In this document: positions 1 through 64,000 of the stretch, piece by piece | How the letters are laid out: each line of letters starts with the position of its first letter | Numbering within the stretch: the first letter of the stretch is position 1 | Assembly: GCF_949628265.1 (NCBI RefSeq) | Contig: NC_088786.1 | Location: 28,293,681-28,357,680, forward strand | Reading direction: 5' to 3' | From: Cloeon dipterum | Taxonomy: Eukaryota > Arthropoda > Insecta > Ephemeroptera > Baetidae | Length of the DNA: 64,000 bases | The notes under the pieces: generated by a model | What the model was told of the DNA's origin: nothing | Database searches by the model: none | What the model saw: only the letters and a program-made list of their open reading frames with translations | Program-made: the position numbers and the translations under genes

Positions 1-3000
1 ACATGTATTGGTTTTTATTGCCGGTCGCGCGTCTCATATTTTACGCTAATTCCGCTTTGACTAATGCACGCCGCTGATGTCATCTCCCTCTTTGTCGTGC
101 GTCCTGGGAAAGGCGGCATCTTTTTGACTCGGGTTCGATCTCTCGGCCACGCGGTGACCATATACAGGGGCTGTGGCCAGCTGCACTTTGCAAATTCGGA
201 GCTCGGCCGGCCGACTGGCGGGATCAGTGAACTTTGAGCGGCCGAAACGGTGCGCTCATTGTCAGCAAACATTCCCTGCTGACGGCCTGCCTCGTTCGTT
301 CAACATGCAAATCGCATTGTTCTTTTGTGCTGTCTCGGCGAAAGTAGCCTCAGCTCGGTGCGCGGATAATTGAGCAACAAATTTACATCACCGCGCACTC
401 TACAGTTAAACGGGCAGAAAAAGAGCAGCAGACGAGATCTGGCCACACAAAAGGGCAATTAAAAATCAATGTTCGTCGCTGCCTTTTTTTCTCTCTCTCT
501 CTTGGCGATGTAAAGCAGAAAATCGGTTTCCTTGTGGCGCGGCTGGGGCGCTCCTCGGAATCCACAGATGCACGTCGCTGCACCTGCCAATCGCTATTGT
601 TGCCGGATTTCAGGAATCTGTCTCTATCGAATACGACCAGAAATGTCCTATCAAATTCTCTTCTATCTGCTAAATTATTAATGATTGGAGAAATTTTGTT
701 CCTAAAAGTTGAGTCGCGAGTCGAGCACGTTGCACGTTGGTGCGAGAAAAGAACATAAACTCGCGTTTTAAGTGGAGCTGGCGCGAAGAACAGTTTCTCG
801 TCGGCTCGGAAATTTGCATCTTTGCCGTCGCTGGAGCATTCTTGTTCTTTCCCCGTGCTGGCATAATACGCTTCGCATGTAATTCAGCGGCAGGCGGTTG
901 CATTCCCGAAACCAGTTTGACGCTGAGAGAGGATGCGATTCAGTTTCCTCTTGGGTAAAACTTCACTGACAATAAGTACGTTTCGATTAGAGACCGCGTC
1001 TATGATCGGTGGCAACGCAGAAAGAGAGAGATATGCACAGATGCTTTCTCTCGAGCGAACGATTCTCGCCTGGCACGGCCGACACCCGTTTCCTCATTCG
1101 CGTCCCTAATGCAACTTGCTTCCTCTTTCTCCTCACAATCAGTGCAACTCAAGTTTGAAATTTTCAAATTGGGAAAGAAATTTAATGAATATAACAATTT
1201 CAATGCAAAATAATTTTAAAATTAAATCTTAAACTCGACTCTTAAAATATCTTTTAAATTAGTTATTAAAATTAATAATTTTAATAATATCTTTTTCATT
1301 AATAAATTATTACGTTTTAAAGTGATTTTTTTGTTCATTTTTATTGTTTTTAATGAAATTTTATTTTAAATTATTATATTTCCTTGGGTATATTTTTAAG
1401 TTTAATATGATAAATTATTTGGCTTCGTTATATTACGAAGCGATTCAAATATTAATAAGAAATAGTCATTCATATACTACAGTAAACTATATGGCGCAAA
1501 TAATATTAATCTCAAAGGAATGAGTAGACCAGACTTGCCTAAATCACTCATTTTTTCCCTTGATTTGAGTAAAGGAGGAAACTGGTTTATATTTTTAACA
1601 TTTGTGATTTATGTGTCCAGGGGTATGAAACCTGGAGGCACAACGCAGTTTTATACGAACTGACGCAAAAGACTGGAAAATCCCCGCAGCTTCCGCGGCA
1701 AAAATTCCCACTTTGAATAAGTGCCTCTTCGTGTCTCATTGAACGCAAAAACAGCCTTTAAAAATAAAAACAGATAAGGAAACCCTCTCCTGCTTGTCTC
1801 CTGGTGGAGTGAGAGGAAGAAATGCGTGCGTAGGCGGTGACGTAAGCCGCGAGTGATGTGAAGAGACGGCGAAAATAAAGGAGCAGGTGTCATTGCCAGT
1901 GACCCTCCACGCGCGCGCATCCCCGTGGGCCGTTTGGGTGCCGCGCTGCCGGCCTAGGCCTGGATCCGCTGAATGCCTCCCTCGCCCGGCCGCCCTGAGA
2001 TCGAGAAGGAAGAAAGGTCGCGAACCCTGGTCTCGGCCTCGCCGCTCGGCTTTTGTCACTTTCTACAAAGCGTCTCATTGCCAAAAGTGCGCATCACTTG
2101 AAGCGCTGTGGCCCGGGCACCCGCGATTATTGCTTTGCCAAGGCCGCCGCACGCGACTTATATTGTCAACCTTTAGCACGGAGAAGACTCTCTGGAGCAG
2201 AAAAAGAGAAAGATCGAGGTGGACACGCAATTAATGAGACTCAATTAAAGGGCCATCCGTCAGGCGACCGGGGGCAAGGTGCATCCTCGGCCGAACCGAG
2301 GTCCCATTTTTATGGGCGCGCTTTTTCCGCTCTCTAATGTTGTTGCCGCCCACATTAACAGGACCATGTCCTCAAAATCTCGTCGCTTTCATATTGACAT
2401 GCTTTCCATTTCCTCAAAAATAATTAGCAACTATGGACTCAAGAAAGGACATTAAGTGTCTGTAAGATTGTATATATTTAAGCCGTTTTGATCTCAACTG
2501 CAATAACGAATTAAGAGGAATCATTTAATTTTCTAGAGTAAGCTTGCCTTTATTTACTAACTCGACTCTGTTTTGTATCATCAGATCATAATCCAATATC
2601 TATTAACGCCATATTGGATTTAATTTTTTTTTAAATAAGAAGAAAATTACTAAAAATACGTGAAATAATTTATTGAAATATTAATTATTGTTTGAACACT
2701 TCAAAAATTAATAGATAATTTTAGAAATAATTTTTTTTTTAATATTTTGCAACAATTTTTTATTATGCATTAAAGTAATTTTCATCAATTTTTATTATCT
2801 AGATTTGCCAAATCTGATTTAGTGTCGGAGTTTCTCTGCGCAGCTGCGACGGAATAGAATAGCGACACTTTCTTTCGCTGTGCCCACGCTGCAACGGATC
2901 GGAACTACTGCTCCAGCTCGCATTTCTCATTTCCATATTATGCACACGCGCGCGTGCCAGACACTTTTGGTATGACAGAACTCTCTTGCGCAAGCGGCGG

Positions 3001-5508
3001 GAAATTCACTGGGTCGGAAAACTCAGCGTCCACGCCCAAACTACGCTCGGCTTGTTTGTTTGTTTGTTTGTTTGCGTCTGCATTTCTGCGAGAGCAGCGG
3101 AGAAATTGATCGCGAGTGCAATCAATCGGATTGCGAGTGAAAAAGTGTGTATGTCGCGATATCAATGCGGGTGCATAACAGTCGCGCTCGCCTGGCCAGG
3201 CCGTTTCTATACCAGAGGAAAAAGAGAAATCCGAGTCGAAATGGTGCATGCGGGACTCGAAATTCGGGCTTTTTCGTTGACACAGACAACTCGGCGGTAG
3301 AAAAAATCGCGAGGGGCCGACGGCGCTCTGAACTTGGACCAATTTGGAGCGAGTGTTGCGTGTGCTGACGCCGCCTGCAGCCAAACTTAACCAACTGCTC
3401 GGGCCATTGTTCACACAGCAACGAGGAGGAAATTACGCCAGGCCGAGAACTCGTAATCTCCTCCTATAATGCAATGCAGGTTAATATTCTTCAAACACCG
3501 AGTCATCTCGTTATTTATCATTTAAAGCGGCCGCTCATTTTGAAAGCTGCGGCTTTCAAAATAAGTTGCAAGACTCATTTAGGAGACAGTCCGCCTCGAT
3601 CGCCACGACGTCAATTTGGCTAATGACTAAAAGAGGAAGAAAATTGAAATGAATGAATGTCCGCTACGCAGTACGATAATTCAGCACTCATGCAGTGAGG
3701 CAAGTTGTCATTTTCCTGTCAGCTCGGTTTGAGTTACAGTGATTGTGCACCAGTTTTGAAGAGCGCCAATTGCCGCGTCGTGAGGCCCAAAATGATTGAC
3801 TAAATCACGTCCTTCTCGCCTTGCAAATTACGCAAGAATGTGAAACAGATCTAACGTCGGCCCGAAGGCTGCATGTTTGACGCGCATGCTAGAGTTTTAT
3901 TTTCAAATTTTCGCGAGCAGACGCAAACAGTCCTTTCGCGAGAGGATGCGACTTGCGTCCGCCGCGAAGCGCGGACTTTCCCTTGGGCGCTGTAAATTTG
4001 TCTCGCCCACGTCGAGAGCGCGGCAGCCTCCTTGACCAAAATCTTTACGGGATTTGCAAGTGCGCGCCTTGAACGTGGCAGCAAATTGTTAATGACCGGC
4101 ACGTCAATGTCAACTCCTGCGCTTGCTGACAAGCGACGACACTTTTAACTGCTTTTCGTCCAGCGCGAGGGAGAACAGCAACGGATTCGCGGAAAAGACG
4201 CTAATGCGCACATAAATATCCATCAATGTTGATTTTAACGTGCTATCTCTCAACGCGGCAATGTCATCAGCTGTTGAAGCGGCTCTCAGGTGTCACGGAC
4301 TTTTTTTCAGTGGAGAGAGTGGGTGCGACGCGTGCCTCTTCCCTTTTGCCAATCACTCTCGCGACCACTAATTCCTCTTTCTCATTGTGCATATTTAATG
4401 GAATAAAAAAAAGAAACGGCCTTCGCGGCCTTTGTGCTAGCTCAATGTCTTTTCGTTTTCGTTGGGCCAAAATACACGACTCAGACACAAACAAAACACT
4501 TCCCAATCGCTTATCAAACGCCTGTCTAACATCAAACTCGCATAAAAGAAAAAATGTCGTGTAAGCAAGCTGACTTGGAGGACGTTCGGTTTGGACAGAT
4601 CTGATGATTCAGGCAGAACATAATCCTCGTGATTTTCAAATTTGCCACACACGTTGGAAATAAAAGAAATTGTACCGTTAAGGGGAGCAAGAATCTGCGT
4701 AGGCGTTAAACAAGCTTAGAAATTAGAATAAATTTTCACAAAAACGTCCCCCGTGGCGGATTATATAGGTGTGTGGTTTGCGACCTTGGCGGACGGAAAA
4801 TGCGGCATTCGTTTCCCAGCACGTTTGCTCGTGATACCAGTAATAATTGTGTTTGTTTATTTATCTGTACTTGCGCAACAACTACAGCGAAAAACGTGAA
4901 TTACGGCCCACGGAGTTTTATGCTCATTACTGCCAAAGATTTATTCGTTTGTTCCTGTTTGCCGAGAGCGATCAAAACTTGTAAAATCTGAGAACGCAGA
5001 GCCGCAGGCGACTAAATCACAGATCCACTTGAATAGAGTGCAAACGAGATTTTTCGTTAAATGAGTCGAGAGATCTGTTAGCTGAGCCTTTACAATTAAC
5101 GGTCTCTGTCTTATCCGCCTCTGAGCTGTTGCAATCCACTGCTTCCTACCCGGAATTTCAAATTTATGCAGATCGCGGTGAGCACGATTCATTAACAAGT
5201 CTTTAGGCGAATTCGGAGTAAGAAATGTTATATAAGAGGGAAATAATATATTTGCGCCGCATATTTACTAATTAGTTTTATTGGCTCTAGACAGGAAATT
5301 TACCAGTAAATTTTATCTACGCAGAGAGAGAGATTTAATTGTTTTGTTCCTTCTTACAATTGTCCGGACATTATTTGACCAGGTGCGAGGGCTCATTTGT
5401 TGTGACAGAACACCAACGCCTCTGTCACATTATATGAGACACAAAAATTAAAAAAACTCCGAGTGAATATTTTACGCGTTAAATATCGGTAAAAATGACA
5501 ATTCTCAA
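1..5508. other. Gene-free stretch, mixed GC-rich and AT-rich blocks
   Basis: No coding exon, tRNA or rRNA is recognisable. Open frames are short, overlap on both strands and show no domain-like composition. GC- and CpG-rich blocks (about 1-1100, 1800-2340, 2820-4560) alternate with AT-rich blocks (about 1140-1640, 2340-2810, 4640-5500). It may be intergenic or intronic regulatory DNA; that is inference. Confidence 0.6.
3052..3074. repeat. (GTTT)n microsatellite
   Basis: A run of about five to six TTTG units inside a GC-rich block. It is a simple repeat with no sign of function. Confidence 0.9.
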
Positions 5509-5655
5509 ATTACGTAATCGGCAAACTAGCAAACTGAATTAATTTCATAATTTTAGTCCACATCAAGTCTGCATCTGCATTTCAAAACAATTGTACTGAT
5601 TTATTGGCTAAATTTATGAAATTAATTTAGTTTGCTAGATTGCCGATTACGTAAT
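5509..5655. repeat. Long inverted repeat, 42-bp arms, 63-bp spacer
   Basis: The arm 5509-5550 is the reverse complement of 5614-5655 with 40 of 42 bases matching, and pairing continues weakly inward for about 10 more bases. Both outer ends carry the palindrome ATTACGTAAT, which is the consensus type bound by PAR/E4BP4 bZIP factors (Pdp1 and Vrille in flies). It could be a small MITE-like element, a transcribed hairpin or a paired bZIP site. No target-site duplication or transposase is visible. Confidence 0.85.
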
Positions 5656-8600
5656 CTTTATTTAGTTTACAAAAAACAGTTTTTTTACAATTTTTTAACG
5701 AATATTTTGCATTCGCCGCAGGGTAAAATTCAGGAAATTGCTTATTTACACTCGCTGAAGGCCTGTGAAATGAGTATTGTGGCTGCAAAATGAATTAAAG
5801 AGGCATAAGGAAAGGAACAGCTGCCAATGCCTTGAGAAAAATAATGAATTGTAAAACGCCAAGATGGATTACGCCTTTTTTATTTATTGTATGTCTCAAT
5901 AGTGCGCCAACTGTGGGAACTGTCGGTTTTTTCACGAAACGAACGCATCCATCACAATCAAGAGGATTTCACTCTCTCATTACGGACCAATAAAAATGAG
6001 GCCTCTCTCATAATAATTGTATGCACACATCGTGTGTCATTTTTCCCGAGAAATATCTGCTTTCGTTTGACAAAATCACGAACAGTGCGCGCATTTCATA
6101 ACGAGAAAGCCAACACACGTAACTGGATGCAGGGCCGCGAGCATGGCACGCCGAGCACACTCGTTGTTCTCGCGCGGAATAACTGCCGACGTACCGGAAG
6201 AATCCTTTTATCTTCACGCGAATTTGCAGGTCTGAGAAGTCGCTAATAAAAAGAGATCGTTTAGGCGGTTGTTTAATAGCACGCCTGAGAGCCCACGATG
6301 TTTCATTCCGACTTGACACTCGTCAAATTGATCGAAATAGAGAGTGTCCCAATATGCCCGACGTATGGATATCACACAAAACGTTTCCTCCTGGATTTGC
6401 CATAATGTAAGAGTAAGAAGCATTTCCCGCTTTGAAATAGCTTCAAAAGAAACGATTGATATTTAGGTTATTGAATGGTTGTAAGGAGTTTTGTCGCCCT
6501 ATTTTTTATTGTGCTCAGCAATGAGTGCATTGAAGTCAATCGTTTTCAACGGCTGGTGATTCAGAATCCCCTGCAGTTAATGCTGTGGTTTAGATTCTGT
6601 TTCTCAGGCTAAGTGCAGCTGATGACGCCTGAGGGTTTGAAACAGCTACTGCACTGACCAAGAACGTGAGAGATGATTTTATACTTCAATCATTCACATT
6701 TGGCCGCTTACCTTAAATAGGATTCAACAATTTTGCAATGCGCAAAAATGCAGCGGTCACTGTTTATTATTTGCGAAAGTAAAAATGAAGATTCCTTAGT
6801 TTTTTTTAGAATTGTATTTCAAACATTGCACCTAGAATAAGACGGAAATTTTGTAAATTTCGATTTATTTAAAAACGATATTTCTTGTGTAATAAAGAGC
6901 ACGAAATTTTATTTTAAAAATTTATATTTTGATCGTCTGTCACAAAATACCCAAGATTGGCAATTTAATTGTAAGTGTGTGTCGGAAAAATGCGCACATG
7001 TTATATGGAAAACCACACCAAAATGTTTTTTATGTAGTTGGTTTTCTGCAAAAATGAAAAGTGTGGGTCTTTAAACACCCTGAACCCATTCAGGAAAGAA
7101 TCACTGCCTCATTTTTTATTTTTTATGTAAACCTCTCAAAACCTGCTCTGCTGTTAATACTTTGAATTATGGATGGAAATTACTGGTCGATAGCAAACGT
7201 AATGTAGGAAATATTGCGCGGAAGCAGGAAACGTGCTCTCTCGCGTGTATTTATTCGTCGATAGCGCACGGTGCGAGCGGGAAAAGTCATTGTTTTTTCG
7301 TGGCCCGCGAGATGATGAATGCTAATATAATCCGATAATGAGCGCGACCGTGAATCGCGCGCGAACGAGAAACCTTGCTCTGTGAGAAAATGAAATTCAA
7401 GCTGGCACCGGAGCCAAAATAATGGCGCGCGCCGGGCACTTTCTCATCGCTGCTTTTGCTTTCATTGCTCTGGTGGTCGCCAAAGAGCAATCAGCCAGGG
7501 CCGAGTGCAAAACTGACTTTTCATTTAGTGCGGCGCTCGGTAACACAAGACGCGAGCGATAGCAGTCGCATCCCCTCACAATCAGCCTACTCGACTGGTT
7601 CTCTGCTTTTTATAAAGCCTTTGCTCCCGCCGGCACCGAGAGAAACCTAATTAATTAATGTGTGCTTTTGCTTCCTTGTTTTGCATTTCGCATGCATACA
7701 CCCGAACGGCCGTGATGAACCGCTTTATTGGTGCTTTCATAATCGACTAATTTATCCGCCGGGTGAATATTTTCTGTTTCTCGTCCATTGTTTGAAATTT
7801 TAATGAGCGGCAGTCTCTGCGTAGCTGCTGACACCAAGGCTGATCAATCGCCTCTCTCATCGTAAAATTCGGACCCAACGCGAAAGTTTGACATTTCACA
7901 GGAAAAAAAGTGATTCACTTCACTTTCCAAGTACTCCCTTCGTATTTTATGATGTGAGTGCACAAAAACTTGCGATGTTCTTAATTTTTCTGACCTTCCT
8001 TGTAAAACACGATGTTCTCTAATTACCACAGATAATGTCGTTGCGAGCTATATTTTAATATGAACTAAGATTTCTTCTCTTAAAGCATGTTTTTGTGTTA
8101 TAGTGTAGATGGAGTTATATGTTGCTCAGATCTGACGAGATTTTTAAAACTAAATGAAGCTTACTCTTCCTTTGCATAGATTTTAATTTTAAACATCGAC
8201 CTAGATACTCTTCCCAAAATTTATTATTCGTTTCCGTTATTTAAAACAAGGAGTGTTTACGACACAATAGCTTACACTTTGGAATTAATTTTTATTCGTA
8301 AAATCTGGTAGCTCAGACGTTTAATATTTATAATATTAAAAAGTTATTTAGGTTAAAAATATCTTTATTATAATCCTAACATTTTAAATACATACTTGCT
8401 TAAAAATGGTTTAAAATTAAATCAATATTTTTTAAATAGTGTATTTTATTAAAAATGCAAAAAATTTGTTTAAAAAAGTTTTATAAATATTTAATTTAAA
8501 TTACTGCAGTAAATTTGACAATTTTTAAAAAATATAATGTACAAAAATAACAGTGCATTAACATCAAATTGTGATACAATTTTTGCGAACTAAAACACTA

Positions 8601-10384
8601 CATCCATGACCGTAATGCTACAAAATAATGAGGAGAAAATTGAGAAAAAATTAATAATCAATTCAATGTATGGTGTTCAAGTGATGTCAGTGGTATAACC
8701 CTTTCAAGTAATTTTGCTTCAACAGAAAGAGTAATTTACAATTTGGCCTGTAAAAGGAAGAAGGCAATCAGGGTCCAAATTGCTTATTATATCACACTTC
8801 CTCATCGTATATCGTGGGAGGTGTCGACAAGCGAGCGGGCAAAATCGAAAATCTCACGCGTGCATAATCGAGAGTTAATCACGCCACTCATTGTCAGATT
8901 TGATGCTGTGCATGTGAGGAGTGTACGGCAGAGGGGGCAACGCGGAAAAGATCTTTCTCGCTGCCAGGTGCTGTTGTGAGACGCCAAATTCGAATTTCAT
9001 GAGATCGCAGGAGGAAGCCGAGGTGTTAAGCGAGCAGAAAATGACACGGCCGGCACCACAGGCGCAAAACCAATTGCCGCAAAAACGTCGAAAACGGGCC
9101 TGGCCGATCCAAAGCTAGCGTCGGCGAGGAAATTACCAAGGGAATCGGCGGGCTGCGTCGCGTGACGCGTTTCACACTCGTGTTCACTTTCAGGTCGGGC
9201 GAAAATGGCACACGACAACGCCGACTGTGACATAACTGAGCGAATGACGGAAATTGAGACACAACACACTCTCGCACGCCCGGGACCTTACCTCATTTCT
9301 TCGCTTTTTACCGCTGAGGAAGCGGTGTGTCTGGCGAAAATTGTGTCACTGTGCTGCACGCGACTCAGCTCACTGCCCTTTGTCTACGAATTTCGCACCG
9401 AACATTCAATCGGGAAAAGGTCTTCTGCTCGGGCCAACCGGTTAAACGCGACAAATTATGGCCGTGACATTTGAACGACCGCCGCCGCGTGTTTGCAAAC
9501 ACGCTGACAAGGAAAATGGTCCGTCCATCCGTGCATATACGCTCGAAAGGTGCTTAAGTACACAAGATGACTCAAACTAACGCTCTTTTTGCTCGCACCT
9601 GGATATAGCATAAATTGCTGGACTTAGCTTTTGTAATACGCAACATTCTAACGACAGCTTAATGCTTTTAAGGGGGAGAAGATCAAAGGTGGCATCGGAT
9701 AGGTCATTTTATTAATCTCGAATTCTTCAGTTGGATTGCTTTTCTTATAACAACTAACTCATAAATAAATTTCGCAATAATTTACTCTTCTAGGAACAAT
9801 TGTTGTTAAGTAATTCACCGGAGACTAATCAAATTTCTCCCTTCTAAAGCTGTATTTTCAAAAGTTTAGAGACAGCGATTCCCTGAAAGGACGGAACGAA
9901 GACACCTGTTTTCATTATCGCGTAAACGGCCGACTCAAATTGGCGTTCTGAGGAGATGATGCCCTTTTGACTGATATAATCATCGCAGAATGAGTGAGTG
10001 TACCGCCGTTAAATAAAAATTGACATTTAAAGAAGAAAAGTAGTGAGTTACGAAAGGGGCTTATATTGCCATTGGCTCTGAAGCTCGAGAGGCTCTCTTG
10101 TCTGTCTGTGGAAGAAATTCAATTTAGAAATCCGTGTCATGCAGCAGTGGCTTTTTTCAGCGCTGCGTTTCGCCACGTTTGACGCCCAGCAGACGAGGTC
10201 ATTAAATGCTTTTTAAAATTATAAGGGCGGTCGAGGGTTTTGACTGTTCGCCTACTTTCATAAACCCGCAGTACTTGCTGGTGCACGAAGCAAATGAAAA
10301 ATTGAATCACAACTGCTGGAAGAAGCAATAACAGTAAGAGCTAGAAACAATATTTTTCCTCGGCTTCATTGAAATCTTTCTTTC

Positions 10385-10416
<32 letters not shown>

Positions 10417-13400
10417 CAACAGTAAAAAATAATGGTCTGTGCTGCCTTCAGATGAGCATTGTGATTTGGTGGCAACACGTATGCAGCTTCCTTCCTTCCT
10501 TCACGCATCTCAATTATCATGAAGATGAGCCAAGGTTGCGCGATGCATTTGCAAACACAAATAAAAATTCATTTTTACTGCACGCCGATGGAAAGGAGCG
10601 ACAATAAATTGCGCCTTAAAAGGGAAATCGTTAGAGAATGATGGTGAATAGCATTTGGCCTTGTGCTGCAGCTCATCTTTCGCGAATTTGTTTTATTTCC
10701 TTCGCCCCGTTAAAGCTGCGTTTTCCATTTCCTTCGCTCAATTAGCAATCGTCAGATTTCTTGCAAGGGCAATGGGCTGTATACAGTTTTGGTTAATGAA
10801 AGCCTTGATACTAGATAATAATGACAAACGTAAATAGAGGCTGCATTGGATTTTTGCATTAGAAAATGCAGAAACAAATATAAACGTCGGTCAGATTTTA
10901 ATTATCCATGCAATGCAGATGGCAATTTTTTGTTTTCATTCTAAATTTAGAAAACGAAGTAAATAAAATAATATTAACACGAAAAAAATATTTTTTGGTC
11001 CTTTCATCCAGTCCTGTCACATGTCAAAAAGATAACCAGAAACAAAAGAATTAAAGAGGGGTGCCAAAGAGCACGTTGAACTTGGTCCAGAAATTTAGAA
11101 CTTGGTCTTTTTATCTTTCCTTTTCTATCTCAGCTTGAAAAGAGCAACAAGCTGATAATAGCAATAACACGGATTTTCGAGGTACAGGTCTAATAAAATA
11201 AATTGGCAGCATCGTTCGCTCTGTTCATGAACTCTGCACAGTTCGCGATTCGCCTTGGCAAGCAAAACGTGCCAACCTTTGAAAAAGACGGCTTCGTGCA
11301 CGGCGAGCAAATGAGTCGCCAGTGGCACTAATTCTGAGCAGCAACCGAATTGGAGTCGAGAGAAAAAAAGCAGCAGCTTCGGCGGGACGGAAATCACGAG
11401 CTGCACAGAGCGTCGTGGGTGCCAACGAGCGCGTTGCAAGGCAGATTTGCGCACCGCGAGAGTGCCGGAGGCGGGCGTGGGGCCGACGGGGCCCTTTCTT
11501 TTCTGCGCGGCCGCCGGCGCCTGGGTCCCTGTTCGATGCTGGCTGGCTGGCTAGCTTGGCAGCGCGGCGAGCGAGTGAAAGCGAGCGCCACGGCATAAGC
11601 TTCACTTTCTTTGCAGCCGCGCGCGCGCGATTCGCTCCGCCGCCGCGACAATTACGTCACACCGAGAAGCCAGATGCGGACCGAATTATGTACGTCAATG
11701 CCGCTAAGTGTAACATTTTTGAGATTATCTGACCACCAGGGAACGTATGACGAGCGAGGGCACTTACGATTTTGCCTCGTCACGAAAAAAAAATATAATT
11801 TTCCGTGGGGAAACCTGCAGTGATTCACGTTGGACTTCTTAAAACAACAAAGGGCTGATATTTAAACGGTTTACGGAATCTCCCTGCTGAAAATAAAAAA
11901 AGTCAATGCTCCGTATTTTTGTGCCCCTTATACCATCAATTATTGACTTATTCAAAAGTGACTGCACCAACATGACGGGAGGCGACACGCACAGTGCGTT
12001 TTTTCAATGACATTGTGGGAATAATTGTAATGGATTGCGGCTAGCTGGATGGTCATTTCAACAGCCCGTGGAGCGGGAAATTAAGGAAAACCGTTAGCCG
12101 CTGCAGCAGCCAGGACAAAAGGCCAGGAATCTTAATTGGGAGCCACTTCTCGAGTGCGCCGGGCAAACAGGGAATTCGGTTTTAGTCCGCCTCAAGGGGA
12201 TTAATTTCTCACAGAGAGGATTATTCATTTTGTTATCGTGTTTTTTCATCGCCGCCTTCGCAGCACTTTTATGGCCGTTTGATGAAGGAAAACGTGTCGA
12301 TATGATGGAGTCGCCAAGGCTGCCAAAGCACTTTGTCAAAGCTGTGATTGCTTTTTAACACCGAGTCATTCATTTTGGTCGTTTGGATATTAATTTAATC
12401 GCGCGGAGGATGCGTTCCTGGTTGTTTGTCAGCACCGCCGGAGCAAAAGCGTACTACATAATTGAGTTTTCTCCTCCGCGCGCTGGACACATATTCTTAT
12501 CCGCCGCTTTCGTTTCTCAGCATCCGCTGCATGCGTCGAAAAAAGCAAAACACACACTAGACGATATATTTGACGTGCTCGTGAAATCTCTCAATCCTGC
12601 GCTTCGGCTCTTTTACACAAATCAAACAAGACGAATTTCTCGCGTGCTAAAAGCCGAGGGGCAATAAAAATTCTGCCCCACATTAATCCGCTCTAATTTT
12701 CTGTTTGATTCAGTCAATTAACACACAGTTCAAGATTTTGGCTCAGATTTCCTAACATGCAGCAATGAATTTTTGATTCCGGCGCAGAGAGCCGCAGGGC
12801 TCAATTTGGTGTGTGTTTGTAATAAGTGGCTAAAAGGCGAGAGATGAAACGAAAAGTGATTACAAAAACGGAAAGGTCAGGATCGTGCGGTGCTCATCTC
12901 TGGCGCGGACCGCGCATCATGCGTTGCGCCACTTTTGCGAAACTCGCGCGCGCGACACTCGACCAAAAGGCGAAAAATGCCTTTTACTCGCACCGCAACC
13001 CGCAAATCGCGGCTAATAAAGTGCTTTGGCCTGAGAATCTGGCACAAACGCTTGATTTTCCCACGCACGCCGGCCGCAAATTCACCGAGAATGAGTTTCT
13101 TTCGCGCTTTTGTTTGTTTTGACACTTTTTCTTTTTGTTCGCAGAGGAAAGTGACTATAAGCGGAGCGCGGTGTCATATGAGCGACGACGAGTCAGTGTA
13201 GGTCGGCAAATTATTTACCACCGCTTTGAAAAGGAAAACAACAACGCCCTTCAACCGCCTCGCCACTGCCATCAATTGAAAAAGAAAGACTCTCGCTCTC
13301 GATTGAGCCAGAGCCAGAGACTAAAAAGACACCTTTCCTCCTTTCTTGCGCCGACTTTGGCGTCGCTTGAAAAATTACAACTATGTTGCACAACAGCCCT

Positions 13401-14529
13401 ACTCTGAGAAATTAATTGGACCATATTTTCACTGCGCAAACGTAATCACTGAACTGCATACAACAGATGTGACTCGGGCAAAAAGAAAAACAATTATTAT
13501 TGCGAAAGCAAATTATTATTCTTACTGAAGTCATACAATTAAGAACAGATATAAAAATTACAGCAAGAAATGGCATACAATATGCTAGCAGATGTCTGCA
13601 AAAACGATCAGATTCATGCATAAAATCACGCCGCACTGAGCCTCAACATTTTTACTGCTTAGGTCTGGTTTATATCGACTTTCGGATGAATAAGAAGAGG
13701 GAGACACGGTAACGAGCTAAAAGAACGGCGGACGTGAATTGCATTCTTGTCAAAAATGAAAACAGGCGTGTTTGCCCAGCTTGAGTTTTACTGGAGCAAC
13801 AATACAAATGATTTGTGTGTTTCGCGGTGAAACTCGGCGCTGTGTCAGGAAATTATGCATCGGCCGGCGAGTGAGTGAATGAGTGGCTGGTCTTGCACGG
13901 CGTGAAAAGTGAGACTTGCTGATTGTGCTGGCTGACTGAGAAACGCGCACGCCAGCAGTGCAGTAATAAGGTCAGCCCGCCATATATTCCACTCGCGTGC
14001 AATTAACGCCGCGCGCGCGTCTGTTTACACTGCAATTTGGAATTGAGATTCACAGCACCCGTGATCGACAACATCGATGCCTCGACCAGATCATCGCTGA
14101 GACGCGCCCCCGCGTGGAAAATATTGGCTCCAGGCATTTTTCCCGAGAAAGAAATGAATTAATTCGGTTTTTTAACCCACAGACAATGAATCGTGAATAA
14201 ACGGAGGCGGAGATCGTGTGTGCAAGATGGCTAGTTCAAAGTAAAAGGCAAATTCCGCAATTGGAGATGCATGACCTGCCTGCCTGCGAGACTTTTCTCC
14301 ACAAGCGACGAAAGGATCTTTCTCTGCTCTGTGATCGCGCTCTGCCAGCAACTCTCAACGCCGGAGATAATTTAACACATCGGCTTTTCCCTGTCTGCTG
14401 CCTTGGAGAGCAGATTCCGGGCTCAAAGGTCGCGTTGACAGTCAGCTGACGGCTTTGGGCGTTGAACTCTCCCGCACGCCCCAAAGAACCGAACATTTCG
14501 TCCCCTGGACGCCGGAGAAAGGTACTCAC
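5656..14529. other. Gene-free stretch
   Basis: No gene is supported. GC-rich, CpG-rich islands lie near 5890-6300, 7200-7620, 8800-9550, 11200-11700, 12000-12670 and 12830-13330; AT-rich DNA lies between them (for example 8040-8740 and 9660-9830). Isolated splice-like motifs occur: a minus-strand donor near 9292 and a strong plus-strand acceptor at 13144. They do not join into a reading frame. Confidence 0.55.
10375..10417. repeat. (CT)n / (CTTT)n pyrimidine microsatellite
   Basis: About 43 bases of uninterrupted pyrimidines, starting as CTTT units and ending as a pure CT run. On the minus strand it is a GAGA tract, the sequence class bound by GAGA-type factors. No further evidence of function is seen. 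Confidence 0.9.
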
Positions 14530-14690
14530 CCTGAGTGGCGGCTGGACGGGGGGCGCGAACGGGGGCTGCGGGGTCGTTGGTCCTGCTGGCAACTGCGGTC
14601 AGCACGCACACATCCTTGCTGCTGGGGCAGAGACACTGACAATCCGACTGTCAACGGACGCAGACCGACCGACTGACTGACTGAGTGCAC
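14530..14690 (-). promoter_or_regulatory. Candidate TATA-less promoter and 5' untranslated exon (minus strand)
   Basis: Read on the minus strand, a cluster of arthropod-type initiator motifs (TCAGT repeated about every 4 bases, near 14672-14686) is followed by about 150 bases of GC-rich sequence. That ends at a very strong donor, CAGG|GTGAGTACC, with the intron starting at 14529. No convincing long frame runs through it, so it would be a 5' UTR exon. The rest of such a gene would lie at lower coordinates, probably outside the window. This is inference from motifs alone. Confidence 0.35.
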
Positions 14691-17600
14691 AAACGAGCCA
14701 ACGCCGGGCCCTTCTCTCACTTGCTCTGCGGCTCACTCCGCCGCTCAAGCCGAGCAAGCGGGCCCCTTTCTCTTCCACCTCTAATGCAAGAGAGTGAGAG
14801 TTAATTCTAATTTCATGACTGCAGCAGCCAGGAGAGGTGGTTCGATAAAAATATATGGGGCAGCCAGCAGCAAGCCTGCCTGACTGCCAGCCTGCATGGT
14901 TGCGCCGAATTCGAGCGCCAGATTTATGGGCAGAAAACGAGGAAGAGAGAAAGAGAAGGAAAGGTCGTGGTTGAGTGAACGGGCCAGGGCGTCGACTCGC
15001 TGCCCTGGGCGCGGCACCGCGCGCTCTGCACCCGCGCACCACTTCTCTATTTTCCCGTTTCGTCCAGCGCGGCTAGGAAATTGGTTCCTCGTCACGGTGC
15101 CAAGAATTTATTTGTGTGTGCCACGCGTCGACACTAACATATTTACATGCCACGCCTGCAGTCTCAAGATAGACAGCGTTTATGAAATACAACAACAACC
15201 GCTACATGCATTATTCTTACGTCCGTCGTTCAATTAAGGCGAGTTCAAAACGTGAAACTTTTGACACTCTGATTTTGTAATCTGATATTGCAGAAACTGA
15301 TTAAGATAATGATCAAATCATTTAGAAGTCAAAAAATGCATGCTGTTTAATATATTGTGCAGTAAAACGAGTGATTTCCCTTCACGTTGGAAAGATTAAT
15401 TTCCTTCCTGACTCCTTTGTGAGCCAGGCTCTTGCGCAGGTCAACGCCTCTTTACCAACTAATAGAAAATAATGAAAATTTGGAATATAATAAAAATTTA
15501 TCACAAATTATCGCTCTCAAATTATAAAAGACCTTTAAGGAGATTTAAATTTTGAGATTTCCAAATTTATTTTCAGTTGCTTTTCAATCAAACCTACCAG
15601 ACAGCGCGTAGCAAAAAGTTAAGTGTTTATTCCTGCGCAAATATCAAAATAACACAAAATTTCATTTACAGAACACAAAAATTACGCGTACAAAACAATT
15701 CCTGAAAAAACAGTACCACTGTTTTTCTTAAATATTTATAATTTGTTGCATAAAATTAAAAATAAACTTCCCGTTTGTTCGAAATTTTTACAGGAGCTTT
15801 AAAAAGGAGGTTAAATTGTTTATTGATTTTTTTAAATTTCTCAATGTCGGTAGCCTAATAATGTCCTACAATAATTGCGTACCGTGCAAAATCAACATCT
15901 TAGAGGCAGCGTAAATGTGTATCCCCATGGCAAGGCAAGTCAAAATTTATGCGCGAATGTCAGTCAGTATAAATGTGTGTATATACAAGAAGTGCCGTGG
16001 GTTTCACTTTCGCGCGCATTCCCCGTTTTGGAGCCTCCTGAGTGTGTGTTTATGTGTTCAAGTCGTCTTTTTATTTTTACTCCGTCCATACTGTTGCCGG
16101 TTTGTAAAAGCCTGTCTCTCATGCCGCACAAAATCAAACTTCTTTTTCTCTCGCGAGCGCCACTTCCGCAAGTTTTCTTTCTCCGCGACCAGATTAATTC
16201 CTCATTCACGTCATTCCACGTTTTTCATCATCGTATGAAAGCTGAACTCAAGTCGACAAAATGCAATAAATCGTTGCTATCAATCTTAGAAAGCAGTTTG
16301 ACAATGACTCAAGATTTGCGGATCAGGTTAGACAGTAATTATTGGACAAATCGATTGTATTTATCACAATTACTTGGAAAGATATCCTCATAAAAAAACG
16401 ATATGAGAATTTTAAGAATGTAGGTGCAACAAAGACGTTGTTCACAACTTGAAGAAAACAGAAAATTGAGAATGAATGCAATGCTCTAAATCACTCTCAC
16501 TATTGACAGCTGGTTTAATATCCGCAAGAAAAATAGAGCGCATTCATGCATTAAGGATTTATTGATTTGTGATGCATACCGTATTTTTTCTCCACAGTCG
16601 AAAGCGGAATGGTCAAAACAAAACGCGTTTCACTCCCTGCCCTTTTGTTTGCGCGTGACGTTTGGATTTCGGTTTGGTAAACACAGGAGCAATTATATAA
16701 TACAGCCGCGAGAGAGAAGATTCCTGTTCCTATGCACAGAGTTTGGCAGCCAGACACCTGCGCCAGTCGTTTAAATAATTAGCGAAGAAATCGGCTAATT
16801 AACAATGAAAACGTGAGCTGCTGCCTCCTCCGCGTTGCGAAACTCTTGATTCTTTATTGCCATTAATTATTTCGCCTCTCAATTACGGTTTTGCTGATCC
16901 GTAAAAAATCTATTTCTCGCATTGTAATTTGTCCAGTCGTCAATGACGCACCGCCCGCCGCGTTTCCGACTTTCTTCGCCGCGCAACAATCACCTCGGCA
17001 ACAATGATGCGCAAATGAAATAACACTTTCTTTCACCGCGTCTGTTGCCGCATCTGCCGAGCACATTAATCAAATTTCCACTTTTTGCACTTGTTTGCTT
17101 TTGAAAGGCTGCGTGAATTATTTTCGATTGTTATTTTTAATAAGCTTTTCGGCCGCAAAATTTATTGCTTCGGCCGCAAGCACCTTTTTACAGCTTCTCC
17201 GGTTCGTTTCGCCGATTGAAAGAAAAGATGCTGCTACGCCTCGTGGCCAATTCGCTTGATTGGGAAAAAGGTTTGTTGCGAAGGCCGCAGCTTTTGTTTT
17301 CTGCAGATTAGGAAGTCTTTTGACGTAGGCACGGTAAACGTCTCTTCCCGGAGAGTCCACAGGTGTGGCCAATTGTAAATCAGATGCAATTACACGCAGT
17401 GTCATCAATTAAATCGCGCACAGGTGCAATTGCGGAGATTTAAACGCGCAGCTGCTTGTCGCGACAGTTTCAAAAGCTAAAATATAAATATCCAGCCCAC
17501 GGCATGTAGTCAAAGATGATTTCCTCACTTCAAAACTAAAGTTCAGAGACCATTGACCCTTTTTATCTATCACGATCAGTTGATATATTTTTAACGCCAC

Positions 17601-20600
17601 TATTGTTTCAAAAAGGCTTAAAAGTTTGTGACGAAATCCAACCGTTGCGGGGTATTTTTCATACGTACGAGTGCAAGACCAATTGCACACGGCCTAATTT
17701 CAAAATTATTTGTGCAGCTTGCGACAAATAATGTGTTTTGGTCGTTTTCAAGGACGTGAGTGCACAATTTCACAGCCGGTGAGCGGGTGGCTGAGATTGA
17801 CATTTGCATAATGTGGAGCGAATGAGGTTCAAAGTGCTTTCGGAATGGGAAAGGTGAGCTCGTGACTTATGCAAAGCGCGCGCATCTCGCGCCGTTGGCC
17901 AAGTCGGCCTTGCATCGAATTTAATTTCCAGCGGATTCGCTTTAGTTGCGCACACATCCATTTGCTATCACGGCAATTTTGTAAGAAAACAAACTACATT
18001 ATGTGGTGCCTGACTGCGCGTCAAATGCGTAGCCCGTTATTTGTGGCAAAAGCCGAGAGTGTCGTCAGCGCCAAAAGTTGGATTAAAGCTCTCCTCGTGT
18101 TGCCCTTTTGCGACCCCGTTTTCCACCAGGCGCTTCTCTTTCTCTCTTGCATACATTAGGTAACAAAATAAATTCACGCGAGCTGAGTGACATTATAAAA
18201 GAAACAGATTCACATCGATTTGCCGGAAAAATATGCGAACAGCGTGTGATATTTACTTGAGTCACACATGTTAAATTATGCACGAGACAATATCTAAATA
18301 TTAGACAAAAATTAAAGTCACGTGAAGTGAATAAGGAAGTTGCAAATCCCGAGCGAATAAAAATTATCTACAGCTTAATTCTGCACTACTTATAACAAGT
18401 TTTGTTTTAAGATTTATTAGTCACCAGCACAAAATCAAAGTCACAAGATGGAGATTATTTTGATTAACTTCACAAACTAAAAATCTTGTTCGCAGGTTGT
18501 CGACCTTGTCACTCTAAGTAAAAACTGTTATACAATCGGTGATCTGGCCATTTTTCAGGATTGAGTGAGATGCTTAAGCAAACGTAGCAGATGTGCGAGT
18601 GTTTATGTTTCACACACCCACACTCTTTACTCTCGAGAGAATTGAAAAGCTCTTCACGCAGCGCACAAAAGCGTCAAGAATGTCTTATGCAACTCTCAGT
18701 CAGAAGCAAACACAAGCACTCTCAAAACGAACTCGCGAAAATCACCACTTTGAGGAGAAATTAAACTAACATTGAAGCGTGCTGTGCACACATCATGTGT
18801 TTTGCAACTTCTCAACAGAATTGTACTTTTTACTCCGCACAACGAGCTCTATAAATAGACACAGTGCTGCTACAAAATTAGAGGTTAAGTTTTTCGACGT
18901 GCTTGCAAGGCTTTCCTGGAGGATTTATTACAAAATAGCACATTTGGAATCGACAATATTTTCTACAAAGCTATTTCAACTGTTTTTCTTGTTTTATCAA
19001 TAACGAATTTGACCTCAAAGAATATTTTTGGCAAACCCATCTGCACTGCAAAAACGCACAAGCTAACAAGGCTTAGTCTTGATCTGACCCGATTAAAAAC
19101 AAACTAAAAAGCTTCCAAGCAATATTTTCTAAGCAAAAATAAATTTTAAACAATCAAAATTAATTTGAATTTACACGCACTTACTATGTAGGGAAGGCAT
19201 TCTCATGCAACTCAAACCAATGTAAGAAACAATAAAAATCTGATCTAATCTAACAGGCCCTGGAACAAATCGAAACCCTATAAATTTTTCTTAAACTGCC
19301 AACATCCTGACTGTTATACTCAGTTTTAAACCCTCATCAGCTGGACTTTGGTGCAGAGAGGTGCATTCACCTTCCGGGAGCATGAATGGAGAGTTATAAA
19401 AATGGTGAATTTAAAAATCAGAATCAGTTATATCTAGATGCATTAAAAAGACACTCTCTTTGTCTAAATTCATAGAATCCAGGCTGTTAGCTGACTCGAA
19501 CTTCTTTGTGGATGATCTTCGCACAAAATCTTCTCTCTTCCTTACACAGAAAATTAAATAAATTCATTCAGAACTTGCTTTTTAAAATGTCCCAAATAGA
19601 TCCTGAATATTTTAGTCAATGGTTGACCAGAACTGCAAGCCAGCCTTTTTCAGAAATAAACATATTATGTTCCCACGACATGCCTGCCGTGGCTTCCACT
19701 TTTTAATGTTTAGAAACAAACAGTATCACGCAACTGCCAAATGGCTGCATTTGTATCAAATGTGGTTTGCCGCCTATTGTATTTTATCATTTTTTGAACT
19801 GTGGCTAAAATACATTAACATTTAGTTAAGCCACCAATGTGAATCTTTGAACGCCTCTGTATGAGAATTGTTTCATGATATTTTTTGTCTATTGTGAAAA
19901 TAAATTGTCAATTCAAAATAATGAATTACGGATCTATCAATGAAAACGTTGGAAAAGAGAGAACAATCTAAAAACCATCTGTCCAGAATGAACCAAATAA
20001 ATTTAAATAAGGAAATGCTGAGAAGGTTTACTGAACATTTAACCTAGGAAGTGCTGGTGCCACAACCTTACAATTTAAAAGGCATTAAATTTCACAAATT
20101 TTCTGGTGTGCAAATAGTTAAGAAAGAGGTCACGTGCAAATACGCAAAAAGCGTTTCCGAACCAACACACGCTGCTGCGCAAACACGTTTTGTCTGCTCT
20201 TAAAAATGTGCACATTTGTTTTGCGGATGACGTGCAGGCACGGCTATAGTTTGCCGAGTGCAGGCAAGCTGAGCGGAGCAGCGATGCGTCGCGCGGGTTG
20301 CATCACGCGGACGCCTGGCGTGCCGAAAGAAACGAAAGTGAAATTAGCGCGCGCGACAAAAAAAATACAAAACGAAGCTGCAGCCAGGCGTGTGTCAGTC
20401 TGGCCATTTGCACGCTTCAATTTGTCCGCTTTGTTCACGCCTGCCCGTTCGTCTTCCGCCATCCATCAGCCAAAAAATCGCTAATTTTCTCTCGCGAGCC
20501 GACAGCACGAGGTAGCCTCCTGCATCTTCTCACATAATATCTGTGACAGCAGACGCGGAAATCCAAGAAGGTGTAGGCAACCGGCTCCGCACTGCTGCTA

Positions 20601-23600
20601 TCTGGTTGCATACTGAGAAAAATTAAGGGGCTTTCAAAATGTCTGAAATACGATTGAATTTTAACATTTCTTGTTATTTTTTTTTAATTCTAGTCAAGAA
20701 GGATTGCTTTGAAAATTCGGATTTTCGGTAATTGTGCTTAAACACCCATCTTTCGAACGGTGGCCTTCCGCGTGCTAAGTAAAATTTTTTTAATTTTATA
20801 GCAGTTTCAGTCTCTTAATATGGATTTCAGAAGATTCCTTTTTTTTACTTCGATTAAGTGTCTGGCATTACACGGCATGGGAGTCAAATTGCGGCAGTGT
20901 CCTTTAATGGGTGGTTATGAGAGAGTGAATTTACTTTTGTTCTTGGATTTTTCTTTACATAATATGCTCCTGCCGAATATGGCGCATTACCAAGCGGTTG
21001 CTCCTTGTGCTCGGTAACTTATGGTATTCGCGGCAAGTTCAGGGAAACTATAAAAGATTACAACACAGCATAACTTTCATTATGATGCTAATTCCAGGTT
21101 TAATTCTTTATTTTGTATGCTTTCTACATTTTGTGCTAATATTTGTCTCATCATCAAAAATTTTAATTAATATTAAAAATTGACATTCCAACACAGTGAA
21201 TTTGGGTTTGTACAAAAAATTATAACTTTTGGCTTTGCTGCTTTTCCACTTAATTGTTATTCCTTTCAACACTTATTGCTATTCCTCTCTTTAATAAAAA
21301 TACATAATGACACAAAATTGCACATTAAACATATAATATGTAACTACTAATAATAAGTAAATTAAATGAAACTCGTAGACTTAATTCTCGTTGCTTAATT
21401 GTTTTTGTAATTTATTCATCAATATGTTTCGATGATCAAGACCACCCTGATTGATAAGAGCAGCACCAGGAATTATTCAAGTAATTTTATAGCTCTGAGC
21501 TAGATATCCATTACCAAAAAAAAAATAAAGTAACAAAAATTTGAAAATTCCTAAACATTGAAATTTAAAACTCCTTTTCCTAAGATTCCACCTTTGGAAG
21601 CGGAGCAAAACGCACTTATCAAACTTATAAGTATGTACTCGTATATTTGAGGTTTTTTTATATTTTTTTAATATGCACTCCAAAAATGTATGCAACTCCT
21701 TATTGGAATAAAATTTTGACGTCAACGCGGATGAGGTTGGAGTTTAATTAAAATTATGGAATCAACCTCGAGTGACAGGATTCTTTCAAGAAAAACAATC
21801 CAGCCTTATTAACAGTTTAGCTTGCCTTTTCTTTTCTGCTATAAAAAAGTTCTTCTTTTACCAAATATTATTTTCATTAAATTTACACCACATTTTAGCA
21901 AGAAAAATTTTATAACCTTGTCACTTTACTTAAAAAAATAGCTATTAAAATACACATGACCATGACATGGCAACGGAACAGAACAGAACAGAAGACATTT
22001 CATCAGGCAATCAAGTTGTAGATTTTATCGTGCAATAAGTACTATGTATATGAAAAATGGCATAGTTTCATAGCAACGGAATTTTTAAAACATCTTGTAA
22101 AACACCCTTTTTTCAACAGCTGCGAACAGGCCTTTGTTCTATTGAAATCTGAGCTCGTCTGGGACATGAGGTGAATATCTTCGCAAATATATCACCTCAC
22201 TTGTGTTGCGCGCCCGTGGGAAACGCAACCGAGGCAATAAGTTTCACGACAGCGCGCGGGATTGACGACAGAAGGCGAATTCCAGCAGGATTTTCCTCCG
22301 CAGCCAGCAAACTTAATACGTGTGATAAATTTTCTGCGGACAAATTCACCTCTGCGGATGAGGCGCGAAAAAAGCACTTGTGTGCGTTCGATTTACGACG
22401 GCCTACCGCGTTCCCCCCACCGACGTGTGTTGCAAATAGCGTGCAACAAAAGGGTTTTTCGTTTGGTCGGTTGACGCGCGTGATTTGGCGTCAGATTTTC
22501 CATTCATACCACAGCTCGTCTTGGCGTCAATAGCGCGCAATAAAACAATGTCCGCGCTGCTTGCAGAATATTATCATATTAAAAAAAAATACGCGGAGAG
22601 TGCTGACGACAGAAGCAAGGAAACAATTAGAAGTGCTGACTCACAGAGAAGATCCAGTATATCCTTGGCTTCTGCGTCCGATACTTCTCCAAAGGGCACA
22701 CATGAAAATCTTCACACCACTGACACGTTTTCTACGTATTAATTATTACAATGGCGCAGTGGGAACTTAGCTCAATATTCTGGATTTTATCATTTACAGT
22801 TATTTATCGCTCTAAATAAGGTTTCCACAAAACATAATTTAAAATTGTGCTCCTTGATGATATAAAGGATTCCGGATCCTGTTGAGATGAAAAGTTTTTT
22901 CCAAATAGCATAATTTCAAAATCAACTCTTCAGTTTCCTTTTCTCAACAAAATATTTCCCTTTGGTTATTTCTTTAGAAATACAATTCTGAACACGCAAA
23001 ATCATGGAATGAACCGAACACTTTCAATACATTATGAAAAATTTCAAATCTAATCATTTCAAACTACAATTAAAAAAAATAATCAGGCAAGATAATCCTG
23101 ACTAGCACAGAATTTAAGAAGCATTTTTTACAAGGTCCTTAATTTGTTTCTCCCAAAATTAACGTGTCTATTCATTATTGCACCAAGTGTCATTAAAAAG
23201 AAATTAAAAGGATCGCGTGCTAAGCACTTTAATTTAAAACGCAACTCTGGCTGCCGGCTTCATGCATAGTTTAACTCTGTAGATGAATCATCGGATGTTT
23301 GCATTTTTCTAACTCTTTTATTATAATTTTTATTTGAACAAAGCGTGTTTTTATCATTAAACAGTAAACAATGATTATATTTATAAACGATAAGTTAAAT
23401 TAAATAAGCATACAATTTTATTTATATAGTGAGCTTTTTCTGTCTGAAAATTTTAAGTAGATTGATACAGTTGAATGTTGATTAAAAGTCTCTACAATGT
23501 GCGATAGTCAAATCATTTCTGAGAAACAGTCAAGTTTAAGTTTTTGTCAACTTTTTAACAATTTTTTTCAGAAGTTTTTTCGCTTGAAATCGATTATTCT

Positions 23601-26600
23601 CTTCGCGATTTATCCAGCGTTGTGCGAATTATGAGATAAATTTACATTCTGGAGAAATAAATCACGATTTTGAATAAGGGAGATTTTGTTTTATGTATTA
23701 TCGCATGCTAACTTTATAGCCGATTTTCTCAAATATTTAAACAGTAACCTGGAAAAAATTTAGCTCTTTCCAAACTTTCAGAGAATTTCTAACTAAGGTT
23801 AAGGTTTAAGATTTTTTTAAACATTTTCAGTACTAATCCACTTAAATGGTGGTAATAAAACCAAAATTAGTGATTTACGCAAGTTGTGCAAAAATGTTTC
23901 AGGTTGATTTAGTCAGAAGTAATTAAGATCCGCGAATTATAGAATTTTTAGAGTATTTCCTTTGACTTGCATAACTTCCTTGATATATTTTAGTTGCTTT
24001 GAAATCGTTCCTTGTAAATATGTGTCCTAATTGTCCTAGTTGCCAAAATACAAGGAAAGTGTTAGATTTTCTCAAATTATATTTTATAAGCTTATGTTGA
24101 GTTGCCTGACCACTTGACCAGTCGTTCGGATTTGCGAGTGTGACTCACGCATAATTTGTATCTAGCGCTTATCCTTTCATGCCAGAATTCGATTATACCC
24201 TCCTCTGAATATGTACATTATAATCTCCTGAAAGCTCCAAAAGGACACACAGGTGACTCACTCGCTGTGAGTGGCGCTCCTCAATCAAGTTTGCCAAAAC
24301 TTAGGGGACTGAGGGACAAAAATGATGTGTGCTCCTTTTCCCGAGGCAAATTGCTAAATCCACACACGACGAGGGCACTCCTTCCTTCTGGCGCAGCAGA
24401 AACACACCTGAAGTCGATTTTTATTATTTTTCTCTTTATTTTTCGCACTCTGCGCGCCGGGTCAGGGGTCGAGCCGCGGCAGCCGTTATGCAATAAAGCA
24501 CGCACTCGCTTAATGTGTTTGTTTGACGACGAAACTGCGCGTGTGGTTTCCATTCACGCTCGCCGTCCCATTCATTTTCGATTCCCTCTCGCCATATTCG
24601 GCCAAGCTTATCCCGCGACGCTCTGTGAGAGAGAAAAATTAAATTGGCGGAGGGGCCACTCCGCCACTCCCGGCGGGCATTCCCTCAGTTTTAATGGAAT
24701 ATCTGCTTGATTAATCCACGCGCACAGGTGCACACCTGAACCTGCCGAAGGATAAACCGGTGATGAGTAATGCTGCTGCTCATCAACATCAGCGTCCAAA
24801 AAGCTTTTCGCGGGATTAAGGAAGGAGAAATAATGAGCTGGTGTTATTATCGGCAAAAATTCAATCTTTTAGCTTCCTTGATCTTCCATTACTTGTAAAA
24901 CGTGTAATTATCTGATTAAATTGCTCGTTTTAGCGACTTAATTGCAGTTTAAGAGAAAAAATAAATGAAGGCGCACACTCAACAAATATATTGCCAGATT
25001 GCCACAGTTGCATGAAAAAGGTGCACTTGACCTGGAAAGCAACGAGTGCGATTTGGCCAGCAAATGTCAGAGATTGCGGCGAATTGATTATGCGGGTCTA
25101 ATTGCGGAGCGGCAAACGCGAATTGCAACAAACGAGCAACCAAATTCGTGTGAGATTTGCTAAATTGCAAACACGCACGCGGCCGGCCAGCTGATGCAAT
25201 TTGCACGAGGCGATTGATTTATGGCACGTTTCCGACTCGATGACGAGAGAGCTTGAAAAAATAATACGAGAGGCACGGAAAATATTTGTCATGGAAAAGA
25301 GAAAAATGCAAATGAGGCGTCCACACAAGTGAGTAAGCTACGACGCACCGCCAACAGACAAACGTGATTTATCCTGCGGAGGATTTTATTTATTGCGCGC
25401 CAGCAGCGCGCGGCATCAAAGCAGGAATTTTCAAACAAGCGTTTTATAATATACTACTATTAAAAATGGGGAAATAGTTGTGTTACACGCAAATCTTACA
25501 AGGCATATACCGAGAAAGGCGTCCTACTGAATTATTCCTGGGAAACGGCCACCTTTTCGTATTCATATTTGAATTCAAAGGGGTTTGTAAGTGTTTGTCA
25601 CATTAATTTTTTACTGTTGCCGAGATTTTACCTCTTGAGTCGTAATGTTAACTCTTAATTTGAATCATGTTCATCTAAAAAGGCTGCGTGTTTTCTGTCT
25701 GAGCAGAGTGATACTTTTTTGATTACTTTTCGCACGCACGATTTTATTTTGTTTATTATTACCTTGTTCCTAAATCCTGTCATGAATGCCTCACATTTAT
25801 TGAGCTTTATGGTTGATGCAGATGTGGCCATGAAAGTGATTATCACACCAGCACCATTCAGTATTTAACGCAATATTCACTTTTATTACTCGGAGAAATA
25901 TATGCAGGAAAATGATTTATGCAGCAAATTGAGTAATAACAGAGCATCCTTGACTTTAGCCTAGTATATTCCTGGTATGACGCAGATAAGGAGTTCGCGA
26001 ATCACTTTTCCGAGGCATTTCTTTGGAATCGTAATCTTTTGAATTGACACCTCTCGTCGTACCGCGAAAAAGTGCGCATCGGGTCGATTGTGCGTTTTTC
26101 GCACCTCTTTGTATTGACGTCAAACCGCCAGCTGTATATTATACACTGTCTTGCACGTGGGAACAGCGAGGATCGTGAATTTTTACTGATGTGTTAACTA
26201 GTTAAATTAAATTATTGTAATTTTTTACCAGGTTCCATTAGTTAATCCGAGTGTAAATTGAAGCTCTTAAATTATTAAGAAGAGTAATTAGTGGTATTTG
26301 CTGCTAATATTTGGGTAGTTAATGAAATAGATTATACAGCAATAATTATTTTGATGACACTTTTATTAAAAATATTGATATCTTCGCACATTACAATAAC
26401 CCTACAAAACTATTTGAAATAAATTGCTTATTTTGTTTTGGTAACGTAAGTACAGCAAAGGCCGAAAGAAAAAGAATAGGGTTGGCAATTCATGTTTTTT
26501 GAGGATTTCCCATATTTTAATTTAAATAATATGAAATAGCTATATGAATGTAAGTTTACGCGTGTTTTAAAAACATAATTGGGGGGCGAAGATGAGAAAT

Positions 26601-28707
26601 TGAAAAGAAAAATAAAGTCACAAGTTTTTCTTTCGCCGCTTGTAATAGTATCAATATTTATGGATCAAGCCATTACCTGTAATTTTAGTCTATCAGATGG
26701 AGCTACACGCATATTAAAAAACATAAAATATTTTATGTTATTTTTTCTACGTTTGAAATTTTGCAAGTTTTGTAGCATTCAACATTCACAGCTTTTGGAA
26801 AGTAATGAATATACCTTGCTTTACAAGTTAAGATTTTGACCAGAACAAAATTGTGGACAGTGCCGTCTGCACTACAAAAGAGCCCGATAAAACCTAATTT
26901 TGGTCCGAACAAAAAATAAAATTAAAATACATTTTTCATACTATCATTTCAGGAACAAATTATTAATAAAATAAACCAATCTTCCAAACATGTTTGTTAG
27001 ATCAAAAGAAAATTTATTTTGAAACTTATTGCTAATAAAATATAGCGATTTTTACTGTTAATATTTTTAAAAAGCTTCCACGCTCCTGACCGAAAAAAGT
27101 CTGAAGAGATTAGCCTTTGATGTGAAAATATCGGATTTTATTATGAATAAAGTCGGCGGCACAGTCACAATGCGGCGCTGATCGAGCGAGCATTCGCGAA
27201 TGGAACTTGCTCCGTGCACGCACCTGACCATCCAGCCAGCAGCTTGTAAAGTCTCTCATATTTTACCAACGTGAAAACTTACATAAGCATAATTTATTTG
27301 AGCGATCAAGCGAGCAAACACGTGTGTGTGTGTGCAAAGCCTTCGCGAGAGTGATTCAGGCTGCGAGGAGAGCAGACATGGGGTCGCCACGGCCACACGG
27401 CCGTCAGGTGCGGATGAGCCGTTATTATCCGATTTACCTTTGACCTTTACTCTGCCCTGACTCTGCGACACGCACCGAAATTGTGTCTAGCAGGCAATAA
27501 GTTAAAAACAACAATCAGAAGAGCAGGCAATCCTAGAGTGAAGACCCACTTTTGGCAAACTGTAAATTTTTTTGCCTATTTTGCCAACTTAATTTATCCT
27601 CTATCATCACTTGAATAAAAGAGGCCGATGCTTTTTATTATGAATTGAAAATTAATGAGAAAATTATAACAACAAAATGAAAATAGTGTGAAATTTTAAT
27701 GAAGAAATCGTCTACGGTATCTTTTCTCTATACAAAGAAAAATGAATTTCTTTTAGCCGTCAAAGCTTTGTTTTGTATCCCATGGTCACCAAGTACAATT
27801 TATCATTGCACAAGTATTGATTTTCGTTTATTATTGGTATTCCAATCGACTATTTTATTCCACTATTAATTGAGTAAATAATAAATGTTATACTACTTTC
27901 TGAAATAGCATAATATTATATTTTATGGTTTGATTATATTTTTTCTCGTCTAAATTATTGTAGTATGTAGTACGTGAGGCTTTGGGCCGAAAGTCATGCT
28001 CAACCTACGCCTGCAAAAAAAGCTTTTGGCGGAATTGCCTTTTCATGTGGGAAGTGCAAGCCCCAAAACAACCTGGTGCCAAATTTTTGAAGTCTGTAAC
28101 GCTTTCAAATGATGTTGCGAAAATTTTTAGTAGAATTTTTGAATTGTGTTAAATCAGCATGGTGTTGACTAATTGTAAAGATGGATGGGATTGCTAAGTT
28201 AACTCTGAGTGGATTAGAGCCATTATTTCGAAATTAGTTTTTCAGTTTATAATTCTGATCATGCTATTGTATGAGAGTAAAATAATGGATGGCTATTATG
28301 CTAAATAAAAATCTTAACATGCGCATTTTTTAAAATCAAACGATGCGGAGCATGCTCCAAGCGCAAAAGTTTTATATTTCAGTACGAGTAAGGCAGTTGG
28401 TAACAAATAATCAATTATGCAAATACATGAACAGTCGCGCGCGTCTCGGTGTCGCGTCTGGCCGGAATTTCGTCTGCAAGCAAATTGTTGTCTGTTGCGA
28501 ACGTGATCCGCACACCTTGCACGAGTTAAAATCTCCCGTGCCAAATGGTTGCGAGACAAAGATCTCGGCACGACCAACGCATCCGCGTGCCCCTGTCCGA
28601 AAGGCGATAAAAACAAGGTGTTTGCGGAAAAAGGTTGATAATAGGCAGGATTCAATTAAGTACAAAAAGAGCGAGTGAGAGAGAGAGAGAGAAAAGGTTG
28701 GTCTCAC
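14691..28707. other. Gene-free stretch
   Basis: No gene is supported. The longest open frames (172 codons at 15875-16393, 184 codons at 24156-24710) have no recognisable domain and no splice context. GC-rich islands lie near 15900-16250, 16560-18150, 20130-20600, 22150-22700, 24150-25400 and 27150-27470; the rest is AT-rich. A short AACAG tandem tract sits at 21976-21993. Confidence 0.55.
28676..28692. repeat. (GA)n microsatellite
   Basis: A short GA run about 15 bases from the candidate minus-strand donor at 28707, so it would lie just inside the proposed intron. GA repeats are common in arthropod promoter-proximal DNA. Confidence 0.85.
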
Positions 28708-29100
28708 CTTGGTTGCAGGGTTGGCCGCGCTCCCGCATATTCATTTGGCCGGTCGGTCGGTGCGCTCGTGTGGCCGGCGCCCAGCAACATGGAGCTGCCC
28801 TCTGTCCCCGCGCCAAGTGACATTCAATTTACAACTATTAATTAGATTCACGTCGCCAATTCGGCAAGCGTGAGCGATTTTGCTCTCTTCCACGAATTGC
28901 TCCGCAAGCGATAAGGCGAAAAGTCCTCCAATTCACATGCACTTGCGCGGCCGATCGAGCGAAAAAGCACGCGCGTGACTTCGATCCATTTGCCTTTGCG
29001 TTGCGAAACCCGCGCCTTTACTTCCCGCGGTTGACTTACGACGCGAATCGCCCTTTTTCTCTTTTCCTGCAAACTCTCTGGTATATTTAAAATAGTGGTC
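28708..29100 (-). promoter_or_regulatory. Second candidate promoter and first exon (minus strand)
   Basis: On the minus strand a TATA-like AT stretch near 29080-29095 precedes a GC- and CpG-rich segment that ends at a consensus donor, CCAAG|GTGAGACC (exon edge 28708). An ATG at 28790 stays open for 27 codons to that donor, so the segment could be coding or untranslated. No partner acceptor is identified. It may be an alternative first exon of the same unseen minus-strand gene as the segment at 14530. Confidence 0.25.
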
Positions 29101-32100
29101 TATGGCGCGATGCTCAATGCGCGTGAAAAAGAAAGCAATGCCCGCGGCCGCCCACCAGGGTACAAAAGCTGCAGTGCACAGTGGGTGCATATCCTAGCAG
29201 ATCATTGAAGCTTGCAGTTTTGCACAACTGGCACCTAGTACAATTAATTCCGATTCTCATTCATTTCTCACTTGTCACTCTGAAGAGGAAGCGTTTCAGT
29301 CGTTTAATTTAAATGGTGCGTTTGGATGAAAAGGTCGAAAACAATCATCTCAACGAAATTGTCATCCCATTGCGTAATTTTGATACAACACGTTTAAACG
29401 AATTAATTACCTTTGCGGCAGTTACTTTTTGGTTTCCAGAGGGGTAAATGCATTACATAGTGCAACACAAACAAATTATGACTGGAACAGATAAAAAATT
29501 AATTAAAAATGGCTCTACTCAGCGTGGGTGAGCTAATTGCAAAATGGGTAGTTATCTCAACAATTAGATTTTGAATAGAAATATCATTTCGCACGTTACT
29601 GTACTGTTTAGCAACTGTTCCAGCCCTTTAGGTCTCATTTAATTTGCAAAACACAATTCCCTCCTCAGTTATGTCAGTAAGTTGCAGGAAAATTTTAACC
29701 CATTAATTGTTTATCATGAACTTGATAAAAAAGTAACGAAATATCGTCATTCGCCTTGCCTGTGACAAAACTTCCCTCTGACAAAATTCACTAAAAGTCC
29801 AAAATTTAATTTAATTCCTCGCATATTTTTTTGGAGAGTGGGTCTCTTCAATTATAATAAAATAAAATAATAAATGCTTCATACACCTCACTGAAGGCTG
29901 CTCCTGCAGCCCTAATAGGAAGAAGCAGTGAAATATTTAAGAATTGCATTTTGAAATCAGCATTAATCAGGACAAAATACACACGCATGAAATTCAATGA
30001 AAAAAAATTGATTTGAAATTAATCTTTATTTTGTATCATTCGACTTAGGAATATATGGAGAATAGTTAGTTATTCAATGCCAGGGAGGATATGCAACCTG
30101 CTTGACGCGCACTATTAATTGCAGCATAAAATTGTCCATTTTCTTGTTTCTAAAATGCATAAATTAACTCTCGATCCAGACGAGTTATTATAAGCAACGA
30201 GAAGGCGTTCTTCAAACCCGGAAATCTGCGGTGGAGAACACTGTGCCATGAAATCCGAGTTTCGCACGCGTGACTGGCAAGCTGATGGTGCGCGACAATC
30301 AGTAATATTTCACTCTTATTGAATCTGATTTCGATTTGATCTTATGAAGCTGAACGTGCTGCATGCCAACGCATCTCGTGGCATAAAAATGAGTAACAGC
30401 CTCTTTAGTATGACGGACGCACGCGAGTTAATATTAATAAGTGTGCTCTCGCAATGTGTGTGCGTCTGCATTTCGCGTGGAAAATCATGGCCAGGATGCG
30501 AATTTCGTCCTCTCAACTTGGCTCGGCCGCTGCGGCTTTGGGAGCGCGTTGAAATTTATGCACTCCTCTCCTGGCACAGGCATGTCGCTTATGCACTCCC
30601 TGGCTCGCGGATCGTTTCGTTTATTTATTCGGAAAGAGCGAGAAGATCAGAGTCAAGTTCACGACGATTGAGTAGCAGCTATATAGGTGCGTTTTCGATG
30701 AGTGTGTGTGTGCGAGTTTGTGTCACCTGGCACTGCGCCTCCTTTTCTGTGTGCGACTGTTTCCATGCAGCACACACAGCGAGTCGATGACCTTTGTGAA
30801 GGTGACCTTTGCCGGGGCACCAGGTGACCACGAGAGCGAGCGCGACGGGGGGCCAGCTCCGCGCCATTACTTTTAATGCCGCTCATCTCGCGCGCTCGGC
30901 GTTGTTAAGTCCTAAATTAATGAGTCTCTGCTCGCCATCCGATAACAAAACGCCCGTGTTCTCGCGCGCCGACAGCAAAGCGGATATTGGATCGCCCGCG
31001 CGCCTCAGGGTTGCCACGTCCCTTCGTACCACCCTTGCAAACAGCAAACGCCCGCTTGCCCAAAACTGCTCATTTGGAGCGGTTGAAGCTAATTAATGGC
31101 TAAATTTGTATGCATCTTCATGTGTTGTCACTTGCTTTAAATTTAAATAATTTATTTATTTTTTCAATTATCACATATTAGGATTATTTTAAGTAAAAAT
31201 TTTGCTTTACTTGGTGTACCGTGTTATTCATCTTTGTTAAATTGATGTAATTTTGCCCAAATTCTAATTTAGATGTTACGTAACGCACAGAATGATCGCA
31301 TCAGCAAAAGCTACTAAACTTTAATCAACGAGAAGCACATGTGCGTCCAGCAAAATTGAGCTGGGGTCCTGCCATAATTTTCAATTTTATCTTTAAGTGC
31401 TGCAAACAGATAAAAAACACATCATCTGCGATTTAGAAACTAAATTTTCATTGCTAATCTAGTTTTGGTTTGTCGCAATTTTTATTTAGGATGATCTAGA
31501 AAATTCTGTCCAAATAAATGTGTTTTCAAAATTACAATTTTATCAGGTAAAAACGAACAAATTAATCAAAATTAAGGTACGAGACTGCTATTTATTGATT
31601 GGCAACCCTAATTGCGATTTGTTCCGCAGACAAGAAGGAGCCCAAGAGGCCGATTGTTATGCAATAAAACACGCACGCTTGTATTGGGTTTCCTCTGCGA
31701 CTATATCACTGGATGCTGCTTTTCGCTGCTGGGTGAATTACGGCCCCGCGCAGTCTTACATAACGGCGGCCTGCCTGGCGGTTTTTGCATTTATTCATCA
31801 GTGTCACTTTTTGCCTAATTTTTTTACTTTACGTCCGCGCATTGGTTAACCTCAATGGAAACTTTTGATGAAAACATGAATGGGTTGCGTTTAGTGCTTG
31901 TTTTGTGGCACACATTTAAATTTATTGTTCAACAACATTTACATAACAATTTTTATTTTCTCTTGGCAGCACAACCTACAACAGAAATCACAAATGAGAC
32001 GGTTGAACAAAAGTGTTTGCTCCCCCGGCACTTCGCAGAACATTGCCACGCGCGCACGATTTTTCCCTTTACTCTTTAAATCCTGTTGGATGAGTTTGTA

Positions 32101-32481
32101 TGCGTGCTTGCTGCTGCTGGCAACACCTGGCTTTTACTTGCGTGTTTGCATAATTCAACATGCGATTTCTGTGCGATTGGACAGTACACTTGGGAATAAT
32201 ATGATGCACCAATGCTTTTACAGACACCAGATAAGGAAATAAATAAATTAGGAAAAGAGATCAGTCTGGGACAGACACACAATAAATTTTCCCCACCATT
32301 TAAATCAACATGCTCGCATCGCAATAAAAACTTTTACATATTTTTTTAGAGAAAAATGCAGTCTTTGATCAAAGCCAAAATCTTCATGTGCTAAATAAGT
32401 TTAAATTAACAGTGTATGAAAAATAAATAAAAACTATAACTTTATAATAACAAAATATGGTAGACTCACCATTTTCGCCCA
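29101..32481. other. Gene-free stretch
   Basis: No gene is supported. A GC- and CpG-rich block with many GAGAG/CTCTC-like and GCGCG motifs spans about 30180-31100. The remainder is AT-rich, with a moderately GC block near 31600-31830. The 148-codon frame at 30344-30790 is rejected as chance. Confidence 0.55.
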
Positions 32482-32547
32482 ACTCACACTTCTCGCTAGG
32501 ATAGGGCATTAACATTGATTCTTCCCATCAGAGCGAGAAGTGTGAGT
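32482..32547. repeat. Perfect 16-bp stem hairpin, 34-nt loop
   Basis: ACTCACACTTCTCGCT at 32482-32497 is the exact reverse complement of 32532-32547, and imperfect pairing extends a few bases both ways. Size and shape resemble a small pre-miRNA or a minimal MITE. It lies about 260 bases beyond the MEAK7-like stop codon, so on the minus strand it could be in that gene's 3' UTR. It matches no microRNA that I know. Confidence 0.8.
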
Positions 32548-32806
32548 GAACGGAAAGCGTGAGTTCCCTATAGCTCTTTGACAATTAATTCACAAGAGGA
32601 ACAAGCCAGTGGTCTATAGAGTTGCTATCAAAACTTTACGTGAAAATATAAATATTGATGTTAATTAAAACGGTAAAAAATATTGCAAAACACGCATGGT
32701 TGAAACCAATACATATGACAAAAATAATCAAGTCAACAACAGTTTAGAAAATAGCGTTGAAACACAAACAGATTCAACACAAAAGTTCACTTAGTAGGAA
32801 CTTCTA

Positions 32807-34695
32807 CTAGGACTCGTCAGGTTCTCTCAAGCCTTCACTTTTCTGCTCCTTGCCCACCATTGCCAGAAGTGCTTTAGCCTCGTTATCACGGTCAAGCACG
32901 CTCGAACGTTCACCCTGTGATTCCAGATATTTGAGTATGTATGTGTTATTAGAAAACTAAACGACTCTCACCAGTTCTTCAGGAGTTGGTGGTGGAGGTC
33001 CTATGGCCCACACCTCTACGTGACTCACATCAAATTGCTTGCTAGTGGACATCATTGGGCTGTGGTAGGTGGTGCAACTCTCTGAGCAGAAGCCCTTGCC
33101 ATAGTTAGCGTCCAGATACAGTCCAAAATAGTCCAACTGACCACCCATACCCTAACAAAAATGTATACTTAAATTACTTCACATTTTGGGCAAAAATAGT
33201 TACCAGTCCGTTTGGCATTGTCTGCTGCTGCACATTTAGGTACTGGAAATGCTCGTTATACCCAGATGTAGGGTAAATTGCCATTTTAGGCCTCAAGTTG
33301 AAAAGAAAGCACCTGTTATCCCCTGAAATGAATAGTAACTGTTATTTATCTGACAAAATATATTTCAAGTTGAAATTACCAACAAATTTTGGTCCAACGT
33401 TCCATGAAGCAACAGCAAACCCACCGAAAACATGCCCTCCAGCATCCTGAACCAAAATAATGGTCGGCCCTTTCCACACGACGCTCCCGAGCATTTTAGA
33501 GAAGCTCTCGCCGTGGACGACGCTGGAGAAAAGGAAACGCCAATTTTTGCGGCAGTCGGAAGGCACTGCAGTGGCCAAGAAGGCAACAGCCGCCTGATCC
33601 AAAATTGTAGCCTTGGCACTGGGAAGGCCTTCGCACAGAGGAAACAGCCGCTTTTTGCCTACATTTGGGTCAGCATTGAGGAAAATTTTCTCAAAGACAG
33701 CCGCTTGCATCGCCAGCAGGCCTGGAGGAGCGGCCGCCAACCACTTGGACGCCTCCATCTCGGTAACAGCCAGATCCATTGGAGCGGCAGACATCAGGGT
33801 CTGCTTGGTGCTCTTTCCAGGGAAGAGCAAGTCGTGGCAGAGGCAGGAGGACAGCAAACTGAGCGGTCCGACCGGCAGTTGGGACCACGCCTGGCCGGCC
33901 GCCTGGAGGTAAGAGGCGGTAACGCCTTCAACCAGAGCCACAACCTGGCCAGAAGTACAGGATTTTCCACCCTTTGACGCCAGGGCGACCAAGAGGGCAG
34001 CCTGTTCATCCACTGAGCCTCGCACAGCGTGAACATACAATGTGGCTAGGCGGTTGAAGGTTATCGGAGAGGAGCCTAATTGAGCCAAAATCAGTTCCAG
34101 AAGTTCCTTCGTCGCCCTCCCTTGCCATAGAGCCTGCGGAAAACAAGATTCCAGTGATATACTACACGTGGCGAGAATTCTCGTTTGAGATTGATAGCAC
34201 ATCATCTCAAAAGTACTTCGGTTGATGGCAAAAGCAATAAAATCATATATTGCTGTTATAAGATCGTTACGGGGTATTCTGAAAAAAGCTCACATTGAAC
34301 CATTTTGTGATCAATAAAGCTATGATACCATATGCCACCAAAACTATATAGGACAAGAATAATGCAACATAATCCATAGTTTTGAATTTTAAATAATTTA
34401 ATAAAAAAATGTTAGAATTTTACTATAACTACTATCATAATAGTGGAATCATTAAAATTAACAGGATAGTTATAATTGTTTCTAATCGACTGCTGCGAAT
34501 ACCCTCTAGTTGTCAACATATGTTGTATAAAATCACAAAGTTTGTTATTCAAGAACTTAAAATAACCTGCAGTTTTTCATGAGAAGCTGCGCTTGACGAA
34601 CCAGCAACTTTATGGAATCCATCCTTTATCTTTTCACGCTCATCAGGGCTGAGTGGGTCCTCGTGAGATGCTGATTTAGCGTTGTTTGAACCCAT
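32807..34695 (-). CDS. Meak7: MEAK7-like TLDc-domain protein
   Basis: Predicted 429-residue protein in five exons: 34567-34695, 33380-34133, 33204-33322, 32972-33151 and 32807-32914. Phases agree at every junction. The N-terminus begins MGSNN, a myristoylation signal as in MEAK7 (TLDC1), the lysosome-associated mTOR-binding protein. The C-terminal half is a TLDc domain: WRFLFSSVVHGESF, IILVQDAGGHVFGGFA, GYNEHFQYLN and GLYLDANYGKGFCSES motifs, then EVWAIGPP. The tail (VLDRDNEAKALL, SEGLRE) also resembles MEAK7, which is about 456 residues in vertebrates. From the family, the expected role is recruiting mTOR to lysosomes in growth signalling. An acceptor about 26 bases before the ATG suggests an upstream untranslated exon. 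Confidence 0.88.
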
Positions 34696-34721
34696 TTTAG
34701 ACCAAAAGAAATGCAATCTAA

Positions 34722-35739
34722 CAAAAATATTTGTTAACATTCAGCAAGTTCAGTTATCCAACAACCATACCTACAAGTCAGTCAAATTTTCCACAACAGA
34801 TTGGCTCAAAAGCAAAATAAAATATTCATGAAACTAGTATTAACACCATACAAAAACTATATCTTGATTAACAAAATCATATCCATGATAAAGCTTGAGC
34901 AAAAAATGTTGTTTGGACTATTTTGAGCAAGAAGGGGGTGTGTCCCAATTCTTCTCCTTTGAATATGTGCTTTCAGCGGAGTGTGCGCACTACACTCAAC
35001 AGAGATGTGCTGATATTATTATCAGCACTTTCTTAAAAATAGGGAGCCTAGCATTATTTGAAACCCACCTAACCTATGGATGCAATTTTCGAGCATCCGT
35101 GTCAAAATCCGATTGTAATTAAATTTGAACCAACTAGTTCTCCTGTTTTGATGTAATTTTCATCATATATAAAAAAGAGCAATACACGCACTTTAAACAT
35201 AGCAATATTAATAAGCAATCGCGCGAGGATAGAAAATTAAAAATAGTTGGTAGCCTATTGAACTTCGCTAGTTATAGAGATGTCTAGTAATCTGGAATAA
35301 TCCTTTTTTAAACAAAATTCACGTCTTCTTTATTTTTCGTGTGCACATGAGCACATTTTTTCAGAGTTTAAATTGTTTTTTTATGCTTCAAATGTTTTTG
35401 ATTCCTTACGGATACTGCTCGATGGACCAACCATTGAAAGGAATTTTGTATTTATCTCAACATGTGTCAGTTGAAGAACCTTCAGTGTATTTCAGGTGAC
35501 TCTTGAACATGGAGACTCCAAACAGCCTGGAATAGAGTTGACCACCACCGCTGATGCTGCATTCCCTTAAGAGCTGCGAAAAGGGACCACAGTGTAAATA
35601 AAATTGAAGCATTAAATTAAACACCATGCTTTTATTTGCACGAAGTATTATAGCATATATTTTGGTTAGAGTGAGGCAATAAATAGCAAAATTAGTGAAT
35701 TGCTCAGAACAAATGTACACACAAACAGAGCCGGAAAAT
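34722..35739. other. Spacer between MEAK7-like gene and PSME3IP1-like gene
   Basis: AT-rich DNA with no coding exon. It should contain the MEAK7-like 5' UTR and promoter and the 3' UTR of the neighbouring minus-strand gene. A 9-bp-stem hairpin (GTGCTGATA, 4-nt loop) is at 35007-35028. Confidence 0.6.
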
Positions 35740-36659
35740 CTACTGGTCCGTCTTTAGTTTGTTATGGGACTTTGTAGACATTTTTCTGCCACAAAGGTCA
35801 TACCCTCGTTGAAGATTCATTTCATCATCCGTGTTTGAACTTTGCTCACTGTCGCTTGAATCAGGGTAGTTGCCAATGCCAGGTAGGATCCCAATGCAGG
35901 TCATCACAGGTCCAGACTGTTGCTCTCCTTTAAATTTTAATAGTCAAAAAACTTATAAAATTCATTTAAATTTCAAAATACCTTCATGCTTTCTCTTCAC
36001 GTCACTTTGCGCCTCTGGTGTTGAAGGCTCGGAGCACTTTCTCTTGACTGCACCAACCAGAAGCTTTTGTTGTGATCTCACTGCTGATCCGCTCCCGCCT
36101 CCACCCACCGGCTTCTTGATTACTTCCAGATTGATCCTTGTCTGCAAACTGTCATCCTGAAGACTATTCACAGCGTTCCGGTATTCAGCAATGGCTTCTT
36201 CCTCCTCAGCATTTTTCCGCTTCTCAGCCTCGATCTTGTGCTTGTCCACCTGGTCCAGAAAATTGATTTCGTCGTCATCTAACCCCTTGATCATGTTCTC
36301 TGGTAGATAAGATTTTTTTAGTTCTCTATCACATTATTACAAACATTTCAATTTACTAAGTTTGTGCGCTTCTTCAAATTCCATTTCTTTCTTCATCTTT
36401 TGCTCCTGCAAACGTTCGTAAAGACATCTGGGGTCGTAAGCTTCTTCTGGAGCCTCTGTCATGGCATAACAGGGGCAAAAAATAATGTTATAGTATTGCA
36501 CGTGAAGACGGAGAGCACCCATTACTCCCATATTATTTGTGTTTGTATGTTTAAATCTCTACCCTGCGGATCGTCGGGCTTCCGGACACGCTCCCATTCC
36601 TCCTGACGCTTTTTCTTCTGTTCCTCGACCTCACTCTCGGTAACGAAGCCTGAACTCAT
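35740..36659 (-). CDS. Psme3ip1: PSME3-interacting protein (FAM192A/NIP30 family)
   Basis: Predicted 233-residue nuclear protein in four exons: 36563-36659, 36357-36455, 35982-36299 and 35740-35927. Splice phases agree throughout. The start [13 protein letters not shown], the block [16 protein letters not shown], the coiled-coil [18 protein letters not shown] and the C-terminal ILPGIGNY with an acidic serine run are diagnostic of FAM192A/NIP30. The vertebrate protein (254 residues) binds the proteasome activator PSME3 (PA28-gamma) through its C-terminal region, which here has the serine/aspartate-rich segment [13 protein letters not shown]. The gene is divergent from NDUFA8, with 420 bp between the two start codons. 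Confidence 0.9.
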
Positions 36660-37079
36660 ATTTTCTCTTTCAAATTCCTCGTAGACGTGACAAAAAATCC
36701 AAAGTTACTAAATTTGTCCAACACGCTTTTTTGACCCCGTGCTACGTTTCTCACTATGATCTCTCTTCTGTCTGTGTTGTTTTCAGTTCTGTTCTGTGCT
36801 TGTGCTGTGTGTGCTGCGCAATGGCAAATCCGTAAAGTCAGTCTTATTCGTCAAACGTCAACGAAACAAATTACTACGATTGGTCGCTGCCTCGATATTT
36901 AAAATTTTTGGCCAATGGATACGGAGTTAGTGCAGGTGTGTATTATTATTGGTCACTTGTGCCGCCATCTTTATCTTTGAAGAAAAACCAGACCAGCTGC
37001 GAGGAGGAGGGCTCCGGCGCTGCTCGAATTTGTTCAATAAATTCTGTCTTCGGCCCGAAATTCGGCCCAAATCGCAGCC
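36660..37079. promoter_or_regulatory. Shared bidirectional promoter region (PSME3IP1-like / NDUFA8)
   Basis: Only 420 bp separates the two divergent start codons, so both promoters and 5' UTRs must lie here. A CCAAT motif occurs near 36911-36918 (GGCCAATGG). No TATA box is obvious, as usual for housekeeping gene pairs. The boundary of each UTR cannot be set from sequence. Confidence 0.6.
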
Positions 37080-37725
37080 ATGGTGGTGACCAATAGTTTC
37101 ACTCTGCCCACCGAGGAAGAGCTGACCGTTAAAGAGGTCGACCTGAGCAGCCCAATCCTTATGGCTGGCGCTTTTCACTTGGGAAAATACTGCGAAACCG
37201 TGTCAAATGTTTGTTTTCATTTTAATTTATAATTCCTTTTTTTCATAACTTTTGTTTAACTCCAATTTCAGGAGTTCATGCTTTGCAAAAGTGAGACCGG
37301 TGACCCAAGGAGTTGTATCAAGGAAGGGAAACTTGTCACAAGCTGCGCCAATCAATTCTTCAGTCAAATGAAGAAGTTTTGCCGCGATGAGATTGAGCAG
37401 TATGCTAATTGTCTGCAAAAATCCAGCGGAAACCTGGAATATTCTAAGTAATATAATCAACTGATATTAAATTTGTGAACCCTGTTTCAATTTAACCTTA
37501 TTCAGGTGCCGCAAAACGCAAGGCGTGTACGACAAGTGCGTGTTGGACAACCTTGGCATCGAGCGACCAGAGTTTGGCTACTTCTGCAGAGTCAAGATTC
37601 ATGACAGTAAGAGGCCCAAGCCCGCAATTGAGAAGCCCAAGCTGTACCCTGACGCCACACCAGGCCTCCCTGAAGAAGCCGCTCAGCCTCCTGCGAAGTA
37701 CGGACACAGGTTCTACTTGTGGTAG
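37080..37725 (+). CDS. NDUFA8: NADH dehydrogenase (ubiquinone) 1 alpha subcomplex subunit 8
   Basis: Predicted 174-residue accessory subunit of mitochondrial complex I, located on the intermembrane-space side. Three exons: 37080-37208, 37272-37447 and 37506-37725, in agreeing phase. It contains four CX9C motifs (CETVSNEFMLC, CIKEGKLVTSC, CRDEIEQYANC, CRKTQGVYDKC), the twin-CHCH fold imported and oxidised by the Mia40 pathway. The N-terminal PTEEELTVKEV and C-terminal YGHRFYLW segments match the family. Length is close to the human 172 residues. An AATAAA signal lies at 37794-37799. Exon CpG content is fairly low, as in the neighbouring zinc-finger gene. Confidence 0.96.
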
Positions 37726-37793
37726 ACAAATTTAAAGGGGAATTATTGTTGTATAGTAATATAGATATTGCTCCTTGAGAAAATGTGCAGTGA

Positions 37794-37799
37794 AATAAA
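37794..37799 (+). terminator. Polyadenylation signal AATAAA for NDUFA8
   Basis: A canonical AATAAA begins 69 bases after the NDUFA8 stop codon, giving a short 3' UTR. Confidence 0.7.
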
Positions 37800-38501
37800 C
37801 TGATACTTTGTTGATCTATTTAAGAATTCTATTTCTAAAATGTAATTTTAAATCAAATATTGATTTTCTGATTGGTATAAATAATGGATAAAGATAAAAT
37901 TGTATTTTGGGTCTGTAATTTTCTCTATCATTATAGTAATAATTCAAGGGGTTTATTTTTTCCTTGTGCTACCCAAAAAATTGCAAACTGATATTTTTAG
38001 AGAGGAATTCGATTCCACAATAATTTTCTGTAAGAAACAACATCATTTTACCCTGAGGGCAAAAAATACGTGCATTGAAAACTAAAATAGTTTTGATAAA
38101 CGTTCAAACCATTGGCGCGTTTGCGATCTGTGACGCGCGTACTGCGCAAGCGAAGCTGTTGTAAAGGGGAAGGGAAGGGGAAGTACGGCGAGAACGAATG
38201 AAGGAGAGAAAAGCAACAGAAAAAGCTAAGCAAAGTGAAAGACACTAATACTAATTACGCTCAGCCGCTTTAAACTAACTAGGGTTTGCTGTCCAAAAAG
38301 AGCTGAGCCGCAGATGCGGACAGTCCGCTGAGGCGCTGTCGAGAAGGTTGAATGTCCGCTGGCGTGCAAACGAACCGATCTACTGTTGCGTTTGTGTGCA
38401 GGCAGGCTCTCCGTTGTGTTTTTGCATCCGAGGTTGTCCAAGCGACGCAGAAGACGAGAGTAATGCACGTCTGAGCATCGGACGGAGGCAAAAGGACCAA
38501 A
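37800..38501. other. Spacer and 5' region of the zinc-finger gene
   Basis: AT-rich to about 38100, then GC-richer. A polypurine run GGGGAAGGGAAGGGGAAG sits near 38165-38182. No exon is seen before the zinc-finger start codon at 38502, so 38200-38501 is taken as its promoter and 5' UTR. Confidence 0.5.
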
Positions 38502-41500
38502 ATGAAGGTGACCAAGGAGGCGCTCGAGGCGAGCCAAAAGGCAATGCGGCGCCACAGCGGCGCCGCCGTCCCAACCCTCGACCCAGCGTGCGACGATGTC
38601 ATCGCCGACGTCGACACGCATTCGGTCACTTCGGTGTTTTTTTCGGACGGGATGCTCGGACAGGTGCGTCATATCTTCTGTAGTCATACTGCTGGAATCT
38701 TTCCAGCCTAAAAAAAACAGTTGACTTGTTGAGAATCACCAGGGGCTCTGTTTATTTATTTATTTTTAATCCGCCGGTCGATTATCCAAAATAATCCATG
38801 CCTATAAACAATTTCTAAGAAATGAAGTTCTTAAGTTATTTTTGTTATAATCAATCCTGAAGCTGAAACATTTTGGTCTCCCTTCCACAGGCTCTGCTAT
38901 CACAGGATTTGAACTTTTCCGCGCCAAATGATGAAAAAGCCAAGTCTACTGACGCCGATCTAAGTCTTTCCAAGGCCAATGGACCAACACTACCACCAAT
39001 GTCGGCCCTGTCGAGGGGAGCCGTTCCTAGGCTGGACCATTTGACAGAGCCGCCGGTTCAAATCGACACTGGTTTGCTGGATGGATTGCACGTCGACGAC
39101 TTCACCAACGGTTACAAGCTGTCCACTTCGCCAGGACTGCTGAATGGCACGATTTCCATGGCGGAGGTGCACCCTGATCGTGACCAATTGATTGGAGGGC
39201 CGCCTTCCGCAGGAGACAAGGTTCCTGAGGCGATGTTTGAAACTCCATCGTCGCCGCCCTTGCCCGCCGAGACAGACGTGGCTGGCTCATTGCTGCTATC
39301 CAGCTCCAGAGGACCGTTGCCTACCATATCCAGCAGCCAGGTGTCCTCGCTGCTATCAGCCCTCAATTCCGACCTTTCCAACCCAGAGCTTGAGCTCTCC
39401 CCACCTAGGAAAATGAATGAGTCACTCGAAAAGGTCAGCTTATACATGCATAAGTAGAGCCAAATTCATACCTATAGTGCCATTTAATGTGAATCACAAA
39501 AGAAAGCTTCAAAATTTATTTGTTACGAAATATGTAAATAATGATTTATGGCTTTAATTGATTGGATTTGTATTATATTGGTTAGGAAAAGACTACTGCA
39601 CCCTTCAAAAGTGCCTGATATTGTTTTTATCTCAATTGAAAGGTGACTTGTTTTACCAGCCTAACACAAGATGAAATTTCAGGTTGATCTTTTGATCACA
39701 CCGGAGCGCGTGTCCACCCTGACGCAAACAGACAGCCTCGATGGCATTGACTGTCTAATCCCCTTGTCCACGCCAGAAGACAAGTCACCCGCCATGATGA
39801 CCATGATGTTCCCAAGGTTCATCAAACCTGATCCGCAGCCCTCTCCTTCCCCTCCCATACCGCCGCCTGCACCACCTCCACAACCGCCTCCTCAGGTGGT
39901 GGTTAAACAAGAGAAACCTAAACGGAAGACCAAACCTAGGACCAAAAAATTGATTCCGCTTGCGCCGGCACCGCAACCTCCACCTCCTGCAGAAAGTGGG
40001 ACAACTGCAGAACGCGTTTGTTGTTTCAAGTGTTCCTCCTGCCCCTTCCTGAGCATGGACAAAGAAGGTGTTGATCAACACATCAAGGAGGAGCACGCGG
40101 TCAACAAGTCAGCACACACTGGTCCTGCTGGTGGAACAGGCAGCCACCAGCAGCAGCAGTATCTCACTGAACCTGTCAACCAGGAGCTCAGGTGCCCTGG
40201 CTGTCCCAACATATTCTTCAGTCCAGATTCTCTTAAGGTTCGCACTTTCACGTGGATATTTTACAAGATCTGTTGAATGAAACAGGTTTAAAATACATAT
40301 TTATTATCTACAGCATTATTGTCGTTTAGTTTACAATAAGCAACTTTGCCGTGTTATTTTAAGACTTTGTTATTTTTGCAGGTACACCTAATCCACGATC
40401 ACAGAGTGGACGAAAAGGACACTCCTAAGATCATAAACTGTCTGCGAATAGTGACGAGCATCCCCATGCAGCAGCGCTCTTCGGCAGAGCGGCAGCGTTC
40501 TGTTGAGCGACAGCCTGAGCCGCCCCCACCTCCGCCTCCGGTGAAGGTGCAGCAAGCGCCAGAATCGGTTGAGTACATTCCTATTGTGGACGTGGAAGAG
40601 ACCAAGAAAAGCAGCAGAGTCAAGAAGGAGGCGAAAAACACGGAGGCGTACGCGGCTAAAAACTTGGAGGTGTACACGGATGACGCAGGCAAAATCAAAG
40701 TGAGAAATCTCAATGGTGCACCTGCCGTGGATCCTGCGGCCCCTGAAACCTCCAGTGGCTCTGGGGGAGACGCTTGTGAGAGCTCAGATCTCGATGCTAT
40801 CGAGGAGGAAGATGAGGAGGAGGAAGAAGAGGAGGACGAGAAGAAAAAGAAGGGCAGACCTAAAGGCTCCAAAAGTATAGGCATCACTGAATTTAAAAGA
40901 CAAAATCCATCTTTTAGGCTTGGTGAAAAAGTGAGTACTTGATTTCAAATTTTGTTGTGCATTGCTAAAAGCAACTTGTCTTCTTCAAATCTTATATTAA
41001 TCAATTCCTTACAATGTATTATATTGTCTAAAGAAATCTACCCAAAAAGAGCTCTACTTTGCCAGGAAATTGTTTTCTATACATACAAGTTTTTTTATAG
41101 TCAAGGTAATACATGCAGCACAAACAATTAAAATATAATCGGCAAACAGGGCTAGCAAAATATTGCAAAAAGAGACAATTGCAATAAATAATATTTCGCT
41201 GAACTAAACTGGACTTCTTTAAACTTGCCATAAATACTTAATGATCAGGGAGGGGAATTTGGCAATGGAGCAGTCTCTAAGTCGGTGTGACAAGTCGTTC
41301 CAAGGTCTTACTACCCTATAAGAAAATTTTTTGTTTATTTTTTTAATTATGTTTTAACTTATATGTATCCACTCACACTATGCAGCTAGTTCATTGTCTC
41401 TTATCTGTGTGCATTGCAGGAGCTGGGCTACAGATGTGCGGTGTCGGGTTGCGCAACGCGGATGCGTTCTCATGACAACATTGAGTACCATCGCAAATGC

Positions 41501-44500
41501 CACATGCCTCAGAATAGCGACGGATCAAGCGACTATGCTTGCCCTGAGTGCGACCAGAAGTTTGGCCAATGGCGGGTGTTGTCAATGCACCTGTGGCGGT
41601 CCCACACAATCGACATGGAGTTGTACACCTGCGATAAGTGTGACTTCAAGACCAACAGCCACAGCATGCTCATCAACATTCACAAGCGCATACATGGTGA
41701 GGAGAAGCCCTTTTTGTGTGACGCCTGCGGGAAAGGATTCAAGACAAACAAGCAGCTCCGTAACCACAGAGTAAGGCGCTTGTAGAAAATTTGTCAGTAG
41801 GATAGTTGAAGTGAAAATTTTGCAGTGTTGATTAATAATAGTTTTTCATGATTTAATCCTAAAAGTTTTTTGTGCAATGCTAGTTCACTTTGCTTAGTTA
41901 TAATAATATTGCAAAGCCATTAGCAATTACAGTATTTCCTTTGATTGCATTCAAAAAGTACTCAATATTAAATTAACGATTAATTCGTTATCTCTACAAG
42001 TAATGTCAATAATTTATTAAACAAACCGTATAAAATTTCCAGGCGATTCACACGAGCGGCTCTAGGCCTCGCTCTGTGCATGGCGGCGTTTGCGACATTT
42101 GTGGTCGCAAATACGCAGACAGGCGGATGCTGCGTATGCACAAAGACACAGTACACGCCAAACTGCGGCCCTATCTGTGCAACTACTGCGGCTACTCAGC
42201 TTCCTCTAGGTCGACCCTGAAGATGCACATGCGCCAACACACGGGTGAGAAGCCTTTCGCTTGCACACACTGCGATTACCGCACTTCAGACCACAATTCG
42301 CTTCGCCGACATCTCATGAGGCACTCTGGACAGACCAAGTACCGGTGTCCACACTGCGACTACGCATGCATACAGTCCAGCACTTACAAGGTATATCCTG
42401 CTCACTGCTAGTGTGTGTAGATATTTTTATTTAAGATAGATATTTTATTGCTCATACTCATAACTTTAAAATTAATAATGTGTCACATTGCAAGGTACTT
42501 TATTTATATATTTTTTAAAAAAAATAATATAACTTTCAGCTGAAATTTTTGGTGTTCTTTACAGGTGCACCTGAAAACAAAACACCCTGGATTAGATGAG
42601 GGTCTATTGTTCTCGTGTTCATTCTGCTCATTCCGAACCATCAAAAAGGAGAACTACGACATGCACATGGTCACCCATACGAATGAACCTCCTGCCACAA
42701 CCGTCCCTGAAGAGACCCCACCCCCAACTCCTGACAGGAAGAGAAAGCTTGCGCCCAACCCTCAGTCTGGGCTCCCTGATACCAATAAAGCTGTCCCCAA
42801 TGGCAGTGCCCCTCCCTCCACCACTGCCGTCTCCAACAAGGCTAAAATCGCCAAAAAGACTGATCAAGCTAAGAATACCCAACTTGTGAGTATCTTTTTA
42901 ATGTTCAAGGGCATGAAAAATATATTTTGCAAATCAGTCAGTCAATAACCAATCCTAAGAGAGGAACCTAATCAATCTGATTTTGCAATCATGTCTGCTT
43001 TTGGTTCAATTTTATATAATTATAATTTAAAATTGGTAACAAGTAATTAAAAATATGTACTTATTGAATAAATTGATGAAAATTTATTAACTAATATTTT
43101 TTAACGATTCTCAATATGTGTGCTCTCAAGAAGTGTTGTACTAAAATCAATATCTATAAATTTAACAGAAAAGTGAACCTAAGAAAAAAGCAAAAGCTGC
43201 AGTGAAGCGAGCAGCCGTTCCAGTTGAGTCTGCCGCCACAGCTGCCAACGTCAAAACGACAGTAACCGCCAACGGCACAGCAAAACCACGTCCTGCAACT
43301 AAGCCGCAGTCTGCTACCCTTCAACAGGTGTCCTCAAACAACTTCTTGGCTGCCCTTGATACCTTCACTCCGGTCACTAGCCAAAACGTGAGTTAGATTT
43401 AGCGTTGCCCCTTGGTAGAAAATAATAAAAAAATCCAATCTTAGTGCTTTGGTGTGGAGGACCGACGGTATCCACTTCTGTCCTCGCAACTGCGCCTCAC
43501 CACCGCGGACCCCATCACTGCAACCAGTCCGATGATCACACTACTTGATGGCAGACAATTTCTGCAGGTGGCATCAGCTGGCGAGATCATAATGCCTGTC
43601 ATCCTTGCCCCTCAGGCACTCCAAGTAAGTCCCTTACCTAAAATAATATAAATAATATGATCCTCTTTCTTAAATGGCTTGTTGAGATTTGTTTCGCAAT
43701 GAAAAGTTCTCTTATGGGCTGGTAATTTGCCTAGAACAAATAATACTTTCCTAATGAGAAAGCAGTTGCAGCCATAAAAAGGTTCATGTAATTTGACCTT
43801 TTTATTTTAATTTTCATGGGTAAGAAAGTAAAATTCACTTTTTTCAAATTTTCTTTATTGCAAAGGATAGCATTTGAGCTTGTGAATTTTATTAAAGAGG
43901 GTAAAATCACAGGAAGAGCAAGTGGCGGGTTAGACAAGTTTTCGTCTCTCGTTTCCTCTTTTAATAGTTGTTCAGCAATAAGTAAAGTCAAGACTTTTTC
44001 AATGATCATGGATTCAGAATTCTCTGTAGTTAATATTGGTATCAATTTTGTTTCGGAGGTTATCAGGCCTGAGGGGCCGAAAAGTAGAGCGTGTTTTTCC
44101 CTCGAAGCTATCCATCTGCCCAGAGCAGGTTTATTCAGCAATTTAAATAACTGTAAAATTAAAATTATTTTTTCCAATTTTTTCAATCAATCGTGATGTC
44201 TAGTTATGTTTCTGTTTAGATATTTGTTCTGGTGGCTAAACCGTTACTAAAACATTGAAATATATTATATTCCAATTTTCATCATCCTTTCAATAATTAT
44301 CATTTATTTGTTTGAAGAGATGCTTAGGCAGACTCAGCAGTTTTTATCTGAAGCATCCTTGTAATGTTATTGTTATTATTTATTTCTTGATCTTCGTGTT
44401 GCAGTTAGCATTATGTGGAAGTGAGCCAGAGCAAATCTCCAATGAGCTGCTGGAAGGTGCAGCCGTGGCGACGGGCACCACAATTGTGATGAACGGAGCT

Positions 44501-44551
44501 GAGTTGGCCGAAGTCAAGTGTAAGGTGTCAGACTTGAGCAAAGGCAGCTAA
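38502..44551 (+). CDS. Multi-C2H2 zinc-finger protein with AT-hook
   Basis: Predicted 1124-residue nuclear DNA-binding protein in ten exons: 38502-38663, 38891-39433, 39683-40237, 40382-40930, 41420-41770, 42043-42390, 42565-42885, 43169-43387, 43445-43624 and 44405-44551. All nine introns are phase 0. There are eleven C2H2 fingers: two separated ones (near residues 348-372 and 406-428), a block of four (about 609-725), four more (about 735-845) and a last one near 852-875. Two fingers are split by introns. A proline-rich segment, an acidic run (about 560-577) and an AT-hook (KKKGRPKGSK, about 577) lie before the main block. The TGEKP-type linker occurs once. Likely a transcription or chromatin factor. 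I cannot name the orthologue. Confidence 0.85.
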
Positions 44552-45424
44552 TTCATTTATACCGCTGGCCAACGTGCTGCTGTGGTGTTTTATCTTTAAG
44601 TTTTTTTTAAGGACTTCTCGCCTCATGTGATATGACGAACGAACGAATTTCCTTGTGAGTCAACAGACTTATTTATTATAAACCATAAATTATGGTTTTG
44701 GCGAGACTTGATTGTTTAAAGTGATGCATGCCAAATATATATTTGGTGTCGTTGCATTTTGGTAGCGGAAGCAGTTTGCTTCGTCCTTTGCTAGGTTGCC
44801 TCCTTCCGAGGCTAATAAGGTGGCCCTGCCTAATCCCCACTTATAAGCGCATTTAAGAACTTAGTTTTAATTGGTAGCTCATATCAGCTGTCAAGTTGAT
44901 CCAAGTATTTGTTGAAATGAACCTAGGTGGTAAATGACCTAGGTTCCTCTCCGCGTCTGGCATTATATCTCTTACACTGATCCGCAATAGAGTATACTTA
45001 AAGGTATACATATTCATAATATCTGTTGGAAAAATGATGTTGTGTGCATTTTGCAATAGAGTGATGTATTAAATCCGACTTGAAGCTATTAGCTTCAATC
45101 TAAGTCCATATTCGAAATACAGTCTTTTTTTCCTGAAACCCTCCCAGATTAAAATAGCCCCACAATTTTTTGGCCTTGAGCATTTAATTCTTGATATAAA
45201 AATTTCTAGTGAACCACTTTTCGGTTTGAGCTGGAAATAATTGAACTTTCTTAATGAGTCTCAATTCAGAAAGTATAGCGGAGAAAGGCAAAGCGCCTCA
45301 AGGTGAGAGCGAGCGACCTGAGACGCTTGCGCAGAGCAGCGCTCGCCGATTATACGCCCTGTGAGATGCGAGCAGCTGCTTAGGCGTCCAAGACCAAGGC
45401 AACTTGGTGAAGGAACAGAACAAA
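44552..45424. other. Zinc-finger 3' UTR region with clustered hairpins, then Rsod-like promoter
   Basis: Four short perfect inverted repeats lie within about 420 bases: 44680-44698 (9-bp arms), 44731-44746 (16-bp palindrome CCAAATATATATTTGG), 44919-44946 (10-bp arms, 8-nt loop) and 45080-45098 (8-bp arms). From about 45290 the DNA becomes GC-rich and probably holds the promoter and 5' UTR of the next gene. No exon is seen. Confidence 0.6.
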
Positions 45425-48400
45425 ATGCGGTGGTTAACCCTGATGGTCTTGGGGCTGTGCACCCTGGCCGAGGGGGTGCAGATCTGGGTACCTCTTTCTC
45501 AGGGTCGCATACGTGGCGAGATCAGGATGAACCAGGCTCACGCGGGTGCAGAGGTCAGCGTCAGGGTGGCTCTGCTGCTCACTGATGGAGGTTCTGCCCA
45601 AGCACTCGACTGGCAGGTAAGGGTGGACACTCGCCGTCGCAACATCTTAAATTCGGTTCTCTCTTTGCTCTCAATTCGACGCTGGAGATGACAAGTGAGG
45701 AAATTTTAAATTTGTTTGTGCCATGGTTTTTCCAAAACTGAAAAGATATATTTGGAAATTATGCACTTAGGGATGGAGGGCACAATCTGCTTAAATTCTT
45801 TTGAATTTCTTCTCAGGGCAGTGCCTTAAGAAATTTGCTGGTTCTTAAAACAGACGAGATGAATCGTGAAATGCGAAATCTTAAGTGGGTCAAGTCGAGC
45901 ATAAAAGCCTTTATTAATTATAGTATGGTCTTTGTTGTCCAGTTCACTTGCGGTCTTCGCTCCATTTCACTTTTCCTCCAATGTAGGTGGAACGTGCATT
46001 CTTTTTAAATTTCTAAATTAATGATTTTATGGGGGGAAATGGGTATCCTCAGTAGGTTTTACTAAAGATGATTTGAAATTTTCACGTGAGGAACACATTA
46101 ATTTTGATGATGAAAAAATAATCGACTCCAACTGGTGTCTAATCATAAGTGGGTCCTATTGTGTGCACTTTCAAGGTACAGGTGTTTGTAGCACGCTAGT
46201 TGGAGGCGAAGAAAAACAAAAATCTCAAGTTCATCTTACGAGGATATGTCCGATTATTTTTTCATCATTAGGTTATTAATTGTTTAATTCTAACTTCCTC
46301 ATTTGATAAAATTGACGCTTTTGCTGACTAATATTTTCTTTAATTTTATTGGAGCTAGAATAAAAAGGGGTAAAAAAATTTAAATTATACATATATAATA
46401 TATAGTCATATGCTTTAATCTCCAGGTGCGCGAATTCCCTGTCGACTACAGAGTGGTAGATGGCGGCGAGAGGTGCTCCAACAACCGACTCGGCAAAACC
46501 CTGATCGACTTGGGCGAGCGGCTAGGCAAACTGAGCCTACCTGAGAACAGCACCGCTGAGTTCATCATTCCTGAGGGCTATTTAAACCTTTCCAAGAATG
46601 ATGGTATTTGGGGAAGGTAACATAAAATTTTACAAGTTATTTTTTTTTAAACCTAACGAATAATTATTTATCAGGTCGCTTGTGATGCGAGGTGACTCTG
46701 ACTTGGCATGTGCAACGCTGTTAGTAGAGGGTGAGGAACGTATTGCAGAGGCGCACTTCCGTGGCGCGCTCACCGGCTCCTTGCTTTTCCGTTGGTTTGG
46801 CGCTGACGATGGAATTGATGCAATCATTCTAAGCAAGGTGCAGCGAGTTCGCGGCAATGACACAGCAGCAGTCGTAAAAAACCACAATTGGAAAATCTTT
46901 GTCACGGATAGCGTTGAAAGTGAAGCAGACAAGTCAAGGGATGATTGCGATTCGCTCCAGATCGTCTTTGATCCTGATGATCGAGGCCCAGGTAAATTTC
47001 ATACTTCATATGAGTGCAATTTAAAGAAAAATATATTTAATTTAAAATGAAATTACGAACTTGTCCAGGTCAAAGAGCGGGTGACATGGACAGCCGGCTG
47101 GGACAACTTCGGACGGGCCGGACACAGCTTCTGCGAGACGTGGCTTTGCCTGAGCTGCATGAGTCTGCTGATAATTCTGCTCGAAGTCTTTACGTCGTCG
47201 TTTACGACTGGCATCACTCTGACAGTATCCTGGCCTGTGCCCGCCTGCGTAGACTTCATACCAAGCGGGCGTTAGCAGTCGTGCAGGGTGGCGGGCTCAG
47301 AGTGACCTTGCGGCTTGAGCAGCGCTCGCCCTATGACCTCACTTACATCACCGCCGAAGACAAGAATAAGCCAGGCGTAAGGACAAATACATATTGTTAA
47401 ATAATCGACATCTCTAAATATGCGCTCGCCAGGAGTGGGATGTGCAGGTGCGTGAGTTGCCAGCGCAAGGCGGCTCTCCAGAGGCCTGCTATTACTCAGG
47501 ACCTCTGTACGACCCGACAGGCGTGGGACAAGGACGTAATTCAGGCGGTGGAAGTCACAGTGAATACGCCGTCGGCAGTATCTGGCTAAAGCACGGCCCC
47601 CTCGAGCGTCTCCAGGGCACTTGGGACTCTTTCCTGCCCCTTTCAGGCCCTTACAGTGTCATACACCGCTCAATTTACATCACTTATACCGATTCGGTCG
47701 CGTGTGCCACCATCAATCCCGTTAAATCCATGTCCACTGCTCAAGTCATATTCAGGTCAGTTTGAAAAGAACAAATTAAATTTATTTTATCTCTCTTCAT
47801 ATTTATCACGCCGCTCAATTTAATTTTTGGTGGTTTCGTCAGGTACCCTGTCGTTGGTAGAATAATACTGCGTCAGGAGCGTGACTCACCCTGGGCGGAC
47901 ACGTCAGTGCTAGTGGAGTACTTGGTTTACGCAGATGGCTCGCGAAATGACACAGGTTCAATCAGGTGGCGCGTCATGGAGAATCCTGCCGGCAAAGACT
48001 TTTACAACTGGACGGCTCGTTGCCTCAGCGCCGGACGTGTTTTTGACCCCAATGGCTGTGCGGACGAAAATCAGGGCGGTGCTTGTGCGATTGGGGGCGT
48101 TGGAGACCGTCATGCCCCTCTCTCTGCATCTGGGGGCAAAGAAAAAATGATCGAACGCACCAGACGCCTCTTCACAGACCTCACTCTGCCACTGACCGGA
48201 CATGACAGCGTCGTAGGAAAAGCGCTCGTGCTTTCAGACGCCTTTGGTCCCAAGGCTCGAGGGGAGCGGCTGGCCTGCTCCACTATCACCTGGTTGCCGC
48301 GTGTCAAGGCTGTGGTCTTTGATTGGTTCGGGAGTGATGGAGAGGAACCGCCGGTCAAGGTATGAATGTTTTCATAGGGTTTTGTTATGTATAAAAATTT

Positions 48401-50733
48401 ACATTGCACTTTCTCACATCTCTATCACAATAAGAATTTGCATTCATAGTTATGTAAAATTATACAGAAATTTGTTAGCCTCAACCTTTTTTACGAGCAA
48501 TGACATTTGTAACCCCGCTCCATAACTCGTTTATTTACTTGTCACTTCAATGTCTCATATTTTACAATCAAGATTGCCTCTCTTGACCAAATATGTAAAT
48601 AATCTCAATTTGAAGGGTCGAATCGAGATGACCCAGCAGACGCCTTACGACTTAACCAACGTGGAGGTAACCCTGAAAGGACTGGAAAAGGTCAAAGGAT
48701 ATCACGTGCATGTGGCCCCAGTGGAGATGCAGTTAGCGTTTCCTTGCGATGACTCGACCCTTTACGGCCATTGGAATCCGCAGAAGATCGACCCCAAGAG
48801 CAGTCCGCCGGCCGCTCAGGGCACCCCTGAGCAATACGAGATGGGCGACCTGAGTGGCAAGTGGGGCACCTTTGAAGGGCTCACGCACGCATCACTGGTT
48901 TACAACGATTCACTGCTAGACCTGAGCGGGCCGCGCAGTGTGTTGGGCCGCTCTGTAGTCATTCACAAAGAGGCGGACAACGCCAGATGGGCTTGCGCCA
49001 CCGTGGAGAGAGGCTACGCGGCGTCAGAGGCGCGAGAACTGCGCGCTATTGCTTCCTTCCATCACCCTGGAGGCTTCGCTTACGGTTACATCAAATTCAG
49101 CCAACTGGTATACACAAGTTAAATTAAATTAATTAAATATTTTAAAGCAAAAATCCTTCAGAAACGAATTCCATATATTTCATAAATTTAATGTAAGCAG
49201 AAAAAATTGGGTACACAGCAATAAAATATATAAAAAAGTTGGAGAACCCAAAACAGCTTGCATGATCATTATTTTCTTTTTCTGGGTTGAACCAATTAAA
49301 TATAATTTTCAAATCATAATTCTATTGTCTTGATGTCAATTGTATGTATAAATTAATTGAATGGATTAATCGGTAATTGCATCTTCAATTATTTTCTTAC
49401 AGGTGCATGGTGAAGGTTCATACAGCGATACAGTCATCGAGGTCAAACTGCGTCACCCTGGCGTTAACGACCGCAACCTTACTCGCGGCCACGACTGGGC
49501 CATCTTTGTGAACCCTGTCGGCCAGGATGCCGCGGTAAAGACCCTGAATACGCGTTGCGTGGCTGGAGGCTACGTTTGGAACCCTTTCTTCATTCAACTG
49601 GCAGACCCTTTCAATGACGAGCTCTACAGGGAGCAGTGCGGCACTGACAACCCGCTCAGGTGCTATGCTGGTGACATAGGTCGGAGAGTGGGACCCATCA
49701 ACCTTGGTGATCGGAGACAGGTGTGTGTTCAAGGCATATTTTATTTCGGGTTTTTGAGTTGCATTTTGTTTCCGCAGGTCTTCTCTGACATGAATCTTCC
49801 TCTGGAGGGAAAACACTCGGCTTTAGGCAAGTCTGTGGTGATTTTCACGCAGAACGGTGGCCGAGAGCGTTACGCGTGCGCCAACATTGAGCCAGACCAC
49901 GACATCATCAAGTACGCTAACATAAGGAGACCTCCACGCTTCGAAGTGTCCAAATTCCTCTCCAGGGTGCGAGCCATTTTGGGAATACCTGACTGGATGC
50001 TGAACGTGGATAATCGGAAAACGCGACACTTGCACGGCAACACCTGCATCCAACTGCTTCTCCACTTCCGCGGCCCTCAGGTATGAAAAATTATTTGCAT
50101 CCAAAATAACCATGGCTTGCATTGTTGAGCGCCTGCTTGGCATGCAATTGACAATGACAAAAGCCGATTCAGATTTGAGAAGATTTGCGAAAGTAGTCTG
50201 ACTCGGTACTTGCATTTTAGCACCTTTCCAGCATGCGTAAATTTATTTCACGGGAAAAACGTCTAGTTTTTTTTTTACAATAAAAGATGGTAAAAGAAAG
50301 CAGCACGCCCATGTTATTTTTTCGCGATATTATTGGGATAAAGTTTTCATGAGCTGTTATCTCAACTCTAAAAGGAGAACCAATGAAAAGCAGCCCAGCC
50401 AGCGGTTTACTCAAAATTTCCAAGCCGACGAGGCCTCTAAATATATGTTATGGTAATCATGTAACATATTATTTGTTGCAGGCAAGCAGGTTAGAGCAAG
50501 ACTTCAGTCGGCTTCTTAGAGTGGGCTCTCAAAAGGAGCAGTCCCTTTTCATCCCAGGGGCCTATCCTGATCCAAAGCGACCCACATCCCTCTCGTACTC
50601 GCAGTGCGGCGTTGTCGACACAAACAAGGCAAAAAGCTCAATCTTTTCAATTTCGGGTGCAATCCCGCGTGTTGCTACCCCATTTTATGTTTTCACCTCT
50701 GCCGCGATTGCGTTGAGCAGAATGCTGCTGTGA
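45425..50733 (+). CDS. Rsod: Secreted copper-only SOD-repeat protein (Rsod-like)
   Basis: Predicted 1070 residues in ten exons: 45425-45616, 46426-46616, 46675-46991, 47069-47376, 47433-47755, 47843-48359, 48616-49107, 49403-49720, 49778-50080 and 50482-50733. Phases agree. The ATG at 45425 is chosen over 45404 because it starts a signal peptide (MRWLTLMVLGLCTLAEG). Six Cu/Zn-SOD-like repeats follow, each ending in an AC-A/S-T-type beta strand. Only the fifth keeps the copper ligands: HVH (646, 648), GHWNP (668) and VVIH (733), plus active-site Arg740 and the Cys660/Cys743 pair. Two of the three zinc-site histidines are absent, as in copper-only SODs. A hydrophobic C-terminus (PFYVFTSAAIAL) could be a GPI signal. 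The family (CSRPs; fly Rsod) is extracellular. The exon 7 acceptor is weak. Confidence 0.85.
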
Positions 50734-51174
50734 TATGCCTAACATTCAAGATCCTAAGTTGTTGCGAGAGGACTAACCAAAGAATTGTGAAATTGTCGAT
50801 GAGCAGTAAATGGATCGCGCGAAAGCAATTTTTGTGATGTGTAATTTATAAATCATGAATGGTCTTGTGTCTTGTGAACAAGTTATGGCTCTCTAAATCA
50901 CACATTTGACTGCAAAGAAATTACTATGGAAATTTGGAATTTACTTTTATTAATAAATAACAACAATTATTAAAAAAGCGATATTTAAATGGATTTTACT
51001 TACAGAATATCACAATAAGTGTTAACTGACCATTAAGGTGCGAAATTTGAATTTAATTAATAGTGATTTTAATCAATTTAACCTCACTTGTTGAGTAAAA
51101 AGTTATCAAAAAATTATGCTTCAAACTTAATTCCCCTCAACAATTGAGTTCGTTTTGATTAGCACAATTGTATC
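50734..51174. other. Convergent 3' spacer (Rsod-like / MBD4-like)
   Basis: AT-rich DNA between two convergent stop codons. A plus-strand AATAAA at 50952-50957 could end the Rsod-like transcript. No coding sequence is seen. Confidence 0.6.
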
Positions 51175-52211
51175 TCAAATGCCTAGTCTCTCGGCGTTTT
51201 CATGGAGCCACTGATGGTAGAAGTTGAGCATATAGTCATCAGGTTGCACTTGTCGCCACTCATTGCGGCAAAAAATTCGGAACGAGTCGTTGCCGTATTT
51301 ATCAATGCCATACAACTCATTCGGGTAGAGCCACGATTTCTTCCTGTAGTCCTCAGAGAAGCGGACAATTTGCTCAGCGCGCCGGTTGTGCAGTCCAAGT
51401 GGCCTTAGGAAGGCGGCCAACTCATCCAGGTCAGCCGCGATTGCCGCTTCAGGGTCTGGCCACTTCTCGAAAAAGAGCCACACCAGCGGACACGCCACAC
51501 TGCCGCGAGTCTTGTTCAGGAAAATAGTTGCGATCAGCAGCTTCCAAGGGTCATGGTACAGTTTTTCTTGAATCAGATCATAAGGTGAACGAGGGGGAAT
51601 CCACCTGGTGGCACATTAAATCAGGGTTAAGTCGAAAATGGAAGTTCTAATTTACAAGCTAAGCTAAACCGGAGATTGGAAAGCAGAGGAAACAAAAATT
51701 TACATGAAATGAATTAAGTAATTAAATACTCTGGGATTTTTTAAACTAAGAAAAATCATCATTGGCTCCAAATTGTGAGGATTTAAAAAAAATAGTTTAT
51801 ATCGGTTGGTCACAGAGAATTGCAATAAAATGTATTCAATCATTTTTACTTGGAAGCCTTGATAACGTCCAGGACTGATTTGACCTGCTGCTCCTTTCGG
51901 CGGCTCCCACTAAAATACTTGCTGGCAGTCACAATCGGGGTGGACTCTTTCTCAGTGCATTCAATGCCTGTTGACGAATCATCTTGTCCATGTTCCTGAG
52001 CTCGAGTTCGATGGCCTGCAGCGTCAACGTCTGCGCCTCCAGCGTCGTTCGAAGCGCCTCTGACTGCCGGCTCGTCTCCACAAAATTCACCACCTCGCTC
52101 CACCGAACACTCTGTTGCTGCTGTCCGTCTGTCAGCACGGCTTCTCCGCCTGTGAAAAAGTCGTTCTTCATTTAAAAAAATTGGACCAACGATTTTGGTT
52201 GGGGGGATCAT
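51175..52211 (-). CDS. MBD4: MBD4-type DNA glycosylase (HhH-GPD), start uncertain
   Basis: Exon 51175-51604 encodes 143 codons matching the human MBD4 glycosylase domain: WIPPRSPYDLIQEKLYHDPW, LLIATIFLNKTRG, and the helix-hairpin-helix GIDKYGNDSFRIFC with its catalytic Asp. MBD4 removes T or U opposite G at deaminated CpG. A 5' exon ending at 51850 (donor AA|GTAAAA) supplies KYFSGSRRK and completes the ASK|WIPPRSP junction, like the YFS...KKW segment before the human domain. That exon overlaps the UPF0449 coding exon in another frame. The frame is open up to an ATG at 52211 (about 263 residues), inside UPF0449 intron 1. Alternatively, UPF0449 exon 1 may splice to an internal acceptor. No methyl-CpG-binding domain is seen. 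Confidence 0.8.
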
Positions 52212-52434
52212 AAGGATTTCTTACGATCTGCCTTTTTGGAAAGGTGTTATTGAGAACTGTGTAGTGCGGGTCAGTGAGTGTGTTTTTATGTTTATATTAA
52301 CCTGAGGTTGTATGGCTTGCGGCCACTTGGAGAGCTGGGTCTTGAGAGCCAGCAGCGTTGGCCAGGTCCTCCAGGATCTGTTCGCAATTCGGTGGCCTGG
52401 GACGAGGAGGGAACACGGTCTTTTTCTTCAGCAT
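51929..52434 (-). CDS. UPF0449 family protein (C19orf25-like)
   Basis: Predicted 117 residues, two exons (52302-52434 and 51929-52149), joined phase 1 over a 152-bp intron. The N-terminus, KKKTVFPPRPRPPNCEQILE, is the UPF0449 signature, followed by a coiled-coil-prone helical region (ESSRQ-like to RNMDKMIRQQ). Length equals the human C19orf25 protein (118 residues). Function is unknown for the family. The second exon overlaps the 5' exon of the MBD4-like glycosylase on the same strand in a different frame. An acceptor (CCAACAG) lies just upstream of the ATG, so an untranslated exon further upstream is likely. Confidence 0.85.
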
Positions 52435-54056
52435 GGCAAGGCCTGTTGGATGAAAAAAAAAACACCACATAAATTTAATTTATGGTTATAGCTAATGTAT
52501 GTAATTTTATGCTTATTCATTATAGATATGGAAAAGTCACAGTTTTCGCCACCCCTACTTTAACATGGTATTCTCATAAGAAATAAGAACTGGCGAGATG
52601 TTTAACCCGGCAGAAAAACTGTAACTTTACCATACACATTGAAAGTCCAAATTGTAGCATTAATAAAGTAATGCGCATTTCATACCGTGATCTGCTTGTG
52701 GATTGTGGATCCGTCGTAAACACTATTTTTGTTCTGTTCAAAATCCACAGTTGTCCAACCCCAGAAACTCGCAAAAATTACTGCAGTAATCATAAAGCAA
52801 AAGAACTATCTTCAACTCGTAACAAAAACATACATGGCTATGGGCGTGTACTTTCTCCGGTCTCTAACACAAAACACACATCATCATCTGACACGTTTCA
52901 ATTTGAATGGCAAAGGCGGGAAAGAGGCGTGTGTTCTTAAAATATAACTACTTACTGTACCGCCATCGTAATAAACTAATCTTTACGTGTCTATGCCGCA
53001 TTTCGAACTCATTTTCACCCCCTTGAAAAACACTTTCATGCATGATATTAGCAATTTTTTATTTATAAACCCAGAGGTGCATTAATTACGCACCTTATAA
53101 CGTAAGTAAGATTACATAATTTTTTATTAAAGTGGTTTAGATGACACAAAAGAATAAATAATTTATATATTATACACACAATGAGTATCATATTGTTGTT
53201 TCAATATATGTAAATTACAGATATGTAAAATGAGAAATGAGGACGCACTCTAAAATGTAATGTGTTGCGTCATGTCATTTATATATGAAGATTGCCATGC
53301 GCGTGTGCCCTAAATTGGTTTTTGTGTTATTTTCCTGTGTGATCAACTATAAGCCAGCAAGAGATTTTTCCTTTTGATATGTTTGTACTATAATGTTCCC
53401 CGCGAACGACAACGACACACACGCGCGTGTTCCCATTGCTCTCATCTAGTTCGCTGATCTTGCTGTGAGCGCTGGAAATCAGATTAAAACGGCGATGCAA
53501 TCACAAAATGTGAGCCGCCTCTATGGTGAATGAATTGTGGGACTGCGATAAAAGTTTCAGTAATATTCTTTCTTTTCTTTTGGTCTGATGTCGGATTCTA
53601 AGAAATCTTGGTAATCTTTAGGAAAATCACTTCCTTATTTCTTCTACACACCCGTCCTGAATTGCGTGCATTTCATATCAGCTGTTAATGGACGAAATAT
53701 AACCCTTCGTCCACGATTTCTTAAAAATATAAGGTATAGGAGTAAAAATTTATTTCATGCTAGCAAACGCAAAATCTTTAAAAATATTACAATTTAAAAT
53801 ATTTATTCTTATCAGTTACGGTTAGTTAAATAAGAAACAGGGTTTGGAGTGTTTTTTGTTGAATTTCTACATAATAATTTTATTTTGCATGGGCACTTGT
53901 CCAAATTGCTGTGAAAATTGTATACGTGTGGGGAAAGTGATTGATTTATGCGTTTCTTTTAGATCCTGTGGAAAGGCATTCCGACGAAAAAGGCGAGGGA
54001 AAAGCACCGTTCTCGCTCGCCTCTGACAAAAGGCACCTCTTTTTAGGGTCTGTCTC
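52435..54056. other. Gene-free spacer (UPF0449 promoter / MAPK15 3' side)
   Basis: Mostly AT-rich. No coding exon is recognised between the UPF0449 start and the proposed last MAPK15 exon. A CpG-rich patch near 53400-53530 and the sequence up to about 52990 may hold the UPF0449 5' UTR and promoter. Confidence 0.5.
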
Positions 54057-57000
54057 TCAGTACCACCATTGCCGCTGGCCGCTGATGCTGGCTTTCGTGG
54101 CCTGCGTGCCTCCGGGCGTACTCGTCCGCCGCTGAAAAAGGAAAATCTGAATTGAGGCGCCGCTTAAGGAACGACAGAGAGTGTGTGGGAAATAAAAGAG
54201 AGCGTGGCAGTGCAGAAACAAACTCTACAAGCAAATCAATAAGGGAAGCAACAAACAGCCACAATCAGACGCCGGCAATAAATACCGTGGGAGGCGCAGC
54301 ACGCGGTGCTCTGCACATTATATTTAGTTTTTGCTTCTCGTTCTCGACTCGGTCTGCCTTTATTTCTAGCAAGAACCTCAAAATCGATCGTGTTATCGTC
54401 GTGACAGTAATTTTGTGCGAGAGAGCAAATGGCTACTGACATGTTCTAAAGTGCAAAAAGGGGTGAGATTGAAAAGTTGTACCTGCACCGATCTCAGATA
54501 AAACCCATGCGGCACGTCAGCTGCAATCGACACACAGTATAAATCAAAACATTTTACTCGTGGCTCCTGTCCTCGCAATAAGTAAAGCGATTGAGTCTCA
54601 CCAGTTTTGGTTTGTCTTGGCCTGACTGGGACTGTGAGGTAGTGGAGGAGTGCGCGAGGCCCGATGACACCGTCTTGGAAGCCGGCATCAGGCACTTATT
54701 GTTGCTCGAGGCAGCGGCGGCGGCGCTGACGCTGCTTAAAATCGGCAACGATGACTTGCGTTCCATCTTTTTTGCCGTCGTTTTAGAACAATTTTCACCA
54801 CCTGCCCCCATCCCCGATGGGGCCAAGTTGGACGAGGAGTCTTTCTTCTGCAGGGAATTCCTCCTAGCCTCGGCTAAAATCAGGCGGAAAAAATTAGTGC
54901 GGAACTGATTGCAAGCAATTTTGAGCATAATAAAGTCTAGTTTATTTTGTTCTACGTATTTTCATCGATTCAATAGTTCATTTTTATTTATAAAATGCAA
55001 TAATAATTTTCAAATATATTTATGCAACCGGCCTAACTTTAGTGTCAAGAAATTGCCTACTTATTCCGATAAAATAAGGTTTTTTACCTGTCGAATAGCT
55101 GGCGAGAGAAGCTTGGGTGGCCGGCCTGGGTCTGCTGGCCACCTGCTTTGGCTCTGTGGCCGTCGGCCTGAGCTGGTTTTTCGAAGCGTTGCTCTGCTGC
55201 TGCGGCGTTTGGTGTTGCCTTCGAGATCTGGACGCGTGGTGACGGCTTCCGCTGGCCGCTGAAGGTGCGACGGCCAACTCGTAGAGCTTGCTGCGGTACT
55301 CGTCCACCGAAAGCATCACGTTGTCGTTCAACGGCGGCGTTACTGGATTGCACAACACGGGCTCAGAGTCGATCGCGTGGAACCTGATGCGAGCGTGTCA
55401 AGTAGAAATTATACGCTTTCTCGTGAGAAAATACAAATGTACTTTGAACCAAATTACTCTTGATCTAGACAAATGTTGAAACGAAACCAATTGTAGTGGA
55501 TAATTTTTTTTAATTTTAATTTAGTTTTAATAATTTCACTTGCTTTGCAACGTAGTCGTGTTTCAGGGCCTCCGCGGCGGTCAGTCTCTTGAGCGGATTT
55601 AGAACGATCAGCTTTTTGACGAGATCGACAGCATCAGAGGGTGCCTCGCGCAGAATCTCGTCCAGGGTGGCGTGTTTGCCTGGTGGCTTCTGCGAAAACA
55701 GCTTGCTGCCGTACGTGCCGGCGAAGATCTTCATGTCTGTACCCGTGTCAAAACACTTTCCGAATTAGAAATATATAAGGGTTGCTTGAGATCCGCGGTA
55801 CCTTCTTTGGTGGGTGGCGGCAACGTCTGCGAGATGAGCTGCAGCTGCTGGATGCTGCTCGGTCCAGGGAAGACAGGCTTCTCAAGCAGCATCTCGGCCA
55901 GGATACAGCCCAGGCTCCACATGTCGATGCCTTTCGTGTAACTATTAAAAAACGAGTCAGTCCTGAGAGTAAAATAGCAAAATAATAATTTCAACGCTGA
56001 CTCTGAGAGAAGCAATTAAATTCTGCAGAACTTAATCCGTGTAAAAGCTTCAAAGAGTTAAAGTTGATCAATTTTCAAAATGAAAAAAAAGGGAAATTCA
56101 AGTCATACCAGGTGGAGCCGACGAGGATCTCGGGAGCCCGGTACCAGCGCGTGGCCACGTAATCCGTCAGGTCACCATGACCTACCGGCGTGTCAGACAA
56201 CTGGCTCAAGGAGCGCGCCAAGCCAAAATCAGCAATTTTGCACGTGCAGTTCGTGTCAATGAGAATGTTTGACGGCTGCGGAAGATCTCGTTAAATCGAC
56301 TCTTTTGGGGGGTTTTAAGGGTACCTTTTGGTCGCGGTGGATTACGTTGCCTGAATGAAGAAAGAGAGTGGCTTTGAGCAGCTGGTACATGATGTATCTT
56401 TTGTGCACGTCTTTCAGAATGTCTTTACTCAGAATTACCCTGTGCAGGTCCGTGTCTTTGATAAGAACCATTAAATTAATATTTTATTAACAGTCAAGGT
56501 TAAATAACAGTATACCCATGTATTCGAAAACGAGGTAAATATCTTTATAGTTGAGGGCCGAGTGGACGCCGAGCAGGCGGATGACGTTGGGGTGACCGGA
56601 AAATGCTTTCAGGAACATTATCTCGCGGTAAGTGCGCTGCGCGTCCGTCTGGTTGGTGAACGCGTCAAAGATTTTTTTGAGCGCCACAACTTTCTTGCTC
56701 TTTCGCTCGCAAGCCTTCCACACAATTCCATAGGCCTTCAATCACGAAAAATATTTGTTTAAAGAAATCAGGTATCCTATAAACTTCTTTTTCTAAATAT
56801 CACCCTGGTTGTGGTTTCAAGTTTCAACGCAATGTAAATTTAACACGTTTGATTTTGCACGAAAGCACGCGATCGAGCGTATATAAGATTGCAGTTTAGA
56901 GTGCAAAAGTAATTGGATTGTGAATTGCATCTCATGACTAGAAGTTTTTTCCATTTACTTTCCCGTGTTTTGGCGCAAACTTTTAAGGAAAAATCGTTAA

Positions 57001-57391
57001 ATAAAGTTTCAAAAATCTTTTTTATTTAAACTGAAGAATGAAACTTCAGTGATTATTAGGAGAAAAGTTTAACTTTTTAAAGACTTTTACTTTACAAAAT
57101 GCCACATGGCCCCATTCATATTATAATTTTGTTATTTATTCATAAACAACCTCAGGTAACCTAGCACTAAATACACTTTTGTGATAGCTACAATTGAAAC
57201 TTAGATTTAAAATACCAAACAAATATTTTAAAAGGTGAAATCATATCTAGATACGAAGTCCGATCATCAACTGTCCCGAAAATATTTGCGGACGTAAGAA
57301 CACTCACCCCTTTGCCAATTCGTTTCTTGATTTCATACTTCTTAATAATGAAGTCGTCGAGCTCGAGGGTTTGCGGCTCTCCGCTGGTCAT
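54057..57391 (-). CDS. MAPK15: Atypical MAP kinase MAPK15 (ERK7/ERK8)
   Basis: Serine/threonine kinase. Exons: 57308-57391, 56516-56735, 56325-56455, 56109-56275, 55802-55941, 55544-55736, 55088-55383, 54602-54873 and 54057-54131, about 525 residues; an alternative model reads exon 8 through to a stop at 54554 (516 residues). The glycine loop GKGAYGIVWK, VALKK lysine, HRDQKPSNIL (the Gln is typical of MAPK15), DFGLAR and [12 protein letters not shown] are present. The activation motif is TDY where human MAPK15 has TEY. The intron after exon 6 is GC-AG (AA|GCAAGT...CAG|G), required to give [13 protein letters not shown] long basic, serine-rich tail follows the kinase domain, as expected. The family acts in ciliogenesis, secretion and autophagy. 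Confidence 0.9.
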
Positions 57392-59324
57392 GTTTCTTCT
57401 CGCGAGTGTGAGAGTCGCAGCTTCCGGCCGGCAACAATGCTCCCGCGGATCACATTGTCGGGCCCAGCCAACGATCAGCTCCCAACAATCAGGATCCACG
57501 GCCTGCTGTTCTCTCCGCCGGCCACGCGATTGTTGTGCCTGCACCTGCACCCTTCAGCACTGCCAGCAGTTTTGGCACCGCCGTCGCCTAGGCAACGCGC
57601 GCCTCCACCGTCCACCGGCACTCGGCCGCAGCCACCCCCACCCCAAATCCACCCCTGGCAGAAAACTTTTTATTTGGCCAGATAGTGGCAGAATTAGGTG
57701 CATTCTCACACGCCCGACCGTTTGATCAAACATCCGGCAAAACCATGACGACATGATGAGCGAGAAGCCAGACGAAGCCACATGCTTGTGGTCCCTTATT
57801 TTTTCGCACCTATATGTACGTGCAACTGCACTTTCGTGTTTTGCTGGAATTGGCTTGGTCGGAAGGTCGAAATGAAAGTAGCTTGCGTTCGTGTCTGCTA
57901 TAGTCAGGGGTGGCGACACACACCGCTTTTTATTGAGTGCGCTACATGGGTGTAACAGAGAAATACTGCGCCGCAACAAACAGATCATGATCACCAGCAA
58001 AATAAAAGTTACAATAATTATGTACATTTTTACATATACAAATAAGAGAAAAACTAGAGCAGATGCGATAACAAATAAAAACAGTCACGTTTTTTTGCTT
58101 ATTAGTGTTAATGCAACATAAAAAATAGCGCAGTAACTATTTCAGATTTCTGAGGGTGTGTATATTTTAACGTGAGACATTAGAAAATAATAATTTTCCA
58201 AGACTTGATCTTCTCCTCCGGTTATATTAAATTTGAGTTCATGATTTTTTCCACAACCTGCGAAATTGAAATTAAGTAACAAATCCAGTTCACGTGCGCA
58301 AACTCCTTTACAAAGGAGAGGTACGAGAAGTAAAATGAGCAGAGTTGGAAATTCTAAGCATGATGCGGTGACACAGAAATTTTACTTAATAACATCCTTA
58401 AAATGAGTCTTGTTTTTATCCTAAAATTACTGTCAGGGCTGCAAATGCTGATACTGATAGGGTGTCATTACACTATACAGTGAGAAACACTGACTGCGAA
58501 AGGGAAACGGGGACTTTTTAAAAATGCTTCTTTAAAACACATTCAGCTTACCTAGGGCGGAATTTACCATACAATCTCTCTTCCCCTAGGCAAAGTTTTA
58601 AAATTTTGACTCAAGCAGCTTGAGAGAGATTAAAAGCCTCGTAACTATGCTTTCACTGAATTAATTGTAAGTACCATTTTCCTTGACGAGGAATACAGTT
58701 TTAAAACACTTTAAAAACGTCCTGTTTTTAGCTTGGTTGATAAAAACATCCTAGGAATCCGACTTGCGTAGGTTAAATTTGGAGTGTTTTTCATTGAACT
58801 CGGCATTTCAGTATTAGCCATTATGGGAATGTGGTCAGAACAACTTTCATTACTATCGATGTACATCAATCAGGATGAAAAGAAACAAAGCCTAGAAAAG
58901 TGGAATGAATATATCCGGGGTAGTCTACGCTCTGCTTGGACATCAGGAACAACAACTGAGTGAAAGGGAAAAAACTACACCTTCCTGTTAATATTCTTCT
59001 AATTCCACCCACAATCTACTTTCACTGGTCTCTCAGCTCTTTTTAGATTAAGATTTCGACTAAGATTACATTTTGTTGCAACTTTTAAATAATTTTGCTT
59101 GCACTTCATCACGAGAGTATCACACGGCAGTTTATACACTGCACGCTGCAGCAATTACATGATTTTTTCTGTTCCAAAGAGCGCGTGTCAGCATTAGTGA
59201 ATGAGTAAGTGACTAGATGTCTCAGGACTCCACCTGCTGCCTTCACCTCTTCTTCCGGTTCCCTTGGCCGCTTTCCGTTTTTTGTCAAATTAGCTGGCAG
59301 TGGGTTGTCTGAGCAATGGAACTG
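57392..59324. other. MAPK15 promoter region and spacer
   Basis: GC- and CpG-rich from 57392 to about 57800, probably the MAPK15 5' UTR and promoter; AT-rich beyond that. A GC-rich segment from about 59220 leads into the proposed downstream exon of the FAM110-like gene. No independent gene is supported. Confidence 0.5.
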
Positions 59325-59410
59325 CTAGCCTGCAGCCCCCATTACGGTCACCGTAGAGGAAGCGACGAGATCGGGCAGGGGCGGCACCAGCAGGATGAAT
59401 TTATTGGACT
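59325..59410 (-). other. Candidate downstream exon of the FAM110-like gene (3' UTR or readthrough)
   Basis: On the minus strand a decent acceptor, TTACTGTTCACAG|AG, at 59410 pairs with a strong donor, ACCAAG|GTGAGAC, at 59860. The FAM110 frame continued past its TGA (59909-59911) runs 16 codons to that donor and, in correct phase, 28 more codons here (ESNKFILLVPPLPDL...) to TAG at 59325-59327. It is either a spliced 3' UTR or a readthrough extension. The splice pair is inferred, not shown by transcripts. Confidence 0.45.
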
Positions 59411-59908
59411 CTGTGAACAGTAATATTTTCACTGTTATTTGGGTTATAAGTTTCAGTAACTAGTTATCCTTTTTCATCATTAGATGTAAATTTTTATGCA
59501 TTATTTATGACTTGTTAAATTTATTGAACAATTTAATAGATATAAGATTTAAAAATGAAAAAAACAAACACCCAAGATATTACAAGAGAAAATCTTATTT
59601 ATAATACTGCGTTTTAAAAACTCTCTTTATGGTGAATTTAACTAAAAAATTTTTACAAAATTTTAATAAAGAATCTGAGCCTCTTAGCAAATCTAAATTT
59701 TTAAATTGGTTACCCTTTCACATCACAGTCAATATTAATACTAAAATATTCGGTTAGTTATGACGATTGGTTTCATTGTCGACATGAAATTTGTTCATTT
59801 TTCTCAGAAAACATTACAGGCATTGAACGTGGTGTAATAAAACTCTAGCAATGTCTCACCTTGGTCTTGTCGCGGGCTTGTTGGCGAACGAGAGGTTACA
59901 GAAAGGCG

Positions 59909-62900
59909 TCAGCTGAGAGCCGCCTTGCGACAGTTGCACAGCCACTTGATGATGCGTGCGTTGCGCTCCACGATGGATGGCTGCTCACCCATCTTGCCAC
60001 CTCCAGGGCCAACGGCCACTTCCTCCTCAACAGAAGATGAAGCAAAGGCCCCCGTTCCACCACCAGGCCAAGAATCCACCGAGCTGACTGATCCAAAGAA
60101 GATGGACGACTCTTGCGAGCTGCGGCGCGTCAAGTTCCGGAAAACGTGTTCCTCCAGGCCCAGATTCTCAAAAAAGTGCTCCACCTGAGAAAAGAAGAAT
60201 TAAATACATGATTAAAATTAACAACGAATGCTAGATAGTATTCATGCCAGGAAAATACTCTTTGACAAATTTTCAAAAATACTTGAGGTTATAACGACTG
60301 ATACATTGCAAGTAAAGAGGACTGCTGGTGTAACAATAAAAAAATTCAGCTTCATGAGCATTAAATTTTAAAAAATATGTAGCAGTAAAGAATTTCTAGA
60401 GAATTAAGTAAAATACAAACCTCGACAGTGGTCTTCAATGGTTGATCGTCGAGCTCCGTTCTTGGGATAGGGGCGAGGAAGGCCGCCGACCGCGAGTATC
60501 TGTGGCTGATGTCCGATTTGGAGCGGAGGACAGGCCGCGGACGGCGCGATAGCGAGTCGTCTGTGTCGGGTGAAAGAAGCTCATCGCGCTCACCCTCGTC
60601 CTCTTCCTGCTGCTCGCGGCCGTTGACCTGGGAAATGGCCTCAGCGCGCGACGAAGAGGCAGAGGACCGTGCCCGGCTCTCACAGCATTTGCAGCTGCTT
60701 GGCGACCGGCTGACGTAGTCGCTTGTCGCCCTGCTACCCGCGTAGTAACACCTGAAAAGTACACCAATGAACCTTCCATGATAATGAACTAGGATCAGGG
60801 CCGCATTTAACAGCAAAATTCATGAATCATCATATTTATCTTTGGTCGCTGCTACGGGTAGAAAACGGATATATTCGTAATATGTAACATCATGACAAGA
60901 CAAACCGAGTATTTACTTGGAAAATGAATTAAAACTATTGTTTAATAAAAAATACTAATGTTTTTTTTTATTTTGTTGACGTACCTCTTGCTACTAGATC
61001 CAGTGCTGGCATTGTCGTCAGGCGTGCTGCCAACAGCGGCGCCAGGGCTGAGGTCTGGCAGCGACTTGTGCGTGGCCGCTGGGCTGAGGAAACAGTGTCC
61101 TGCTGCCGATGGCGTCGAGTGCCGGCTGCTCACCGGAAACCCTTTCTCGCCACCCACCTGCAACCATACCATACCGTTGAGAGGTCACGTACACAACACA
61201 GGCATTAAACTTTGCTTTCGGTTCATAAAAAGGTCAACAATCGATTAACCGTCCTTGATTAAAGCGTTTGATCTTTTAAAACGAAGGGCAGGTGGTGCAA
61301 ATCTTTTGTGACACAGACCTTGCCATTTCTAATCATCAATCTCCTTGAGTTGGTATTTAAACCTCTAGTTGAAAAGGGTAACAAACAAAATCATTCGGCC
61401 AACGAAGAAAAATGTTTACTGGCGTGATTAAAAACCAGATTAAAGATTAAATTCAAATTTTACTAGTTCGCGTAAGAAATTAAATAATGATACCTCGACC
61501 AATTAAGACTGATGTATAAAATAATGTTTGTGAACCCGGTATTTTAAAATTTAATTAAATTAAGCAGAGATATGATTGACAAACCAGTGTTACATGTTAC
61601 ATTTGATTCTGTTATTTGTATCTCTGTACAATTTATTTATTTATTTTACTCCTGACCGTACAAGCAAAAAATCCAGTTCCAATTTGTTATTTAATGTCAT
61701 ACAAATGTACTGGGACGCATTATGTGCAATTTAAAGATAAATTCCATTCCAACTATACCGATTTTGATTCAAAGGCGGAGGAATCATCGTCCTGCAGCCA
61801 GATTTCGTCTTCGTCATCGTCGTGAGAGTGTCGGCTGCGGAGGAGACTGCTGGTGGGGTGGTCATCTTCGCTCAACCTTCGGTACGTGTTGTCACGGTCC
61901 AGCGACGGCTGCGACAACAGCTGCCGCAGTCGCATCTGCACGTCTGGCCCGTTGGCTACTGGCCTTCGACCGCCTGTCAGCACCAGCGTGCGTGCCCTCG
62001 GCCGTCCAGGCGCGATCCGCGGTGACTTGGGCGGCAGCGGGGGTGGCGACTGGGAACAAGAACGTTCCGGCAGCCTTGGCGGCGTGTTCTCCAAAAATGC
62101 AGCCTGCAACCATGTTGACACAGTTTAATTTCTTACAAAGTGAGAGTGATTGAAATTTTTTGTTTACCAAACAACAACTAAAAAATCATTTTGGTGGATG
62201 TTATGAACGGTAAAAAAATATTGACACTTGTCCATATATGCGTCACGTGAATGGTGCCACAAAGAGTGCATTATGTTTATTTTCTCACCTTGTCGAGGGA
62301 GACGGTGCGTTGATGGTGCTGATGACTGGCTTTTTGTCTCGGGGGCAGGGGCGCAGAGCGAAGGTGACCACCGTGCACGCCAGCACGTAACACCTGCTTG
62401 GCGTCGAGCACGTGCTCCGACTTAACATAGTACGCCTTCGACTCCTGAAGCAGCTCCACGGCACTCTTCCGTTTGTTGCTTCCGCAGTTGGTATTGTTGT
62501 TGTTGTTGCTGTTGACGAGGTTGTTGTTGCCCAACCCGTTGCTCAACACTGACACACCAAAAAAGGAATAATCAAATATATGTATTTTACCTTTGACGTT
62601 ACAGAAGAGTCAAAGGTGCTGCCAAGCAGCCCATTCGGGATTCTGTGATAAGGATAGTTTATTTCAACCGCTGTGAAAGGGAAACATTTTATCCTAATGT
62701 GACATACATTAAGTCAAGGGTCTGCCTCCGGAGGAATGAATACAGGTTAGGAGATTTCTCACTTCCCAATTAAGTTGCTCAATGCAGAGCCGATAGGAAA
62801 GGGTTAGAATTTCACCATTATGTACTCAATAAATTCAGATTTTTAAAAACAAAAATATACTCATTGCATCAGAACGTTACAAATCCATGCAAACTAGAGG

Positions 62901-63218
62901 TGAGTTATCGGAAGGTGCTTTTTCAATTACCAATAATGGTCAGTTACAATTTTCGGATACTAAACGCGTGACAACGTTTATGTATAATTAACGAAAAAAT
63001 ATTGTCTCACCTGCATTGTTGGCACTGATCGGCCTGTGGTGTTGCGGGTGTTTGGCCTGTGGCAGTTGCGACGGCCGCCGCACCTCAGGCCAAATAAAAT
63101 GCTTGGGAGGCGACTTGGCGCCCGCAGCGAACTGCGGCGGCGGCGAAACCATGATGAGATTCGACTGCGCCGCCGACAAAGGCGAGCAGCACACAGGCGG
63201 CGACAGGCGTCGCAGCAT
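59909..63218 (-). CDS. FAM110-family protein
   Basis: Predicted 530 residues in six coding exons: 63011-63218, 62289-62548, 61759-62103, 60985-61157, 60421-60751 and 59909-60184, all in agreeing phase. The N-terminal motif SAVELLQESKAYYVKSEHVL matches the conserved FAM110 block (SAVERLEADKAKYVKS-like), and the C-terminal IVERNARIIKWLCNC matches the conserved FAM110 end. The middle is low-complexity: an Asn run (NNNNN, near 62485-62530), proline-rich PPPLPPK SH3-type sites and serine-rich stretches. Vertebrate FAM110 proteins associate with centrosomes and microtubules and affect cell-cycle progression. The first ATG at 63218 is inside an exon that begins at 63273, so an upstream 5' exon exists. 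The stop is TGA followed by C, a leaky context. Confidence 0.78.
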
Positions 63219-64000
63219 GCCGCCGGCGCCGCCCAGCTCCACATCGGATAGAACGCCCGCCGCTCGCCATTCCCTGTGGGACAACAAACAAATAATCCAA
63301 TTAGCCAAAAGTGTGCCGACAAATGGAAATGGGCAAAAGGGGTTCGACGACCTGTGCAACCGGACAGATGCAAAACGCAGCTTCCTGTCGCGTGCAGGAG
63401 CTGTTTTGGTGCTTCCTCTCTCACCACAGGTTAACGCGTTTATTTCCGCCAGAGCTGATTTTGAGATTTGTAAACGATTGATTGCGTGGTCGGTGGTGCC
63501 ACAATTGTACTACAGTACACGTCTGAATTAATGTGAACTGACAACAAACATCACATTTATCTCGCTGCACAAGACAACATGTTTTTCGATAATTTCGACA
63601 CATATTTCCTCGACTTGTGTTGCAACCCAGCTAGCGAGCTTGAAAGGAGGCCAAAAGCCCCGGCCACGGTGACCCAGTGCCCCGCCAAGGGTGGCGAATG
63701 GGGATGATCTCCCTCTCTTTACGTATCTCGTTGTGTTCAGCTGGCGCCGGGAAAGCAGACATGCCTCCGCGCAAGTTTTCGCACGTGAATTACCGTGTGT
63801 CGTTTCCACTCGAGTGGGCACAAACAAGAATGCGAAAACTCTTTTCCACGAGGCTCGGGTTCATCATCCCAGCCTGCTTTTTTCTTTCTCTCTCCTCTCG
63901 CAGCTAGCTCATCTCAATGGGAAAAGACAGCCGCGGTGGGTCTGCTAGCCAGAGAAGCTAATTTCATGCTCTGGACAAGAGATGAAATTCGCTTATAATG
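63219..64000. other. 5' region of the FAM110-like gene
   Basis: 63219-63273 is the 5' part of the first coding exon; the acceptor (TTGTTGTCCCACAG) is at 63274 on the minus strand. Upstream DNA to the window end holds no recognisable exon and probably includes intron and, further out, the promoter. Confidence 0.5.

Follow-up and report, generated by a model that had tools for sequence, protein, structure and literature searches.

The locus described here lies on the minus strand of a 64,000-nucleotide stretch of the Cloeon dipterum genome (C1:28293681-28357680, hereafter the window), the genome itself amounting to 190 Mb in ten contigs, and it is composed of four predicted exons, A to D. The coding part of exon A (52966-52956) carries the predicted start codon of an MBD4-type glycosylase (AUG1) and ends in a phase 2 donor, ATGGCGGTACA/GTAAGT, where the slash marks the exon boundary. 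Exon B (52442-52302) is open in two frames, one of which encodes UPF0449 from the AUG at 52434 and the other the predicted N-terminal extension of MBD4; exon C (52149-51850) encodes the C-terminus of UPF0449 at 52149-51929, ending in TGA, and is open throughout in the MBD4 frame. Exon D (51604-51175, stop codon TGA) encodes the HhH-GPD glycosylase domain, recognised by MBD4 chains of the PDB and by PF00730. When these exons are joined at the predicted junctions, an MBD4 ORF of 293 aa is obtained, of which 151 residues form the N-terminal extension, and the entire 117-codon UPF0449 ORF (51929-52434; 133 nt in exon B and 221 nt in exon C including the stop) is nested in it. Across exons B and C the MBD4 frame uses the same splice junctions as UPF0449. 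Upstream on the same strand, a MAPK-family gene is located at about 54000-57391, and its exon at 56735-56517 matches MAP kinases in the PDB (best E 1.3e-26 for this one exon).

The C-terminus that the initial annotation read at 52149-51929 of the minus strand was confirmed, since the protein of 117 aa formed with the upstream exon aligns with positions 1-94 of the 98 in the PF15136 profile (E 8.1e-14), and with 52.4 bits against a curated cut-off of 27 it belongs to this family. A search of the genome for the UPF0449 family gave a single match, the exon B part of the window locus. The human member of PF15136/UPF0449 is presumably C19orf25. In a screen described in passages of PMC11030420, human C19orf25 was clustered with USE1 and Golgi-to-ER transport, and with this tie to Golgi-to-ER transport no common task of the UPF0449 and MBD4 products is known.

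Exon D is closest to MBD4: 15 of its 17 distinct PDB matches are MBD4 (E 8e-57 or better, best 2.2e-59), and the remaining two are endonuclease III (E 4.2e-4). In the alignment, its KYGNDS is identical to that of human MBD4, and the catalytic Asp in this motif is taken to be D560 of the human protein. The open frame of exon D extends upstream only to 51615, without a Met before the catalytic core. With regard to the methyl-CpG-binding domain that forms the N-terminus of MBD4, none of the six PF01429 matches in the genome falls inside the window, PF01429 is absent from the 293-aa model, and the extension has no Pfam match at E 0.01, so that the gene is filed, on its sequence, as an MBD-less MBD4-type glycosylase. 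Genome searches for additional sequences resembling exon C or the extension gave, among the best-scoring candidates, the window locus alone.

Three diverged MBD4-like domains without the Asp of KYGNDS are found elsewhere in the genome. At the position of this motif, tblastn alignments read RYTYEV in L002/L014 (C5:24458319) and KYTIEV in L003 (C5:16668509), and the ORF of L013 (C5:19198500-19208400), inspected by eye, reads SYGVAV; an MBD domain is encoded on the same strand, some 3 kb away from the L013 domain. Since the Asp is retained in the window gene alone among the four MBD4-like matches of the genome, the glycosylase enzyme and the methyl-CpG reader may have parted in this genome. Outside it, two IMG/VR contigs (L045, 4986-5456; L046, 4992-6236) carry an MBD4-type glycosylase starting MWIPPKSP, with 48% and 44% identity respectively, and by eye the MBD4-type domain of L045 is followed by a stretch resembling an Fpg/Nei-type glycosylase, which in L046 belongs to the same ORF. 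As relatives of the locus, the viral contigs gave only these two stand-alone glycosylases, with no UPF0449, and the genome contigs gave none. The spread of Mbd4 in animals is treated in passages of PMC8330077.

Splice sites were scored with profiles from this genome, that is, from 56 predicted GT-AG introns (a few of them doubtful-looking) taken with a purpose-written spliced profile aligner from those 30 of 130 kinase-family matches that were returned as loci. Against these 56 introns, the model uses sites of ordinary strength: the percentiles of its donors are 55 (52956), 64 (52302) and 57 (51850), and those of its acceptors 77 (52442), 39 (52149) and 46 (51604). Within 51100-53600, the 52149 acceptor ranks 10th among 139 AGs and the 52956 donor 6th among 126 GTs. 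The model sites cannot be told from the rest by score alone, because others are equal or better, for example the acceptor at 51745 in the intron between exons C and D (86th percentile; the same intron holds a donor at 51704, 61st percentile) and the donor at 53094. By eye, a 42-nt cassette exon at 51745-51704 between C and D would preserve the frame; this intron is not coding-like.

At the junction between exons C and D, the donor CAA/GTAAAA at 51850 and the acceptor CCACCAG/GT at 51604 join in phase 2, so that the MBD4 frame, ending in ...KYFSGSRRKEQQVKSVLDVIKASK at the donor, continues as WIPPRSP, and the product ASK-WIPPRSP can be aligned with human MBD4 starting at 'SKW'. The segment KYFSG...ASK had been proposed to join the MBD4 exon in phase, and this holds at the predicted 51850/51604 junction, with its frame open over 51846-52220. 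Two frames of one stretch are thus open and joined, at predicted junctions, in phase to conserved protein sequence, and the proposal of a coding stretch common to UPF0449 and MBD4, read in two different frames, is borne out at the level of sequence. Where MBD4 could enter exon C is limited by its acceptors. Past the UPF0449 stop, all 10 AGs of the exon are at or below the 4th percentile (51921, at the 4th, among them), whereas 51967 reaches the 29th and 51995 the 25th; exon C acceptors of ordinary strength therefore lie at the exon start or within the UPF0449 coding sequence, and if MBD4 runs through exon C, some double coding follows.

Whether the MBD4 frame is itself coding can be judged from its openness and its composition. 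No stop occurs in it across the 117 UPF0449 codons, while the third frame has seven. Synonymous resampling leaves it open in 0.66% of cases with the kinase codon usage of this genome and in 1.2% with the gene's own codons shuffled; resampling by third-base use does so in 0.16% (exon D) and 1.46% (own). In 30 kinase coding sequences, the equivalent frame is open in 88 of 3071 overlapping 117-codon windows (about 3%, from 3 of the 30 genes). Openness over 117 codons exceeds chance, not overwhelmingly, with P about 0.002-0.03. The codon score of the MBD4 frame in the overlap is high, being equalled or exceeded by only 1 of 318 off-frame kinase windows; beyond openness, it carries no further information, since open frames are expected to score as well (P 0.25 and 0.4). 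In addition, residues 1-118 of the extension contain a high share of L, S, R, A, G, P, T and V, a set of our own choosing (0.64 as against 0.45 in the domain). It has been reported (PMC6195259) that overlapping genes favour residues of high degeneracy; a similar bias may appear when any GC-rich exon is read off frame.

The best evidence for exon C in MBD4 is the stretch of 79 nt past the UPF0449 stop (51928-51850), which is coding-like in the MBD4 frame only. Its GC content is 0.519 as against 0.302 in the next 245 nt of intron, and its codon score is 13.9 bits in the MBD4 frame as against -0.7 and -6.5 in the others, in the range of kinase windows of similar length (quartiles 11.8 and 23.6). 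None of 214 overlapping intron windows reaches this score and three reach its GC, the introns being the same as those that trained the noncoding model.

These data also bear on the possibility that there is no dual coding at all, that is, that MBD4 begins in a separate exon and its frame is open across the overlap by chance, for which an openness of up to 3% leaves some room. Two routes can be imagined. The start could lie in the intron between exons C and D, where, by eye, CAT/GTAAAT at 51704 joined to 51604 would create an AT/G start and the N-terminus MWIPPRSP; the donor at 51704 stands at the 61st percentile and the acceptor at 51745 at the 86th, and the domains of the two IMG/VR contigs, standing alone and starting MWIPPKSP, have a similar beginning, but the intron is not coding-like in any frame. 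Alternatively, an upstream exon could use the acceptor at 51921 just past the UPF0449 stop, which is as weak as noted above. Neither route sits well with the coding-like character of 51928-51850 in the MBD4 frame and its end at an ordinary donor, and this explanation is regarded as improbable.

Since there is no Met before the core in exon D and no in-frame Met for MBD4 in exons B or C, the start must be sought further up. The frame had been described as open from 52211, within the intron before exon C, through the UPF0449 exon. It is indeed open through exon C; it does not end at the intron, as it is open through exon B as well, to the acceptor at 52442, when the UPF0449 junctions are used. 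These usual junctions give the simplest model, and a start at the intron ATG 52211 is not needed. In exon A, AUG1 has an A at -3 and a G at +4, and the donor of the exon is the single GTRAGT on the minus strand of 51605-55500. Between 53750 and 52443, three phase-compatible first exons have a donor scoring at least as high as that of exon A (donors at 53631, 53094 and 52956). The donors at 53094 and 53631 are stronger than that of exon A, and only exon A among the three has a purine at -3 together with a G at +4. Shuffles yield at least one such first exon in 7.6% of cases with the start context and in 49% of any kind. Exon A is likely, short of proof, to be the first exon of MBD4, with a modest significance (P 0.076 with context, 0.49 without).

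Another way of sharing would be confined to exon C: MBD4 would reach the acceptor at 52149 through a different first exon, for example exon A with B skipped (246 aa) or one further upstream, UPF0449 would be transcribed separately, and dual coding would persist over the UPF0449 part of exon C. Splicing from A to C is in phase, and the resampling, divided by part, leaves exon B alone open in 14-32% of cases and exon C to 51967 in only 2-7%. Against this stand the openness of exon B in the MBD4 frame and the lack of any AATAAA or ATTAAA that could end a UPF0449-only mRNA ahead of exon D. This arrangement is considered unlikely, if somewhat less so than an absence of dual coding.

A fusion had also been suggested, through an internal acceptor CAACAG/GC. 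The in-frame fusion is possible on the sequence, with the first exon base at 51967 (boundary 51967-51968) and not near 51976: exon B spliced to this acceptor would give a protein of 226 aa, the UPF0449 N-terminus followed by the MBD4 domain, and the two-frame overlap would shrink to just 39 nt. As given above, the acceptor at 51967 stands at the 29th percentile, and that at 51995 is of similar strength. The fusion would leave unaccounted for both the open MBD4 frame in exon B and that over 52149-51968, and of the alternatives it is the one given least credence.

As for the number of mRNAs, neither AATAAA nor ATTAAA occurs between the UPF0449 stop and exon D; only weaker poly(A)-like hexamers are present in the intron between C and D (AATACA at 51836, TATAAA at 51801, TTTAAA at 51787 and 51745). 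The next hexamers follow the MBD4 stop, namely ATTAAA at 51073 and 51057 and AATAAA at 50951 (50946-50951), the latter being the sole AATAAA on the minus strand from exon B to 50500. On the upstream side, the AATAAA hexamers at 53884, 53807 and 53754 may end the MAPK gene, leaving about 0.8 kb before exon A. The simplest reading is probably a common mRNA for MBD4 and UPF0449. The sequence supports the initial annotation in that an exon appears to be shared; in the simplest model two exons are shared, probably on one mRNA and through the usual UPF0449 junctions. The UPF0449 stop, lying 79 nt before the last junction, could expose UPF0449 translation to mRNA surveillance.

The explanation preferred here, to which a probability of roughly 0.55 is assigned, is a dual-coding gene, that is, a single minus-strand transcript whose four exons, A to D, carry two overlapping ORFs. 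AUG1 in exon A would open the 293-aa MBD4-type glycosylase, with an extension that spans exons B and C, and AUG2 in exon B, the UPF0449 AUG, would open the 117-aa UPF0449 in another frame, ending in exon C. AUG2, the second AUG of the joined mRNA, follows AUG1 by 19 nt, and the third lies 310 nt from AUG1; a transcript start upstream of 53001 or 53043 would place AUGs of the UPF0449 frame ahead of AUG1, and 53100-52967 is not coding-like. The two proteins may arise through leaky scanning at AUG1 or through the use of different first exons; in the former case ribosomes starting at AUG1 would produce the glycosylase and those passing it UPF0449. Since the context of AUG1 is strong, leaky scanning alone might yield little UPF0449, and a second first exon in the intron between A and B is therefore a real possibility; a weaker donor lies there at 52686 (23rd percentile). 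Of the two overlapping frames, that of UPF0449 is probably the older, and the MBD4 extension would have been overprinted on it. In its most specific form, with a conserved UPF0449 ORF wholly nested in the sole Asp-intact MBD4-type glycosylase found in the genome, and with one mRNA and two AUGs 19 nt apart, the proposal is put forward tentatively.

To our knowledge, the known refCDS/altORF doublets differ from this locus in that a conserved-family domain is not carried by each of their ORFs. INK4a/ARF uses alternative first exons, and the bicistronic mRNA of RPP14/HsHTD2 is not known to have two frames nested in this way. Dual-coding mRNAs are known (PMC4705651, PMC13352861). According to the former, XLalphas/ALEX (GNAS) and other refCDS/altORF doublets likewise produce different proteins from two overlapping frames of one transcript, INK4a/ARF (CDKN2A) likewise uses alternative frames of one gene for unrelated proteins, and RPP14/HsHTD2, named bicistronic, likewise has one mRNA for two functionally unrelated proteins. 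Compared with XLalphas/ALEX, each ORF here carries a conserved-family domain, though the overlapped part of MBD4 is unrecognisable. In the 5′ region of SRD5A1, as described in PMC13352861, initiation likewise takes place at nearby AUGs in different frames, whereas the conserved catalytic domain is present in only one of its three products. The named cellular examples in the passages of PMC4705651 are mammalian, and a moss case is also found in the literature; no report of an MBD4-UPF0449 pair was found in literature searches on UPF0449/C19orf25, insect MBD4, MBD4 together with C19orf25, and dual coding.

The predicted dual-coding transcript would be unusual in tying two unrelated conserved families together, and in that one conserved gene appears to hold, within its 5′ coding part, the complete ORF of another. 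If this is true, neither gene could change freely in the overlap, and the levels of UPF0449 and MBD4 would be tied at translation. It would be an invertebrate case with a whole conserved protein in one frame and, in the other, a reading that continues into a DNA-repair enzyme; here, an annotation restricted to a single frame for each exon would leave MBD4 truncated or overlook it. Moreover, it would show how a downstream gene can take over the exons of an upstream gene as its own 5′ coding region.
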